Assembly (NCBI GenBank): GCA_900318995.1
Contig: ONMR01000001.1
Coordinates: forward strand, 248,001 to 312,000
Length of the DNA: 64,000 bases
Reading direction: 5' to 3'
Source: an uncultured Prevotellaceae bacterium
GTDB lineage: Bacteria > Bacteroidota > Bacteroidia > Bacteroidales > Bacteroidaceae
Below are positions 1-64,000 of this stretch, one piece after another (the first letter of the stretch is position 1; the number at the start of each line of letters is the position of its first letter). The notes under the pieces were generated by a model. That model made no database searches and had not been told where the DNA came from. It saw only the letters and a list, made by a program, of their open reading frames with translations. The position numbers and the translations under genes are program-made.

Positions 1-2
1 TT

Positions 3-1259
3 ATCAGTACTTATTATCGTGCATTCCTGGATACCAGTGTCCAGATTCATTTCAAGAGCCCTGACGGCAGGGTGGACTGGCTGTTCCCTCATGGCATGAC
101 AATTGAGAAAATCATCAATGACGTATTGATGGTGGTATTCTTCTTTACGGTAGGACTTGAGATAAAGCGTGAGGTGGCTCACGGAGAGTTGTCATCGGTA
201 AAGAAGGCCATGCTCCCGGTAATTGCAGCTTTTGGCGGTGTGATAATGCCTGCCTTGATTTATACTCTGGTCAATCACGGAACGGTTGCAGCATCGGGAT
301 GGGGTATTCCTACCGCAACCGATATCGCCTTTGCGGTCTGCATACTCTCTGTGCTGGGGGACAGGGTTCCGGTATCGCTCAAGGTGTTCCTTACGGCACT
401 GGCCATTGCCGATGACCTGATAGCAATCCTTGTGGTGGCGCTATTCTATGGTGGTCACATCAATTTACTCCTTCTGGGGTTGTCTGTGATAGTCATTTTT
501 GTGGCCTGGCTCTTCAAGTATTTCGGGCAGAAACATGTGTGGGTATATCTGGTCCTGGCCGTGACAGTGTGGGTGCTGTTCTATTATTCCGGTATCCATG
601 CTACTATGTCGGGTGTGGTTATGGCATTCATAATCCCCTCCAAGGCCCGTTTTGACAGGCCGTACGTGCTTCATAAGATAAAATTCTTCAGCCAGAAACT
701 GCTCTCTTTTGACCGGATTGACGATGAGACAATGTTTCCCAATGGCCCCCAGCGCCATATACTGCGCCGTATCCATAAGACAGCATACGGATCTCTGGAT
801 ATGAGCTACCGTGTGGAGCACGCGTTGTCGCCATGGGTCAATTTTGTAATCATGCCGATATTTGCATTGGCCAATGCCGGTGTGGAGATTCCTGATTTGA
901 GCTATTTCAATATCTTCAATACCGCAGGAATTACCGGTGGAGTAGGATTGGGTATATTCCTTGGTCTGGTGTTGGGAAAGCCTCTTGGTATTACGCTGTT
1001 CAGTTTTGCGGCAATCAAGTCCCGCCTGTGTGAGATGCCCGACAAGGCCGGCTGGGCTATGTTCTTTGCCGTGGCCTGCCTGGGTGGTATCGGGTTTACT
1101 ATGTCAATATTCGTTGATACGCTCTCGTTCCAGGATGCAGCTGCTGTTGACGAGATGCGGAATGCCGGCAAGATAGCCATTCTTATGGGTTCTCTGTCTG
1201 CCGGTATTCTGGGTTCTGTCCTGATCAAGCTGGTTTCAAAGCTTCCTGATTCCAAGTAA
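3..1259 (+). CDS. nhaA: Na+/H+ antiporter NhaA, 5' end cut off by the window edge
   Basis: Inner-membrane secondary transporter of the NhaA family, which exchanges Na+ for H+ in pH and sodium homeostasis. The reading frame is already open at base 3, and the 23 codons before the first possible GTG (72) continue the family sequence, so the true start lies upstream of the window. Visible family marks are the segment VFFFTVGLEIKREV of an early helix, the TATDIAFA motif, and the paired aspartates in ALAIADDLIAIL (about residues 137-138 of the visible part), which are the ion-binding pair in NhaA. Multiple hydrophobic helices follow to a normal C-terminus. It is followed after 40 bases by the flavodiiron gene, which has its own -7 box. 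Confidence 0.95.
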   Translation: MSTYYRAFLDTSVQIHFKSPDGRVDWLFPHGMTIEKIINDVLMVVFFFTVGLEIKREVAHGELSSVKKAMLPVIAAFGGVIMPALIYTLVNHGTVAASGWGIPTATDIAFAVCILSVLGDRVPVSLKVFLTALAIADDLIAILVVALFYGGHINLLLLGLSVIVIFVAWLFKYFGQKHVWVYLVLAVTVWVLFYYSGIHATMSGVVMAFIIPSKARFDRPYVLHKIKFFSQKLLSFDRIDDETMFPNGPQRHILRRIHKTAYGSLDMSYRVEHALSPWVNFVIMPIFALANAGVEIPDLSYFNIFNTAGITGGVGLGIFLGLVLGKPLGITLFSFAAIKSRLCEMPDKAGWAMFFAVACLGGIGFTMSIFVDTLSFQDAAAVDEMRNAGKIAILMGSLSAGILGSVLIKLVSKLPDSK

Positions 1260-1265
1260 AACAGT

Positions 1266-1273
1266 TATCTTTG
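1266..1273 (+). promoter_or_regulatory. -7 promoter element for the flavodiiron gene
   Basis: TATCTTTG matches the Bacteroides -7 consensus TAnnTTTG and ends 26 bases before the ATG at 1300. No convincing TTTG -33 box was found at the expected distance. Confidence 0.5.
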
Positions 1274-1299
1274 CCTTATACAATTTAATAAAAAAGGAT

Positions 1300-2481
1300 A
1301 TGATCAGGAATCTGAACGATAAGGTTAAGTACATAGGAGTTGATGATCTGGACCTGGACCTCTTTGAGAGCCAGTACATAGTGCCCGAAGGCATGGCTTA
1401 CAACTCATATCTGATACTGGATGACAAGGTTGCCATTATGGATACGGCCGATGCCCGTAAGTCCGATGAGTGGAAGGCCAATCTTAAGGAGGCACTTGCT
1501 GGCCGCCAGCCGGACTATCTGGTGGTTCATCATATGGAGCCGGACCATTCGGCCCTTATAGAGTGGGCTCTTAAGGAGTATCCCTCACTTACCCTTGTGG
1601 CCAGCGCCAAGGCTATACAGATGCTGGGTCAGTTTTTTGAGGGCATTCAGACTGATGGCCGCACCCTTGCCGTAAAGGAGGGATCGGAACTGGAGTTGGG
1701 TGAGCATAAGCTGCGCTTTATCGGCGCTGCCATGGTTCACTGGCCCGAGGTCGTGGTCTCATTTGATGAGGCTGACGGTGCCCTTTACAGTGCCGATGCA
1801 TTCGGTAAGTTCGGCGCCCTGGGCAAATGCGGATTCTATGGCCGCGACGATGATGACTGGAGTTGCGAGGCACGCCGTTACTATTTCAATATAGTAGGTA
1901 AGTACGGCAGTCCGGTACGCACCCTGCTGGGCAAAACGGCTCAACTGGCCGTCAAGACCATACGTCCTCTTCACGGTCCTATCCTTGAGGACAACCTTTC
2001 CGAGTATATAAACCTCTATAATATATGGAGCAACTACGCTGTTGAGACCCAGGGCATTTTCATTGCCTGCGCATCGATTCATGGCGGCACTATGGCTGCG
2101 GCTGAGAAACTTGCTGAGATTCTGCGCGCCAAGGGTGCTGAGCGCGTTGTGGTAAGTGACCTTTGCCGCTCGGATTTTGCCGAGAACGTGGAGGATGCTT
2201 TCCGTCACTCAACTCTGGTGCTGGCGGCTTCATCATACGATGCAGGCGTGTTTACACCTATGTATGAGTTCCTTCATCGGCTCCAGATAAAGGGGTTCTG
2301 CAACCGCAAGGTGGGAATCATAGAGAACGGGTCGTGGGCTCCTTCGGCAGGCCGCGTCATGAAGGAGATGCTCTCAACAATGAGCAATATCGAGATTGTT
2401 GAGCCTATGGTTACCATCAAGAGCCGTATGAAACAGTCTGATATCCCTGCGTTGGAATCCCTTGCAGATGCAATAAAATAG
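1300..2481 (+). CDS. fprA: Flavodiiron protein (rubredoxin:oxygen/NO oxidoreductase, FprA type)
   Basis: Cytoplasmic enzyme that reduces O2 to water or NO to N2O with electrons from rubredoxin or a similar donor, protecting anaerobes. The N-terminal metallo-beta-lactamase-like domain (about 1-230) carries the full di-iron ligand set: H78-x-E80-x-D82-H83 in HHMEPDHS, H147 in MVHWPE, D166 in YSADAFG and H225 in RPLHGP. The C-terminal half (about 240-393) is a flavodoxin domain opening with IFIACASIHGGT, the FMN phosphate loop. At 393 residues it is the usual length for the two-domain form, with no fused rubredoxin or reductase domain. It appears monocistronic, followed by a tRNA. O2 versus NO preference cannot be judged from sequence. 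Confidence 0.95.
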   Translation: MIRNLNDKVKYIGVDDLDLDLFESQYIVPEGMAYNSYLILDDKVAIMDTADARKSDEWKANLKEALAGRQPDYLVVHHMEPDHSALIEWALKEYPSLTLVASAKAIQMLGQFFEGIQTDGRTLAVKEGSELELGEHKLRFIGAAMVHWPEVVVSFDEADGALYSADAFGKFGALGKCGFYGRDDDDWSCEARRYYFNIVGKYGSPVRTLLGKTAQLAVKTIRPLHGPILEDNLSEYINLYNIWSNYAVETQGIFIACASIHGGTMAAAEKLAEILRAKGAERVVVSDLCRSDFAENVEDAFRHSTLVLAASSYDAGVFTPMYEFLHRLQIKGFCNRKVGIIENGSWAPSAGRVMKEMLSTMSNIEIVEPMVTIKSRMKQSDIPALESLADAIK

Positions 2482-2492
2482 TATTATCCTTG
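2462..2492 (+). promoter_or_regulatory. Weak candidate promoter of the first tRNA-Val, inside the 3' end of fprA
   Basis: TTGC (2462-2465) and TATCCTTG (2485-2492, one mismatch to TAnnTTTG) are spaced about 20 bases apart and lie 21 bases before the tRNA. The match is weaker than the perfect promoter of the paired tRNA-Val genes at 10.5 kb. Confidence 0.35.
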
Positions 2493-2513
2493 CCACGCCT
2501 TTGGCAAAGTACT

Positions 2514-2588
2514 GATCTTTTAGCTCAGTTGGTTTAGAGCGCTTGCTTGACAGGCAAGAGGTCGGCGGTTCATATCCGCCAAGGATTA
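2514..2588 (+). tRNA. tRNA-Val (GAC), with an unusual T-loop
   Basis: A 75-nt cloverleaf: acceptor GATCTTT pairs with AAGGATT (two G-U pairs), and the anticodon stem CTTGC/GCAAG encloses TTGACAG, giving anticodon GAC. The T-stem GGCGG/CCGCC encloses TTCATAT, so position 58, almost always A, is T here. A second tRNA-Val(GAC) at 10581-10655 is nearly identical but has the normal TTCAAAT loop and a better acceptor stem. CCA is not encoded. The gene may be functional, weakly functional or a decaying duplicate. Confidence 0.85.
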
Positions 2589-2597
2589 CAGAAAAGG

Positions 2598-2623
2598 AGC
2601 GGTCATCCGACCGCTTCTTTTTT
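2598..2623 (+). terminator. Rho-independent terminator of tRNA-Val
   Basis: Stem AGCGGTC / GACCGCT with a 4-base loop, then a T-rich run. The sequence after it (GATCCCTTTTCCGACCTT) resembles the tag after the terminators at 10.66 and 10.75 kb. Confidence 0.8.
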
Positions 2624-2693
2624 GTGATCCCTTTTCCGACCTTCAGAGTCCACTTTTTTGTATACATCGCGCGTCAACTATAAATAATAGTTG

Positions 2694-2701
2694 TATATTT
2701 G
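2694..2701 (+). promoter_or_regulatory. -7 promoter element for the FISUMP-type lipoprotein
   Basis: TATATTTG fits TAnnTTTG, 52 bases before the ATG at 2754. It could drive the whole lipoprotein, BlaI-like, M56 peptidase set, as no internal promoter was seen. Confidence 0.5.
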
Positions 2702-2753
2702 CCAAAGAAATAATGTTTTTTACAGTCGATAATCTGATTAATTATTAAATGAT

Positions 2754-4157
2754 ATGAGAATCAATCTTTTAACAAGTGTTTTCTATGGATTGGCAATAAC
2801 TGTTATGTTGTCATCCTGTGGTGACGGGTCTTCTGATCCCGTCATAGAGGAACCGGATGCAATCATTGCCGGCAATATCTCGACAACTTTCTTTACAGCC
2901 ACTGTAACCGGCTCGTTCAGCGGTATATCCAAGTATGACCTTGCACTTGGCAAGAGCGGAATCCTGTATTGCGAGAAATCAGACAATGCGGAAAACATGT
3001 TCAAGCAGTGGAAAGAAGGTAATGACAACCCCGAATGCAAGGTATTTGACAAGGGAAAGATGAACAGCGACTCTTATTCCGGTACTATAGGCGGTCTGAT
3101 TCCTGACACTGAATACATGTTCTGCCTGTTTTCTATTGACAAGGACAACAAGAAGCGTGAGATAAGTGCCGTACATACATTCAGGACACTTACATTTGAG
3201 CCTGGTATTGAAGCAGTCAAGATGGACAGCATCCATTACGTTGACGCCTTGGCAAAGGTCCGTCTGACTATGGATGCAAAGGATGCCGAATACTGTGAGA
3301 TAGGTGTCCTGCTTTCGGAGACTGCCGATGGCAAGACGGATGGTTCCATATTGTTCCCATATTCGGACAAATTCAAGGGGACCGTAAGGGTTGAACTTAA
3401 ATATATAAAGTCAAATCAGGAATACTATTGCCGTCTGTATATGAGATATCCTACCAAAAACGGCATGTCTGATTGGATTTACGGACCTGAAACGTCTTTC
3501 ACCACCAAGGACCTGATGGATACCGCAATTGACCTGGGTTTACCCAGCGGTATCAGATGGGCAGGATTCAGTCTGGGCGATTATGATTTTGCTTCTACTT
3601 TTGATAAGTCACCGTTATTCTATTGGGGATCATCACAGGAGATGGTAATATATATAGATGCCAAAACCGCTAAATATGAGATTACCGATGTACGCTACGA
3701 ACATGTGGATGCCCAGGGCAACTATCTGGATCTGGGGAATGAGATAAGCGGAACGGAATACGATGCGGCACATCAGAGATATGGCGGCAAATGGAGGATG
3801 CCTACCAAGGCGGATCTGGAGGAACTTATAGAGAATTGCACATTAAGCAGCAAAAAGACTCTATATCATAAACACTATCACTATGTCTATAATTATCAGG
3901 ATAATGCTTACAGACAAGTGGAAACTGACGATGTTGTCGATTATTTTGAGGTGACCGGCTCCAATGGAAACAATATCAGATTCAGGTTCTATGAAAGTAT
4001 CTGGAGCGGGACATGTGATGAAGGGAATGCGATTTATATATTGTACTGCAGGCCCGAAGAAGGTTTCAGACCATCCATTAAACTGGAATCAGTGGTTGGC
4101 AGGCGGGGTCGTTATTGCATACGCCCGGTATGGGATCCTAATATGCCGGATGAATAG
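2754..4157 (+). CDS. Lipoprotein with a C-terminal FISUMP-type domain
   Basis: The signal peptide ends in a lipobox (MLSSC, Cys at residue 22), so the mature protein should be lipid-anchored in the envelope. The middle (about 35-260) reads like two fibronectin-III-like beta domains. The C-terminal third begins DLGLPSGIRWAGFSLGDYD and contains YDAAHQRYGGKWRMPTKAD, the pattern of the Bacteroidales FISUMP domain (Fibrobacter succinogenes major paralogous domain). No catalytic motif is visible and the function is unknown. It ends 31 bases before the BlaI-like repressor, so the three genes may form one transcript. In that case this surface lipoprotein may be a target or signal partner of the regulator/peptidase pair, which is inference from spacing only. 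Confidence 0.8.
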   Translation: MRINLLTSVFYGLAITVMLSSCGDGSSDPVIEEPDAIIAGNISTTFFTATVTGSFSGISKYDLALGKSGILYCEKSDNAENMFKQWKEGNDNPECKVFDKGKMNSDSYSGTIGGLIPDTEYMFCLFSIDKDNKKREISAVHTFRTLTFEPGIEAVKMDSIHYVDALAKVRLTMDAKDAEYCEIGVLLSETADGKTDGSILFPYSDKFKGTVRVELKYIKSNQEYYCRLYMRYPTKNGMSDWIYGPETSFTTKDLMDTAIDLGLPSGIRWAGFSLGDYDFASTFDKSPLFYWGSSQEMVIYIDAKTAKYEITDVRYEHVDAQGNYLDLGNEISGTEYDAAHQRYGGKWRMPTKADLEELIENCTLSSKKTLYHKHYHYVYNYQDNAYRQVETDDVVDYFEVTGSNGNNIRFRFYESIWSGTCDEGNAIYILYCRPEEGFRPSIKLESVVGRRGRYCIRPVWDPNMPDE

Positions 4158-4188
4158 GTCATAATGAAACATTAATAAATAACATTGC

Positions 4189-4545
4189 ATGAAAAGACTT
4201 AGCAAAAAAGAGGAGATAATAATGGAGTGGTTCTGGCAGAACGGCGCCATGACAGTTGGTGAACTCCGGGAGCGCATGCCGGACCCCAAGCCTCATGTGA
4301 ACACCATTTCCACTCAGGTGCGCCTGCTTGAGTCAAACGGTTTCCTGGGCCATGAGAAAGAGGGAATGGGCTACAGGTACCGTGCCATAATAGGTAGGGA
4401 TGAATACAGCAACAACTCCATTGGCCGTATAGTGTCTCACTGTTTTGAGAACTCATATATTGATGCCGTGTCTGCGCTGGTAAAGGATGACAAAATTACG
4501 GTTGATGAACTCAAGGCTCTTATAGAGCGGATTGAAAAAGAATAA
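4189..4545 (+). CDS. BlaI/MecI-family transcriptional repressor
   Basis: A 118-residue winged-helix protein of the penicillinase-repressor family. The N-terminal part (about 1-75) has the order typical of the family: EEIIMEWFWQNGAMTVGELRE, a recognition-helix region with HVNTISTQVRLLE, and a wing around EKEGMGYRYRAI. The C-terminal helix (about 95-118, KITVDELKALIERIEKE) fits the dimerisation arm. Family members bind operators as dimers and are inactivated by cleavage through a partner M56 metallopeptidase. That partner starts 3 bases downstream (4549), so the pair is almost certainly co-translated. Nothing links it to beta-lactam resistance: no beta-lactamase or PBP2a gene is nearby. Confidence 0.9.
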   Translation: MKRLSKKEEIIMEWFWQNGAMTVGELRERMPDPKPHVNTISTQVRLLESNGFLGHEKEGMGYRYRAIIGRDEYSNNSIGRIVSHCFENSYIDAVSALVKDDKITVDELKALIERIEKE

Positions 4546-4548
4546 TAT

Positions 4549-7299
4549 ATGCTAATGGTGGCATTCCTGTTATATCAGGTCAAGGTGGCGGTGTTGCTGG
4601 CGGTGTTCTTTCTTTTGTACCGCTGGCTTTTGAGCCGTGAGACTTTCCACGGTTTCAACCGCGTTGTACTCATTACAATTGCGGTCCTGTCATTTGTCCT
4701 GCCGCTTTTCAATATCAGGAAACCTGAAAACGGTCAAGGGAGTATCTGGCTGTTGATACTGTTCGTGTTATACTGGATTGGTTTTGCTGTAATCCTGATA
4801 AGAAAGGTCATGACGATTGTATCAATGGCGCGAATAATACAAGGTGGCCGTTATGCGGACCGTTCTGACGGATGTGACGTCATAGAGTCGGACCGTATTC
4901 CTCAACCCCTTAACTGGATGGGATACATTGTGATGCCGCAGGAATGGCTTGAGAACGTAAATGCTTCCGTATGGAAACATGAATCTTTCCATGCTCACAG
5001 GGGACACTCCCTGGATTTGCTTCTGGCGGATATCGTGACAGCTTTCCAATGGTTCAACCCCATATCTTTCATGCAGCGTAAAGAGTTTGAGCTGATTCAT
5101 GAGTTTGAAGCTGACCGTGCAGTGATTGACAGTGGGGCCGATGCCCGTGAATACAAACGGATGCTGGTGGGTGCTGTGGCATCGGGCCGTGGCATGAGCA
5201 TGACCAACTGGCTACGGCAGTCCAGTCTTAAGGAGAGAATAGACATGATGGACAGGAAAGCGTCAAATAAATGGAACAGGCTCAAGGCATTGTTCGTTCC
5301 GGTTGTGGCTATACTATTCCTGTCGCTTGACGCCAATTCGGGCAAAGACGATAAGGTTATTCCTGCACCAAGACCTTTTGAGAAACATGTTGTCTGGATA
5401 TTCCAGGGAGGCAGTGCCAAGGTCAAGATAGATGATGCCGGGACTGCCGATATGAAACTGGACCAGGTGCCCGGTTATCTTAAGAATAACATGGAAAAGG
5501 GTATCTCACGCATCACATTGAGATATATGTATGATATTGACGGGCTGGCCGATGCCCAACCTCTTGCCGAGAAGATAAGTGCATTAGGCATCAAGGTTTC
5601 CATAGCCAATAATGATGAGATGCTGGACAGGATCTATATGCCGGAGTACCGTTGCGCTCGTATTTACGATGAGGGGAACGGACAGTACCGTTTTGTACTG
5701 AATACCCGTTCATCGGAAGAGAACAGAAAGATAAAGGAAAGCGGCAGTTATTCATTTACAGATGAGAACGGGAACAGGTATGGTGCTTATTACAGTGATA
5801 AGAAATATGAATCGCCCATCAGGAACCTGTCAATAACAGGCGATATCGGGCTGATGAAGAAATGGATAGGTATGTTTGACGGGCACGGTGTTGCCATATA
5901 TCCTGTTGATATGCCATATACCGATGCCGAGCAGATGGCCCGTGCCGCATGGAAGCGTGGTATAAACCAGGTCTCTTTGCTGACAAGAAGGTACGCTACG
6001 CAAATGAGCATCGTTCTCATACCACAGGGCAGCGAATGGTCCGGGTTGTATCCTGGAATGAGTGCAGCCCGCGTGCTTAAGGAAAGGGAACAGCTCATAA
6101 GGAATCTTACAGACAAGGGGTCCTGCATAAACAACCCAAAGGTTTTTTTCAATTCCAATACGCAGGACTTTGGCATCACTGATGTGGTAAGGGCACCTGA
6201 TGAACTTATCGTAATATATCAGACATGGCAGAATTCCGATTTGTGGCTCACCGGATTCAATTCTATGGAGTTGCTTGCGGGGGGCAGGAGATACAGACAG
6301 ACAGGCAATGAAGGGCTGGTAGGATTCGAGAAAGCGTATTTCTGGAGTCCGGACGACGGGATATACCTGCAGACCATGCATTTTGAGCCTATACCTGATG
6401 ACGTGAAGGTTGTGGATATATTCAACAAGGATGTCAATGCCACGGTAATCAAGGGACTTCAGGTATCAGACGACCTTTCATACTATGAAAATACAAGAAC
6501 TATCAAGTTATTATGCGGTACCGCTCTCCAGACCACACATGTGAATGAGGAGGGTAAGGATTTAGTGACCATTGAAAGGATTGACATTACGGATAATGAG
6601 ACCACAGTTTATCTTAATATGAGAATCCGTCAGCCTCACACTTTCAAAGGTTATGTGGGCAGCAATTTCGTGCTCACATTACATGACGGCAAGCAGGTCA
6701 AACCTTTACGTTATGAAGGAGTCCCGGTTGACACTGAGTTTGACCGCAACGGGGAGAATGTGGATACGCCTTTCCAGATAATATTTCCTCCTCTACCCAA
6801 GGATGCTTTTAATTATGACGGCGTCACTCTATCGGGAACCATCTGTCACGAGCCCATCAAAATTCAAAACATTCTTAACAGTGAAATAAGGGGTATGAGA
6901 ACTGTTATACCCAGACTGTTGGAAGGTGATCAGGATCAGTTGGTAAGCCATATGACCCATTACGTGAACCTAAAGGCTCTTTTGTCAAATATCGATGACA
7001 AGAGTCTGTTTGGAGGAGATTCTCCCTATAGTCTTACGTTAGGGCAAAGAAGTGAGTTGTTGCGCCGATTGTCTATAAAAGAACAGGATCTGGACAGATA
7101 TAAGTCAGCCAAGGCCTATATCATAATCTACAAAAACAGATCCATAGATATAGCCGAAGAGAAGGATGACAGGATTTCAATGAATTATCCTTCGGGCGAT
7201 GTGTATGAATACATCAGAAACCTGCCCGGTATCAGCGTTGATGATGATGGAAACTGGTATGTTTACGGCAATAAGGCTGTAATCTGGGAGATAGAATAA
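4549..7299 (+). CDS. BlaR1/MecR1-type M56 membrane metallopeptidase with a large extracytoplasmic part
   Basis: The likely sensor/antirepressor partner of the BlaI-like protein. N-terminal transmembrane helices (about 4-26, 38-55, 65-85) precede a cytoplasmic peptidase domain with the zinc motif H144-E-S-F-H148 and EADR at 187-190, the expected third ligand. A further helix lies at about 248-260. The remaining roughly 650 residues should be outside the cytoplasm. They do not show the SxxK/SxN/KTG motifs of the penicillin-sensing domain of BlaR1, so beta-lactams are unlikely to be the signal. The region 280-480 contains repeated short segments of the kind WI(G/F)...GHGVAIYPVDMPYTDAEQ that I cannot assign. 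At 916 residues it is much longer than classical BlaR1 (about 600). It ends just before a REP-like repeat cluster. Confidence 0.85.
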   Translation: MLMVAFLLYQVKVAVLLAVFFLLYRWLLSRETFHGFNRVVLITIAVLSFVLPLFNIRKPENGQGSIWLLILFVLYWIGFAVILIRKVMTIVSMARIIQGGRYADRSDGCDVIESDRIPQPLNWMGYIVMPQEWLENVNASVWKHESFHAHRGHSLDLLLADIVTAFQWFNPISFMQRKEFELIHEFEADRAVIDSGADAREYKRMLVGAVASGRGMSMTNWLRQSSLKERIDMMDRKASNKWNRLKALFVPVVAILFLSLDANSGKDDKVIPAPRPFEKHVVWIFQGGSAKVKIDDAGTADMKLDQVPGYLKNNMEKGISRITLRYMYDIDGLADAQPLAEKISALGIKVSIANNDEMLDRIYMPEYRCARIYDEGNGQYRFVLNTRSSEENRKIKESGSYSFTDENGNRYGAYYSDKKYESPIRNLSITGDIGLMKKWIGMFDGHGVAIYPVDMPYTDAEQMARAAWKRGINQVSLLTRRYATQMSIVLIPQGSEWSGLYPGMSAARVLKEREQLIRNLTDKGSCINNPKVFFNSNTQDFGITDVVRAPDELIVIYQTWQNSDLWLTGFNSMELLAGGRRYRQTGNEGLVGFEKAYFWSPDDGIYLQTMHFEPIPDDVKVVDIFNKDVNATVIKGLQVSDDLSYYENTRTIKLLCGTALQTTHVNEEGKDLVTIERIDITDNETTVYLNMRIRQPHTFKGYVGSNFVLTLHDGKQVKPLRYEGVPVDTEFDRNGENVDTPFQIIFPPLPKDAFNYDGVTLSGTICHEPIKIQNILNSEIRGMRTVIPRLLEGDQDQLVSHMTHYVNLKALLSNIDDKSLFGGDSPYSLTLGQRSELLRRLSIKEQDLDRYKSAKAYIIIYKNRSIDIAEEKDDRISMNYPSGDVYEYIRNLPGISVDDDGNWYVYGNKAVIWEIE

Positions 7300-7312
7300 G
7301 TCAGTCAGGACA

Positions 7313-7402
7313 AACACATTGGGGACGGTTCTCCGCGTGATGGAACCATCACGATGAGAACCGTCCCCAATGTGTTGCGCGGAGAACCGTCCCCAATGTG
7401 TT
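7313..7402. repeat. REP-like cluster: three copies of a 21-bp arm, two alternative hairpins
   Basis: The arm AACACATTGGGGACGGTTCTC lies at 7313-7333 in one orientation and at 7356-7376 and 7382-7402 in the other; the sequence given here is read from the plus strand of the first copy. The first arm pairs perfectly over 21 bp with the second. Alternatively it pairs over 25 bp (7313-7337) with the third (7378-7402). An inner perfect 8-bp hairpin (7336-7353) sits between the first two. It lies between convergent genes, so it may also act as a bidirectional terminator. GGGGACGGTT-type repeats recur between genes in gut bacteria and are likely moved by REP-associated transposases; none is present here. 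Confidence 0.85.
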
Positions 7403-7420
7403 GTCTAAAGACCGGAGGAC

Positions 7421-8467
7421 TTATTTCTTTGCTTTGGCGCGCTGGGCGTTCAGGAAGTCAACCATTTTCTTGAGGTTCTCCTCAGTGTACATGGCGGCAC
7501 CGCCGTGACTGCCCTCGGGTACGCGTACTATGTAGCTCTCCACGCCTGCCTTCTGCATCTCGTCATAGAGGTACTGGCTTACGCATGATGCTACAATGGG
7601 ATCTGAATCACCGTGGAACATGTAACCGGCCACATCGTTCTTATCCAGGAAGCCGGTGGCGCTCAGCAGCATGAACTTATCCTCGTTGCCCTCCTTGGGA
7701 GCGCCGATAAGCTGCTCCTCGGGGGTGTTACCGGGACCACCGAATATCATGGCGTTGCCGCAGTCCATGTGCAGAAGCTCTGTGGGACCTGACCAGTCGC
7801 AGAATGCGTTAACGTAGCTGGACTCCTTGGTGTAGGGACCTACGTTACCCTCGATGTCATACTCGGCTGTGCCGCGCTTTGCAACCTTCACGCCGTTTGA
7901 CAGAGCTGTAACGGCACTCAGGTGACCGCCTGATGAGAAACCTGAAGTTGCTATGAATGATGTGTCAAATTTGTACTTATCGGCATTGGCGCGGATAAAG
8001 CGGATAACGGCCTTGATGTCGTTAACCTGAGCGGGCCACTTGCCGTCTGCTATTGAACGGTGGTTGGGGCAAACCACTGCATAACCTGCGTTGAGAAGAG
8101 CCTGACCTATTGTATTCACATCGGCCATACCCTTTGAACTGTTGCTGCCCCATGCGCTGCCGTAGATGTGTACAACTACGGGATACTTATCCTTAACCTC
8201 CTTGGGCAGATAGATGTCAAGCATGTGATATACCTGACCGTCATCGCCGGCATAGTTGATGTCTGTGAATTTCTCGGAGCACTCAACCTGTGCACCGCCC
8301 TGAGGACCGCCGAATCCGCCAAAACCGCCGAATCCGCCGCCACCACCCATAGGAGGCATACCGCCACCGGGGAAACCGCCACCAGGAAAACCACCACCGC
8401 CCGGGAACTGGGCGAAACATGTGAGCGACATCATGACAGCCGCTGCAAGAAGAATCTGTTTTTTCAT
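7421..8467 (-). CDS. Secreted alpha/beta-hydrolase (esterase) with a glycine-rich N-terminal stretch
   Basis: Exported by an N-terminal signal peptide (about 1-19). Residues 21-58 are a low-complexity stretch of Gly, Phe and Pro (FPGGG and GGFGGF repeats), unlike any catalytic fold and probably a flexible spacer. The hydrolase domain begins at about 65 with a dienelactone-hydrolase/BD-FAE-like pattern. It shows the oxyanion region HIYGSAWGSN in place of HGG, the nucleophile elbow G176-F-S178-S-G180, an Asp in HGDSDPIV and a His in EGSHGG near the C-terminus, so the triad is complete. The substrate is unknown; carbohydrate or feruloyl esters are plausible by family. It is convergent with the M56 gene and has a 73-base gap to the next minus-strand gene upstream. 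Confidence 0.85.
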   Translation of the reverse strand: MKKQILLAAAVMMSLTCFAQFPGGGGFPGGGFPGGGMPPMGGGGGFGGFGGFGGPQGGAQVECSEKFTDINYAGDDGQVYHMLDIYLPKEVKDKYPVVVHIYGSAWGSNSSKGMADVNTIGQALLNAGYAVVCPNHRSIADGKWPAQVNDIKAVIRFIRANADKYKFDTSFIATSGFSSGGHLSAVTALSNGVKVAKRGTAEYDIEGNVGPYTKESSYVNAFCDWSGPTELLHMDCGNAMIFGGPGNTPEEQLIGAPKEGNEDKFMLLSATGFLDKNDVAGYMFHGDSDPIVASCVSQYLYDEMQKAGVESYIVRVPEGSHGGAAMYTEENLKKMVDFLNAQRAKAKK

Positions 8468-8540
8468 TTTTATTGTGTAATTAAGAAGTAATGATCTTTA
8501 GTATTATTATCCTCAAGGACAGGCAAAGTTAAAATTTTTT

Positions 8541-9020
8541 TCAGAAAAGGATGTAATAGGTCATCGCAACCGTGACTATCAGTTTCATGCCTGTGCCCAC
8601 CAGGAATCCTGCAAAAGTGCCCAGAGATGATTTAAAAGTCTCTGCGGCACTCTTGTCGGACTGGAACAGTTCGGCCAGAAAGGCACCCAGAAGACTGCAC
8701 GGAATCATGCCTATCGGTGTAAAGAACATTCCTATGATCATACCTATCAGCGCCCCCTGGCTGCCGGCCTTGGTACCGCCGGCCAGTTTGGTGAATTTGG
8801 CCGGCACGATGTAATCCAGCACAGTCACAACTATCGTTACAACCAGCCAGATGAGTAATAACGAGATGGACATATCGGCTCCACCCATCTTGTGGCTCAG
8901 GAAAGCAAGCAGCATGCCCGCCCAACTAAGAGGTGGCCCGGGCAGTCCCGGCACTATGCTGCCTATTATTCCAATTACGCCCAGAATAACGGCAAGGACT
9001 ATCAGTACGGTAGACATCAT
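8541..9020 (-). CDS. DUF456 family membrane protein
   Basis: A 159-residue hydrophobic protein with about four membrane segments and the glycine-rich repeated hairpin pattern of DUF456 (GIIGSIVPGLPGPPLSWAGM near the N-terminus, GSQGALIGMIIGMFFTPIGM in the middle). The function of the family is unknown. It is divergent from the DUF3109 gene (9072) across a 51-base gap that must hold both promoters. Confidence 0.85.
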   Translation of the reverse strand: MMSTVLIVLAVILGVIGIIGSIVPGLPGPPLSWAGMLLAFLSHKMGGADMSISLLLIWLVVTIVVTVLDYIVPAKFTKLAGGTKAGSQGALIGMIIGMFFTPIGMIPCSLLGAFLAELFQSDKSAAETFKSSLGTFAGFLVGTGMKLIVTVAMTYYILF

Positions 9021-9059
9021 ACTTTCAGAATTTGGGGGCTAAGGTAGCAATTATTTCAC

Positions 9060-9067
9060 TAATTTTG
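9060..9067 (+). promoter_or_regulatory. Candidate -7 element right before the DUF3109 gene
   Basis: TAATTTTG fits TAnnTTTG but ends only four bases before the ATG at 9072, so a transcript started from it would have almost no leader. A -33 box at the expected distance is not evident. Confidence 0.4.
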
Positions 9068-9071
9068 CGCA

Positions 9072-9653
9072 ATGCTTCAGATTCAGGATACGATAGTGTC
9101 ACTTGACGTGATAACCAAGGAGTTCTGCTGTGACCTCAGGAAGTGTCACGGAGCCTGCTGTGTGGAGGGTGATGCGGGCGCTCCCGTTACTCCCGATGAG
9201 ATAGCGCAGATAGAGCAGCTGCTGCCCGTAATCAGCCCGATGTTATCGGCCGATGCCCTTAAGGCAATAGAGGATAAGGGTATAGCCTATCCCGATCCGG
9301 AGGGAGAACTGGTAACACAGATTGTTAACGGTAAGGATTGCGTATTTACCTGTTACGATGAGAACGGATGCTGTTACTGCGCCATTGAGAAGGCATATCG
9401 TGAGGGTAAGGTGGGTTTCATGAAACCCGTATCGTGCCATCTGTATCCCATCCGCGTTAAGAAACTTGGCCCTTACTGGGGCCTGAACTATGACCGCTGG
9501 GATGTTTGCCAGGCCGCCGTGATTAAAGGCCACAGAGAGCATCTGCCCGTCTATAAGTGCTTGAAGGAGCCACTGATACGTCGTTTCGGACAGGAGTGGT
9601 ATGATGAGCTGGAGCTAACCGTAACTGAAATGAAAAAACAGAATATTATTTGA
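9072..9653 (+). CDS. DUF3109 family cysteine-rich protein
   Basis: A 193-residue cytoplasmic protein with many cysteines in the family pattern: CDLRKCHGACC near residue 20, CVFTCYDENGCCYC at about 90-105, and KPVSCHLYPIRV at about 120. The spacing suggests a metal or iron-sulfur site, as in the YkgJ-like cysteine cluster proteins. The family is widespread in Bacteroidales and its role is unknown. The stop codon is 5 bases before the start of the next gene (9659), so the two may be co-transcribed. Confidence 0.85.
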   Translation: MLQIQDTIVSLDVITKEFCCDLRKCHGACCVEGDAGAPVTPDEIAQIEQLLPVISPMLSADALKAIEDKGIAYPDPEGELVTQIVNGKDCVFTCYDENGCCYCAIEKAYREGKVGFMKPVSCHLYPIRVKKLGPYWGLNYDRWDVCQAAVIKGHREHLPVYKCLKEPLIRRFGQEWYDELELTVTEMKKQNII

Positions 9654-9658
9654 GCCAT

Positions 9659-10429
9659 ATGAGAAAGAGCATAATATGTTCATTGCTGATATTGCTGACC
9701 GGATGCATCTCCGTATTCAGTTCATGCGGCGGAAACCATTATCAGGAAAAACCGTTTGACGGAATGAAAGGCCGTGTCCAGAAGGTTACGGTCTGGCACC
9801 TGATGCCGGAACTGTGGTATGCCGGCAATAAGGGTACCGATGTCATGTACGTCAACGTCTCTATCTATGATGTCTATGGCTACGAGGTTTGCTCGGCACT
9901 CATGGACAGTGCAGAACGTATACAGTCTGAAACTGAAAGCCTCTTTGAGAACGGTGTTTGTAAGCGCAGTACTACAAAGGCAGGCGGGAGAACGTTGGCT
10001 CAGATGAATCTGGTTTCGGAAAAGAAAGGAACTCTTGAATACAGCATGGAACAGAACGGACGCAGATTCCGTATGACGGTAAAGCAGTCCTCTATAGGCC
10101 GTCATCATAAGTCTGTTATTACCGAAGATGGTAAAGTTGTGACTATAAGCACTATACGTACAGACAGATCGGGCAATCCGGTAAAGGTGACAGAAAAGGA
10201 GCCTCAGACCGGAAAAAAGACTGTGGAGACCAATATGTATGATGAAAACCAGAATATTATCGAAAAGCATATAACCACCTGGAATGAGGAAGGCGAAAAA
10301 GAGGAGAATATTGTCTATACCAAATACGGAGATCCGGATGAGCACGGCAACTGGAAGGACGCCCGTACCTATAATCAGTACGGATTCCCCGAAGAAGTGC
10401 TGGTGCGTGAATTTGAGTATTGGGAATAA
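9659..10429 (+). CDS. Putative lipoprotein with YD/RHS-like beta repeats
   Basis: I chose the ATG at 9659 over a TTG at 9650, because the upstream codons overlap the previous stop and add only three residues before a normal signal sequence. Two lipobox-like cysteines are visible, LLTGC (residue 16) and FSSC (residue 23); the first fits better. Residues 130-256 show repeated beta-strand phrases such as DGKVVTIS, DRSGNPVKV, YDENQNIIEK and DEHGNWKDARTYNQYG, which resemble the YD-type repeats of RHS-like proteins. No enzyme motif was seen. It probably sits in the envelope, with unknown function. Confidence 0.65.
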   Translation: MRKSIICSLLILLTGCISVFSSCGGNHYQEKPFDGMKGRVQKVTVWHLMPELWYAGNKGTDVMYVNVSIYDVYGYEVCSALMDSAERIQSETESLFENGVCKRSTTKAGGRTLAQMNLVSEKKGTLEYSMEQNGRRFRMTVKQSSIGRHHKSVITEDGKVVTISTIRTDRSGNPVKVTEKEPQTGKKTVETNMYDENQNIIEKHITTWNEEGEKEENIVYTKYGDPDEHGNWKDARTYNQYGFPEEVLVREFEYWE

Positions 10430-10438
10430 CGCAATTGT

Positions 10439-10469
10439 TTTGCCGATATTAAAAAAAGGAGTATCTTTG
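10439..10469 (+). promoter_or_regulatory. Promoter of the tRNA-Val pair
   Basis: TTTG (10439-10442), 19 bases, then TATCTTTG (10462-10469): a perfect match to the Bacteroides TTTG-N19-21-TAnnTTTG promoter. It is 30 bases before the first tRNA. Confidence 0.8.
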
Positions 10470-10498
10470 CCGCGCTTTAACGCACGGAATCTGATCAG

Positions 10499-10573
10499 GT
10501 TTCGTTAGCTCAGCCGGTTCAGAGCGCTTGCTTCACACGCAAGAGGTCCGCGGTTCGAATCCGCGACGAAACA
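10499..10573 (+). tRNA. tRNA-Val (CAC)
   Basis: A 75-nt cloverleaf: acceptor GTTTCGT pairs with ACGAAAC, anticodon stem CTTGC/GCAAG around TTCACAC gives CAC, and T-arm CGCGG-TTCGAAT-CCGCG is canonical. Seven bases separate it from the next tRNA, so both come from one transcript. CCA is not encoded. Confidence 0.95.
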
Positions 10574-10580
10574 CATATAT

Positions 10581-10655
10581 GATCCTTTAGCTCAGTTGGT
10601 TTAGAGCGCTTGCTTGACAGGCAAGAGGTCAGCAGTTCAAATCTGCTAAGGATCA
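10581..10655 (+). tRNA. tRNA-Val (GAC)
   Basis: A 75-nt cloverleaf: acceptor GATCCTT/AAGGATC is fully paired, anticodon loop TTGACAG gives GAC, and the T-loop is TTCAAAT with A58 present. It is the canonical copy of the tRNA at 2514-2588. It is followed after six bases by a terminator. Confidence 0.95.
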
Positions 10656-10661
10656 CAAAAG

Positions 10662-10687
10662 GAGCGGCTTTCTAGCCGCTCTTTTTT
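10662..10687 (+). terminator. Rho-independent terminator of the tRNA-Val operon
   Basis: Stem GAGCGGC / GCCGCTC with loop TTTCTA, then six Ts. Confidence 0.85.
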
Positions 10688-10748
10688 GATCCTTTTTCCG
10701 ACCTTTTTTTATTTCGCTAACGCGAAAAAAGCTCCTTCCAGTCGCGAG

Positions 10749-10774
10749 GAGCGGCTTTCTAGCCGCTCTTTTTT
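10749..10774. terminator. Second copy of the same terminator, next to the end of the convergent gene
   Basis: Identical stem GAGCGGC / GCCGCTC and T-run. It lies 20 bases past the stop of the minus-strand gene at 10794-11801 and may back up termination from the tRNA side. Confidence 0.7.
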
Positions 10775-10793
10775 GATCCTTTTTCCGTCCTTT

Positions 10794-11801
10794 TTATCTG
10801 AAGATGTATTTGTGTCCGTTGATAATGTTGATACCGTTCCCCGGGGCGATAAGTTGCTGGCCGTTAATGTTATAGATTGGCGAGTCATAAGACATGGCGG
10901 GGGTATCGGTATTCACGGATTCGACTGCCGACTTGGTATCATATCCTTTCTTCTTGAGCAGTTCAAACATCTTCTCTCCGTAGCGTTTGCCCAGCATCCT
11001 GTAACCTTCGGCCGAGAAATGAAGATTATCCGGTCCCGCAGGGCATCCTGCGGATGAAATGAGATGTATGGTCATGTTCTGTTTGGCAAGTTTGGCTATT
11101 GTGGTGTTGGCTCCTGCGCATACTCCGTTCTGATCGGCATTGACCACCTCGCCTACCAGCATCGGAACAGCTCCTGATTTGAGGTCAAGGTCTGTGAGAA
11201 TATTGTTGTAGACCTTTTTAACGTTGGTTATCCAATCATCATTATAAGCATCGGTTTCTCCTTGGTGAAGCAGTACTCCTTTTATTACGCCGATTTTCTG
11301 AGCCTCTTTGGCCAGTGCTATAAGACGTCCGTAGGGATTACCTCCATAATCATTGGCAATGTTCTGCATCCAGGTCTCCTGCTCGCTGATGTATGTCTGG
11401 TACTGGTCCTTGTCAAACATCTTGATGGAGCATCCTGCTACGGCCACTACAATGACATATATCTTGTATTTGGAGGCAAGGCTGTCACAAAGGTAGCGGC
11501 CGAAATAATCTACCGGACAGAGACTTGTGCTCTGACGGCACAACGGTGGATAAGCGGTTGCCCATTTGCCTTTGTTTGAGCCGTCACTGTCGGCGCAGTA
11601 CATCTTTTTGAAACGTGTAAGGCTGACGCCGGTCATGTCCTGATCTTCCGGCCTTGCATTACCCTCCATATTGGATTGTCCGATACAGAGGAATATCAGG
11701 TTGTTTTCTGAATAGCTGGCAGCTTTGAGATTGCTGCCGTTAAACGATATGGCAGAAAACAGCAGTGCCAGTAACCCAATTCTTATTATAGCTTTTGACA
11801 T
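10794..11801 (-). CDS. Sialate O-acetylesterase-like (SASA family) secreted carbohydrate esterase
   Basis: Exported protein (signal peptide about 1-28) with the SGNH-type esterase pattern of the SASA family: FLCIGQSNMEGNA near the N-terminus with nucleophile S43, a block-III-like LHQGETDAYN in the middle, and the D-x-x-H pair in GPDNLHFSAEGYRMLG at about residues 270-285. The family removes acetyl groups from sialic acid or plant polysaccharides. The last 30 residues (SPIYNINGQQL...GINIINGHKYIF) resemble the short C-terminal tails of secreted Prevotella/Bacteroidales proteins, related to type IX secretion sorting domains. Assignment to that system is only suggested. No PUL genes are adjacent, so the glycan target is unknown. 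Confidence 0.85.
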   Translation of the reverse strand: MSKAIIRIGLLALLFSAISFNGSNLKAASYSENNLIFLCIGQSNMEGNARPEDQDMTGVSLTRFKKMYCADSDGSNKGKWATAYPPLCRQSTSLCPVDYFGRYLCDSLASKYKIYVIVVAVAGCSIKMFDKDQYQTYISEQETWMQNIANDYGGNPYGRLIALAKEAQKIGVIKGVLLHQGETDAYNDDWITNVKKVYNNILTDLDLKSGAVPMLVGEVVNADQNGVCAGANTTIAKLAKQNMTIHLISSAGCPAGPDNLHFSAEGYRMLGKRYGEKMFELLKKKGYDTKSAVESVNTDTPAMSYDSPIYNINGQQLIAPGNGINIINGHKYIFR

Positions 11802-11877
11802 ATCAGCGGATTGATTTTTCGTTACAGATGGTACAAATGTAAGAAAAATGCATAATGATTACAAGGAACAAGCTGCG

Positions 11878-11901
11878 GTTTGTCCAGTTGGGTTGACAAA
11901 C
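11878..11901. other. Short dyad between the esterase and sulP genes
   Basis: GTTTGTC (11878-11884) and GACAAAC (11895-11901) form a perfect 7-bp dyad with a 10-base gap in the 250-base divergent spacer. It could be an operator or chance; no other copy was noticed. Confidence 0.25.
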
Positions 11902-11953
11902 GTGGTTAAAATTCTATAATTAAGGCGTGGTTCAGTCAACAACAACAGACACA

Positions 11954-11986
11954 TTGGATAATGGGGCCGGAAAATGTGTAATTTCG
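11954..11986 (+). promoter_or_regulatory. Candidate promoter of the SulP transporter
   Basis: TTGG, 21 bases, then TAATTTCG (one mismatch to TAnnTTTG), 65 bases before the ATG at 12052. Confidence 0.4.
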
Positions 11987-12051
11987 CGGCCGAAAACGAA
12001 ATGGATTTTATTAACGGCCGGTAAAGGACTGGCCACAAAGATGTTAACATT

Positions 12052-13728
12052 ATGAATCTCAATGGTTTCCAACCCAAACTGTTCTCTACTTTCAGGAACG
12101 GTTATGACAAACAGACATTAGTTCAGGACCTGCTTGCAGGCGTAATTGTAGGTATAGTGGCTTTGCCGCTTGCCATAGCCTTCGGCATCGCATCGGGAGC
12201 AACTCCTGAAGCCGGCATTCTCACGGCAATCGTGGCAGGTTTCATCATCTCTTTCTTTGGCGGCAGCAAGGTCCAGATTGGCGGTCCTACCGGAGCGTTC
12301 ATCGTGATTGTGTACGGAATAATACAGGATTACGGTATGAGCGGACTGGCAATAGCCACATTCATGGCAGGCGCGTTCCTTATTCTGATGGGTATCCTTC
12401 ATTTGGGAACCATCATTAAATATATTCCATATCCCATAGTTGTGGGCTTTACCAGCGGTATTGCGCTTACAATATTTGCAACTCAGATAAAGGATCTTTT
12501 CGGACTTCAGATAGAGAGCGTTCCGGCGGGCTTTTTGGATAAATGGGTGGTTTACTTCCACAATTTCAGTACAGTAAGCTGGTGGTCTCTGCTTGTGGGA
12601 GTCGGCAGCATTCTGATTATAGTGCTTACACCCAAAATCAGTCGCAAGATACCGGGATCACTGGTGGCTATCATCGTTATGACAATTGTATGTCTTATCC
12701 TGCGCAATGTGGGCGTTGAAGGGATAGAGACCATTGGCGACAGATTCTCAATCAGTACCGAACTGCCTCAGGCCGAGGTACCCAAAATCAGTTGGGACAA
12801 CATTACCCGCCTGGCACAGCCGGCTATGGTGATTGCAATGCTGGGTGCTATCGAGTCTCTACTCTCGGCAGCTGTGGCCGATGGTGTGATAGGAGACCGT
12901 CATGACAGTAATCAGGAACTTGTGGCACAAGGCATAGCCAATATGGTATCGCCGTTGATAGGCGGAATACCCGCCACCGGCGCAATTGCACGAACCATGA
13001 CCAACATCAACAACGGCGGACGCACTCCGGTGGCAGGTATTGCGCACGCAATTGTTTTGGCTCTCATCTACCTTTTCCTGATGCCGCTTGTCAAGTTCAT
13101 CCCTATGTCTTGCCTGGCCGGTATCCTGGTGGTGGTATCGTACAATATGAGTGAGTGGCGCAGTTTCAAGGCCATACTCAAGAACCCCAAGTCCGATATA
13201 ATAGTGCTGCTGGTAACATTCTTCCTGACCGTGATATTTGACCTGACCGTCGCCATTGAGGTTGGCGTGCTAATAGCCTGCCTGCTCTGCATGAAACGTA
13301 TGGCCGAAACCACCAACGTATCGGTCCTGAGCGATGAGATTGACCCCAATGCCGATAGTGACGTGCAGGGTAATCTTGATCATCTCACTATCCCTGAAGG
13401 CGTTAAGGTTTATGAGATAAACGGCCCCTATTTCTTTGGGATAGGTAACAAGTTTGAGGAGATGATGGGTGATATGGGCGGTCGCGCAAAGGTGCGCATA
13501 ATCCGTATGCGTAAGGTTCCTTTCATTGACTCAACAGGTGTACATAACCTGCAGAATATGTGCCGCATGTGTTCTCAGATGGGTGTCAAGGTTGTTCTGT
13601 CGGGCGTCAACCCCAAGGTGATGAAGGTTATAGAGGATGCCGGAATGGATGAAGTTGTAGGTAAGGAGAATATCTGCAGTCACATTAACATCGCCCTAAA
13701 ACGGGCACAAGAAATAATTGAGAGTTGA
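12052..13728 (+). CDS. SulP-family anion transporter with C-terminal STAS domain
   Basis: A 558-residue inner-membrane transporter of the SLC26/SulP family. The membrane part (about 20-410) starts with the family phrase LLAGVIVGIVALPLAIAFGIASG and includes FFGGSKVQIGGPTGAF, a gate/helix-3 motif, and GGIPATGAIARTMTNINNGG. A cytoplasmic STAS domain follows at about 430-555, with VYEINGPYFFGIGN and the phosphorylation-site-like VPFIDSTGVHNL. Members move sulfate, bicarbonate or dicarboxylates; the substrate cannot be told from sequence. It stands alone, upstream of a heptamer repeat and the dcw cluster. Confidence 0.93.
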   Translation: MNLNGFQPKLFSTFRNGYDKQTLVQDLLAGVIVGIVALPLAIAFGIASGATPEAGILTAIVAGFIISFFGGSKVQIGGPTGAFIVIVYGIIQDYGMSGLAIATFMAGAFLILMGILHLGTIIKYIPYPIVVGFTSGIALTIFATQIKDLFGLQIESVPAGFLDKWVVYFHNFSTVSWWSLLVGVGSILIIVLTPKISRKIPGSLVAIIVMTIVCLILRNVGVEGIETIGDRFSISTELPQAEVPKISWDNITRLAQPAMVIAMLGAIESLLSAAVADGVIGDRHDSNQELVAQGIANMVSPLIGGIPATGAIARTMTNINNGGRTPVAGIAHAIVLALIYLFLMPLVKFIPMSCLAGILVVVSYNMSEWRSFKAILKNPKSDIIVLLVTFFLTVIFDLTVAIEVGVLIACLLCMKRMAETTNVSVLSDEIDPNADSDVQGNLDHLTIPEGVKVYEINGPYFFGIGNKFEEMMGDMGGRAKVRIIRMRKVPFIDSTGVHNLQNMCRMCSQMGVKVVLSGVNPKVMKVIEDAGMDEVVGKENICSHINIALKRAQEIIES

Positions 13729-13775
13729 GAATTTGGAATTAATTCCCAATTCCCAATTCTCAATTCCCAATTTTA
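13725..13775. repeat. AATTCCC heptamer tandem repeat forming a hairpin at the end of sulP
   Basis: From 13741 the heptamer runs AATTCCC, AATTCCC, AATTCTC, AATTCCC, then AATTTTA. The first half of the element, TTGAGAATTTGGAATT (13725-13740), overlaps the sulP stop codon and pairs with AATTCCCAATTCTCAA (13748-13763) with one mismatch. It may terminate sulP transcription. The tandem heptamer could vary in copy number. Confidence 0.7.
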
Positions 13776-13888
13776 TCAACACTTATCCGTTTATGCCAAA
13801 CCGTCACTTTAGCATGCTCATGTCAATTATCTGATATTGAGACATCTGAGTTATCAACAGATTGTTAAAAACTTTTTTAAATAAAAAG

Positions 13889-13913
13889 TGGGGGAAAGTG
13901 GGTTAAAGTGGGC
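13889..13913 (+). promoter_or_regulatory. MraZ operator: three TGGGN repeats on a 10-bp period
   Basis: TGGGG, TGGGT and TGGGC start at 13889, 13899 and 13909, each separated by five bases. This is the arrangement known for MraZ binding sites (TGGGN-N5 repeats) upstream of mraZ in other bacteria. It lies just upstream of the -7 box at 13924 and covers the -33 region, which fits autorepression of the cluster by MraZ. Confidence 0.85.
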
Positions 13914-13923
13914 GGATTTTGTA

Positions 13924-13931
13924 TAACTTTG
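13924..13931 (+). promoter_or_regulatory. -7 element of the dcw cluster promoter
   Basis: TAACTTTG matches TAnnTTTG exactly, 27 bases before the mraZ ATG. The expected -33 position is occupied by the MraZ repeats. Confidence 0.75.
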
Positions 13932-13958
13932 AAACCAAATATCGGTTAAAGGCAATAA

Positions 13959-14414
13959 ATGAGCTTCATAGGTCAGTTCCCAGTGCGTCTGGACGCTAAG
14001 AACAGAGCGTTCATGCCGGCCGGATTCCGCCGCATCCTGCAGCAGTCCGGTTGTCAGACTCTGGTGGTCCGAAAGGATTACTTCGAGAACTGTCTTGTCG
14101 TATATCCTGCTGCCCAATGGCAGGAAGAGATAGCCGGGGTGCGCGCCAAGCTGAACCGTTTTGACGGCAATCAGCAGATGGTATACCGCAAACTTGTATC
14201 TGAGGCTCAGGAAGTTCAGTTGGATAGCAACGGACGTATGCTGCTGCCTCAAACCTTGCTCAACAAGGCCGGCATTAAGCAGGACGCACTGTTTGTGGGA
14301 ATGGAGCAGACTATAGAGATATGGGCTCCGGAGATCGCGGCTTCGGAGAGCAGTCAGCCGTTCATGTCAGACAGTGAATTTGCCGATAGCCTGAAAAAAT
14401 TCATGACTGAGTGA
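13959..14414 (+). CDS. mraZ: Transcriptional regulator MraZ
   Basis: A 151-residue protein with two SpoVT/AbrB-like halves. The first holds GQFPVRLDAKNRAFMPAGFR at residues 4-23 and the second EVQLDSNGRMLLPQTLLNKAG near 86-106, the duplicated DxxxR motif of MraZ. MraZ forms rings that bind TGGGN repeats upstream of the dcw operon, and such repeats are present 46 bases before this gene. As first gene of the cluster it is probably autoregulated and also controls the genes below. The start at 13959 gives the standard N-terminus. Confidence 0.96.
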   Translation: MSFIGQFPVRLDAKNRAFMPAGFRRILQQSGCQTLVVRKDYFENCLVVYPAAQWQEEIAGVRAKLNRFDGNQQMVYRKLVSEAQEVQLDSNGRMLLPQTLLNKAGIKQDALFVGMEQTIEIWAPEIAASESSQPFMSDSEFADSLKKFMTE

Positions 14415-14439
14415 TACACAACATATACATAAAAGACAA

Positions 14440-15348
14440 GTGGACACAAACGGGACATATCATGTGCCGGTTCTTCTCAGACAGAGTGTAGAAGGACTCG
14501 TTACGGCTCCTGACGGAGTCTATGTGGATGCCACATTCGGTGGTGGCGGCCATTCACGAGAGATACTGTCCCTTCTTACCTCAAAAGGTCATCTTTACGG
14601 TTTTGATCAGGATGCCGACACCATGAACAACATAATCCGAGATGACCGTTTCACTTTTGTTTATTCCAATTTCCGCTATATGTCCAATTTCATGCGCTGG
14701 TACGGGCATGACAAGGTAAACGGCATATTGGCAGACCTGGGCGTGTCATGGCATCATTTTGATGACAGTACCCGCGGTTTCTCTTTCCGTTTTGAGGGTC
14801 CGATAGATATGCGCATGAACCAGAAGGAGGGGATAAAGGCATCGGATGTGCTGAATGATTATCCCGAGGAAAAGCTGGCTCAGCTGTTCTGGCTGTACGG
14901 CGAACTCCAGAATGGTCGTCAGGTAGCACAGGCTATCGGCAGAGCCCGCAAGAACTGCCGTTTGGAGACTGTTTCACAACTCCTGGAGGCCATACGGCCG
15001 GTGATAGGGCGTGAGCGTGAAAAGAAAGATACCGCAAAACTGTTCCAGGCCTTGCGTATGGAGGTAAATCATGAGGTTGATGCCCTGCGTGAGATGCTTA
15101 CAGGGGCTGTCGGTCTGCTTGATAAGGGCGGTCGTCTGGTAATTATAACTTATCACTCAATTGAGGACCGCATGGTCAAGAACCTGATGAAAAGCGGAAA
15201 CATTGAGGGTGAAATAAAGACTGATTTCTACGGGAACCGTGAGGTGCCGTTGCGCAGCATAGGTAAGCCGATTGTGCCTGATACTGCCGAGCAGACAGCC
15301 AATCCGCGTTCGCGTAGTGCCAAACTGAGAATTGCAGAGAAGGTTTGA
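14440..15348 (+). CDS. rsmH: 16S rRNA (cytosine-1402-N4)-methyltransferase RsmH
   Basis: SAM-dependent methyltransferase that modifies C1402 in the ribosomal P site. The 302-residue chain starts at a GTG and quickly reaches YHVPVLLRQSVEGL, the family N-terminus. The SAM-binding motif is VYVDATFGGGGHSREIL, followed by NGILADLGVSWHHFDDSTRGFSF and the C-terminal GGRLVIITYHSIEDRMVK. Gene order (second in dcw) and length are normal. The 2-base gap to ftsL indicates tight coupling. Confidence 0.96.
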   Translation: MDTNGTYHVPVLLRQSVEGLVTAPDGVYVDATFGGGGHSREILSLLTSKGHLYGFDQDADTMNNIIRDDRFTFVYSNFRYMSNFMRWYGHDKVNGILADLGVSWHHFDDSTRGFSFRFEGPIDMRMNQKEGIKASDVLNDYPEEKLAQLFWLYGELQNGRQVAQAIGRARKNCRLETVSQLLEAIRPVIGREREKKDTAKLFQALRMEVNHEVDALREMLTGAVGLLDKGGRLVIITYHSIEDRMVKNLMKSGNIEGEIKTDFYGNREVPLRSIGKPIVPDTAEQTANPRSRSAKLRIAEKV

Positions 15349-15349
15349 T

Positions 15350-15673
15350 ATGGAGGAGAACAGCACAGACAACACCGTAAAAAGGAAGGGATTCATGAGG
15401 TCCATGCCTGATTTTATCCAACGTAACGTATGGTTGCTGCTGGAGATATTGGGATGTGTTATCTTTTACATAGGTAACCGTTATGCTTATCAGCGTGACC
15501 AGGCTTATGCCGAGAGGTTGAGGCGTGAACTTGTGGATATGGAGTATCAGACCCTGAATACCACTAGTGACGTATCGGCCAAGAGCAAGCCCTCATACAT
15601 TGAGAGAATTGCCACCCGTAACGGCTCCGGACTGCAGCCTGCTACTGAACCACCTTACCGTTTGCCCGAATAA
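15350..15673 (+). CDS. ftsL: FtsL-like small division protein
   Basis: A 107-residue bitopic protein. I place the start at the ATG 15350, two bases after the rsmH stop, rather than at an earlier frame start inside rsmH. A charged cytoplasmic N-terminus is followed by one helix (NVWLLLEILGCVIFYIGNRYAY, about 24-45) and a short periplasmic segment that could begin a coiled coil (RDQAYAERLRRELVDMEYQ). Position between rsmH and the PBP gene identifies it as the FtsL-type partner of FtsQ and the PBP. Primary sequence conservation in this family is low, so identity rests on topology and context. Confidence 0.8.
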   Translation: MEENSTDNTVKRKGFMRSMPDFIQRNVWLLLEILGCVIFYIGNRYAYQRDQAYAERLRRELVDMEYQTLNTTSDVSAKSKPSYIERIATRNGSGLQPATEPPYRLPE

Positions 15674-15678
15674 GAGAT

Positions 15679-17862
15679 ATGACAGACAGAGATACAGATA
15701 GGAATCTTGAAAAGAAGAGGGTGTCGCGCAAGTACGTCTCCCTGTTCCTGATTATGTCTGTATGGGGTCTGTTCATTATCATAAAGATGGGCCTGGTCAT
15801 GTTCGGTGAACGACAGTACTGGAATGATGTCTCAAGGAACATGACTCCTGTCAACAGAGTGATAGAACCACGTCGCGGCAATATCCTGAGTGATGAGGGG
15901 CTGTTGTTGGCCAGCAGTATGAAACAGTACAGGGTATTCCTAGATTTCAAGACTTCAGAGAAAGATCCGGTCAGAGCCAAGAAGGATCAGGAGCGCAAGG
16001 ACACCCTTTACAGCAGGCACGTCATTGAGTTTGCACGTCAGATGCACGAATTGTTTCCGCAATATTCCGTTCAGGAGTTTGCAGACCATTACAGAAAAGG
16101 TTTTGAGACAAAATCCCACTCATGGTTGCTGCTTCCCGGGACATCGAGGAATTCATACCCCATATCATACAATCAGTACAAGTCACTTGTGAGGACGGTT
16201 TGGCTAAAGCCCAAGTATGAGTGGTGGTTTTTCAGTGCCGAATCCAAGATTTCACGCCAGAAACCTTTCGGAACGCTTGCGGCACGTACCATAGGCAGCA
16301 TGTATGAGGCCAAGGATTCGGCCAGAAATGGTCTGGAACTCTCTTTTGACTCTCTGTTGCGCGGCGTCCCGGGACGCGGGCATCAGGAGAAGGTACAGAA
16401 TGTAAGCCGTATGGTTGCAGATGTTCCGCAGATTGACGGATGTGACGTCCATACCACAATTAACGTGGATATGCAGGATATCGCCGAGGTGGCATTGCGC
16501 GGAGTGATGGATAAGTGGAATGCCGCATCGGGAATAGTGGTGCTGATGGAGGTGGCAACCGGTGATATCAAGGCAATAGCCAGTCTTACCAAAACCGGGC
16601 CAGGTCAGTTTGATGAGATACAGAACAATGCCGTAAGGGAAATCTATGAGCCCGGATCCACCTTCAAGCCTGTATCCATGATGGTGGCGCTTGATGACGG
16701 CAAGATATCAATGACGGACAGCGTGTTCTGTGAGAATGGCGTGTATGTGGGTTTCGGAGGGGGTTCCAGAATGACCGATTCACACAAGTACGGCTGGCTG
16801 GACGTTCCCCATATCATTGCCAACTCCAGTAATATCGGTACATCAAAACTGATACATGCCGCATATAAGGATCATCCCGAGGAGTTTGTGGATGGAATAT
16901 ACCGTACCGGCATCAATACCCATTTCGGTCTTCAGCTTACCGGTACTGCGGCTCCGGTGATAAGACGCGACGGTTACTGGGATGCAACACGTCTGCCCTG
17001 GATGTCAATCGGTTACAATACACAACTACCGGTCATAAACACTCTTGCCTTCTATAATGGAATAGCTAACGGCGGATGTATGGTGGCTCCCCGACTGGTA
17101 ACATCTGTTACACGCGAAGGAGAGGTGGTCAAGGAGTTCCCTGTTGAGATTGTGCGACGTCATATGTGCAAGGATGAGACTCTTGAGAAGATAAGATATA
17201 TGCTTGAACATGTTGTGACAGAGGGTACGGGCAAGAATGCGGCATCAAAACATTTTGCGGTTGCAGGAAAGACCGGTACAGCCCAGTTGTCCCAGGGTGC
17301 TGCCGGTTACAGGGATGGTCCCCGCAGGCATATGGTCTCTTTCTGCGGTTATTTCCCGGCCGATGATCCGCAGTTTTCATGCATAGTATCCGTACGTACC
17401 GACGGAGGTGCTGCGGGTGGAGCTACATGGGCGGCTCCTGCGTTTCATGAGATATCAGAGAAAGTCATGGCCAGCCGTAACCTGAAGGACATTAAGGAGG
17501 CGTATGACTCAACCAGACAGTTCATTCCCAAGGTGCTGTCCGGTGATCTGGCCAAGGCCAGCACCGTTCTTATGGGAATAGGCAAGAAAAACCTCATGCG
17601 GCGTGCTGACAGGTTGGTGGCAGACAGTGTCTGGGGTTCGGTCAATTCGGATTCGGGCCGATATGTGATGAATTATGTGGAATACTCCGAGGGGGTTGTA
17701 CCTGATGTCCGCGGCATGGGTGCAACGGATGCTCTTTATCTGCTGGAGAGAATGGGTATGAAGGTCAGTATATCGGGCGTGGGCCGGGTCAAAAGCCAGG
17801 TTCCTGGCAGCAATACCCGTTTCAATAAAGGTGATAGGATACATTTGACTTTATCAATGTGA
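15679..17862 (+). CDS. ftsI: Division transpeptidase FtsI (PBP3-type) with one PASTA domain
   Basis: Class B penicillin-binding protein that cross-links septal peptidoglycan. An N-terminal membrane helix lies at about 18-41, followed by the PBP dimer domain and the transpeptidase domain. All three active-site motifs are present: S327-T-F-K330 in [12 protein letters not shown] in [11 protein letters not shown] near 380, and K531-T-G in AGKTGTAQ. A single C-terminal PASTA-like domain covers the last 60 residues ([20 protein letters not shown] to the end). At 727 residues it is typical of the Bacteroidales FtsI/Spo-type PBP. It sits between ftsL and murE with gaps of only five bases. Confidence 0.95.
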
Positions 17863-17867
17863 TTTAT

Positions 17868-19316
17868 ATGGCTACAATAGGAGAACTGGTTTTGGGACTT
17901 AAGACAATCAGGACGGTAGGAGATACCGGAATGGAGGTTACTGATATACAGCTTGATTCGCGCAAGGCGGATAAAGGTTGTCTGTTCGTGGCCATGCGCG
18001 GCAATACCGTTGACGGTCATCAGTTCATAGACAAGGCTATAGGACTTGGAGCCGGAGCAGTATTGTGTGAGGTGTTGCCCGAACAGTTGACAGACGGTGT
18101 AACATACATTCAGGTTCCTGATTGTGAGGATGTTGTCGGCACAGTTGCCACCCGTTTCTTTGGCAATCCTACTGACAAGCTGAAGTTGGTGGGTGTAACA
18201 GGTACAAACGGAAAGACTACCATTGCCACCTTGTTATATAACATGTTCCGCAAGATGGGATATAAGACCGGACTGCTTTCCACCGTATGTAACTATATTG
18301 ACGGTGAACCTATCCCGGCAGACCATACAACCCCTGATGCCGTGACGCTTAACCGTCTGCTGGGGCGTATGGCAGATGAAGGCTGCAAGTATGTTTTTAT
18401 GGAATGCAGTTCGCACGCCATCGTTCAGAAACGCATAGGCGGCCTGAAATACGCCGGAGGTATATTTACAAACCTGACGCGTGACCATCTGGATTACCAT
18501 AAGACGGTTGAGAACTACCTCAAGGCCAAGAAGAAGTTTTTTGACGATATGCCTAAAGACGCTTTCGTGGTTACAAACCTGGACGATAAGAACGGTCTTG
18601 TAATGGTGCAGAACACCAAGGCCAAGGTTACCACATACTCCCTGCGCAGTATTTGCGATTTCAAGGGTCGTCTGCTGGAATCGGGTTTTGACGGAATGCT
18701 TTTGGAGATTAACGGACGTGAGGTCTTTCTCAAATTCATAGGTAAGTTCAATGCCAGCAACCTGCTGGCGGTTTACGGTACGGCTGTCAATCTGGGACGA
18801 GACCCGATGGAGGTGCTTACCGTAATGAGTACGCTGGTTCCGGTGAACGGCCGTTTTGACGCAATCCGCTCGCCTAAGGGCTTTACGGCTATAGTTGATT
18901 ACGCCCATACTCCCGATGCTTTGACCAATGTGCTTACTACCATAGTTGACGTGCTGGACGGCAAGGGGCAGATAATAACAGTGGTAGGTGCCGGAGGCAA
19001 TCGAGACAAGGGAAAGCGTCCGCTGATGGCCAAGGAGAGCGTCAAGTACAGTGACAGGGTGATAATCACATCGGACAATCCGCGCTTTGAGGAGCCTCAG
19101 GACATTATCAATGATATGCTGGCCGGACTGACCAGGGATGACATGCAGAAGGTTATATCCATTGCCGACAGACGGGAGGCTATCCGCACCGCCTGCATGA
19201 TGGCTGAGAAGGGCGACGTGATCCTGGTGGCCGGCAAGGGACACGAGGATTATCAGGAGATAAAGGGAGTCAAACATCATTTTGACGACCACGAAGTAAT
19301 ACGTGACTGTTTTTAA
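17868..19316 (+). CDS. murE: UDP-MurNAc-L-Ala-D-Glu: meso-diaminopimelate ligase MurE
   Basis: Cytoplasmic Mur ligase adding the third stem-peptide residue. I use the ATG at 17868 (MATIGELV...), because the in-frame GTG at 17859 overlaps the ftsI stop and adds only three residues. The N-terminal domain shows [20 protein letters not shown], the ATP loop is [12 protein letters not shown], and the C-terminal domain carries SDNPRFEEP. The DNPR tetrad is the signature for meso-diaminopimelate rather than lysine. The length of 482 residues is normal. Confidence 0.96.
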
Positions 19317-19337
19317 ATTCAATTTTCAATTTAAATA

Positions 19338-20624
19338 ATGCTATACAGTCTTTTTGAATACTTAAGGAATGCGGGAGTCGATATCCCCGGCGGAGGAATG
19401 TTCAGTTATGTGACTTTCAGGGCCATATTCGCCCTTGTGCTGTCACTGATAGTCTCTTGCTGGTTCGGCAGTCATTTCATAGACATGCTCAAACGGAAAA
19501 ATATCTCCGAGACCCAGCGTGACGTAAAACTGGATCCGTTCGGTGTGACCAAGAAAGGTGTCCCGACCATGGGCGGAGTGATAATAATCGTGGCCATCCT
19601 GATACCGTGCCTGCTTATCGGCGACCTTAAGAACGTATATATGTGGCTGATGCTGATTACTACGGTCATACTTGGCGCAATAGGTTTTGCCGATGACTAC
19701 ATCAAGACTTTCCGTAAGAATAAGGAGGGCCTGAACGGTTGGGCGAAGGTGGCAGGACAGCTGGCGTTGGGACTGATAGTAGGACTGACACTCCGTTACA
19801 GTCCTCAGGTGGTCATAAACGAGAAGGTTGAGACCCGCATTGAGAACAATACCGAGATAGTGGTAAAGACTCCCGATGTCAAATCCACCCGAACCACTAT
19901 ACCTTTCTTCAAGAACCATAACCTGAACTATGCCGATGCTTTCGGGTGGTTGGGCGAGAAGACCAAATACCAGGCCGGATGGATTTTCTTTGTACTGCTT
20001 ACCCTGTTCATAGTCACGGCCGTGTCCAACGGATCGAACCTGAATGACGGCATGGACGGCATGGCCGCCGGAAACAGTGCCATAATAGGAGTTACGCTGG
20101 GTATTCTGGCATATGTGTCCAGTAATGTAGTAACAGCAAGCCACTTTGCCCTTATGTATATACCAGGAAGCCAGGAGGTTGTGGTCTATCTGGCCGCATT
20201 CGTGGGTGCCCTGATAGGTTTCCTTTGGTTCAACTCATACCCGGCCCAGATATTTATGGGCGATACCGGAAGCCTTACCATCGGCGGTATAATAGCAGTG
20301 GCGGCACTGTGTATCCATAAGGAGTTGCTGCTGCCCATACTGTGCGGCGTCTTCCTGCTGGAGAGCCTGTCTGTGATATGTCAGCGGTTCTACTACAAGC
20401 TGGGCAAGCGCAAGGGCGTGCATCAGCGTATCTGGAAACGTACCCCCATTCACGACCATTTCCGTACCAGCATGGCTCAGGTACTGAATGCCGATCCGGG
20501 GAGCACGGTCAGGTTCCGGGGAAATGAGAACAAACTGTTGTTTGAGACCAAGATAACGCTCAGGACATGGATCATAAGCATCGGCCTGGCGGCGCTTACA
20601 ATATTGACCTTGAAAATCAGATAA
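19338..20624 (+). CDS. mraY: Phospho-MurNAc-pentapeptide translocase MraY
   Basis: Polytopic inner-membrane enzyme that transfers phospho-MurNAc-pentapeptide to undecaprenyl phosphate, making lipid I. Family motifs are GVPTMGGVIIIVAI, the aspartate pair in IGFADDYIKTFRKNKEGL, and SNGSNLNDGMDGMAAG, plus the C-terminal KRTPIHDHF with the HHH-like region. The 428-residue length includes the cytoplasmic insertion (about 155-195, rich in charged residues) common in Bacteroidetes MraY. It lies 21 bases after murE and 5 before murD. Confidence 0.96.
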   Translation: MLYSLFEYLRNAGVDIPGGGMFSYVTFRAIFALVLSLIVSCWFGSHFIDMLKRKNISETQRDVKLDPFGVTKKGVPTMGGVIIIVAILIPCLLIGDLKNVYMWLMLITTVILGAIGFADDYIKTFRKNKEGLNGWAKVAGQLALGLIVGLTLRYSPQVVINEKVETRIENNTEIVVKTPDVKSTRTTIPFFKNHNLNYADAFGWLGEKTKYQAGWIFFVLLTLFIVTAVSNGSNLNDGMDGMAAGNSAIIGVTLGILAYVSSNVVTASHFALMYIPGSQEVVVYLAAFVGALIGFLWFNSYPAQIFMGDTGSLTIGGIIAVAALCIHKELLLPILCGVFLLESLSVICQRFYYKLGKRKGVHQRIWKRTPIHDHFRTSMAQVLNADPGSTVRFRGNENKLLFETKITLRTWIISIGLAALTILTLKIR

Positions 20625-20629
20625 ACACT

Positions 20630-21964
20630 ATGGCAAAGAAGATTGTTGTATTAGGAGCAGGCGAGAGCGGTACCGGAGCAGCCATTCTGGCTAAGGCCAA
20701 GGGCTTTGACGTGTTCGTATCGGACCTGTCGGAAATAAAGGAGCATTACCGTAACGAACTGGACCTGCGCGGTATAGAGTGGGAGCAGAAACAGCATACC
20801 GAGGAGCGCATCCTTGCGGCCGATGAGGTGATAAAGAGCCCGGGTATTCCCAAAGAGGCCCCCATCATACAGAAACTTATGGCTCAGGGCACTCCCATCA
20901 TATCGGAGATTGAGTTTGCTGGGCGTTACACCAATGCCAAGATGATATGCATTACCGGATCCAACGGCAAGACCACAACCACGTCGCTCATATACCACAT
21001 ATTCAGGATGGCGGGCATGAACGTGGGTCTGGCCGGCAATATCGGAAGCAGTCTGGCATGGCAGGTGGCCGAGAAGAACTATGACTACTACGTGATAGAG
21101 CTGAGCAGTTTCCAGTTGGACAACATGTATGACTTCAAGGCCGATATCGCCATTCTGATGAATATAACGCCCGATCATCTGGACCGTTATGACTATGAGA
21201 TGCAGAACTATGTGGATGCCAAGATGAGGGTTATCCGCAACCAGACCAAGGATGATGCGTTTGTCTACTGGAGCGACGACCCCATAATCACACGCGAGCT
21301 CAAGAGATACGGACTCAAGGCGACACTCTATCCATTTGCCGAGGCCAAGCGTGAGGATCTGGCTGCTTACGTTGAGGACGGCACGCTCTATTTCAACAAA
21401 CCCTATGCCTTCAATATGGAGCAGGAGTCGCTGGCGCTTACCGGCAAGCATAACCTTTACAACTCCATGGCTGCCGGTATATCGGCCAACATAGCAGGTA
21501 TCAAGAGCGAGACCATACGCAAGGCTCTGCAGACATTCCAAGGCGTGGAGCACCGTCTGGAGCGTGTTACAAGGGTTAATGGCATTGACTTTATCAATGA
21601 CTCCAAGGCTACCAACGTGAACAGCTGCTGGTATGCCCTGCAGAGCATGCCGGTCAAGTGCGTGCTGATTCTGGGCGGTAAGGACAAGGGTAATGACTAC
21701 AATGAGATAGCGGATCTGGTACGCGAGAAGTGCTGCGGTCTGGTCTATATGGGTCTGCATAATGAGAAGCTTCACGGTTTCTTTGACAGTTTCGGACTCC
21801 CGGTGGCCGATGTTCAGTCCATGAAGGATGCCGTTGATGCCGCCTACAGGATGGCCCACAGCGGAGAGATTGTGCTGCTGAGTCCGTGTTGTGCCAGCTT
21901 TGACCTCTTTAAGAGTTACGAGGACCGCGGAGATCAGTTCAAGGCTTGCGTAAGGGCACTTTAA
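20630..21964 (+). CDS. murD: UDP-MurNAc-L-Ala: D-glutamate ligase MurD
   Basis: Cytoplasmic Mur ligase adding D-Glu. The ATG at 20630 follows the mraY stop by five bases and gives the usual N-terminus MAKKIVVLGAGESGTGAAIL with a Rossmann-like uracil-binding loop. The ATP loop is ITGSNGKTTTTSL, followed by VIELSSFQLD, MNITPDHLDRY and the C-terminal GGKDKGNDYNE. The 444-residue length is normal. The gap to ftsW is 12 bases. Confidence 0.96.
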   Translation: MAKKIVVLGAGESGTGAAILAKAKGFDVFVSDLSEIKEHYRNELDLRGIEWEQKQHTEERILAADEVIKSPGIPKEAPIIQKLMAQGTPIISEIEFAGRYTNAKMICITGSNGKTTTTSLIYHIFRMAGMNVGLAGNIGSSLAWQVAEKNYDYYVIELSSFQLDNMYDFKADIAILMNITPDHLDRYDYEMQNYVDAKMRVIRNQTKDDAFVYWSDDPIITRELKRYGLKATLYPFAEAKREDLAAYVEDGTLYFNKPYAFNMEQESLALTGKHNLYNSMAAGISANIAGIKSETIRKALQTFQGVEHRLERVTRVNGIDFINDSKATNVNSCWYALQSMPVKCVLILGGKDKGNDYNEIADLVREKCCGLVYMGLHNEKLHGFFDSFGLPVADVQSMKDAVDAAYRMAHSGEIVLLSPCCASFDLFKSYEDRGDQFKACVRAL

Positions 21965-21976
21965 ACAGATGCTGAA

Positions 21977-23251
21977 ATGGAGAACAACGGGGAGAATAAG
22001 GAGCATAGGCAACTGCTGAACGGTGACCGTACCATTTGGGCAATGGTATTCATCCTTTGCGGCATCTCATTGATAGAGGTGTTCAGTGCCAGTAGCCGTC
22101 TTACGTTCGGAAAGAGCAGTTTTCTGACTCCCATAATATCACATTCCATACATCTTGTAATCGGACTTGTGGGAATGTACCTGGTACATCTGCTTCATTA
22201 CAAGTGGTACAGGCTGTTCCCGGTACTGTTGGTTCCGTTGGCCATAGTGTTGCTGGGCTATCTGTCGATGCGCAGTATGGGTTCTTCGGGAGCTGAACGT
22301 TGGATTAACCTGGGATTCTTTCAACTGCAGCCTTCTGAACTTGGCAAGATTGGTGTGATAATGGCTGTTGCCTACTGGCTTGCCAAACTCAAACCCGATG
22401 ATGAACTGAGCCAGTCCAATACGTTCTGGAAAATAATAGCCCTGACAGGATTGGTGTGTCTGTTGATTGTAGGCGAGAACCTCTCAACAGCCATCCTGCT
22501 GGCAGGAGTGATATTCGTCATGATGATATTGGGAGGAATAGCATGGAAAAGGATTCTTACCCTGACCGGAGTAGTCCTGTCTGTTGGAGTGGTGGCGTTG
22601 CTTTTCCTCCTGCTGGTGCCTCCACAGACACTGCGTGAGACAGGCTTTATCCCTAAACGTGCAACTACATGGCAGGCACGTATACTTGATTTCCGCGAGT
22701 CCGGGCAGAATGACGAGATGAGCGCATATGAATATGCCAAACTTGTAGCTCCCGAAAAACCCCAGGAGACACACGCCAATATTGCCATTGCAAGCAGTAA
22801 CATTCTGGGAAAGGGTCCCGGCAACTCTGATGAACGCGATTATCTGCAGGAGGCCAGCTGTGATTTCATCTATGCCATAATTATCGAGGAACTGGGTATG
22901 GCAGGAGGAATAGCGGTAATGTTGGTATACATCATCCTTCTGTTCCGGGTTGGGCGCATAGCTACCCGTTGCAAGGAGAAGTATCCGGCTTATCTGGCTA
23001 TGGGACTGGGCATGCTGCTGGGGTTGCAGGCATTCATTAACATGTCAGTGGCTGTGGGACTGTTCCCTGTAACCGGACAGCCGCTTCCGCTCATAAGCAA
23101 AGGCGGTACGTCGGTACTGATGACCAGCGGATGCATAGGCATGCTGTTGGGTATAAGCAATACGTTGGAGAGAGAGGCCGCAGGCGAGTATATGATGGGT
23201 AAGGATGCCGATCTGCCTAAGCCTGTTGACGGAGACGAATCATTTGAATAG
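21977..23251 (+). CDS. ftsW: Lipid II polymerase / division protein FtsW (SEDS family)
   Basis: Polytopic SEDS glycosyltransferase that polymerises lipid II at the septum with FtsI. About ten membrane helices are visible. Family marks are GAERWINLGFFQLQPSELGK (helix 3-4 region), the large loop with LQEASCDFIYAIIIEELG carrying the catalytic-type Asp/Glu environment, and the C-terminal GLFPVTGQPLPLISKGGTS, in which the P-L-P-L-I-S-K-G-G motif is conserved. Position between murD and murG is standard. Confidence 0.95.
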   Translation: MENNGENKEHRQLLNGDRTIWAMVFILCGISLIEVFSASSRLTFGKSSFLTPIISHSIHLVIGLVGMYLVHLLHYKWYRLFPVLLVPLAIVLLGYLSMRSMGSSGAERWINLGFFQLQPSELGKIGVIMAVAYWLAKLKPDDELSQSNTFWKIIALTGLVCLLIVGENLSTAILLAGVIFVMMILGGIAWKRILTLTGVVLSVGVVALLFLLLVPPQTLRETGFIPKRATTWQARILDFRESGQNDEMSAYEYAKLVAPEKPQETHANIAIASSNILGKGPGNSDERDYLQEASCDFIYAIIIEELGMAGGIAVMLVYIILLFRVGRIATRCKEKYPAYLAMGLGMLLGLQAFINMSVAVGLFPVTGQPLPLISKGGTSVLMTSGCIGMLLGISNTLEREAAGEYMMGKDADLPKPVDGDESFE

Positions 23252-23266
23252 ATAAACAGATACGAT

Positions 23267-25771
23267 ATGGAGGATAAACCAAGAATCATTATAAGCGGAG
23301 GTGGTACTGGAGGACATATCTTTCCGGCTATCTCGATTGCGCAGGCCATAAAGTCACTTAATCCCGAAACGGAGATACTGTTTGTCGGAGCCGAAGGCCG
23401 CATGGAGATGCAGAGGGTTCCACAGGCAGGGTTTGAAATAAAAGGGTTGCCGATTTCGGGCTTTGACCGCAAGAATCCTTTCAGGAATGTCGTGGTTTTG
23501 TTCAAAATAATGCGAAGCCAGATCCTGGCACGCCGTATAATCCGCAAGTTCCAGCCTATGGTTGCGGTAGGAGTGGGCGGTTATGCCAGTGGTCCGACAC
23601 TACGCATAGCGGGTAAGATGGGAATTCCTACACTGCTGCAGGAGCAGAACTCATATGCCGGTGTAACAAATAAGATCCTTGCCAAAAAGGCTGCCAGAAT
23701 ATGTGTAGCATATGACGGTATGGAGCGTTTCTTCCCTGCCGACAAGATAATAAAGACCGGAAATCCGGTCCGTCCGAATCTTACCAAAGCAGGTCTGTCC
23801 CGTAAAGAAGCCGCAGGTAAGATGGGGCTTGACGCATCCAAGCGCATAGTTCTGATTGTAGGTGGTAGTCTCGGCGCCAGGACTCTGAATGAGAGCGTAA
23901 TGTCAAATCTTGACCTGATCCGTATGTCGGACGATGTCCAGTTTATATGGCAGACAGGAAAGTTCTATTTTGATGAGATGAATAAGCGTCTGTCAGAGCA
24001 GGAACCGGTTCCAAACCTGATGCCGACTGAGTTTGTACAGGATATGGACCTGGCTTATGCGGCTGCCGACCTGGTTATCTCACGTGCCGGAGCCGGGACG
24101 ATTTCTGAACTCTGCCTGTTGGGCAAACCTGTCATTCTGGTTCCGTCACCCAATGTGGCAGAAGATCATCAGACCAAGAATGCCATGGCTCTGGCCGATG
24201 TGGACGCGGCCATACACATACGTGATGTGGATGCGCGCAAGGAACTGATTCCGGCCGCAATTGACCTGGTTAAGGATGAACCCCGTCTGTCCCGACTGCA
24301 TGACAATATTCTGAAGCTGGCCATGTATGATTCGGCCGATATGATTGCGCATGAAGTTCTGAAACTGGCCGGTTACGGGAGCGGCAGACTGAAACTGGAT
24401 GAAATCAAGTCCGTTTACTTTGTGGGTGCGGGTGGAATCGGAATGAGTGCCCTTGTCCGTTATTTCCTGGCTCGCGGATGTAAGGTAGGCGGATATGACA
24501 GGACCTCTACAGACCTGACTACGGCACTTGTCAATGAGGGTGCCCAGATAGGTTTTGAGGATGACGTTGACAAGATTGCCCCATGTTTCAGGAATCCGGC
24601 CTCAACTCTGGTGGTATATACTCCCGCCATTCCCGCCGACAACCGAATACTGCGCTGGTTCAACATACGTTGTTTCGATGTCCAGAAACGCGCCCAGGTA
24701 TTGGGTACACTGACCCGTTCCCTGGACGGACTGTGTGTGGCCGGAACACACGGTAAGACCACCACATCTTCCATGTTGGCCTACATACTTGACGGAACCT
24801 CTGATGGTTGCAGTGCTTTTTTGGGAGGCATACTTAAGAATACCGGAAGCAACCTGATGATATCGTCCAAGAGCCGCCGGGTGGTGATTGAGGCTGATGA
24901 GTTTGACCGCTCGTTCCATCATCTTACTCCATTACGCTCAGTCATTACTGCTGTAGATGCCGATCATCTGGATATATACGGGACATATGAGGCGTATGTT
25001 GAGAGTTTCCGTAAATATACATCTCTGATCAAGCCGGGAGGAGACCTTGTACTGCATGTAGGTTTGACAGAAAAGATAATGCCTCAACTTCAGAAAGGAG
25101 TCAACCTCTATACCTATGGTCTTGATGAGGGCTATTTCCATGCTGCCAACATCCGGGTCGGTAATGGCCAACTCAAGTTTGACTATGTATCACCGCTGGG
25201 CAGCATTGCCGACGTCGAGTTGGGTGTGCCTATACCTGTCAATGTTGAGAATGCGGTGGCAGCAATGGCCATGGCTCAGCTGAGTGGAGCCTCGGATGAT
25301 GTGATACGGGAGCGTATGGCAAGTTTCCGCGGATGTGACCGCCGTTTTGATTTTCATGTAAAGAATGCTGACAAGGTCTATTTGAGTGATTATGCCCACC
25401 ATCCTGCCGAAATAAAGCAATGCGCCCTGTCACTGCGTAAGCTCTATTCCGACCGCAAGATAACTTGCATCTTCCAGCCTCATCTGTATACCCGTACCCG
25501 TGATTTCTATAACGAGTTTGCAGACAGCCTCTCACTGTTTGATGAGGTGTGGCTGCTGGAGATATACCCTGCCCGTGAACTGCCGATACCCGGAGTTACC
25601 AGTCAACTGCTCGCCGACAATATGCGCCCCGGCGTATGCAAGGGCATCATATCCCGAAACCAGGTACCTGAATTGGTCAGGTCCGTCAAGGATAATGTCC
25701 AGGTTCTTGTCACTCTGGGAGCCGGCGATTTGGAGGATTATGTGGAAACAATAACAGAGATACTCAAATAA
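23267..25771 (+). CDS. murG-murC: MurG-MurC fusion protein (lipid II GlcNAc transferase + UDP-MurNAc: L-alanine ligase)
   Basis: One uninterrupted 834-codon frame encodes two enzymes that are separate genes in most bacteria. Residues 1 to about 368 are MurG: GGGTGGHIFPAISIAQ at 11-26, GGYASGP, LLQEQNSYAGVTNK, GGSLGARTLNE and SRAGAGTISEL. Residues from about 380 are MurC: VYFVGAGGIGMSALVRYF, the ATP loop G493-THGKTT, the Mur central motif VIEADEFDRSFHHL, and the C-terminal DYAHHPAEIK. The junction (24359-24430) reads KLAGYGSGRLKLDEIKSVYF with no stop and no frameshift, a short Gly/Ser linker. Both halves keep their catalytic motifs and look full length. MurG works at the inner face of the membrane on lipid I and MurC in the cytoplasm on UDP-MurNAc, so fusion would tether the first ligase step to the last cytoplasmic step. 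A single sequencing base error cannot explain it without also breaking a frame. Confidence 0.95.
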   Translation: MEDKPRIIISGGGTGGHIFPAISIAQAIKSLNPETEILFVGAEGRMEMQRVPQAGFEIKGLPISGFDRKNPFRNVVVLFKIMRSQILARRIIRKFQPMVAVGVGGYASGPTLRIAGKMGIPTLLQEQNSYAGVTNKILAKKAARICVAYDGMERFFPADKIIKTGNPVRPNLTKAGLSRKEAAGKMGLDASKRIVLIVGGSLGARTLNESVMSNLDLIRMSDDVQFIWQTGKFYFDEMNKRLSEQEPVPNLMPTEFVQDMDLAYAAADLVISRAGAGTISELCLLGKPVILVPSPNVAEDHQTKNAMALADVDAAIHIRDVDARKELIPAAIDLVKDEPRLSRLHDNILKLAMYDSADMIAHEVLKLAGYGSGRLKLDEIKSVYFVGAGGIGMSALVRYFLARGCKVGGYDRTSTDLTTALVNEGAQIGFEDDVDKIAPCFRNPASTLVVYTPAIPADNRILRWFNIRCFDVQKRAQVLGTLTRSLDGLCVAGTHGKTTTSSMLAYILDGTSDGCSAFLGGILKNTGSNLMISSKSRRVVIEADEFDRSFHHLTPLRSVITAVDADHLDIYGTYEAYVESFRKYTSLIKPGGDLVLHVGLTEKIMPQLQKGVNLYTYGLDEGYFHAANIRVGNGQLKFDYVSPLGSIADVELGVPIPVNVENAVAAMAMAQLSGASDDVIRERMASFRGCDRRFDFHVKNADKVYLSDYAHHPAEIKQCALSLRKLYSDRKITCIFQPHLYTRTRDFYNEFADSLSLFDEVWLLEIYPARELPIPGVTSQLLADNMRPGVCKGIISRNQVPELVRSVKDNVQVLVTLGAGDLEDYVETITEILK

Positions 25772-25772
25772 G

Positions 25773-26507
25773 GTGTTAAAGAAGATACTCTCCATACTAT
25801 CAGTTGTCCTGTTTGCCGGATATCTTTTCTATTCGGTGGCAGGCATGTCAGACAGGCATGAGGATACCCGTCTGTGCCAGGGAATTGACCTGCATATAAC
25901 AGACAGCCTCAATTTCTATCTGATAGATGAGAATATGGTTTTGGGACTGCTTCAGGAACACATGCTTGATCCGGTCGGCCTTCCGTTGGATCAGGTCAGG
26001 CTGGATGATATGGAATCGGTGCTTCTGCTTCATCCGCTGATAGGAAAGGCAGACTGCTATATGACAGGCGGAGACCTTCTCCGGATAAACATATCGGGCA
26101 AGGTTCCGTTAGTGCGTGTACTCAACAACAGAGGACAGGATTTTTATGTGGATAGTCATGGCGAGATACTGGTGCAGCATTCACTTGCGGTACAGCTGCC
26201 GGTAGCTACCGGTTACATAGACCGGAGATTTGCATCCGATGAACTGCTAAGGTTGGTGCGTGCCATTGATGCTTCAGAATTCTGGAAAGCCCAGGTGGAA
26301 CAGATTGATGTAACAGAAGACGGCGAGATAAGACTGGTTCCCAGAGTGGGGGATCATCTGCTGATACTGGGTAGTGCCGATGATGTGGAGAGGAAACTTG
26401 AACGTCTGATGAATTTTTATGAGAAGGGGCTGGACAATATAGGTTGGAACAAGTATCGTTCCATCAGTGTAGCCTATGATAATCAGGTGGTGTGTAAGAA
26501 ACGATAA
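25773..26507 (+). CDS. ftsQ: Cell division protein FtsQ/DivIB
   Basis: A 244-residue bitopic membrane protein starting at a GTG one base after the murG-murC stop. One N-terminal helix (ILSILSVVLFAGYLFYSVAG, about 5-24) precedes a periplasmic part. The POTRA-type beginning is DLHITDSLNFYLIDENMVLGLL, followed by the FtsQ domain with VLNNRGQDFYVDSHGEILVQ and LPVATGYID. Assignment rests on topology, these family phrases and position before ftsA. FtsQ links early and late divisome proteins. Confidence 0.88.
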   Translation: MLKKILSILSVVLFAGYLFYSVAGMSDRHEDTRLCQGIDLHITDSLNFYLIDENMVLGLLQEHMLDPVGLPLDQVRLDDMESVLLLHPLIGKADCYMTGGDLLRINISGKVPLVRVLNNRGQDFYVDSHGEILVQHSLAVQLPVATGYIDRRFASDELLRLVRAIDASEFWKAQVEQIDVTEDGEIRLVPRVGDHLLILGSADDVERKLERLMNFYEKGLDNIGWNKYRSISVAYDNQVVCKKR

Positions 26508-26516
26508 TTATAATAA

Positions 26517-27962
26517 ATGGAAACGGACAAAACTATTGTTGCCATTGAACTTGGCTCATCCAAGATTTCAGGCGTAGCAGGGCGCATAATGACGGACGGC
26601 TCTCTGAAAGTATTGGCTTTTGCCAGCGTGCCGTCATCGTCATGTATCAGACATGGAGCTGTCTATAATCTGGACAAGACCGCAAATGCCATTGCCGAGG
26701 TGGTAGAAAGGTTGAACAGCATTCTGGCCACAAAGATTGAGAAGGTTTATGTGGGTTATAATGCCAAAGGACTCAGGTCTGTCATCAGCAAGGTGGAACA
26801 CCAGTTTGAAGAGGAGACGGTAGTAAGCCAGGAGGTGATTGACGATATGTTCCAACAGTGTAGTGAAATTGAGTATGACGGCTATGTAAACCTTTTCCAG
26901 GAATCGCAGGAGTATATAGTTGACAATAAGCGCGGAACCGAAACGGATCCTATCGGCGTAGCCTGCCGCTCACTTGAGGGCAGTTACCTGAATATTCTGC
27001 TCAAGAAACAGGTGGCCGATTACATTGCCCAATGTTTTATGACGGCTCAGGTGGAGATAGTTGACGGTTATGTGGCACCGATGGTCCAGGCCGACGCAGT
27101 GCTTTCGGATGATGACCGTCAGCAGGGATGTGTTCTGGTTGATTATGGAGCAGATACGACAACGGTATCCGTTTATAAGAACGGTCTGTTACGTTTCCTG
27201 CGCGTAATACCGTTAGGCAGCGCCCTGATAACGCGGGATCTTTCGGCTATCCTCAAGATAGAACCTGATCAGGCGGAACAGCTTAAGTGTACCTATGGAC
27301 TCTGTAACCTCATCGGATCCAGGGATGAAGCCGAAACCATACTGCTGAATGACAAGAAGGTTTCGCTCAATGAAATAGGAGAGATTATTGAGGCCAGAAA
27401 CGAGGAAATATTACGTAACGTCTGTTCCCAGATAAAGGCATCCGGTTACAGCGATGTGCTTTATGCGGGAGTCGTACTGACGGGTGGCGGTTCGCAGTTG
27501 CGTCAACTGGATCAGGCATTCAAGGATCTGATGCCCTCCATGCGCCAGCCTCGCATTGCCACAGAGCCGGCCTGCGGTGTCTCTTGGGCAGAACCTCGCT
27601 GGAAACGCGGTGACGGATCGCAACTGGCGCTGCTATCCGTAATGGCCAAGGGAGATGAGAACTGCTGCGTTATGCGCAAGATGGATGAGATTGACAACCT
27701 TGCTCCCGAGGAGGAGATGAATATCGTTCAGGGCAGCTTGTTTACCGAGGACGGTGAAAGTGCTCAGGAGGAGCGTGACCGCAAGGAAGAAATGGAGCGT
27801 CAGGAGGCCGCTGCCAAGAAGGAGGAGGAAGTAAGGAAAGAAGAGGCCGAAGGAAAAGAAACAAAGAAGAAAGGACCCAGCGTATTTAAGCGTTGGTATG
27901 ACAATTTCATGAATATGGGAGAGAGTTTCTTTGATGACAAAGAGGACAAAGAACACAACTAA
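26517..27962 (+). CDS. ftsA: Cell division protein FtsA
   Basis: Actin-like ATPase that anchors FtsZ to the membrane. It opens with VAIELGSSKISGVAG, the phosphate-1 loop, and has a second loop VLVDYGADTTTVSVY and an adenosine motif VVLTGGGSQLRQLDQ. The C-terminus is longer than in E. coli FtsA: a charged Glu/Lys-rich linker (about 410-455) leads to VFKRWYDNFMNMGESFF, which fits an amphipathic membrane-targeting helix. It is separated from ftsZ by 17 bases. Confidence 0.95.
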   Translation: METDKTIVAIELGSSKISGVAGRIMTDGSLKVLAFASVPSSSCIRHGAVYNLDKTANAIAEVVERLNSILATKIEKVYVGYNAKGLRSVISKVEHQFEEETVVSQEVIDDMFQQCSEIEYDGYVNLFQESQEYIVDNKRGTETDPIGVACRSLEGSYLNILLKKQVADYIAQCFMTAQVEIVDGYVAPMVQADAVLSDDDRQQGCVLVDYGADTTTVSVYKNGLLRFLRVIPLGSALITRDLSAILKIEPDQAEQLKCTYGLCNLIGSRDEAETILLNDKKVSLNEIGEIIEARNEEILRNVCSQIKASGYSDVLYAGVVLTGGGSQLRQLDQAFKDLMPSMRQPRIATEPACGVSWAEPRWKRGDGSQLALLSVMAKGDENCCVMRKMDEIDNLAPEEEMNIVQGSLFTEDGESAQEERDRKEEMERQEAAAKKEEEVRKEEAEGKETKKKGPSVFKRWYDNFMNMGESFFDDKEDKEHN

Positions 27963-27979
27963 AGTTATCAGATAAGACA

Positions 27980-29191
27980 ATGAACCAGGATATTAAGGAT
28001 TTTGAGGAGAATGAGATCCTGCCGTTTGACTTTCCGACGGAGTCGCGCAAGATAATCAAAGTGATCGGTGTCGGTGGCGGAGGCGGCAATGCTGTAAAGA
28101 ACATGTATCGCGAAGGTATCCACGATGTGGTGTTTGTTATCGCCAATACCGACCAGCAGGCACTGGCAGACTCCGAGATACCCATTAAACTGCAGCTGGG
28201 ACGCCAGACTACCAATGGCTTGGGTGCCGGAAATGACCCTGAGGTGGCGCGTAAGGCCGCCGAAGAGAGTATAGAGGACATCAAGGCTCAGTTCAAGGAC
28301 GATACCCAAATGGTTTTCATAACAGCCGGTATGGGCGGCGGAACCGGAACCGGCGCAGCTCCTGTGATAGCCAGATGTGCAAAAGAGTGCGGAATGCTGA
28401 CTGTCGGAATAGTTACCATCCCGTTCAAATTCGAGATGCGCCCCAAAATCAAACAGGCGCTTAAGGGAGTGCGTGAGATGTCACAGCATGTGGATGCCCT
28501 GCTTGTCATAAGCAATGAAAAACTGCTTGAGATTTATCCCGACAAGAGCGTGGCTACCGGATTCAAGCATGTTGACGAGACTCTGACCACGGCTACCAAG
28601 AGTATTGCTGAGCTTATTACATGTCACGGTATAATCAATCTGGATTTCCGTGATGTCAAGAAGATACTGAGCAAAGGTGGCGTAGCAATAATGAGTACCG
28701 GTGTGGCCAAAGGTGAAAACCGCGTGAATCAGGCTTTTGATGCCGCACTCAAGTCTCCGCTTCTGTATAACAACGACATCCATAAATCAAAGAAGATACT
28801 CTTCAATATCTATCAGAGTACACAAGCTGAACATCAGCTCATGCTGGATGAGATGAATGAGGTCCGTCACTTTATGGATAAGTTTGAGGATAAGAACATA
28901 GAGGTAATATGGGGCCTTGCAAATGATGATACCCTTACGGACGAGGTCAAGATTACGGTGCTTGCTACGGGATTCGGCATTGAGAGTATCCCGATGATGG
29001 AAGATGAAGAGGAGACAGACAGGGTGATAGAGAATATTTACGGCGGCCGTATCAACAAACGTCAGCTCTATCTGTATGAACTGTCCGATGACGATCTTGA
29101 TAATGATGCGCTTGTAGATTCCATTGAATCATCTCCGTCATACCTGCGCAATTCCGTAGGACTTGCCGAAATAAAGTCCCTTAGAGCCTAA
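27980..29191 (+). CDS. ftsZ: Cell division GTPase FtsZ
   Basis: Tubulin-like GTPase forming the Z-ring. The GTP-binding loop is [15 protein letters not shown] (about 113-127), preceded by [12 protein letters not shown] and followed by the synergy-loop region with [11 protein letters not shown]. The C-terminal linker is short (about 40 residues) and acidic. The end [18 protein letters not shown] may hold a shortened FtsA-binding peptide. The stop overlaps that of the convergent recO gene by four bases. Confidence 0.96.
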
Positions 29192-29916
29192 TCAAATACA
29201 GCCTCAAGGACTTGGATAGACTTGAGTACCGGGAATGCCGGAACATGCAGTCTGAACCAGTTGTTGAGTGCGTTGAGTAACAGTACGCGTTCCTGACCGG
29301 TCAGGGGCGCGTCTTTTATATCATCAAAACCAGACGTCATAAGCAGATGGAGCTTATATGACAACCGGGAATCTATCCAGTCGGAGTGTGTGGGCTCAAG
29401 ATTGCTGAAGCATCCCTCTCTCAGGTCCAATACACATCCCGGGCTATAGTCATCGGCATTGGGGCATACACCGGTGTACGATGCTGTGCCTATCATGAAA
29501 GCTATGTGGAAATTGGCATAACTGCCTTCTGCGGCTTCATCCAGCCATCTGACAGATTCCGATATATAGCGGAACAACTGCGGGTTATCCTGCTCACCCT
29601 TAAGTGCGTAAGTCAGGAATTCCGACAGGAACAACGCTATGGCGCTTTTAAAGGGATTTCCGGGTATATCGCTGTACGGTGAGCTGTTCTTTATATCCTT
29701 TATGTGCTGTAGTGATTCGGTGGGAACAAACTCAGCCTGGAACTCCAACTGTGTAAGAGGCTGCAGCAGCGTGTTCCGTGCTGCGTTCTTGCTGTTGCCC
29801 GACAAAAACCATATAAATGGTACCATACCGTGCCGGTTGGTAAATATATGGGCTACGCTTGTCCTGTCGTTATGACGGACCGAACCTATCATTATACCTC
29901 TTTCAGGTTCCCACAT
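29188..29916 (-). CDS. recO: DNA repair protein RecO
   Basis: Recombination mediator that loads RecA with RecF/RecR. The ATG at 29916 gives MWEPERGIMIGSVRHND, which fits the family's N-terminal OB-fold. The open frame extends upstream to 30165 but would then run antisense through tRNA-Glu and its promoter, so that start is rejected. Phrases matching Bacteroidetes RecO are LLQPLTQLEFQAEF, IALFLSEFLTYAL and YANFHIAFMIGTASYTGVCPN. At 242 residues the length is normal. A Zn-finger is not apparent, which is common in this phylum. Confidence 0.88.
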   Translation of the reverse strand: MWEPERGIMIGSVRHNDRTSVAHIFTNRHGMVPFIWFLSGNSKNAARNTLLQPLTQLEFQAEFVPTESLQHIKDIKNSSPYSDIPGNPFKSAIALFLSEFLTYALKGEQDNPQLFRYISESVRWLDEAAEGSYANFHIAFMIGTASYTGVCPNADDYSPGCVLDLREGCFSNLEPTHSDWIDSRLSYKLHLLMTSGFDDIKDAPLTGQERVLLLNALNNWFRLHVPAFPVLKSIQVLEAVFD

Positions 29917-29974
29917 ATGAGAGTCAGGCTTTTGTCTTTGACTTAGCGAAGATATAAAAAAATAATGGAGAAAG

Positions 29975-30005
29975 TTTGCCGTTTGGAAAAATGTAACTAC
30001 TTTTG
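29975..30005 (+). promoter_or_regulatory. Promoter of the tRNA-Glu / rpsT region
   Basis: TTTG (29975-29978), 19 bases, then TACTTTTG (29998-30005): a full match to TTTG-N19-TAnnTTTG. It is 45 bases before the tRNA. Confidence 0.8.
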
Positions 30006-30049
30006 CATCCGCTTTATAGGGCAGCCTCCAAGAGGCTACCGGGAAGGAT

Positions 30050-30121
30050 GGCGCGTTCGTATATCGGCTAGTACTCAAGATTTTCATTCTTGCAAGATGA
30101 GTTCGACTCTCATACGCGCTA
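30050..30121 (+). tRNA. tRNA-Glu (TTC)
   Basis: A 72-nt cloverleaf: acceptor GGCGCGT pairs with ACGCGCT, anticodon stem CAAGA/TCTTG surrounds TTTTCAT giving TTC, and the T-arm is ATGAG-TTCGACT-CTCAT. The rpsT gene begins 33 bases later, so tRNA and S20 mRNA may come from one transcript. Confidence 0.93.
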
Positions 30122-30153
30122 CAAAGTGATAACAAATAAATAATTGATTTATA

Positions 30154-30408
30154 ATGGCAAACCACAAATCAGCCTTGAAGGCTATCAGAAAGAGCGAGAA
30201 GAGAAGACTTCACAACCGTTATTATGCAAAGACAATGCGTAATGCAGTTCGTCAGCTTCGCGCCATGACCAACAAGGAGGAGGCCGTTGCAACCTATCCT
30301 AAGGTTCAGAAGCTTCTTGATAAGCTGGCCAAGACCAAGCTCATCCACAAGAACAAGGCCGCTAACCTCAAGTCAAAGCTCTGCGCTCACATCGCTAAGC
30401 TCGCTTAA
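30154..30408 (+). CDS. rpsT: 30S ribosomal protein S20
   Basis: An 84-residue basic helical protein that binds 16S rRNA and helps assemble the small subunit. It begins [21 protein letters not shown], the family N-terminus, and continues with the [11 protein letters not shown] segment of the last helix. Length is typical. It is followed by a strong terminator shared with the convergent gyrB. Confidence 0.97.
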
Positions 30409-30436
30409 TAGTAAGTACGCTTATGGTAAAAAAAAT

Positions 30437-30465
30437 AGGTTGGTTCTGCAGAACCAACCTTTTTT
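30437..30465. terminator. Bidirectional terminator between rpsT and gyrB
   Basis: Stem AGGTTGGTTC / GAACCAACCT with loop TGCA, flanked by A-run upstream and T-run downstream, so it can end transcription from both sides. Confidence 0.85.
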
Positions 30466-30468
30466 GTT

Positions 30469-32478
<2,010 letters not shown>

Positions 32479-32538
32479 TTAAAAATTGTATTTTTCAATA
32501 TAAATGTCCTTATATACGTATTTGTTTTGTCTTTTTTG

Positions 32539-32546
32539 TATTTTTG
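32539..32546 (+). promoter_or_regulatory. -7 element of the HTH-cupin/acyl-CoA synthetase operon
   Basis: TATTTTTG fits TAnnTTTG, 41 bases before the ATG at 32588. The four genes below have gaps of only one to five bases, so this is probably the promoter for all. Confidence 0.6.
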
Positions 32547-32587
32547 CAGCAAAATGTATAATTAACCTGTATATTAATACAAAATAT

Positions 32588-33163
32588 ATGAAAAGCAAAG
32601 TACAGGTCGGAAAGAAAATCCGCTCCCTGAGAGAATCAAAACAGATGGAGATTGAGGTGCTGGCAGAACGTGCCCAGTTACCATTGGAACAGGTTAAAGC
32701 TATTGAGAACGACGGACCTCTTCCGGGCCTGGCACCCCTTATTAAGATAGCCCGTGTGCTGGGCGTCAGGCTTGGCACATTTCTGGATGACCAGCAGAGC
32801 GTGGGCGCTGTGGTAAGCCGCCATGAAGAAGAGCGTGAAAGCGTCCGTTTCTCAAACCATGGTTCTGAAGGTCATGAGAATATGATATACCATTCTCTGT
32901 CCGAGGGTAAGGATAACCGTCATCTGGAACCTTTCGTGATTGACATCCTTCCGGCCGAGGACCCCAAGTTTGATCTGTCCACACATGAAGGTGAGGAGTT
33001 TATCTACGTTCTTGAAGGATATGTCGAGATAAACTACGGTAAGAACACCTATGTTTTGGAGAAAGGCGACAGCATATACTACGATTCAATCGTAAAACAT
33101 CATGTACACGGCTACAACGGCCAGAAAGCACGTATCCTAGCCGTAGTTTATACACCAATCTGA
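32588..33163 (+). CDS. XRE-type HTH regulator with cupin domain (first copy)
   Basis: A 191-residue protein: XRE/Cro HTH at about 7-65 ([35 protein letters not shown]) and a single-stranded beta-helix cupin domain at about 115-190 with [22 protein letters not shown] and [20 protein letters not shown] start at ATG 32588, since the earlier frame start would run through the promoter. Relatives act as repressors or activators that sense small molecules in the cupin, often near acyl- or amine-metabolism genes. The stop is four bases before the synthetase gene. Confidence 0.88.
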
Positions 33164-33167
33164 CATT

Positions 33168-34820
33168 ATGCCTGAACTTTCGGAAAAGACTCTGGGCGAT
33201 TATCTTGAGCATTGGGCCAAGGTTTCGCCTGACAGGGAATATATCGTTTATTCGGACCGTGACCTGCGTTTTACCTGGAAGCAGTTCAATGAGAGGGTCG
33301 ACGACATGGCCAGGGGTCTGATAGCCATCGGCGTGACAAAGGGAACCCATGTGGGTCTATGGGCCCAGAATGTGCCCGACTGGCTTACTTTTCTCTATGC
33401 ATGCGCCAAGATCGGCGCCGTGTGCATAACGGTAAATACCAATTACAAACAGAATGAGCTGGAGTATCTGTGCAAGGACTCCGATATGCACACACTCTGC
33501 CTTACCGACGGCACTTGGGAGAGCAGTTATGTGGACATGGCCTATACCATGCTGCCGGAGCTTCGCGAATGTCAGCGCGGACATCTGGAGAGCAAGCGTT
33601 TCCCAAAGCTTAAGAATGTGGTTTATATAGGTCAGGAGAAGTATCGCGGTATGTACAATACCGCCGAGATACTCCTTCTGGGTGAGAATACCGATGATGA
33701 TGAGTTCCTGCGCCTGCGCAGGTCCGTAACCTGTCATGACGTTGTCAACATGCAATACACATCCGGTACCACGGGCTTTCCCAAGGGCGTAATGCTTACT
33801 CACTATAATATCGCCAATGACGGCTTCCTGACCGGTGAGCACATGAAATTCACGCAGGATGACAAGCTTTGCGTCTGTGTACCTCTGTTCCACTGTTTCG
33901 GAGTGGTGCTGGCAACAATGAACTGCCTGACCCATGGCTGTACCGAGGTTGTGGTGGAGCGTTTTGACCCGTTGGTGACGTTGGCCTCAGTGCATAAGGA
34001 GCGCTGTACCGCCCTGTACGGAGTGCCCACCATGTTTATAGCCGAACTGAACCACCCCATGTTCGATATGTTTGACCTTACATGCCTGCGTACCGGTATC
34101 ATGGCCGGATCTCTTTGTCCTATTGAACTGATGCGTAAGGTTGAGGATAAGATGCACTTGCGAGTGACCAGCGTATACGGCCTTACCGAGTCATCTCCGG
34201 GAATGAGCCAGACACGTATAGACGATCCCGACGAGGTGCGCTATACCACAGTGGGCCGTGACTACGAGTTCGTGGATGTCAAGGTGCTGGACCCTGAGAC
34301 AAATAAGGAGGTTCCCGCAGGAGTTCAGGGGGAGATGTGCTGCAAGGGATTCAATGTGATGAAAGGTTATTACAAGAATCCCAAGGCCACTGCCGAGGTA
34401 ATAGACAGCAACGGCTATCTGCATTCAGGTGACCTGGGTATAATGGATGAGAACGGCAACTACCGTATAACCGGCCGTATCAAGGATATGATCATACGCG
34501 GTGGTGAGAATATATATCCGCGTGAGATAGAGGAGTTTCTTTATCATCTGCCCGGCGTGCGTGACGTCCAGGTGGCCGGAGTACCTTCCAAAAAATACGG
34601 AGAGGAGGTAGGCGCATTCATAATTGCCGAAGAAGGGGCCGCTCTGACAGAGGACGTGGTGCGTGATTACTGCCGCGGCAAGATAGCCCGCTACAAGATA
34701 CCGAAATATGTATTCTTTGTAAAGGAATATCCCCTTACCGGCAGTGGAAAGATTCAGAAATTCAAGCTTCGCGAGCTTAGCCTCAAGCTTTGTGAAGAGC
34801 AGGGAATAGAAGTGATTTGA
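33168..34820 (+). CDS. AMP-forming acyl-CoA synthetase (fatty-acid-CoA ligase family)
   Basis: ANL-superfamily adenylating enzyme activating a carboxylic acid to its CoA thioester through an acyl-AMP. The P-loop is [16 protein letters not shown] (near residue 200), followed by [11 protein letters not shown] (A5) and the A7-type [35 protein letters not shown], and ends with the A10 lysine in [15 protein letters not shown]. The length of 550 residues is typical. Close relatives are named long- or medium-chain fatty-acid-CoA ligases; the exact acid is unknown. It sits between two HTH-cupin regulators in the same operon. Confidence 0.9.
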
Positions 34821-34821
34821 T

Positions 34822-35379
34822 ATGGAAATAAACGAACAAATAAAACAGATGGCCATGCGCCTGCGCGGACTCCGCGAGGATTTGGACATGACCGTAGAGG
34901 AGGTGGCATCCAAGTGTGGAATCACCCCAGATGAACTGAAACGCTACGAGTCAGGGGAATCGGATATCCCCATGAATTTCCTTTGCAATGCTGCCGCAGT
35001 GCTGGGGGTTGAGCCTCTTGAGCTGTTTGCCGGCGACTCACCCAACATGACAAGCTACTGGCTGGTCCGCAAGGGTAAAGGTCCGGTAATTGAACGTCAG
35101 AAAGCCTATAAGTATCAGGCACTTGCCATGGGATTCAAACACGCCAAGGCATCTCCGTTCATTGTGACCGTTGACCCTAAGATGGAGGAGCATATGCATC
35201 TCAATTCACATGAAGGTCAGGAATTCAACCTGGTGCTTAAGGGAACCCTGCTGTTGAGCATCGGCGGCAAGGAGTTGGTCCTGAACCCCGGGGACAGCAT
35301 TTATTTTGATGCCACCCAACCTCACGGAATGAAAGCGCTTAACGGAGAACCTGCCCGTTTCTTTGCAATTATAGTTTGA
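34822..35379 (+). CDS. XRE-type HTH regulator with cupin domain (second copy)
   Basis: A 185-residue paralogue of the protein at 32588: HTH at about 8-65 (MRLRGLREDLDMTVEEVASKCGITPDELKRYESGE) and a cupin at about 110-183 with HMHLNSHEGQEFNLVLKGTLLL and LNPGDSIYFDATQPHGMKAL, including a potential metal-binding His/Glu/Gln pattern. It starts one base after the first synthetase stop, and its own stop precedes the next ATG by five bases. The ligand is unknown. Confidence 0.88.
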   Translation: MEINEQIKQMAMRLRGLREDLDMTVEEVASKCGITPDELKRYESGESDIPMNFLCNAAAVLGVEPLELFAGDSPNMTSYWLVRKGKGPVIERQKAYKYQALAMGFKHAKASPFIVTVDPKMEEHMHLNSHEGQEFNLVLKGTLLLSIGGKELVLNPGDSIYFDATQPHGMKALNGEPARFFAIIV

Positions 35380-35384
35380 TTTTT

Positions 35385-37052
35385 ATGCTTGAAAAATACT
35401 TACGGAAAGTAGAGTTTGACTCACTTGAGGATTTCCTTGACAATTTTGAGATAATAGTACCTGAGAATTTCAACTTCGGCTATGACGTGGTTGACGAATG
35501 GGCCCGCACCGATCCGGATAAGCTGGCATTGCTGTGGACTAATGACGAAGGTGAGGAACACCGCTATACTTTTGCCGACATAAAACGCAAATCGGATCAG
35601 GTGGCCTCATTCTATCAGTCATTGGGAATAGGCCGTGGGGACTGCGTCATGATGATGCTCAAACGCCGTGCCGAGTTCTGGTTTTCGATAGTTGCCCTGC
35701 ATAAACTGGGCGCAGTGGCTATTCCGGCCACACATCTTCTAACACCCAAAGACCTTATTTACAGAGCCAACTCGGCACAGATCAAGATGATTGTATCTGC
35801 CGATGAGCCTATCATGATACAACATGTCAACGACTGCCTTAAGGATGCACCATCGGTCAAGGTCCTGGTGGCTACCGGGTCATACAACAAGGATGGCTGG
35901 CACAGCATGGATGAGGGCATGAGGAATGCGCCTGAGTTTGTACGTCCTGCCCATGTCAATGACAATCATGACATATCGTTGCTCTACTTTACTTCCGGCT
36001 CAAGCGGTAACCCCAAGATGGTAGCCCACAATTTCTTATACCCGTTGGGGCACATCGTGACTGCCAGGTACTGGCATAACGTCAATGAAAACAGCTTGCA
36101 TCTTACTGTGGCCGATACCGGCTGGGGCAAGGCTGTCTGGGGTAAACTTTACGGACAATGGCTGTCCGGCGCGGCCGTATTCGTTTACGACCATGAAAAG
36201 TTTACGCCGGCCAATATCCTGGCGGCAATGTCCAAGTATAAGGTTACATCATTCTGCGCTCCTCCCACAATCTACCGTTATCTTATTCGTGAAGACTTGA
36301 GCCAGTATGACCTGAGTGCCCTGAAATACTGCACGACTGCAGGCGAACCGCTGAATCCCAGCGTGTTTGAATTCTGGAAGGAGCATACAGGACTTGATAT
36401 CCATGAAGGATTCGGCCAGACAGAAACGGCCATGACAATAGGTACATTCCCATGGATGAAACCCAAACCCGGATCTCTGGGCGTTCCCAATCCGGCATAT
36501 GACATGGACCTGCTTACAAATGACGGACGTTCGGCCGAGGACGGTGAGAGCGGTGAGATTATCCTGCATACCGACAAGCGCATTCCGCTTGGCCTGTTCG
36601 AGGAGTACTACCATAATCCGGAACTGACCAGGACCGTCCACAATAACGGAATTTATCATACAGGTGATGTGGCTTGGCGTGACAGTGACGGCTACTACTG
36701 GTTTGTGGGCCGTACTGATGACGTAATCAAGAGTTCGGGTTACCGTATAGGACCGTTTGAGGTGGAGAGCGCCCTGATGACACATCCAGCAGTTGTGGAG
36801 TGTGCCGTAACCGGTGTTCCGGACGAGGTCCGCGGCCAGGTGGTCAAGGCCACTATCATACTGTCCAAGGAGTATCGTGACTATCCTGACAAGGAGGCTC
36901 TGGTCAAGGAGATACAGAATCATGTCAAAAAAGTATCGGCTCCGTACAAGTACCCGCGTGTGGTGGAATTCGTGGATGAGTTGCCCAAAACAATAAGCGG
37001 CAAAATCCGACGGGTGGAAATCCGCGACAGGGATGCACAGAAAAACGCTTGA
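35385..37052 (+). CDS. AMP-forming acyl-CoA synthetase (acetyl/medium-chain type)
   Basis: A second ANL adenylating enzyme of 555 residues. I use the ATG 35385; a TTG at 35376 in frame would overlap the previous stop. Motifs: YFTSGSSGNPKMVAHN (A3), GFGQTET (A5), YHTGDVAWRDSDGYYWFVGRTDDVIKSSGYRIGPFEVE (A7-A8) and ELPKTISGKIRRVEIR (A10 lysine). The A3 and A8 style resembles acetyl-CoA or medium-chain synthetases, distinct from the first one, so the two ligases probably act on different acids. Confidence 0.88.
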   Translation: MLEKYLRKVEFDSLEDFLDNFEIIVPENFNFGYDVVDEWARTDPDKLALLWTNDEGEEHRYTFADIKRKSDQVASFYQSLGIGRGDCVMMMLKRRAEFWFSIVALHKLGAVAIPATHLLTPKDLIYRANSAQIKMIVSADEPIMIQHVNDCLKDAPSVKVLVATGSYNKDGWHSMDEGMRNAPEFVRPAHVNDNHDISLLYFTSGSSGNPKMVAHNFLYPLGHIVTARYWHNVNENSLHLTVADTGWGKAVWGKLYGQWLSGAAVFVYDHEKFTPANILAAMSKYKVTSFCAPPTIYRYLIREDLSQYDLSALKYCTTAGEPLNPSVFEFWKEHTGLDIHEGFGQTETAMTIGTFPWMKPKPGSLGVPNPAYDMDLLTNDGRSAEDGESGEIILHTDKRIPLGLFEEYYHNPELTRTVHNNGIYHTGDVAWRDSDGYYWFVGRTDDVIKSSGYRIGPFEVESALMTHPAVVECAVTGVPDEVRGQVVKATIILSKEYRDYPDKEALVKEIQNHVKKVSAPYKYPRVVEFVDELPKTISGKIRRVEIRDRDAQKNA

Positions 37053-37067
37053 AAAGGCGTTTTTTTT
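37041..37067 (+). terminator. Terminator overlapping the end of the synthetase operon
   Basis: Stem AAAAACGC / GCGTTTTT around an 8-base loop that contains the stop codon, continuing into a T-run. Confidence 0.7.
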
Positions 37068-37100
37068 ATATGTTTTTATTATAATATTAATTAATTAAGT

Positions 37101-37108
37101 TATCTTTG
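37101..37108 (+). promoter_or_regulatory. -7 element of the coiled-coil lipoprotein/OmpA pair
   Basis: TATCTTTG fits TAnnTTTG exactly, 89 bases before the ATG at 37198, leaving a rather long leader. Confidence 0.55.
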
Positions 37109-37197
37109 CGCCTTGAAAGTTGCATAGGTTTTATGCCGAATTGCGATTTCCGACATTGTAACAAATGTTAATCCAATTAAATATTAATCTCAAAGCA

Positions 37198-39537
37198 ATG
37201 AAAAAAAGGCTTTTATGTAGTTTTTTAATTGCCATTTCCGTGACGGGTTTGGCATTGGTGAGTTCTTGTAAGGACTATGATGATTATTCTGACTTGAGGA
37301 CTCAGAGTAAGATTGACCACACTCAGATGTGGAATGCAATCAACGGAAACACAAAATCAATCGACAGTTTGCGCGCCAGACTTGATACTCTCAAGATGTG
37401 CGAAGTGAATTGCGACTCTCTCAAAAAAGTAATTGACACATTGACAAATGATGTCAGGAATCTGATTGACACCATCGCCGGTGATTCAAATTCAGTTCTC
37501 GGAAGATTCAATCTCCTGAGCCAGAAGGTAAATGCAGTTAAGGGTACTGCCGATTCTGCAAAACAGTACAATGACTCAATCGACACCGTCATAACCAGAA
37601 TGAGGCATGAGCTTGACAGCATCATGAAGATTGCCGATTATGACACTGTTCCTCTGTTTGATTCAGTAAAGGTTCTCAAGAAGAGCATTCACGAGGTGGA
37701 TTCAGTTCTGCACGTCTACATTGACTCAATCCGTTACAACTCCCGCAGAATCGATACAGTCAACTGGCGTGTCGACACTCTCGAGATGAGAATCGATACA
37801 CTCAAGCGTCGTATTGACACTCTCGAGTGGCGCGTTGATACTCTGGAGCAGAGGGTTGACAGCCTGATGGATGCAGAGAGAAGGCGTATCACCAGCCTCT
37901 ATGTTCAGGGTACGGTTAATCCCACATTCGGTTCATTCGCACTTCCCATGGGAATCCGCTCAAATATCCTGAGCTGCTACTATGGTGAGGCTCTGAACAA
38001 TGTTACATTCCCTGCAACAGCCAATGACGCAGACCTGAGCGCAGTGCTCGATCCCGGTATGGAGTTGTCAGCAGCAGAACTTGCAGTTATCGGTACACCT
38101 ACCCAGACTTCAATCTCACAGGGTAACACCATCATCAGCGATTCTGCCAACAACGCAGGCCGCATATTCCTGACAATCAACCCCAATGAGGTTCAGATTG
38201 ACTCAACCTACAAGTTCTATTTCGTGAACAGCCTTGGCGATTCAACACCAGTTGTGTTTGATACTCTCAAACCTTCACAGGAGAAACTCACATTCGGACT
38301 CTCCAACCGTGCAGCCGCCAATACCGGTTTCTATGAGGCTGGAATCAAGATTGAGGAGAGCGCAGCAAGCCAGCTTGCACCTAACTTCTCAGTAACCAAG
38401 GATCAGCTCAAGAATATCGCAAAGGATGTTATTGATTACAAGGACGGCTTCAATCTGTCAGGTATAGCAGGTGCAGTGTTCAAACTTGCAGAGACATCAC
38501 TTGATGCCAATGCAGTAAGGGTAGAGTGGACAGACAGCATGGGCGACCACAGCGTAACATCACAGTATGATGTAGCTGTAACAGCCATCCAGCCTCTGTC
38601 ATATTCAGCAGGTCAGGGCATCGGTACTTCTCGCAGACTGCCCACCATCAGCCCGCTGACCGAACTGTCAATATCCAAGCCTTCATTCACTCCTATCAAT
38701 CTGAATGACATAACATTCACAGTTGACGGCACTCTTGCCCATATATCATTCGGTACAGTGTCTATATCATCAGCCGGAGTGATCAGTGTTGACATCTATA
38801 TGCCAGACCATGTGGATGGTTCGGGTAATATCATAAATGCAACAGTTCCTACAACATACACTGTTGATGGTATTGCTGGAGTCCTGACTGATGTTGAGAC
38901 AGCATTTAACGGTAAAGTAGTTGAATGGCAGACTGGTGTAAACAATGCCATTGACAACATAATGAATCAGATCAAGACTCAGGTTGAGAATCTTGTAAAG
39001 AACCAGATTGCAGGTAAACTGAACACTGAGATTGACAAGATGCTTGAGAGTGTCAAGAATTCAATCAACAACTCACTGAGCGGATACAACAGCTACTTCA
39101 GCAAAATGAATTCACTCATCAGCCGCATCAACGCAGTTACCAGCCGTATCAACAGCAAACTTGACCTGGATGTAAATGCAATTCTGCAGCCTGTTATCCT
39201 GTATGAGGCCAGTGACGGTTCATTCCACCCAATGAGTAATGATCCCGCTCATCCTTCAACATTCACAGCTGCAGGTGGCGGTATAGTTCTCTACCCCACT
39301 TCTTACACAGGTGAGCTTCTGGCTCCTGCATATCAGAAGTTCATTGCAGTTGTTGATGGTCCTGGTGTAGCTGTTTCCAACATCAACAGTGGTGAGTACT
39401 ACAATACTCCTATAGACGGTAAGCGTTATGCTATCCCGTTTGCTCCTACAACAACTGGTACATACACAATCTACTACAGTGCTGTTGACTACTCAGGTGT
39501 GGTTACCGCACAGAGATTCTATGTTACAGTTGAGTGA
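37198..39537 (+). CDS. Surface lipoprotein with N-terminal coiled coil
   Basis: The signal peptide ends in a lipobox LVSSC (Cys 24), followed by KDYDDYSD, a start common to Bacteroidales coiled-coil envelope lipoproteins. I use the ATG 37198; the frame start 33 bases earlier adds no signal-like sequence. Residues 30-230 are helical and heptad-like, ending with perfect 7-residue steps of R-[IV]-D-T-L-[EK]-x (five in a row at about 188-223). The rest (230-779) is beta-rich, with a second helical stretch at about 590-665 (VNNAIDNIMNQIKTQVENLV...). There are no catalytic motifs. The OmpA-family gene follows after 29 bases, so the two may form an outer-membrane stalk or tether. Confidence 0.75.
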   Translation: MKKRLLCSFLIAISVTGLALVSSCKDYDDYSDLRTQSKIDHTQMWNAINGNTKSIDSLRARLDTLKMCEVNCDSLKKVIDTLTNDVRNLIDTIAGDSNSVLGRFNLLSQKVNAVKGTADSAKQYNDSIDTVITRMRHELDSIMKIADYDTVPLFDSVKVLKKSIHEVDSVLHVYIDSIRYNSRRIDTVNWRVDTLEMRIDTLKRRIDTLEWRVDTLEQRVDSLMDAERRRITSLYVQGTVNPTFGSFALPMGIRSNILSCYYGEALNNVTFPATANDADLSAVLDPGMELSAAELAVIGTPTQTSISQGNTIISDSANNAGRIFLTINPNEVQIDSTYKFYFVNSLGDSTPVVFDTLKPSQEKLTFGLSNRAAANTGFYEAGIKIEESAASQLAPNFSVTKDQLKNIAKDVIDYKDGFNLSGIAGAVFKLAETSLDANAVRVEWTDSMGDHSVTSQYDVAVTAIQPLSYSAGQGIGTSRRLPTISPLTELSISKPSFTPINLNDITFTVDGTLAHISFGTVSISSAGVISVDIYMPDHVDGSGNIINATVPTTYTVDGIAGVLTDVETAFNGKVVEWQTGVNNAIDNIMNQIKTQVENLVKNQIAGKLNTEIDKMLESVKNSINNSLSGYNSYFSKMNSLISRINAVTSRINSKLDLDVNAILQPVILYEASDGSFHPMSNDPAHPSTFTAAGGGIVLYPTSYTGELLAPAYQKFIAVVDGPGVAVSNINSGEYYNTPIDGKRYAIPFAPTTTGTYTIYYSAVDYSGVVTAQRFYVTVE
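37759..37868 (+). repeat. 21-bp tandem repeats encoding the heptads
   Basis: Degenerate 21-bp units centred on (G)T(T/C)GACACTCT(C/G)GAG encode successive R-[IV]-D-T-L-[EK]-x heptads, about five copies. The copies differ at synonymous sites, so it is not a recent expansion. Confidence 0.7.
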
Positions 39538-39566
39538 TTTCAGGAACCTAAAATGATTATTGGACA

Positions 39567-40721
39567 ATGAAAAGATTTAGAATACTAACAACGGCGTTAC
39601 TGCTTTCAGTATGTGCCGTGTTGCCAGCTCAGGAAAATGAGAAGCAGGAGTATGATTATACATTCAATCCCCACTTCTTTATTCAGGGCAATATTGGCGG
39701 ACAGTATACTCTTGGCGAGATTCCCTTCTTTGACCTGACTTATTTCAATGCTCAGTTGGGATTCGGCTATGAGTTCACACCTTCTGTTGCTTTACGTCTG
39801 TCAGTGAACGGATGGAAGAGTTTTGGTGGTATAGATGAGAACTTTACTCCCGACGGTAACAGATATTCATGGAGCTGGAACTATGTTTCTCCTTCTCTGG
39901 ATTTGATGTTTGACCTTACCAACATGATTGGCGGCTTTAACCCTGAGCGCAAACTCAGTGCCGGTCTGCTGGCTGGTATCGGTGCAAACTTCGTTTTCAG
40001 CAATGAGGAGGCAGAGAACGCCAAGCAGGACCTTATCGCTGCATACAATACAACCGTAGATATCAGCGGTGATGTAATGGAGTACGTTGAAAACAGGCGC
40101 ACTCTCTACTGGCCGTTCCGTTTCGGAGGTTTCGTTGATTATCATATCAATGACAATTGGGCCGTAGGTCTTGAGTTGCAGGCCAACACACTGTCAGACC
40201 AGTACAACTCCAAGAAGACCTGGAATACAGACTGGTATTTCAATGGCCTGATTGGTGTCAAGTACTGCTTCGGTCCTACTCACAGCAAGACTCCGAAGGA
40301 GAAGATGATTCCTGCATCACAGGCTCCTGAGTGTCCTGAGGTTGAGCCCGAGGTTATCAAGGAGATTGTTGAGAAGCCTGTTGAGGTTGAAAAGACTACC
40401 GTATATGAGGAGATCTACTATGATATCAACAAGGATGAGGTTAGCCGTGCCGAGATGTACAAGATCCGTCGCATTGTTGAGTTCATGAAGGCAAATCCTG
40501 ATGCCAAGATTGAGGTTTCTTCACATGCTGATGCTGCTACAGGTACTGCCGAGTACAATCAGAAGATTTCTGAGCGCCGTGCCAACAATGTGGTTAAGCT
40601 GTTGAAGGACAACGGTATCGATGAGTCCCGTATCACCTACTCCGCACATGGTTCAAGCGAGAACATGTATAAGGGTGAGGATATGAATCTTAACCGTGTA
40701 TCTATCTGCACTGTTAAATAA
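39567..40721 (+). CDS. OmpA-family outer-membrane protein
   Basis: A 384-residue protein: signal peptide (about 1-22), an eight-stranded OmpA-type barrel in the N-terminal two thirds (FIQGNIGGQYTLGEIPFFDLTY, alternating strands), and a linker with VEKPVEVEKTTVYEE. The C-terminal peptidoglycan-binding OmpA domain (about 285-384) holds IYYDINKDEVSRAEM and the NX2LSXXRA-like YNQKISERRANNVVKLLKDNGI. The C-terminal domain should hold diaminopimelate in peptidoglycan, so the protein links wall and outer membrane. A strong hairpin follows, so it ends the transcript with the upstream lipoprotein. Confidence 0.9.
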   Translation: MKRFRILTTALLLSVCAVLPAQENEKQEYDYTFNPHFFIQGNIGGQYTLGEIPFFDLTYFNAQLGFGYEFTPSVALRLSVNGWKSFGGIDENFTPDGNRYSWSWNYVSPSLDLMFDLTNMIGGFNPERKLSAGLLAGIGANFVFSNEEAENAKQDLIAAYNTTVDISGDVMEYVENRRTLYWPFRFGGFVDYHINDNWAVGLELQANTLSDQYNSKKTWNTDWYFNGLIGVKYCFGPTHSKTPKEKMIPASQAPECPEVEPEVIKEIVEKPVEVEKTTVYEEIYYDINKDEVSRAEMYKIRRIVEFMKANPDAKIEVSSHADAATGTAEYNQKISERRANNVVKLLKDNGIDESRITYSAHGSSENMYKGEDMNLNRVSICTVK

Positions 40722-40741
40722 ACAAAGCGGATATCAATAAT

Positions 40742-40797
40742 GAACTTGCCTGTTGTCTGCCTTTTCCTGACAGGCAACGGGCAAGTTCTTTTTTAAT
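40742..40797 (+). terminator. Strong terminator of the lipoprotein/OmpA operon
   Basis: GAACTTGCCTGTTGTCTGCC pairs with the reverse complement strand at 40769-40788 over about 20 bp with few mismatches, followed by Ts. Confidence 0.85.
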
Positions 40798-40812
40798 TAA
40801 ATAATGTAACTG

Positions 40813-41991
40813 ATGAAAAGGCTTATTCTTTCAATATTTGCAGGGTTGTTGTCACTACACATCTGTGCTCAGATAACAGGTGACGGCTATTATAGGGTTT
40901 CGAACTATAAAACGGGCCGTTATGCATATGTAACAGACAATACCGGTTCAATCAATGTTCAGGCCACCACTGCCGAGATGGGCGCCATACAGCTTTGGAC
41001 AGACCATTCAAGGACCTACAGCGATCCTGCTTCGGTCATATATATTGAAAAGAAAGGCAGTAATTCCGGAGGTGATTACTATGACCTCCAGTCACAAGGT
41101 ACGAGTACCTATTCTATAATCGGTTATTATCTCTACGCCCATTTTTCGGGAGGATTCTATCAGGTTTATGCCGAAGGAAAATATCTTTCGGATGACAACT
41201 ATGGCACAGGTCCCCAGGGCTCAATGGGAACCAAACGCACCGGTGACTACAGGAAATGGATAGTATCCAGGATTGACAATCAGGACGAGTTTTTCGGCAT
41301 AACTCCGTCTATTGAGACAGGCGGACGTAAGTTCCACCCGTTCTATGCCGATTTCGGTTTCAGTTGTCTGTCGGATGGCATGAAAGTGTGGTATATATCC
41401 GAGGTGGACAGTGACGGTGTAGTAATCAAGGAGTTTACTGGCGATACTGTACCGGCACGTACACCGGTTATAATTGAATGTTCATCCTCCGATCCGTCAC
41501 TGAACCGTATAGATCTGATCAAGGATTATACCGCAGGTCCGGCTGACAATAAGCTTAAGGGTGTATACTTCAATAATCCCAAAAGGACCAAGTCACAGGA
41601 TGCCAGGACGGTTTTTGATCCTGCCACAATGAGGGTTCTTGGTGTTATGGCCAACGGTTCTCTGGGCTATGTCCTGTCCGATGTCCAGCCCGATGCCGAT
41701 ACACACAAGCAGTCCCTGCTGGCCAACCAGTCTTATCTGCCTGTGGGTGAAGGTATTCCGAACTCAGTCCCAATTATTACAGAAGCAGAGTATCAGGCTT
41801 TGCTTGCCCGACGTGCCGATTCTATCGCAGCCATCGTTGCTTCGGTAAATGTGGCAGTTTCCGCCAAGCCCCTTAATAAGGTATATCAGATTTCCGGCAG
41901 GTTTGTAGGTGAGCTTACAGCCGAGGAGATTGAGATGCTGCCTGCAGGCGTATATATAATCGGTAAACGTAAGGTCGTTATAGACCGTTGA
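40813..41991 (+). CDS. Secreted protein of unknown function with a sorting-domain-like tail
   Basis: A 392-residue exported protein (signal about 1-20). The N-terminal half is rich in aromatic beta-strand phrases (GYYRVSNYKTGRYAYVTDNTG, DYYDLQSQGTSTYSIIGYYLYAHFSGG), a pattern seen in secreted proteins of Prevotella-like bacteria. The middle contains VKEFTGDTVPARTPVIIECSS. The last 35 residues (VYQISGRFVGELTAEEIEMLPAGVYIIGKRKVVI) read like a short C-terminal sorting domain. No enzymatic signature was identified. It starts after the terminator downstream of ompA. Confidence 0.6.
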   Translation: MKRLILSIFAGLLSLHICAQITGDGYYRVSNYKTGRYAYVTDNTGSINVQATTAEMGAIQLWTDHSRTYSDPASVIYIEKKGSNSGGDYYDLQSQGTSTYSIIGYYLYAHFSGGFYQVYAEGKYLSDDNYGTGPQGSMGTKRTGDYRKWIVSRIDNQDEFFGITPSIETGGRKFHPFYADFGFSCLSDGMKVWYISEVDSDGVVIKEFTGDTVPARTPVIIECSSSDPSLNRIDLIKDYTAGPADNKLKGVYFNNPKRTKSQDARTVFDPATMRVLGVMANGSLGYVLSDVQPDADTHKQSLLANQSYLPVGEGIPNSVPIITEAEYQALLARRADSIAAIVASVNVAVSAKPLNKVYQISGRFVGELTAEEIEMLPAGVYIIGKRKVVIDR

Positions 41992-42002
41992 CAGGACGAC
42001 TA

Positions 42003-42977
42003 TTACCGGTATAACCTGTACGATATGCTCAGGTTCAGCAAGGGGAATACCTTGAACTTGTTTGATAAGTCTATGTATTTACCCACCTGGCCGTTAATGT
42101 TATTCAGCTTTGTTATTTCTGTTTCTTTATCTGTGCCTGGTTGGGCATAGACTCTTGGCGAACCTCCCCAAAGCATGATGCCGCAGTCTGCGGTAAACTT
42201 AAGACGGTCATTATTCTTGTCAATCAACCCGTTGTACCCGGCGCCAAGATAAGGCTTGAATGAGTTTACTTTCATTTCGGCCTTGACCATGTTGTCCTGA
42301 TCCGGCTCCATCATGTAGGGAGTTCCGTCAGGAAAGTCACCCACATGCATACCCATTCTTCCGGAATTGAGGATTTTCTCATTGACGGCAGGCGGCAGTT
42401 CCAATCCCATAAATACGCCATTCAGTTCACACTCATCATTGTTTTCTATTTCATATACTTTGTCATAGATGTTGTTGTACATGGCAACAGACATGAGAGT
42501 GGTCATATCTTCGGTGCGGTTGTAAGCTCGTCCTATTACAGACGGTCCGGCGTAAAATCCGGCAGTGAAATGCCAGTTCCCGTTCCTGAACGGAAACACG
42601 TCGACAAGCAGTTTGAAATTATGGAAGTGTGGTTCTCCTATCATGTCCACCTGCTGATCTATCTTGAATCCTGTCATCTCTTCAAGGTAGCCTGCCATAC
42701 GGTCAAACCTGGAGTGTCCCTCTGAGTCATATCCCGGGTCTCCGTCGTCACCTACCTGTATGCTGAAATGCATCGGGAACTCAAAATGGGGCATGAAATC
42801 AAAACCTGTCCTTACTGCCACATAACGGTTTATACGTGATCCGAGTGTCATGCCTGTACCTGTGGTTCCGGCATTAAAACCCAACCAGAAATCAGGATCA
42901 ATATCAAAAGTTTTGGCAGTCATACTGCCTATAGACAATACGGCTGCCAAAACTGTTGCTGTAAAGCGGTGTCTCAT
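42003..42977 (-). CDS. Outer-membrane beta-barrel protein, uncharacterised
   Basis: A 324-residue protein with a signal peptide (about 1-21), alternating beta strands and an aromatic-ended C-terminus (LLNLSISYRLYR), as in outer-membrane barrels. Strand-like phrases: FWLGFNAGTTGTGMTLGSRINRYVAVRTGFDFMPHF, WHFTAGFYAGPSVIG, SFKPYLGAGYNGL. It is related to hypothetical outer-membrane proteins of Bacteroides and Prevotella. It lies 11 bases past the convergent gene end and 24 bases downstream of the oxidoreductase operon, with no clear terminator between. Confidence 0.65.
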   Translation of the reverse strand: MRHRFTATVLAAVLSIGSMTAKTFDIDPDFWLGFNAGTTGTGMTLGSRINRYVAVRTGFDFMPHFEFPMHFSIQVGDDGDPGYDSEGHSRFDRMAGYLEEMTGFKIDQQVDMIGEPHFHNFKLLVDVFPFRNGNWHFTAGFYAGPSVIGRAYNRTEDMTTLMSVAMYNNIYDKVYEIENNDECELNGVFMGLELPPAVNEKILNSGRMGMHVGDFPDGTPYMMEPDQDNMVKAEMKVNSFKPYLGAGYNGLIDKNNDRLKFTADCGIMLWGGSPRVYAQPGTDKETEITKLNNINGQVGKYIDLSNKFKVFPLLNLSISYRLYR

Positions 42978-43001
42978 AAGGAGATACTGTGATTACTGTT
43001 T

Positions 43002-43538
43002 TTACTTTACCAGCTCCATGCCGGCCTTGATGGCCTTCTCATTCAGGGGCAGGTATTTCCAGTTGCGCTCCGATACGGAGTGCTTGATACCCTCCATAAC
43101 GTACTCCACATCCAGGATGGGGCGAATCTTCATGAACGCTCCAAGCAGGAACATGTTGGCTACCTTGGTGGCATTGATCTTGGCTGCCTCCTCGATGGCC
43201 TTGATGGGGTAGATGGTTATGTCGGTACGAGTGGGCTTGCGGGTGATGGTGCTGGGGGTGTAGATGAGCACGCCACCGGGCTTTACCATCGGCTCGAACT
43301 TGTCCATGGACTGCTGGTTCAGTATGATTGCCGTGCTGAACTTTTGCAGGATAGGTGAGCTGATACGGCTGTCGCTCAGGATAACCGTCACGTTTGCTGT
43401 GCCGCCGCGTATCTCAGGACCGTAAGACGGCATCCACGATACTTCCAGACCTTGCATAAGGCCTGAATAAGCTATTATCTTGCCCATTGAGAGGACTCCC
43501 TGCCCTCCGAATCCGGCTATGATTATCTCTTCTGTCAT
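43002..43538 (-). CDS. 2-oxoacid:ferredoxin oxidoreductase, gamma subunit
   Basis: A 178-residue subunit of the PorG/KorC family. It starts EEIIIAGFGGQGVLSMGKIIAYSGL, with the family's GFGGQG loop, and has WMPSYGPEIRGGTANVTVILSD. It is the last gene of a four-gene minus-strand operon (ferredoxin, alpha, TPP-binding, gamma). Pathway: reversible oxidative decarboxylation of a 2-oxoacid to an acyl-CoA with reduction of ferredoxin. The branched-chain type (Vor) is likely from the alpha subunit. Confidence 0.92.
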   Translation of the reverse strand: MTEEIIIAGFGGQGVLSMGKIIAYSGLMQGLEVSWMPSYGPEIRGGTANVTVILSDSRISSPILQKFSTAIILNQQSMDKFEPMVKPGGVLIYTPSTITRKPTRTDITIYPIKAIEEAAKINATKVANMFLLGAFMKIRPILDVEYVMEGIKHSVSERNWKYLPLNEKAIKAGMELVK

Positions 43539-43554
43539 GATATTGTTCCTTATT

Positions 43555-44361
43555 TTATCTGGGTGCGTTCATGTCCATGACAAGCTTGCCGTCAACTTTC
43601 ATGTCGCCCAGAGGGTATTTCTTGAACATGTTCTCTACCATCCAGTCATTGGCGGCCTTGGGTGAAAGGCCCCAACCGGAATTACAGTTGGATACAACCT
43701 CGACTATTGATGTGCCTTTCTTGTCACGCTGGTTCTCAAAGGCCTGGCGCAGAGCCTTCTTGAGTTTGCGTACATTGGCGGGGGTGTGTACCGAATGACG
43801 TGTCACGTAACATACGCCGTCCAGCTGAGCCAGAAGCGGGGTTATGTTGAGCGGATAACCCATGGTCTTGACGTCACGTCCGCGCGGGCAGGTTGTGGTC
43901 TTCATTCCCTCCAGTGTGGTGGGTGCCATCTGGCCACCGGTCATTCCGTAGATACCGTTGTTGATGAATACTATCACTATATTTTCACCGCGGTTGCAGG
44001 CGTGCATTGTCTCGCCTGTACCTATGGCTGCCAGATCGCCGTCACCCTGATAGGTGAAGACGAACTTGTCGGGCTGCACGCGTTTGATGCCGGTGGCAAC
44101 TGCGCAGGCACGTCCGTGAGCGGCCTCAACCACATCGAACTTATAGAAATCATAAAGGAACACTGAGCAGCCTACCGGTGAGATTCCGATAACGTCATGC
44201 TCAATGCCCATCTCCTCGATAACCTCGGCAATGGTGCGGACAACAACACCGTGACCGCAACCGGGGCAGAAGTTGAACTGCTTCTCGGCCATCAGACGGC
44301 TTTTCTGATAGACCAGGTTTTCAGGTTTGATGATATCGTTTATTTCCATTGTGCTGATCAT
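43555..44361 (-). CDS. 2-oxoacid:ferredoxin oxidoreductase, TPP-binding (beta) subunit
   Basis: A 268-residue subunit with CPGCGHGVVVRTIAEVIEE near the N-terminus, the thiamine diphosphate motif GDGDLAAIGTGE...IVIVFINNGIYGMTGGQ in the middle, and PTTLEGMKTTTCPRGRD. The start ATG overlaps the stop of the upstream alpha gene (ATGA, 44358-44361); a second ATG at 44349 is an equally possible start. Subunit order and overlaps mean coupled translation. Confidence 0.93.
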   Translation of the reverse strand: MISTMEINDIIKPENLVYQKSRLMAEKQFNFCPGCGHGVVVRTIAEVIEEMGIEHDVIGISPVGCSVFLYDFYKFDVVEAAHGRACAVATGIKRVQPDKFVFTYQGDGDLAAIGTGETMHACNRGENIVIVFINNGIYGMTGGQMAPTTLEGMKTTTCPRGRDVKTMGYPLNITPLLAQLDGVCYVTRHSVHTPANVRKLKKALRQAFENQRDKKGTSIVEVVSNCNSGWGLSPKAANDWMVENMFKKYPLGDMKVDGKLVMDMNAPR

Positions 44362-45437
44362 TTGATATTAAAGTAATCATAGAGAGCTTTCTCAATTTCC
44401 TCAGGGGTGGGGACCATACCACCCAGGCGTCCGAAGAAACCTACTGGCTTGCGGCCCTCTACAGCCAGACGGATGTCCTCAATCATCTGACCGGCGCTGA
44501 GCTCTACAGACATGAAGCCCTTGATGCGGCTGTTGTCTGCCAGTTCACGTATCTGGTCATATGGGAAAGGATAGAGAGTGATGGGGCGGAAAAGACCTAT
44601 CTTGTGGCCTTTGGCGCGTGCCAGCTCGATGCTCTTCTGTGCTATGCGGGCTATGATTCCGAAGGCTACTATTACGTATTCGGCGTCATCGCACTGTATC
44701 ATCTCGTAACGCACCTCATTCTTTTCCATCTCGCGGTATTTCTTTTGGAGACGGATGTTCACCAGCTCATGCTCCTGCGGCAGCAGGTTCAGGGAGGTGA
44801 TGAAACGGCGCTCCTTACCCTCGGGGGTACCGTTGGTGGCCCAGTCAGGATACTCGGTCATGCGGGGACGCGGTGCGGGCAGATATATCTTCTCCATCAT
44901 CTGACCCAGAGCTCCGTCGGCCAGGATCATGGTGGGGTTACGGTATTTGAAAGCAAGGTCAAAGCCAAGTGATATGAAATCGGCCAGTTCCTGAACCGAT
45001 GATGGTGCCAGGGTAAGCAGCTTGTAGTCACCGTGACCGCCGCCCTTTACTGTCTGGAAATAGTCGGCCTGGCTGGGCTGGATGGTTCCAAGTCCGGGAC
45101 CTCCGCGTGACACGTTGATAAGAAGGCAGGGGAGCTCGGCGCCCGCAATGAATGAAATTCCTTCACTCATAAGGCTGATACCCGGGCTTGATGAGGATGT
45201 CATAACCCTGTGTCCTGTAGATGCACCGCCATATACCATGTTGATGGCGGAAACTTCACTCTCTGCCTGGAGTACGGCCATGCCTGTGCGGGCAGTGGCA
45301 TCAGTCTCCATAAGGTACTCCATTACCTCCGTCTGCGGAGTGATGGGGTAACCGTAAAAGGCATCGGCGCCGGCGCGTATTGCGGCCTCGGCAATCGCCT
45401 CGTTGCCTTTCATAAGTCTCATTTCTCTCTCTTCCAT
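44358..45437 (-). CDS. vorB: 2-oxoacid:ferredoxin oxidoreductase, alpha subunit (VorB-like)
   Basis: A 359-residue subunit with the pyrimidine-binding domain beginning MKGNEAIAEAAIRAGADAFYGYPITPQTEVMEYL. It contains VYGGASTGHRVMTSSSSPGISLMSEGISFIAGAELPCLLINVSRGGPGLG and the second-domain segment LARAKGHKIGLFRPITLYPFPYDQI. This pattern matches proteins named 3-methyl-2-oxobutanoate (branched-chain) ferredoxin oxidoreductase subunit VorB, which suggests valine, leucine or isoleucine breakdown. The 2-oxoglutarate type is close, so the substrate is not certain. The ferredoxin subunit is two bases upstream. Confidence 0.85.
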   Translation of the reverse strand: MEEREMRLMKGNEAIAEAAIRAGADAFYGYPITPQTEVMEYLMETDATARTGMAVLQAESEVSAINMVYGGASTGHRVMTSSSSPGISLMSEGISFIAGAELPCLLINVSRGGPGLGTIQPSQADYFQTVKGGGHGDYKLLTLAPSSVQELADFISLGFDLAFKYRNPTMILADGALGQMMEKIYLPAPRPRMTEYPDWATNGTPEGKERRFITSLNLLPQEHELVNIRLQKKYREMEKNEVRYEMIQCDDAEYVIVAFGIIARIAQKSIELARAKGHKIGLFRPITLYPFPYDQIRELADNSRIKGFMSVELSAGQMIEDIRLAVEGRKPVGFFGRLGGMVPTPEEIEKALYDYFNIK

Positions 45438-45439
45438 AA

Positions 45440-45670
45440 TTACTCCTCTACTTTTACCCTATAGACGGCTATTACTCCGTCAGGGCAGATAATACCGCAG
45501 TTGGTGCAACCTATGCATGCTTCGGGGTTGGCCATATAGGCATAGTGGTAACCCTTGCTGTTAACGGCTGTCGACATGCCCAACACCTGTTTGTCACAGG
45601 TGAATACACATAGCTCACAGCCTTTGCAGCGCTCGGCGTCAACTGTTACGGCACCTCTAATTTTTGCCAT
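45440..45670 (-). CDS. 2-oxoacid:ferredoxin oxidoreductase, ferredoxin (delta) subunit
   Basis: A 76-residue protein with two 4Fe-4S motifs: CKGCELCVFTC and CIGCTNCGIICP. It transfers electrons from the TPP subunit to external ferredoxin. It is the first gene of the operon on the minus strand. No TAnnTTTG box was found in the 40-base gap to the next gene upstream. Confidence 0.92.
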   Translation of the reverse strand: MAKIRGAVTVDAERCKGCELCVFTCDKQVLGMSTAVNSKGYHYAYMANPEACIGCTNCGIICPDGVIAVYRVKVEE

Positions 45671-45709
45671 GATAAAAACTGTTATTATTGGTATGGTTAT
45701 TGGTATAAA

Positions 45710-46330
45710 CTATCTTGGAGACAGGCTTTGCCCTGTGCGGGCAGTCTCTGTGAGGTTGATCTCAAAAATCAGTGCTGAATATGCGGGAATGGTTCCTTTA
45801 TCGGATGTTCCGTATGCCATGCCGTATGGAATGTACAGTTTCCAGTAATCACCGCAATGCATGTGCATGAGGGCGGTGGTTACTCCTTCAATCAGACCTG
45901 ATACCCTGAAAGAATACGGGATATTGACCGTGGGGTCCAGATTGTCAGTCTTGAATGACTGGTCTACGACCTGACCTTCGGGGTAGTTGTCAGTAGGAAT
46001 CAGACGTACGCGGTAGTTAATCCGTACACTGTCCGTGTAATTGGGTGAAATCGTGTCCGTTCCTTTTTTGAGTACATAGCAATAAACGTATCCACTGTTT
46101 CCCCAATCGGCATCGGGATCAAGCTTGAATGAGAGAAGCCTGAAGGATTGGCCTTCGGTTGCGCTCTCAGGATCAGCGTTGCCGCAGTTGGCGGCAATAT
46201 TGTTGATGAAATCCGTATTCCTCTCTTTCCAGTTGGCATGGTCGTCGGTCTCCTTTGTTTCGGCGCAGGAGAGTGTAAAGAGCATGAGAACTGTCAGCAG
46301 AACGGGGAAAAGATTCAGTGTGCGTTTCAT
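45710..46330 (-). CDS. FKBP-type peptidyl-prolyl isomerase lipoprotein
   Basis: A 206-residue protein with a signal peptide and lipobox FTLSC (Cys near 22), so an envelope lipoprotein. The FKBP domain is at about 75-200, with VRINYRVRLIPTDNYPEGQVVDQSF, VSGLIEGVTTALMHMHCGDYWKLYIPYGMAYGTSD and the end IPAYSALIFEINL. It catalyses prolyl cis-trans isomerisation, probably to help fold exported proteins. It starts two bases after the glyS stop and should be co-transcribed with it. Confidence 0.9.
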   Translation of the reverse strand: MKRTLNLFPVLLTVLMLFTLSCAETKETDDHANWKERNTDFINNIAANCGNADPESATEGQSFRLLSFKLDPDADWGNSGYVYCYVLKKGTDTISPNYTDSVRINYRVRLIPTDNYPEGQVVDQSFKTDNLDPTVNIPYSFRVSGLIEGVTTALMHMHCGDYWKLYIPYGMAYGTSDKGTIPAYSALIFEINLTETARTGQSLSPR

Positions 46331-46332
46331 AT

Positions 46333-47871
46333 TCAGAGTGTCTTGAGGACGCTGGTTATTGAAACTGTATCTGACAGTATGCCGCAGAGGTCTGCAATCC
46401 TGACGCGCTGCTGCTCCATGGTGTCACGGTTGCGCAGGGTTACTGTCTGGTCTTCGAGCGACTGATGATCGACTGTTACGCAGAACGGGGTGCCGATAGC
46501 ATCCTGACGGCGGTAACGCTTGCCGATAGAGTCCTTTTCATCATACTGGCAGTTGAAGTGGAACTTGAGGTCGTTCTGGATGCTGCGTGCCAGTTCGGGC
46601 AGTCCGTCCTTCTTGACCAACGGCAGGATAGCCAGCTTGATGGGTGCCAGCGGTGCGGGCAGATGCAACACTGTGCGGGTCTCGCCGTTCTCCAGCTGCT
46701 GCTCCTCATACGATGCGCACATCACGCTCAGGAACATACGGTCAACGCCGATGGATGTCTCGATGACGAACGGAGTGTAGCTCTCATTGGTCTCGGGGTC
46801 AAAGTACTTGATGCTCTTGCCGCTGAACTTCTCGTGCTGTGAGAGGTCAAAGTTGGTGCGGCTGTGGATACCCTCCACCTCCTTGAATCCGAAAGGCATG
46901 AGGAACTCGATATCCGTAGCGGCGTTGGCATAGTGGGCCAGCTTGTCATGATCGTGGAAACGGTAGTGGTCTGCTCCGAATCCCAAAGCCTGGTGCCATT
47001 TCATACGGGTCTCTTTCCACTTGGCGAACCAGTCAAGCTCTGTGCCGGGCTTGATGAAGAACTGCATCTCCATCTGCTCGAACTCACGCATACGGAATAT
47101 GAACTGGCGGGCAACTATCTCGTTACGGAATGCCTTACCTATCTGGGCAATTCCGAAAGGAATCTTCATGCGGCCGGTCTTCTGTACATTCAGGTAGTTT
47201 ACGAATATTCCCTGGGCGGTTTCGGGACGCAGGTATATCTTCATGGCGCCGTCGGCCGTTGAACCCATCTCGGTCTGGAACATCAGGTTGAACTGGCGCA
47301 CATCGGTCCAGTTACGTGTTCCGCTTATGGGGCATACGATACCCTCATCCAAAATTATCTGCTTGAGTTCATTCAGGTCACCGTCATTCATGGCCTTCTT
47401 GTAACGCTCGTGCAGGGCGTCACGCTTGGCTACATGCTCCAGTACGTTGGCGCTTGTGGCGCGGTACTTGGCCTCATCGAAAGAGTCTCCGAAACGCTTG
47501 CGTGCCTTGGCTACCTCCTTCTCGATCTTTTCATCATACTTGGCTATCTGGTCCTCAATAAGGACATCGGCACGGTACCTTTTCTTGGAGTCGCGGTTGT
47601 CAATGAGAGGGTCATTGAATGCATCCACATGACCCGAAGCCTTCCAAATGGTAGGGTGCATGAAAATAGAAGAGTCGATACCGACAATATTGTCATGCAG
47701 CAGGACCATGCTCTGCCACCAGTAGGTCTTGATGTTGTTCTTCATCTCAACTCCCAGCTGTCCGTAGTCGTAAACAGCTCCGAGTCCGTCATAAATCTCA
47801 CTTGAAGGGAATACGAAACCGTACTCTTTGCAATGCGCAACGATCTTTTTGAAAACGTCTTCTTGTGCCAT
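46333..47871 (-). CDS. glyS: Glycyl-tRNA synthetase (single-chain type)
   Basis: Class II synthetase of 512 residues of the eukaryote/archaeal-like alpha2 type, not the two-subunit GlyQ/GlyS. I choose ATG 47871 (MAQEDVFKKIVAHCKEYGFVF), since an earlier frame start runs into the promoter. Motif 1 region VYDYGQLGVEMKNNIKTYWW, motif 2 FRNEIVARQFIFRMREFEQMEMQFF, and motif 3-like SIGVDRMFLSVMCASYEE are present, with an anticodon-binding domain at the C-terminus (LPLVKKDGLPELARSI). Confidence 0.95.
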   Translation of the reverse strand: MAQEDVFKKIVAHCKEYGFVFPSSEIYDGLGAVYDYGQLGVEMKNNIKTYWWQSMVLLHDNIVGIDSSIFMHPTIWKASGHVDAFNDPLIDNRDSKKRYRADVLIEDQIAKYDEKIEKEVAKARKRFGDSFDEAKYRATSANVLEHVAKRDALHERYKKAMNDGDLNELKQIILDEGIVCPISGTRNWTDVRQFNLMFQTEMGSTADGAMKIYLRPETAQGIFVNYLNVQKTGRMKIPFGIAQIGKAFRNEIVARQFIFRMREFEQMEMQFFIKPGTELDWFAKWKETRMKWHQALGFGADHYRFHDHDKLAHYANAATDIEFLMPFGFKEVEGIHSRTNFDLSQHEKFSGKSIKYFDPETNESYTPFVIETSIGVDRMFLSVMCASYEEQQLENGETRTVLHLPAPLAPIKLAILPLVKKDGLPELARSIQNDLKFHFNCQYDEKDSIGKRYRRQDAIGTPFCVTVDHQSLEDQTVTLRNRDTMEQQRVRIADLCGILSDTVSITSVLKTL

Positions 47872-47898
47872 ATTGAGCCTTTTTTCCGAAAATTTCCG

Positions 47899-47906
47899 CA
47901 AAGGTA
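47899..47906 (-). promoter_or_regulatory. -7 element of glyS
   Basis: On the minus strand the bases read TACCTTTG, matching TAnnTTTG, 27 bases before the glyS ATG. Confidence 0.6.
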
Positions 47907-48064
47907 CTCTTTTATTTATTAAAAAAAGAAACCGGCGCTCTTAAAAAAGGTGATAGCCGGTGTTTTGGATAAGGGGTGTATAATTACATAAAACTGTTGA
48001 AAAGTTCATACCGGTAATGCGGCAAGTTGGACGTCCGGAATTGGGAATTGTCGACGGAAAGCAG

Positions 48065-48072
48065 TAATTTCG
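48065..48072 (+). promoter_or_regulatory. Candidate -7 element of parC
   Basis: TAATTTCG has one mismatch to TAnnTTTG and lies 25 bases before the parC ATG. Confidence 0.4.
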
Positions 48073-48097
48073 CGTCGGATGACACTTATTTGCGGCA

Positions 48098-50743
48098 ATG
48101 AGCGAACTTGACAACAATGAAGAAGAACTGAGTGCCGGGCACTCCACCTATCAGCCTGTTACCGATGATAACGGAATGATAAGGCATCAGCTTTCAGGAA
48201 TGTACCAGGGCTGGTTCCTGGACTATGCATCATATGTTATTCTTGAGCGTGCGGTGCCACATTTCGTGGATGGACTGAAACCTGTTCAGAGACGCATACT
48301 TCACTCCATGAAACGACTTGATGACGGCCGTTTCAACAAGGTGGCCAATATCGTGGGCCATACCATGCAGTTCCATCCGCACGGAGATGCATCAATAGGT
48401 GACGCCCTGGTTCAGATGGGCCAGAAGGACCTGCTGATAGAGTGTCAGGGAAACTGGGGAAATATCCTTACGGGACATCGGGCTGCCGCACCCCGATACA
48501 TCGAGGCCCGTCTGTCAAAATTCGCCCTGGAAACGCTGTTCAATCCCAAGACGACAGAATGGAAACTCTCATATGACGGCCGCAACAGGGAACCCGTCAC
48601 ACTTCCGGTAAAGTTCCCGCTACTGCTGGCACAGGGAGCCGAAGGAATTGCAGTGGGCTTGTCGTGCAAGATACTTCCGCATAATTTCAATGAGTTGTGT
48701 GACGCTGCCGTGGCATATTTGAGGGATGAGGAGTTCCATCTTTATCCGGATTTCCAGACTGGAGGTGCAATAGACGTATCCCGTTATAATGACGGTGAGC
48801 GTGGAGGTATGGTGCGTATACGTGCCAAAATTACGAAAGAAGCTGACAATAAGACACTGGTCATAAGTGAGATTCCGTTCGGAGAGAACGTGATGACCCT
48901 CTGTGAATCAATCGTCAAGGCGGGAGAGAAAGGCAAGATAAAGATCCGTAAGGTGGAGAACCTTACAGCCGATAAGGTTGAGATCCGCATATCGCTGGCG
49001 CCGGGTGTGTCATCGGACAAGACGATAGATGCTCTCTATGCATTTACCAACTGCGAGGTCAGCATATCGCCCAACTGCTGCGTCATCGATGAGAACAAGC
49101 CGCATTTCCTGACGGTAAGTGACGTGTTGCGCAAGTCGGTTGACAACACAAAGGACCTGCTTCGCCGGGAGCTGGAGATTGAGCGGGGTGAGATACTGGA
49201 GCAACTCCATTTTGCATCACTTGAAAAGATATTCATTGAGGAACGTATCTATAAGGACCGTGAGTTTGAGGAGGCTCCAAGCATGGATGCCGCCTGTGAG
49301 CATATCGACGACCGCCTGACCCCTTATTATCCGCAGATGATCCGTGAGGTTACAAAGGATGATATCCTTAAACTTATGGAGATAAAGATGGCCCGTATAC
49401 TCAAGTTCAATAAGGACAAGGCCGAGGAGGCAATTGCCAGGATGAAGGCGGACATAGCCCGCATCGACAAAGACCTGAGCAATATGGTGGCGGTTACAAT
49501 CAAGTGGTTCACTATGCTCAAGGACAAGTACGGGGCACAGTATGAGCGCCGCACTGAGATAAAGAACTTTGACACTATTGTAGCCACAAAGGTGGTCGAG
49601 GCCAACCAGAAGCTATATATAAACCGTGCCGACGGATTCATCGGAATGGAACTCAAGAAGGATGAGTATGTTTGTAACTGCTCTGACCTGGATGATATAA
49701 TCCTGTTCTACAAGGATGGACGCTACAAGGTGGTCAAGGTTGCCGACAAGCTGTTTGTGGGCCAGAACGTGCTCTACCTTGACGTATTCAAGAAGAATGA
49801 CAAGCGCACAATTTACAATGTGGTTTACCGTGACGGCCGCAACGGCGCATACTTTATAAAAAGGTTTGCCGCCACCGGCCTGACACGTGACAAGGAGTAT
49901 GACCTTACACAGGGTAAGGCCGGCTCAAAGGTGATGTACTTCTCGGCCAACCATAATGGTGAGGCGGAGGTTATCAAGATTACGCTCAAACCCAATCCCA
50001 AGCTCAAGAAACCTGTATTTGACAAGGATTTCAGTGAGTTGATGATAAAAGGCCGTCAGTCAATGGGTAACCTTCTTACGCGCAATGAGGTGCAGAGAAT
50101 AGGACTCAAGTCACAGGGTACCTCTACATTGGGAGGCCGTAAGGTCTGGTTTGACAGGGATATCCTGCGTCTGGATTTTGACGGACACGGCGAGTATCTG
50201 GGTGAGTTTGACAGCGATGACCTTCTGCTGGTGGTAAATGCGGACGGAGAGTATTATACTACAGCCCCCGATGCCAACTGTCATTTTGACGCCGGATTGC
50301 TGCGTATAGAGAAATATGACCAGGGTAAGGTTTGGACAGCAGTACTGTTTGATGCCTCCCAGAAGAAATACCTGTATCTTAAGAGATTCAATCTGGATCC
50401 GTCGGCCAAACGCATAAATATCCTGGGCGACGAGAAAGAAAGCAGGCTGGTCCTGTTAACAGATACCGCCTATCCACGTCTTTTGGTTACCATGGGAGGT
50501 GCTGACAGTTTCCGTGACGCTATGGAGATAGATGCTGAACAATTCGTGGGAGTGAAAGGCGTCAAGGCCCGTGGCCGCAGAGTCACAACGTTCAATGTGG
50601 CATCGGTGTCGGAACTGGAACCATTGCGTGTTCCTGAACCTCTCCCTGAGACTGATGTGCCTGATGAAAACCAAACCGAAGAATCGGCTCACAATGAAGA
50701 TAATACAGAAAATTCTGACGATGGTCAGCTCTCGCTGTTCTGA
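48098..50743 (+). CDS. parC: DNA topoisomerase IV subunit A
   Basis: Type IIA topoisomerase breakage-reunion subunit, 881 residues. The N-terminal domain has YASYVILERAVPHFVDGLKPVQRRILHSM and GHTMQFHPHGDASIGDALVQMGQ, with the catalytic tyrosine Y134 in AAAPRYIEARLSKFALETLF. The C-terminal part forms the beta-pinwheel and then a charged tail (NQTEESAHNEDNTENSDDGQL). The form AAPRYIEARLS and the weak GyrA-box support ParC, not GyrA. The downstream DUF3316 gene begins inside the last 50 bases of this gene. Confidence 0.88.
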   Translation: MSELDNNEEELSAGHSTYQPVTDDNGMIRHQLSGMYQGWFLDYASYVILERAVPHFVDGLKPVQRRILHSMKRLDDGRFNKVANIVGHTMQFHPHGDASIGDALVQMGQKDLLIECQGNWGNILTGHRAAAPRYIEARLSKFALETLFNPKTTEWKLSYDGRNREPVTLPVKFPLLLAQGAEGIAVGLSCKILPHNFNELCDAAVAYLRDEEFHLYPDFQTGGAIDVSRYNDGERGGMVRIRAKITKEADNKTLVISEIPFGENVMTLCESIVKAGEKGKIKIRKVENLTADKVEIRISLAPGVSSDKTIDALYAFTNCEVSISPNCCVIDENKPHFLTVSDVLRKSVDNTKDLLRRELEIERGEILEQLHFASLEKIFIEERIYKDREFEEAPSMDAACEHIDDRLTPYYPQMIREVTKDDILKLMEIKMARILKFNKDKAEEAIARMKADIARIDKDLSNMVAVTIKWFTMLKDKYGAQYERRTEIKNFDTIVATKVVEANQKLYINRADGFIGMELKKDEYVCNCSDLDDIILFYKDGRYKVVKVADKLFVGQNVLYLDVFKKNDKRTIYNVVYRDGRNGAYFIKRFAATGLTRDKEYDLTQGKAGSKVMYFSANHNGEAEVIKITLKPNPKLKKPVFDKDFSELMIKGRQSMGNLLTRNEVQRIGLKSQGTSTLGGRKVWFDRDILRLDFDGHGEYLGEFDSDDLLLVVNADGEYYTTAPDANCHFDAGLLRIEKYDQGKVWTAVLFDASQKKYLYLKRFNLDPSAKRINILGDEKESRLVLLTDTAYPRLLVTMGGADSFRDAMEIDAEQFVGVKGVKARGRRVTTFNVASVSELEPLRVPEPLPETDVPDENQTEESAHNEDNTENSDDGQLSLF

Positions 50744-51566
50744 TGAACTGTCGGGATTGTCTGCCGCATTGCTGCTGATGCTGCTGCCGGTTTCGGCTTT
50801 GGCACAAAGCGGAGTCTGGTATTTGCCGGAGCACAATGAGACTGTCAGGGTGATATCCGTTGCAGCAGGCAATGCATTTGCCCGTGACACCTATCTGTCG
50901 GCTTCACGTTATGACGGATGGGCTATAGGTCTTGAAGGTGACAGCTGGACCGGTTACAGGCCTGACAGGCTTTTCAGTTACGGCCGTTCGCTTTCATCTG
51001 TTTTTTTCAGTCCCATGACCAACCGTCTGGACGGAGGCAGTACTCTGGAGGCTGGTATATCTGACTATCTGGCATTCCTGTGGCCGGCAATAAGGAACAA
51101 CAGGCAAGACCTGCTGATAGGACCTTCGGCAATGTTTAAGGCCAATGTACTTTACAACAGGCAGAACTCTAACAATCCTGTCAATGGTGCGGGCTATTTG
51201 GCTGGTGGCCTGTCGGTGGATTATTCGCTTCGTTTCAGCCTGCTCAGATATGATATGGCAATGCAGGCTACGTTTTATGCCCCGCTTGCCGGATTGGGCT
51301 TTGCTCCCGATTATGACCAGCCTTATTGGTACATGTACAACTACGGAGATTACGGCAAGGCTCTGCACTTTATAACGCCCTTCAACAATCCGGCGTTTCT
51401 GCAGCAGGTTGCATTTGTGCTTCCGTGCCGAGGCACCAGGTTCAGGGTAGGTTACTCATTTGATTATATCGGAAACCGGCTGGGTGGTCATAGCCGCAAT
51501 ATTTTCAACGGCATGTTTACAATAGGTTGTGCCCTAAGGTTCCAAAACAAGGAGTGGAATCAATGA
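50694..51566 (+). CDS. DUF3316 family protein
   Basis: Probable outer-membrane or envelope protein of DUF3316 (290 residues), with aromatic beta strands such as YLAGGLSVDYSLRFSLLRYDMAMQATFYAPLAG and a signal peptide ending in LLPVSALAQ. The start is uncertain: ATG 50694 gives MKIIQKILTMVSS, while ATG 50721 gives MVSSRCSDEL; both overlap the parC end. Family features seen are the DTYLSASRYDG start and the C-terminal FRVGYSFDYIGNRLGGHS. Its stop overlaps the next ATG (ATGA). Confidence 0.75.
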   Translation: MKIIQKILTMVSSRCSDELSGLSAALLLMLLPVSALAQSGVWYLPEHNETVRVISVAAGNAFARDTYLSASRYDGWAIGLEGDSWTGYRPDRLFSYGRSLSSVFFSPMTNRLDGGSTLEAGISDYLAFLWPAIRNNRQDLLIGPSAMFKANVLYNRQNSNNPVNGAGYLAGGLSVDYSLRFSLLRYDMAMQATFYAPLAGLGFAPDYDQPYWYMYNYGDYGKALHFITPFNNPAFLQQVAFVLPCRGTRFRVGYSFDYIGNRLGGHSRNIFNGMFTIGCALRFQNKEWNQ

Positions 51567-52618
51567 AAAGGGAGATTTACATCAGGCTGACAGCATCAGT
51601 AGTACTGATATTGCTGATGGTTGCATGTTCTCAGAAAACTGAGAGAGAAGATATGGAGTTCTCCAATACTCCGGCTGGTAATTTCCTGTCGCTCTGGACT
51701 ATAATGGATGAGCGCTACTGTTTCTTTGATTTAAAGAAAGAGCAGTTGGGAGTGGATTGGGATGAGGTACAGGAGAGATATGCGGCTAGTATTTCGAATG
51801 AGATGTCAAGCAAATCCCTATTCGAGGTGCTTTGCAGTATGATTGGCGAACTCAGGGACGGTCATGTAAACCTGACAAGCCCGTATGACTACGGCCGCAA
51901 CTGGAGCTGGAAGACGGATTATCCATCAAACTATTCGGCAGACCTTAGGGAAAAATATCTTGGCAAGGACTATGTGATAGCCGGTGACGGATACTTTTAT
52001 CGTATTCTGGATGACAATATAGGTTATCTTGTGGTGGAGAGTTTCGGCAGTTTTATCTCAAGTAACCGTATTAATGTGATGTTTGGCAATATGTTGTTGT
52101 GTAATGGCCTGATTATAGATATCAGGGACAACGGAGGCGGTGACCTTAGAGCTGCCGAGTTCCTGGCTTCCCATTTTACGGAGAAGAGTCTTCCGGTCAG
52201 CTATTCATGTTACAAGACCGGACCGGGGCACAATGATTTCTCCAAATTGTACACCAATATTCTGACTCCTGCCAAAGAGGATATGAGATGGATCAAACCG
52301 GTTGTGCTTCTGACCAACCGCGGCTGTTTCAGCAGTGCCAATGATTTCGCATTTACCATGAAGGCTCTGGAAAACGTGACTCTGATGGGTGATACGACAG
52401 GAGGCGGTGGAGGTCTGCCTATGTCATCCGAGTTGCCAAACGGATGGGTGGTCAGGTTCTCATCGGCTCCGACATATGATTCAGAGATGAATGATGTGGA
52501 GTTCGGGGTAGCGCCCGATATACGTCTTGATATGGACGATGATGATATCAAGGCCGGGAAAGACACCTATATTGAGCGTGCCCGCAAGTTTATAAATGAC
52601 AAATTGGTAAATCCTTAA
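51563..52618 (+). CDS. S41-family peptidase-like lipoprotein
   Basis: A 351-residue envelope protein with a lipobox-like MVAC (Cys 22). The S41 pattern is visible: GELRDGHVNL near 95-104, GLIIDIRDNGGGDLRAAEFLASHF near 182-206 and TNRGCFSSANDF at 251-262, where S257 is the likely nucleophile, then DTTGGGGG. The start ATG overlaps the upstream stop by one base pair step (ATGA) at 51563-51566. It might process an envelope substrate; the partner is unknown. The downstream sppA gene starts four bases after its stop, so four genes (parC to sppA) may share transcription. Confidence 0.8.
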   Translation: MKREIYIRLTASVVLILLMVACSQKTEREDMEFSNTPAGNFLSLWTIMDERYCFFDLKKEQLGVDWDEVQERYAASISNEMSSKSLFEVLCSMIGELRDGHVNLTSPYDYGRNWSWKTDYPSNYSADLREKYLGKDYVIAGDGYFYRILDDNIGYLVVESFGSFISSNRINVMFGNMLLCNGLIIDIRDNGGGDLRAAEFLASHFTEKSLPVSYSCYKTGPGHNDFSKLYTNILTPAKEDMRWIKPVVLLTNRGCFSSANDFAFTMKALENVTLMGDTTGGGGGLPMSSELPNGWVVRFSSAPTYDSEMNDVEFGVAPDIRLDMDDDDIKAGKDTYIERARKFINDKLVNP

Positions 52619-52622
52619 CAAT

Positions 52623-54335
52623 ATGAAAAAATTACGTTTGTTTATCGTTGCCGTCTTGGCAGTTCTGCCGATGATGGCTTTTGCCGGAAAAGCTAAAGTA
52701 CTTAAGATTGATTTCAAGAATCCCATTGCCGAGCGTAAGTCGGGAGGCTCATCTATGGACCTTATGTCTATCGTTAACGGAACCCCCGGCTCTGTAACGC
52801 TGCTCAGCTACATAAGCGCTATCGACGCTGCAGCTCAGGACAAGAACATAGGCATGATCTATATGACGCCCGAAAACGTCTCATGCGGAACTGCCCAGCT
52901 GGAGGAGTTGCGTGCCGCCCTGGAGCGTTTCCGTAAGGCTGGCAAGCCTATCGTGGCATACTGTGAGAATTTCAGCAACGGATCCTATTATCTGGCATCG
53001 GTGGCCGACAAGGTCATCCTGGACCCGGCATCCGAGAGCATGATTACCGGCGTTGGTACCCAGATGATTTTCCTCAAGGATGTTCTGGATGCCCTGGGCG
53101 TAGATGTCCAGCTTATCCGTCACGGCAAGTACAAGGCTGCCGGAGAGATGTATACACGCAGTGAGGCCAGCCCCGAGAACCGCTTACAGAACGAGGTCCT
53201 GGTAGGTTCAATCTGGAAAACCATCTCAACGCAGATTGCAGCATCACGCGGATGCACCCCGGAGCAGTTCAACCAATGGGTTGAGAACCTGGACATGATC
53301 CATGCCGCCGATTACAAGGCTAAAGGTCTGGTTGACGAGACATGGTACAAGGATGAGGTTGACAAGTATCTCTGTGAGCAGAACGGAGTGAGCAAAATAT
53401 CGGAGGTAAGCTTTGTCAAGATAAACAAGTATGCCTCAAAGCTCAAGAAAGGCAGCCGCAAGAACAAGATTGCAGTAGTCTATGCAGACGGCGAGATTGT
53501 CAATTCCGGATCGGATGCCGATATCGTGGGCTCCAAGATGGCCAACACCCTGCGCAAGGTACGTGAGGACAAGAAGGTCAAGGCTGTGGTATTCCGTGTA
53601 AACTCACCTGGAGGAAGCGCTCAGGCTGCCGAGGCTATCAGGCATGAGCTGCAGCTGCTGCGTGCCGAGAAACCGGTCATTGTCAGTTTTGGTGACTATG
53701 CCGCATCGGGCGGTTACTGGATATCGGCCGAGTCAGACTACATATTCTCTGACTACAACACCCTGACAGGTTCAATTGGCGTGTTCGGACTTATTCCCAG
53801 CGTGGGCAATGCCATCCGCAAGAATCTCAAGGTCAACATAGAGACCGTGGGTACCACATCGCACAGCGATATGATGAGCGGCATGCGTAAGCTCAATGAC
53901 CAGGAGGTTGAGTATGTCCAGCGTCAGATAGAGAAGATATACGATGACTTTACCAGCCTGGTATCCAACGGCCGCGGAATGTCCAAGGACAGTGTCGATG
54001 CCATTGGCCAGGGCCGTGTATGGTCTGGTGCCGATGCCATGCGCATAGGCCTGGTTGACAAGCAGGGCGGCATTCAGGATGCAATTGATTATGCAGCTCA
54101 GAAAGTTGGTCTCAGCAAGGAGGATTATCGCCTGAGCATATATCCCGTTGCCAAGGAGGTATCGCTCCTGCAGATGCTCTCGGGCGGTGCATCCGATGAC
54201 CCGGAAGAGACACTTACCACCAGCGTGGAGTCTCAGCCTTCGCTCACAGACCTGTTCCCTGCTATTGCCCGTATGCGTGAGCTCCGCACTCCTTCCATGA
54301 TGCTCCGTATGGAGAGCATGATGGAAATCAAGTAG
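52623..54335 (+). CDS. sppA: Signal peptide peptidase SppA (67-kDa type)
   Basis: A 570-residue envelope protease that degrades cleaved signal peptides in the membrane. An N-terminal signal/anchor helix is visible. Two S49 domains are present: the first carries the general-base lysine (K171 in RHGKYKAAGEMYTRSEASPENR) and the second the nucleophile S362 in YAASGGYWISAES, with RVNSPGGSAQAAEAIRHEL in between. Length and motifs are standard for the long, tandem-domain form. It is co-directional with the S41 gene upstream. Confidence 0.94.
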   Translation: MKKLRLFIVAVLAVLPMMAFAGKAKVLKIDFKNPIAERKSGGSSMDLMSIVNGTPGSVTLLSYISAIDAAAQDKNIGMIYMTPENVSCGTAQLEELRAALERFRKAGKPIVAYCENFSNGSYYLASVADKVILDPASESMITGVGTQMIFLKDVLDALGVDVQLIRHGKYKAAGEMYTRSEASPENRLQNEVLVGSIWKTISTQIAASRGCTPEQFNQWVENLDMIHAADYKAKGLVDETWYKDEVDKYLCEQNGVSKISEVSFVKINKYASKLKKGSRKNKIAVVYADGEIVNSGSDADIVGSKMANTLRKVREDKKVKAVVFRVNSPGGSAQAAEAIRHELQLLRAEKPVIVSFGDYAASGGYWISAESDYIFSDYNTLTGSIGVFGLIPSVGNAIRKNLKVNIETVGTTSHSDMMSGMRKLNDQEVEYVQRQIEKIYDDFTSLVSNGRGMSKDSVDAIGQGRVWSGADAMRIGLVDKQGGIQDAIDYAAQKVGLSKEDYRLSIYPVAKEVSLLQMLSGGASDDPEETLTTSVESQPSLTDLFPAIARMRELRTPSMMLRMESMMEIK

Positions 54336-54338
54336 GGC

Positions 54339-54370
54339 TTGGTTGGTGTCATAAAAAGAACTACTTTTGC
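54339..54370 (+). promoter_or_regulatory. Promoter of tRNA-Leu
   Basis: TTGG (54339-54342), 20 bases, then TACTTTTG (54363-54370), 34 bases before the tRNA. It fits the Bacteroides promoter pattern. Confidence 0.7.
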
Positions 54371-54404
54371 AGCGCGTTCCAGATAGGGGACGCGCTTTGC
54401 CAGG

Positions 54405-54485
54405 CGGGCGTGGCGGAATTGGTAGACGCGCTAGACTTAGGATCTAGTATCTTAGATGTGTAGGTTCGAGTCCTATCGCCCGTAC
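54405..54485 (+). tRNA. tRNA-Leu (TAG)
   Basis: An 81-nt class II tRNA: acceptor GCGGGCG pairs with CGCCCGT, the anticodon loop CTTAGGA gives TAG, and a variable arm is present before GTAGG-TTCGAGT-CCTAT. It is followed immediately by a strong hairpin. CCA is not encoded. Confidence 0.93.
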
Positions 54486-54527
54486 AAACAGAAAAGGTGG
54501 CCGTATAGCCACCTTTTCTGTTTGTAT
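54484..54527. terminator. Bidirectional terminator after tRNA-Leu
   Basis: A perfect 19-bp inverted repeat, TACAAACAGAAAAGGTGGC at 54484-54502 with its complement at 54509-54527, around a 6-base loop. It has A/T runs on both sides and ends 24 bases past the convergent gene's stop. Confidence 0.9.
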
Positions 54528-54550
54528 GGGCTTTGGGTAACGGCTCTTCA

Positions 54551-57352
54551 TCAAAACTCTTTATCCAGGATGTATGGCATGCCTGATGCGGTGATGCCAG
54601 CTCCGCTGACGTTAAATTTCCTGCTGTAGGAGTTGTTGTAGAATTCTATCTCGGCCTTGCCGTTTTCATCGGCTATGACATTGGGGTTCCAGTATAGTGT
54701 GCGCCGGTAATCCACATCACCTGTCACGGCACCGTTGGGATATTCAGGTGAGTAGAACTCATGGCTGTTGCTGAACCCCTGCATCGTTGTTACACGTCTG
54801 CCCAGATTGAATCTGTCCGGGTTGTCGGTCATACGGTGAACGGCCTTGAGTTTGATATCCATCAGTACCATCCTGTCTCCAAAGTTACCTGTCCTGCTGG
54901 TAGAAACGTTCTGTACGGCGCTGTACTGGTTCAGATAATTCAGGTAGTCTGGTGCATAATCTCCTATTTCAGACTTGTTCTTAAGGTCATCAAACACCAA
55001 TATGCTCTCAATATCCTGAGTATCTATTTTCCACGGTTTGGAATATTTACCGCTTGTATAGAATCCTCTGTCATCATGCACGTAACAGAGCACTAGGTTA
55101 CCGTTGATCCTGAAATTATTGTCTTCCACATAGATATAGTTCTTATTGGGATCATAATTAAGAATGGATTCACTCTTACTCTTGTTAAAGTAATAAGTAC
55201 TCATGTATGTTAAATTTTCATCAATGTGGCTATAGTGCTCATAGTCATATCTGTAATCCAGATAGTTGGTGTAATTGAAAAGGTATTCATCACTGTATAA
55301 ATAATCCAATGCAGCGCTCAAATCAATAGGTGTTTGTACAGAATAACCCTTATCAATCAGATAACCGGACAGATTTGTCGAATGGTTACCCAGATCAAGC
55401 TCCTTATCAACATCCTTTTCAACATCAAAAGACTTGAATGTGAAATAGTCCACATACTTGCGGTTTCCGTCAATGCGTATCGTGGGCAGTACAAGCCCCT
55501 CGGACTCATTAATGATTGCGGGATAATCCTTAAGCGTGCCACCTTGGGCTTTATCTTGGGCGTCTGCTATGGGGCTTTTGACTGACCAACCCGGCTGAAG
55601 CTCCTGCCTGCTGAATGCCCTTGCCTCTGGCAGCATAGCTCTGTCCAGACGTATCTTGGCTTCAGGCTCATTCTGGTTCCTGGCCTTGGTAAGGCGCATG
55701 GTCAGGTCTGCCTTGCCGTAGAAATCATTCATGTCAAACCCAAAGTAACCGTTCTTGTCAGTTACAAACTGCCCGTATTCAACAGTCTCACCATCACGGG
55801 GTGATATTGCCACATACACCTTGACATCATCCATGGCGCGGTCCCTTGTAATGCGGTTGGTCATTATCATTCCGTTAAGACTCAGACTGGTCTCCATCCT
55901 GCGCTTCTCTGTGAACACCTTGTTATCTGTCATATACTCCCAGTCATAGCGTTCCCAACCTTGTACCATACAGAGTAGGTCCAGATCCTTGAGATGCTGT
56001 TTGTCGGCAGACTCAAAATAGTATGAAGGATTTTGTATGAATCCCTTCAGGTCTGATGTGAGCAGAAAATCAGTAAGCAGGTTGTCTGCGTACTGTGTAC
56101 CATAATCAGATGCATCGCGCACTGAAACGCAGAAACGGTCATGCAGCGGTTTTCCGTTCTTGTCCTTCAGTTGGAAAGTAAGACGCATCTTCCCGAATGA
56201 ATCATAATGACGCTTATCGGTCTTGACATCAATTGTGGGCGGTACATACTTAAGGTTGCCGTTATATACACTACGTGCCGAAAGTACCTCGCCCCTGTCA
56301 GTAAACAGAACGATACGGCATACACCAGCCGGCCATTCTTTGGTGTCAATTGATAGCCTGTACTCCTTACCGTCCATATTCAGCTCATTGAACGCCACCA
56401 ACTCACCCCTGCAGGTAACGGTGACTCCTATTGTCTGCTCCCTCCTTGACTGAGAACGGTTTATATCAAGCGTAAGAATGTTTTTGCGGTCATCCATATC
56501 GGCCTTCATTACATAACCGCTACCCTTGGCCAATGGCAGTGCTGAGGAGAATTTCCTGCCGTTAAACTCAAACGTAGCATCTGTACGTCTCCTGCCTGGT
56601 ATTATATCAAATGACCCCATTCCTTCATGACCGCTTTCGGCTACTATCTTTTGGCCGTCATCAGTCACTATCGAAAGCTTGCCCTGCAATCCGGCTCCAT
56701 TGCCGTCAACGGCCTTGAATGCAACCCGGCTAGGCAATCCGCTTACAAGATTGCCGCCTTCAGGGTAGAATGTAACATTCACATCACGCAGTTTCTCCAT
56801 GTCGGGGCGCTCCTGCCCATATCTGTCCGGGTCCGATACTATGGTGGGATTGCTGAAATCGCCCTCCTGATCCGGAGTCTGATACACCGGCAGCACACGT
56901 GAGAATATAATGTCCGGTTCAAAATTCAGCATGTACTGCGTGTATGCCCTGACCTCATAATAACCACTGGGATACGGACGTACGCCGCGCAGTTGGCGCG
57001 CCTGCCCGGTAGCATAGTCTACAAGCTGTATGCGGCCGTCTGCCTGTCCGGCTACTATCTTAAGTTTCTGCTGCTGTAGCAGTACACCGCTTGGGGATAG
57101 CAGATCCACATACAGCACACCGGACTCTGACCTGCCCAGGTTTGATGATTTGACCACGAAAGCCTTAAACCAGATGTCATCACCCTGATAATAGGATGTG
57201 TTGTCAAACTGTAGATATACCTTCTCCTGAGGAAACAGCTCATTGAATTGGTGGATGTTTCCGGCAAAACGCATAAGCGATTCATTATCGGCCATTGTCC
57301 TACCTTCTGAAAACAGTGCCGCACATACAATAAAAAGAACCAATCTTCTCAT
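54551..57352 (-). CDS. Large secreted MG2-domain protein
   Basis: A 933-residue exported protein (signal about 1-21). Residues 36-160 match an MG2-like macroglobulin domain of Bacteroidales proteins (FPQEKVYLQFDNTSYYQGDDIWFKAFVV...GYYEVRAYTQYMLN). Further beta domains follow, with TVTCRGELVAFNELN and MTLMRLTKARNQNE-type segments. Near the C-terminus is the phrase DYRRTLYWNPNVIADENGKAEIEFYNNSYSRKFNVSGAGIT, shared by this family and reminiscent of TonB-dependent plug/receptor-linked proteins. No enzymatic motif was found. Upstream, a -7 box (57389) and the 20-bp element (57431) mark it as the target of the neighbouring regulator. It may work in envelope stress or nutrient surface binding, which is inference. 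Confidence 0.75.
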   Translation of the reverse strand: MRRLVLFIVCAALFSEGRTMADNESLMRFAGNIHQFNELFPQEKVYLQFDNTSYYQGDDIWFKAFVVKSSNLGRSESGVLYVDLLSPSGVLLQQQKLKIVAGQADGRIQLVDYATGQARQLRGVRPYPSGYYEVRAYTQYMLNFEPDIIFSRVLPVYQTPDQEGDFSNPTIVSDPDRYGQERPDMEKLRDVNVTFYPEGGNLVSGLPSRVAFKAVDGNGAGLQGKLSIVTDDGQKIVAESGHEGMGSFDIIPGRRRTDATFEFNGRKFSSALPLAKGSGYVMKADMDDRKNILTLDINRSQSRREQTIGVTVTCRGELVAFNELNMDGKEYRLSIDTKEWPAGVCRIVLFTDRGEVLSARSVYNGNLKYVPPTIDVKTDKRHYDSFGKMRLTFQLKDKNGKPLHDRFCVSVRDASDYGTQYADNLLTDFLLTSDLKGFIQNPSYYFESADKQHLKDLDLLCMVQGWERYDWEYMTDNKVFTEKRRMETSLSLNGMIMTNRITRDRAMDDVKVYVAISPRDGETVEYGQFVTDKNGYFGFDMNDFYGKADLTMRLTKARNQNEPEAKIRLDRAMLPEARAFSRQELQPGWSVKSPIADAQDKAQGGTLKDYPAIINESEGLVLPTIRIDGNRKYVDYFTFKSFDVEKDVDKELDLGNHSTNLSGYLIDKGYSVQTPIDLSAALDYLYSDEYLFNYTNYLDYRYDYEHYSHIDENLTYMSTYYFNKSKSESILNYDPNKNYIYVEDNNFRINGNLVLCYVHDDRGFYTSGKYSKPWKIDTQDIESILVFDDLKNKSEIGDYAPDYLNYLNQYSAVQNVSTSRTGNFGDRMVLMDIKLKAVHRMTDNPDRFNLGRRVTTMQGFSNSHEFYSPEYPNGAVTGDVDYRRTLYWNPNVIADENGKAEIEFYNNSYSRKFNVSGAGITASGMPYILDKEF

Positions 57353-57388
57353 AAGCCAAGCAGTTAATTTCTTGTCTACTTTTTGTCA

Positions 57389-57396
57389 CAAAAGTA
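57389..57396 (-). promoter_or_regulatory. -7 element of the MG2-domain gene
   Basis: On the minus strand the bases read TACTTTTG, matching TAnnTTTG, 36 bases before the ATG at 57352. No TTTG -33 box is seen at the usual distance, which fits a promoter that needs an activator. Confidence 0.65.
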
Positions 57397-57430
57397 GGTG
57401 CAATATGTCATACAATGGCGGTGGAGCTTG

Positions 57431-57450
57431 GGACAAAATCGGGACAAATG
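57431..57450 (-). promoter_or_regulatory. 20-bp tandem element upstream of the MG2-domain gene
   Basis: Plus-strand sequence GGACAAAATCGGGACAAATG contains two GGACAAA copies 11 bp apart. It is identical to 59199-59218 and begins 34 bp past the -7 box of this promoter, the same distance as at the regulator promoter. Confidence 0.75.
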
Positions 57451-57479
57451 CCCTTAGCCGTATGCCTGACGCGTGACTT

Positions 57480-59135
57480 TCAGCAAAAAAGAGAATAATA
57501 GTCTGGATTTCTTTTACTGAACCTGTACTTACGTTTCCTGATTGCATCGGCAGTTACGTTACCCAATAGCTTTGCAACCAGTTCATTCTTAAAGTGCATA
57601 GCTGACAACAACAACGTCAGGGATTCTTCTGTATCTATTCCGGGATACTCTATCTGCATATCTGCAATAGTATCGCTGAATGAGTGCTTGATGGTTTCAA
57701 TGACCATAGCCTTCTTGCTGGAGTCCAGCTCTTGACCTAAGGAATCGGATGTAAGTGTTCTGAACGCTTCACTATTATAAAAGTACTTCTTGTTTATTTC
57801 TATCCTGTGCCGATACAGATTCATCAGTACGGCACGCGCCCCGGGGTCAGTTTGGGACTGTTCTCTTACCCTGGATTCAAGAATGGAAATGCTGCTTCGG
57901 CGTATTTCCTGTTCCAATCTGATAAGTTCCTCCTGTTTTTCTATAATGCGTTTCTTCTCCCTGTTCTTGAACAGGACGTATATAAGAACCGTAATAATGG
58001 TTATGGCAATGAAAGAGAATATGCAAATCAGGACAAAGCGCTTATGCCTGCCCTGCATTTTCTCTTCCTTAAGTTCTTCTTTGTGCAGGTACTGCAAATC
58101 CATTATCTCCCTCGAATCAGACTGCTTAACCATCTCGATTGAATCTCGAAGTTCGGAGTATTGCTGATGCCACATAAGGACTTCGGCGGCATTGCCTTTT
58201 TTAGCCGAAATCTCTGCCAATCTATCATATATTATTATCCTGGCGTTGGCATCTGATATGTCGGGGATTGATTTTTTGAAGTATAAATACGCGGAATCTA
58301 AATCTTCTGAATAATAAAACGAGGTGGCTTTCATATTGTTGTAAGCTCCCGGTGGGATTGGATTGCTGTTCTTCTCCTTTTGAAAAAACCTTGTTATTGT
58401 AACTGTCCTGAAAGAAGTATCGCCAGGATTATCCAATGATGAAGAATTGTATACGGGGATTTTAAAAAGAGTGTCTGTCCAGGTATTTTCAGCTTCAGAT
58501 ACTTCATTAAGGATAAAAGAGAACTGTGATGACTTTTCGTCCGTATTCTGCACATTTGGATCCTTTAGTCTGGATAAGGCGGAGAAAACTGTTGCATAAT
58601 ATGACAACGATGAATCCTGAATTCTGTCAGCATTGATCCTGCATTTGTAGAATTCATCATAGGCACAGTCATACTTCTTTTTTTCGTAATAGCGGCTACC
58701 AAGGTTCTTCTCAGTCAGCGCATAGTATCTGACAAGCGTATCCGGGAAGAGGTCTTTAGCCTTGAGGTATGCGTAGATGGCAGCATGATTTTTTTTCATT
58801 CTGGAATACACGCACCCTTGTGAGTACCATGCCAAGGCTGCGTGATAACTCTTGCGCCTGGAACCATAATAGTCTGTGGCGGTTATTATAAGGCTGTCTG
58901 ACGAGAATGGCCTTCCCAATTCATAATCAATCTGAGTCTTAAGTATGGCATACAGTGCATTGCTCCGGCGTGATGACGGTAACTGAATAGACGACATGGC
59001 GGAATCGGCTGCATGTATATCAGTTTCCAACAGATTCTCAACCTCTCGCAGACTGCTATTGCTATCACTACATGAAATCAGAACTGAAATGCACAATAAG
59101 TTTAATAAAAACAATAATCCTTTGCTGCCTCTCAT
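57480..59135 (-). CDS. Membrane-spanning TPR/HTH regulator (lipobox + one transmembrane helix)
   Basis: A 551-residue protein, starting at ATG 59135. An earlier frame start would lie across the promoter. It has a lipobox-like SVLISC (Cys 22), TPR-like helical repeats at about 90-330 (ALAWYSQGCVYSRMKKNHAAIYAYLKAKDLFPDT), and one transmembrane helix at about 367-389 (FVLICIFSFIAITIITVLIY). A coiled-coil linker follows, then a C-terminal helix-turn-helix-like segment at about 505-542 (LTLLLSAMHFKNELVAKLLGNVTADAIRKRKYRFSKRN). This resembles Bacteroidales one-component regulators related to the LuxR-like DUF6377 group. Periplasmic sensing by TPRs with DNA binding in the cytoplasm is the simple reading. 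Confidence 0.7.
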   Translation of the reverse strand: MRGSKGLLFLLNLLCISVLISCSDSNSSLREVENLLETDIHAADSAMSSIQLPSSRRSNALYAILKTQIDYELGRPFSSDSLIITATDYYGSRRKSYHAALAWYSQGCVYSRMKKNHAAIYAYLKAKDLFPDTLVRYYALTEKNLGSRYYEKKKYDCAYDEFYKCRINADRIQDSSLSYYATVFSALSRLKDPNVQNTDEKSSQFSFILNEVSEAENTWTDTLFKIPVYNSSSLDNPGDTSFRTVTITRFFQKEKNSNPIPPGAYNNMKATSFYYSEDLDSAYLYFKKSIPDISDANARIIIYDRLAEISAKKGNAAEVLMWHQQYSELRDSIEMVKQSDSREIMDLQYLHKEELKEEKMQGRHKRFVLICIFSFIAITIITVLIYVLFKNREKKRIIEKQEELIRLEQEIRRSSISILESRVREQSQTDPGARAVLMNLYRHRIEINKKYFYNSEAFRTLTSDSLGQELDSSKKAMVIETIKHSFSDTIADMQIEYPGIDTEESLTLLLSAMHFKNELVAKLLGNVTADAIRKRKYRFSKRNPDYYSLFC

Positions 59136-59156
59136 TTGTTTTTCAAAACGTTTGAA

Positions 59157-59164
59157 CAAATATA
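59157..59164 (-). promoter_or_regulatory. -7 element of the regulator gene
   Basis: On the minus strand the bases read TATATTTG, matching TAnnTTTG, 21 bases before the ATG at 59135. No -33 box is obvious. Confidence 0.65.
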
Positions 59165-59198
59165 TGGATAATAACTGAGTTTGTTTTACTCCCGGGCA

Positions 59199-59218
59199 GG
59201 ACAAAATCGGGACAAATG
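59199..59218 (-). promoter_or_regulatory. 20-bp tandem element upstream of the regulator gene
   Basis: Plus strand GGACAAAATCGGGACAAATG, identical to 57431-57450, begins 34 bp past the -7 box of this promoter. The identity of sequence and distance indicates a common activator-binding site. Confidence 0.8.
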
Positions 59219-59274
59219 GCCGGAGCGGGTGGCATCTTAATAACCGTAAGCGGCACAGGAACTTACTTTTTTAC

Positions 59275-59282
59275 TATTTTTG
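59275..59282 (+). promoter_or_regulatory. -7 element of murF
   Basis: TATTTTTG fits TAnnTTTG but ends only seven bases before the murF ATG, so the transcript would have a very short leader. Confidence 0.5.
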
Positions 59283-59289
59283 CGGTAAT

Positions 59290-60594
59290 ATGACAATTGA
59301 GGAGATTTACAGCAGGTTAAGTGAGTGCGCCGGGGTTACTACCGACAGCCGCAAGTGCGGGCCGGGACTGATGTTCTTTGCTCTTAAGGGTGAGCGTTTT
59401 GACGGCAATGAGTTTGTGCGCGGAGCGTTGGAGCAGGGCTGTCCGTATGCCGTTATGGATAATGCCGGCCTTTATGATGCGGCCGATGGGCGTATGATAC
59501 TGGTGGATAATGTGCTGTTAACCCTGCAACAGGTAGCCGCTTTGCATAGGCGCCGGTTAGGGACGCCTGTTATAGGCATTACCGGAACCAACGGTAAGAC
59601 CACCACCAAGGAACTTACCAATGCCGTGATGGGCACAACTTACAATGTGCTCTGTACTCAGGGTAATCTCAATAATTCAATAGGTGTTCCGCTAACTGTC
59701 CTGGGACTTAAGCCGGAGCATCAGTATGCCATTGTGGAGATGGGGGCAAGCCATCCCGGTGATATAAGGGAACTTGTAGAGGTCAGCCAGCCTGACTACG
59801 GACTGATTACCAATGTGGGTAAGGCCCATCTGCTGGGATTCGGGTCATTTGAGGGCGTAAAGCGTACCAAGGGTGAACTCTATGACTGGCTGCGTGAGCA
59901 TAAAGGGACGGCATTCGTTAACCGAGACAATGAGCATCTGCAGCAGATGTGCCAGGGGCTGCCAATGATTGAGTACGGCAAACCCGGGCAGGACGGACTG
60001 CTGGTTGAGGGCAATGTGCTGGAGTGTAACCCGTTTGTAAAGTTCCGCTGGCGCAGAGGCAGCGGGCAGTGGCATACGGTCCAGACCAACCTGATAGGGG
60101 CTTATAATGTTGACAATGCACTGGCCGCAATAACCGTAGGTCTGCATTTCGGGGTTACCGAGGCTGATGCATCGGCCGCCGTTGCCGGATACAAGCCTCA
60201 GAACAACCGCTCACAGCTTACTGAGACCGGGCGCAATCATCTGGTTGTGGATGCATATAACGCCAATCCCACCAGTATGGCCGCTGCAATTGATAATTTC
60301 AGCATGATCCAGGCACAGGACAAGATGCTGATTCTGGGTGATATGCGTGAACTGGGCGATGTGTCGCAGGCCGAGCATATCAACATCGTGGATTTGCTCA
60401 AACGTAAGGGGTTCACTCAGGTATGGCTTGTGGGAAGTGAGTTCGGAAAGGCAGCCCAGGGGGCTGGATTCAGACTATTCCCGGATGTGGAGGCTGTAAA
60501 CGTGGCGCTCAGTAAAGAGCCCGTTGCAGGAAAGACTATCCTGATAAAGGGTTCCAACAGTATAGGATTAACCAAAACAATAACCAATTTATAA
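59290..60594 (+). CDS. murF: UDP-MurNAc-tripeptide: D-Ala-D-Ala ligase MurF
   Basis: Cytoplasmic Mur ligase adding D-Ala-D-Ala to UDP-MurNAc-tripeptide, the last cytoplasmic step before MraY. The N-terminal domain has GVTTDSRKCGPGLMFFALKGERFDGNEF, the ATP loop is [14 protein letters not shown], followed by VEMGASHPGDIRELVEV and the C-terminal VDAYNANPTSMAAAI. The length of 434 residues is normal. It is outside the dcw cluster, as is common in Bacteroidales. The SGNH gene follows after two bases. Confidence 0.95.
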   Translation: MTIEEIYSRLSECAGVTTDSRKCGPGLMFFALKGERFDGNEFVRGALEQGCPYAVMDNAGLYDAADGRMILVDNVLLTLQQVAALHRRRLGTPVIGITGTNGKTTTKELTNAVMGTTYNVLCTQGNLNNSIGVPLTVLGLKPEHQYAIVEMGASHPGDIRELVEVSQPDYGLITNVGKAHLLGFGSFEGVKRTKGELYDWLREHKGTAFVNRDNEHLQQMCQGLPMIEYGKPGQDGLLVEGNVLECNPFVKFRWRRGSGQWHTVQTNLIGAYNVDNALAAITVGLHFGVTEADASAAVAGYKPQNNRSQLTETGRNHLVVDAYNANPTSMAAAIDNFSMIQAQDKMLILGDMRELGDVSQAEHINIVDLLKRKGFTQVWLVGSEFGKAAQGAGFRLFPDVEAVNVALSKEPVAGKTILIKGSNSIGLTKTITNL

Positions 60595-60596
60595 TT

Positions 60597-61265
60597 ATGA
60601 AGAAACTGGCAGTTCTTTTTGCATGTGTTATGTTGTGCGGCGTGATGTCCGCACAGTTGAAAGTCTCCGTTATGGGTGACTCTTACTCTACATTTACGGG
60701 TTCCATGCCCAGGTATTATGACACATTCTATCCCAACCAGTTCTGCGGTGTTACAGAGCAGAGCCAGCAGTGGTGGGCTCAGGTTATCGAGAAGAACGGA
60801 TGGGTGCTTGAAAAGAATGACTCATGGTCAGGCAGTACGGTTTGCTGCCGCGGTTACAATCATGACGATTACTCTGACCGCGCATTCGTGACCCGTCTGA
60901 ACTGCATCGGCGCTCCCGATATCCTGTTCATATTCGGAGGTACCAATGATGACTGGACACACGAGCCTTTCGGCGACTACAAGTACTCCGGCTGGACCAA
61001 GGAGGATCTCTATTTCTACCGTCCGGCTTTTGCTTATCTGCTTGACAACCTTAAGAAGCTGTATCCCAAGATGAAGATCTACTCACTGCTTAACGACGGT
61101 ATGAGTGAGAACCTGGGTGAGTCAATGAGGGAGATATGCAAGCACTACGGTGTGCCCGTAATTGCAGTGGAGGGCATTGAGAAGCGCATGAACCATCCTA
61201 CCGCCGCCGGTATGACCAAGATTGCCGAGCAGGTACAGGCTTTCCTGGACGCTGAGAAGAAGTGA
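60597..61265 (+). CDS. SGNH/GDSL hydrolase-like secreted protein
   Basis: A 222-residue exported protein (signal about 1-20) with the GDSL-type block I VSVMGDSYSTF, block III-like IFGGTNDDW, and a C-terminal HPTAAGM where D-x-x-H would be expected; here NHPTAAGM holds the histidine. The esterase substrate is unknown. It sits between murF and folP with gaps of two and one bases, so it is co-transcribed with them. This argues for a cell-wall or envelope role, but only by context. Confidence 0.8.
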   Translation: MKKLAVLFACVMLCGVMSAQLKVSVMGDSYSTFTGSMPRYYDTFYPNQFCGVTEQSQQWWAQVIEKNGWVLEKNDSWSGSTVCCRGYNHDDYSDRAFVTRLNCIGAPDILFIFGGTNDDWTHEPFGDYKYSGWTKEDLYFYRPAFAYLLDNLKKLYPKMKIYSLLNDGMSENLGESMREICKHYGVPVIAVEGIEKRMNHPTAAGMTKIAEQVQAFLDAEKK

Positions 61266-61266
61266 T

Positions 61267-62037
61267 ATGGCCAGAATCATGGGAATCATAAACGTGACTC
61301 CTGACTCATTCTGGAGCGGGTCAAGAGTGCAGGATAAGACCACTCTTGTGGAGCGTGTCCGGCAGATGATTTCCCAGGGGGCCGATGCCATTGACGTAGG
61401 CGGCTGCTCCACACGTCCCGGTGCCGTGCAGGCATCGGCTGATGAGGAGATGGAGCGTCTGGAGTGGGGACTGGATGCTATAAGGACGGAGTTTCCGGAT
61501 ATACTGTTGTCGGTTGACACCTACCGCCCGGATATTGCTGAGCGCTGTGTCAGAGAGTGGAACGTGAATATCATAAATGATGTTTACGGTGGCAACGACG
61601 ATATGTATAGGGTGGTGGCAGATACAGGAGTGCAGTATGTGCTTATGTGGCCTGAAACCATAAAAGAGGATCCCGTAAGTGAGATGATGTCATTCTTTAA
61701 GGAGAGGCTGCAGATTATGGAGAAGGCCGGCGTGGATGTAAACCGTCAGGTGATCCTGGACCCCGGATACGGATTCGGTAAGACTCTTGAGCGGAACTAC
61801 ACCATACTGGCTCATCAGGCTGAACTGCGCAAGCTGGGGCTTCCGGTATTATCGGCACTCTCACGCAAGTCTATGGCCTGGAAACTGCTGGAGATAACCC
61901 CTGAAGAGGCTCTTCCCGCTACGGTTTCAATGAATACGATAGCTCTTCTGAACGGTGCCGACTGGATACGCGTGCACGATGTCCGCGAAGCAGTCCAGAC
62001 CGTCAGGATAGTACAGGCACTAAAAGCAAATTATTAA
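61267..62037 (+). CDS. folP: Dihydropteroate synthase
   Basis: Folate biosynthesis enzyme condensing p-aminobenzoate with dihydropterin pyrophosphate; the target of sulfonamides. The 256-residue chain begins MARIMGIINVTPDSFWSGSR, the pterin/PPi loop, and contains GADAIDVGGCSTRPGA, SVDTYRPDIAERC, INDVYGG and DPGYGFGKTLERNY. The ATG at 61267 comes one base after the upstream stop. It is directly followed by cdaA, an association widely seen in Bacteroidales. Confidence 0.95.
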   Translation: MARIMGIINVTPDSFWSGSRVQDKTTLVERVRQMISQGADAIDVGGCSTRPGAVQASADEEMERLEWGLDAIRTEFPDILLSVDTYRPDIAERCVREWNVNIINDVYGGNDDMYRVVADTGVQYVLMWPETIKEDPVSEMMSFFKERLQIMEKAGVDVNRQVILDPGYGFGKTLERNYTILAHQAELRKLGLPVLSALSRKSMAWKLLEITPEEALPATVSMNTIALLNGADWIRVHDVREAVQTVRIVQALKANY

Positions 62038-62038
62038 C

Positions 62039-62815
62039 ATGGGTGATTATTTTGATTTATTCGGCATTAAGGACCTGATAGACGTATTGTGCGTATCGCT
62101 GCTTCTGTTCTATCTCTACAAACTGATGAAGAGGACGGGGTCGCTCAATATGTTCATCGGCATACTGGTGTTCATATTTGTGTGGATGATTGTATCTCAG
62201 GTCCTTAAGATGCAGTTGTTGGGTGCCGTACTGGACAAGTTGGTCGATGTGGGCGTGATAGCGCTGATTGTGCTTTTTGCCGATGACATCCGCCATTTCT
62301 TCAGGGACATCGGCACATCAACCCGTACCCGCAAGCTGTTCCATTGGCTGGTCAGAAGGCGCAGTGCCAATAACGATGCCGCCAAATGGGAGCCCGTGGT
62401 CAAGGCCTGCGACAGCATGAGCCACCATAAGGAGGGCGCATTGATAGTGATTGGGCAGAATGATGAGCTGCACGATGTGATAGCCACCGGTGAGACTGTC
62501 AATGCCAATGTCAACCAGCTGCTTATTGAGAACATATTCTTCAAGAACAGCCCTCTCCATGACGGAGCCATGATCATTGTGGGCGACAGAATAGAGTCGG
62601 CAGCATGTATATTGCCTCTGTCGCAGTCAGAAGAGCTGCCAAAAGCGTTCGGACTGCGTCACCGCTCGGCAATGGGTATTGCCGAGAAGACCAATGCTGT
62701 AGCGGTGGTGGTATCGGAAGAGACAGGACAGATAACGGTTTTCTATAAGGGATCTTACCAGAGGGACTTGACTGCGGAGCAACTGACACAGTTCCTGGTG
62801 GAGAATGTCAGATAG
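62039..62815 (+). CDS. cdaA: Diadenylate cyclase CdaA (c-di-AMP synthase)
   Basis: Membrane-bound enzyme making c-di-AMP from two ATP. Three N-terminal membrane helices (about 15-27, 38-55, 68-82) precede the DisA_N domain with the motifs D175-G176-A177 in SPLHDGAMII and R207-H208-R209 in GLRHRSAMG. Length and topology are those of CdaA. It starts one base after the folP stop. c-di-AMP controls osmolyte transport and wall homeostasis in many bacteria, which fits the murF/SGNH/folP neighbourhood. Confidence 0.95.
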   Translation: MGDYFDLFGIKDLIDVLCVSLLLFYLYKLMKRTGSLNMFIGILVFIFVWMIVSQVLKMQLLGAVLDKLVDVGVIALIVLFADDIRHFFRDIGTSTRTRKLFHWLVRRRSANNDAAKWEPVVKACDSMSHHKEGALIVIGQNDELHDVIATGETVNANVNQLLIENIFFKNSPLHDGAMIIVGDRIESAACILPLSQSEELPKAFGLRHRSAMGIAEKTNAVAVVVSEETGQITVFYKGSYQRDLTAEQLTQFLVENVR

Positions 62816-62827
62816 AATATTGTCTTA

Positions 62828-62887
62828 TGTGTCAAACTGTCAGCCGGGGTGACATAATCGGCCCCGGTTGCGGTTTGGCACATTTTT
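62828..62887 (+). terminator. Terminator of the murF-cdaA operon
   Basis: A long imperfect stem of about 21 bp (TGTGTCAAACTGTCAGCCGG against the complementary strand ending at 62882) around an 11-base loop, then TTTTT. No CIRCE-type operator was found between it and groES. Confidence 0.75.
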
Positions 62888-62953
62888 GGCTCTATACCAT
62901 GTGCCCGATGAGGGGCTTTTGACAGAAAGACAAATAACTTAAAACATAAGATT

Positions 62954-63229
62954 ATGAACATTAAACCGTTAGCAGACAGAGTTCTGATTCTTCCGGCAGC
63001 AGCCGAGGAGAAGACCATCGGCGGAATCATTATCCCCGATACAGCCAAGGAGAAACCCCTTAAGGGTGAGGTAATAGCAGTAGGTAACGGCACCAAGGAT
63101 GAGGCAATGGTTCTCAAGAAGGGTGACCAGGTACTGTATGGCAAATATTCAGGCACCGAGCTTGAAGTTGAGGGTGAGAAATACTTGATTATGCGTCAGA
63201 GCGACGTTCTGGCAGTGGTTGAAAAATAA
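62954..63229 (+). CDS. groES: Co-chaperonin GroES
   Basis: A 91-residue heptameric lid of the GroEL chaperonin: [20 protein letters not shown], the mobile-loop region [16 protein letters not shown], and [27 protein letters not shown]. It is followed by groEL after 15 bases. No heat-shock promoter of known type was recognised. Confidence 0.97.
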
Positions 63230-63232
63230 TAA

Positions 63233-64000
<768 letters not shown>

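Follow-up and report, generated by a model that had tools for sequence, protein, structure and literature searches.

A paired element with an 11-bp period as a candidate operator of a predicted membrane-anchored TPR/HTH regulator in uncultured Bacteroidales

The window analysed here is a 64,000-nucleotide stretch of one contig of an uncultured Prevotellaceae bacterium. Near its end, a gene for a TPR-containing protein with a C-terminal helix-turn-helix (HTH) region lies on the minus strand, followed by a gene for a 933-aa protein with a weak MG2-domain likeness and flanked on its other side by the divergent murF (Table 1). The mechanical open reading frame of the regulator begins at a TTG at 59204, and the ATG at 59135 is the likely start codon. 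Of the loci screened for murF, just those of two close relatives, G034 and G036, showed it (G, C and L handles denote genomes, contigs and fetched loci). A 24-nt inverted repeat at 54478-54531 (96% complementary, 6-nt loop) sits between the convergent ends of a 570-aa gene and the MG2 gene, and is probably a two-way terminator.

Table 1. Features of the regulator locus, in window coordinates.
Feature	Position	Strand	Remarks
Target gene, 933-aa protein	54551..57352	(-)	Sub-threshold MG2-domain match, 14.3 bits against a cut-off of 32.8
-7 box TACTTTTG of the MG2-like gene	57389..57396	(-)	Read in the sequence; spacing conserved in the genus
Operator 1 (candidate)	57430..57448	(-)	TTTGTCCC-GAT-TTTGTCCC; past the regulator stop codon, 33 bp upstream of the MG2-gene -7 box
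Regulator gene, 551 aa	57480..59135	(-)	Lipobox (LISC) and TPR-containing part, then a single predicted transmembrane segment and the HTH at the C-terminus
C-terminal HTH region, putative recognition helix TADAIRKRKYRF	57483..57671	(-)	Profile alignment with sigma-4/GerE HTH domains
Predicted single transmembrane segment FVLICIFSFIAITIITVLIYV	57975..58037	(-)	Hydropathy only
-7 box TATATTTG of the regulator gene	59157..59164	(-)	Read in the sequence; spacing conserved in the genus
Operator 2 (candidate)	59198..59216	(-)	TTTGTCCC-GAT-TTTGTCCT; divergent murF/regulator gap, 33 bp upstream of the regulator -7 box
murF, Mur ligase domains, divergent neighbour	59290..60594	(+)	Flank identifies the regulator-less junction in G034

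The same 20-mer, GGACAAAATCGGGACAAATG, occurs at 57431-57450 and 59199-59218, and each copy holds two GGACAAA stretches at an 11-bp period (starts at 57431 and 57442, and at 59199 and 59210), which confirms the initial annotation base by base. On the promoter strand the full element reads TTTGTCCC-N3-TTTGTCCC, the copy at 59216-59198 ending in T. Each 20-mer as first cut lies the reported 34 bp from a TAnnTTTG box, a gap of 33 bp when counted from the full element. Operator 1 thus occupies the space between the stop codon of the regulator gene and the start of the MG2 gene. The pair forms the longest direct repeat in 54000-61000 (28 nt, 89%, spacing 1768), and the window contains three element matches at up to three mismatches against 0.45 expected. 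Across the source genome (2.5 Mb, 86.8% complete), exact GGACAAAANNNGGACAAA is found only as the two window copies; at up to two mismatches there are seven matches against six for the reversed control, so the weaker matches are at chance level.

The regulator was compared with 36 relatives, defined as proteins of at least 480 aa in the fetched loci, a subset of all matches. A loose lipobox pattern is present in the first 60 residues of 31 of the 36, and all of them carry one strong hydrophobic segment, located around residue 367 in the window protein. Several relatives pass the Pfam cut-offs for TPR, and the window protein has a sub-threshold TPR_1 match only. No Pfam HTH model passes its cut-off for the regulator or the C-terminal alignment, with a sub-threshold match in one relative (L076). 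A profile of 12 C-termini nevertheless aligns with 13 sigma-4/GerE domains from the same genome (hhalign probability 77.9, E 1.8e-5), against a probability of at most 0.2 for five column-shuffled controls, and an RKRK stretch falls in the recognition-helix position of that alignment. The protein is predicted to be a membrane-anchored one-component regulator, with its TPR part outside, one transmembrane segment and the HTH inside; the outer part would be the one to sense a signal. As a separate observation, the regulator gene (57480-59138) is a mosaic relative to the copy at G034:C4 (L068:5774-7429), mostly 96-100% identical, with divergent stretches (~63-79%) at the end that codes for the N-terminus and around 58320-58480.

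A set of 37 genomes of the genus, the source genome included, was searched for TTTGTCCC-N3-TTTGTCCC with at most one mismatch. This gave 33 element rows in 15 of the 37 genomes, compared with two rows for the reversed pattern; together with the kept box spacing described below, this places the pair far beyond chance, as the initial annotation had judged from the window. Collapsing identical flanks left 30 site sequences, 25 of them promoter-proximal and five distal members of triple arrays. The arrays of G026 and of G012:C53 with G036:C23 stand outside the 25 because their proximal pair has two mismatches, and their proximal-pair boxes lie at 34 and 32 bp.

The search for the element followed by a TAnnTTTG box, which had been proposed as a check, returned a rigid arrangement. 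A TAnnTT[T/C]G box starts 32-34 bp downstream in 21 of the 25 distinct proximal sites, with only one further box elsewhere in their 80-bp windows, and shuffled windows (2000 runs) gave a mean of 0.11 and a maximum of three such sites. No proximal site (0/25) has a box at that distance on the opposite side of the element. Of 93 exact elements on viral contigs, among the matches listed and used as a control, none has the box at 32-34 bp. Four sites miss the strict box. Two of these show a near-box by eye, TACTTTGG at 34 bp in L041 and TATATTGC at 33 bp in L066; L058 lacks a box at the expected distance; and L042 (G017) is an implausible site, where the element adjoins what looks by eye like a tRNA sequence and the genome lacks the regulator. 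In the alignment of the 21 promoters, high information is confined to the half-sites and to the -7 box. The promoters show no conserved -33 box, which extends to the genus the remark that neither window promoter has a good one.

One could suppose that the two window sites merely descend from a recent promoter duplication and share ancestry without function. The window copies do share 20 identical bases, including the 3-base spacer, and the promoters at G034:C4 and G031:C64 are ~71% alike with the MG2 promoter region. Beyond the element, however, there is no clear flank likeness, the best being the 89% over 28 nt. Spacer similarity sorts the 25 sites into 18 groups, 14 of which have the box, so the sites are not one copied promoter. 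Shared ancestry is already disfavoured on these grounds and appears scarcely credible.

Elements in other genera of the family were rejected as parts of the same system. None of 19 distinct exact sites there has a box at 32-34 bp, and no regulator relative (E 1e-5) was found in 18 fetched stretches around such elements, several of them shortened by contig ends; these elements are unrelated or unexplained. Some form TTTGTCCC(A/C)AG arrays with an 11-bp period (L126 and L130 in g3, L143 in g13), with no regulator relative in the fetched stretch and no -7 box at 32-34 bp. In L128, L139 and L142, from three genomes of different genera, TTTGTCCCTCGTTTGTCCC occurs with similar flanks and perhaps marks the end of a mobile element.

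Within the genus, the element is coupled to the regulator gene. Based on a regulator list compiled by hand from the relative search and a search with a profile of the C-terminal domain, 30 of the 33 element rows have a regulator relative or gene piece on the same contig and strand, 22 of them upstream of it and eight behind its 3' end. The gene includes the HTH end in 27 of these 30, always with [RH]KRK, and is a piece without the HTH end in the other three (G031:C64, G034:C2 and G036:C82). The unlinked rows are G034:C8 and G015:C84, whose genomes encode such a regulator elsewhere, and the row in G017.

Searching from the protein side gives a matching picture. Within the genus, the C-terminal-domain profile (A4) has 18 matches, which score 155-219 bits and are spread over 14 genomes; 17 of the 18 are element-linked on their own contig. 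The remaining match, G031:C62, comes from a gene that is split (loci L072 and L081) and covers its C-terminal part; the N-terminal piece and the element would be those on C64, across a contig break. All 14 genomes whose domain match reaches 155 bits have the element, against one of the 23 others (G017), so that it is nearly restricted to genomes with that HTH. The 155-bit cut was chosen after the ranking had been seen; any cut from 120 to 155 bits yields the same genomes, and one at 110 bits would add G014 (domain at 117.5 bits, no element). The next-ranked relative, L089 (G018:C19; 131 bits, IRKRKHK), has no element, nor do relatives at 99-119 bits in the fetched loci (L076-L080). Outside the genus, among the matches listed for 301 family genomes, no domain match exceeds 77 bits.

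The element was not missing upstream of orthologues; its absence there would have spoken against the initial annotation. It lies within 150 bp upstream in 12 of the 18 closest domain relatives and farther upstream, at 518 to 5664 bp with other genes between, in five (counting G031 by the pairing above); in G018:C72 it occurs only behind the 3' end of a gene with an in-frame TAG. Because only these 12 have the element so close, autoregulation would be direct in 12 and at best via an operon in five. Broken or pieced regulator genes recur in the genus, as in G018:C72, the split gene of G031 and the fragment at G034:C2. At G034:C4:4748-4843 and G031:C64:1378-1473, a remnant of a regulator HTH with in-frame stops lies ~40 bp upstream of the element, and an older regulator copy seems to have decayed at both places.

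The presence of the element also follows the type of recognition helix. With the element-linked label assigned by hand, [RH]KRK is found at the HTH end in 17 of 17 element-linked relatives versus one of 19 others. In a full-length tree, the element-bearing clade A (eight rows, including the window) is sister (95/96) to five rows with another helix (KQR or KKR) and no element, and the element label requires four changes against a shuffled mean of 12.4. A tree of the protein body offers only three independent pairs that differ in the element, with HTH type agreeing in two and the same in one (sign test p 0.5), so the association is one of clustering and not of many independent switches, and Fisher values for it exaggerate the independence of the cases. 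In G018:C32, an MG2-gene relative (55%) is followed by a regulator with another C-terminus, and the fetched stretch has no element. The idea that all TPR/HTH relatives have tandem operators with an 11-bp period was rejected: relatives without the element show only scattered 7-of-8 matches (upstream of L076, L078, L095, L096 and L097).

The layout of the sites differs between regulator clades. All eight clade B sites have three direct half-sites (each with at most two mismatches) at an 11-bp period, and in all eight an inverted half-site-like stretch abuts the first half-site, with 0, 0, 1, 2, 2, 3, 3 and 4 mismatches to GGGACAAA. None of the 16 listed sites of other regulators has a third direct half-site within three mismatches (four or more in each); an inverted-like stretch with 2 mismatches occurs 5 bp away in two of these sites (L068, L081). 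The distance from the proximal half-site to the -7 box is kept in both layouts. These patterns bear on the suggestion that some DNA-binding protein other than the TPR/HTH regulator recognises the element. Such a protein could account for L089, which lacks the element, and binding by the regulator is itself deduced from association. Yet the element is found almost only with this domain and next to its gene, its layout changes with the regulator clade, and the source genome has only two exact sites, all of which makes a different binder very unlikely. The same promoter distance and the same kind of regulator recur across the genus; the elements are therefore, as far as sequence comparison can tell, very probably binding sites of the regulator.

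The sister genome G034 provides a natural comparison, in which the regulator gene is precisely absent between the repeats. At G034:C8 (L086:18640-18860 against window 57340-59330), a single element separates adjacent murF and MG2 genes, with murF 97.9% identical to that of the window and the MG2 gene 98.6% identical over its first 356 aa and 99% over 933. The left flank of this element is as at operator 2 and the right flank as at operator 1. The G034 regulator, an 89% identical protein, is encoded at another locus, G034:C4, where it lies 874 bp downstream from an element at the head of a different gene, with the decayed HTH remnant nearby. Both the gene run at the regulator locus and the distant MG2 gene have an element 33 bp from a -7 box, and the regulator gene is present at only one of the two places, which argues for action in trans.

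The composite flanks of this junction could also be read as evidence that the 20-mers act mainly as recombination or att-like repeats at the borders of a mobile cassette with the regulator, their link to promoters being incidental. The lower GC content of the regulator (about 0.39-0.43) than of murF (0.51-0.55) points the same way, although the MG2 gene has stretches that are equally low (0.37-0.41). On the other hand, box spacing and strand are kept at the 21 sites, some of them single elements or heading longer gene runs, and the half-sites stay constant as spacers and flanks vary. Deletion between the 20-bp direct repeats is the simplest origin of the junction and leaves the MG2 gene with its element; insertion is a less simple alternative. 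A cassette of this kind is therefore highly improbable. Mobile carriage of the regulator was separately rejected, as plasmid and phage collections contain no match to it at E 1e-5.

The genes behind the elements appear to share a cellular location. Ten proteins from element-linked loci were scanned: three pass Pfam cut-offs (BspA-type LRR_5 in a 1867-aa protein, Peptidase_S74 and Big_2), three have sub-threshold matches (transglutaminase-like, F5/8 type C and Lcl_C) and four have none. Because of these matches, the MG2-like proteins and N-termini that look signal-like by eye, most targets appear to be surface or secreted proteins. Ten relatives of the MG2 gene occur in the genus at 55% identity or more over at least 660 residues. 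They are adjacent to the regulator in G000, G028 and G012, directly behind it in G003:C88, and at the end of a same-strand gene run behind the element in G027 and G033:C19; by analogy, the relative in G003:C37 would likewise end such a run. The exceptions are G034, which keeps the element with the regulator elsewhere, and G018, with neither. The target may be decaying in G036, where the contig G036:C8 (L376:1-200) opens with what by eye resembles the C-terminus of a transposase, closely followed by an MG2 gene with one in-frame TGA. Separately, the genus shows a great expansion of both the MG2-like family and the family to which a 236-aa gene behind the G034:C4 element belongs; G027, for example, has 23 and 57 matching stretches, respectively.

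In our view the element is probably the operator of the membrane regulator encoded next to it, which would activate its own gene and the neighbouring envelope gene or genes. Two HTH protomers would occupy the two half-sites on the same DNA face, 11 bp or one helical turn from each other, and the upstream element stops 33 bp, or three turns, short of the -7 box (TAnnTTTG). The bound regulator could then assist RNA polymerase where the promoter offers no conserved -33 box, and the result would be a positively autoregulated surface-protein module. We infer activation from position alone. A regulator that binds the same site as a repressor, restraining its own gene and silencing the neighbour, would produce the same coupling of element and regulator, and the sign of regulation cannot be read from sequence data. 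The upstream site, however, stops 33 bp short of the -7 box and does not overlap it, the unconserved -33 region suits a promoter in need of help, and the rigid 32-34 bp spacing suits contact with polymerase; repression is thus unlikely. The common activator-type site of the initial annotation is accordingly still the best reading, given the spacing, the missing -33 box and the link to the recognition helix, with binding and activation themselves deduced. Its proposal that the regulator acts on itself and its neighbour is supported by linkage and can be widened to apparent trans sites at G034:C8 and G015:C84.

Some of the sites head long gene runs, and one regulator clade has the longer array. 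A broader and rather doubtful reading would see a portable module for wiring envelope genes, built around a lipid-anchored TPR one-component regulator, in which HTH type and operator change together, layouts are clade-specific and the operator repeats on either side of the regulator gene also act as recombination points. It draws on the pairing of the RKRK helix with TTTGTCCC half-sites and on other-helix relatives without the element. Within this tentative scheme, the regulator might be lost or moved and its targets stay wired in trans. Should the operator reading hold, surface-protein genes of uncultured Bacteroidales would be linked to a regulator; the genomes concerned are RUG isolates, from the rumen.

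The nearest named family for the regulator is that of the BT_3442-like (DUF6377-like) TPR proteins of Bacteroidales, which it may resemble in its TPR part and predicted single transmembrane helix. Residues 302-543 align weakly with NF053779 (BT3442 family; E 1.3e-6), and the whole-protein score of 27.5 bits is far under the curated cut-off of 940. The relative L094 scores 37.8 bits, four other relatives have no match at 0.01, and sub-threshold DUF6377 matches are seen in three relatives or BT_3442-like proteins (L094, L080 and L165). BT_3442-like TPR matches (E 0.001) occur in 101 of 121 family genomes, one of them above the curated cut-off, and in four of 14 control genomes, two of these archaea; many may reflect TPR likeness alone, because few pass the cut-off and controls match. 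BT_3442 is described as a multi-domain TPR protein whose cluster also contains potential pore-forming proteins and lipoproteins, and the passages on it mention neither an operator nor a regulatory role (PMC2954219). Among the matches listed, searches of the open-access literature likewise yielded no published description of the element, nor any operator or regulatory role for this family, and none of those listed for the half-site strings clearly concerned a regulator site in bacteria. No tandem element with an 11-bp period was found at the 15 of 30 BT_3442-like loci that could be scored, the other 15 having no plus-strand open reading frame. If the operator reading is right, one branch of this TPR family gains a candidate operator and the start of a recognition code.

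Membrane one-component regulators of the ToxR/CadC type combine a sensor, a single transmembrane helix and a DNA-binding domain in one chain. The regulator described here is predicted to have the same three parts in one chain. It differs in their reversed order, with an N-terminal lipobox and TPR part and a C-terminal HTH, and in the apparent class of its HTH.

OmpR/PhoB-type operators such as the pho box consist of direct half-sites with an 11-bp period, and the pho box replaces the -35 box. The element shares the two direct half-sites, the 11-bp period and the position upstream of a promoter. In contrast to the pho box, it is separated from the -7 box by 33 bp and is no substitute for a -35 box. 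The proteins differ as well: the HTH of the regulator aligns with sigma-4/GerE domains, a winged helix is not indicated, and Pfam scans of the regulator and of the C-terminal alignment gave no receiver or winged-helix response-regulator match.

Bacteroides housekeeping promoters have a -33/-7 architecture. Their -7 consensus is TAnnTTTG (PMC12632263). The promoters described here have the same -7 box, with the paired element upstream and no conserved -33 box. Fixed site spacing together with a weak or absent -33 box is the pattern of activator-dependent promoters, and it is found here at 21 of 25 sites, at 32-34 bp. If the proposed reading is correct, this arrangement would provide a testable rule for the placement of upstream activators on Bacteroidota promoters without a -33 box.
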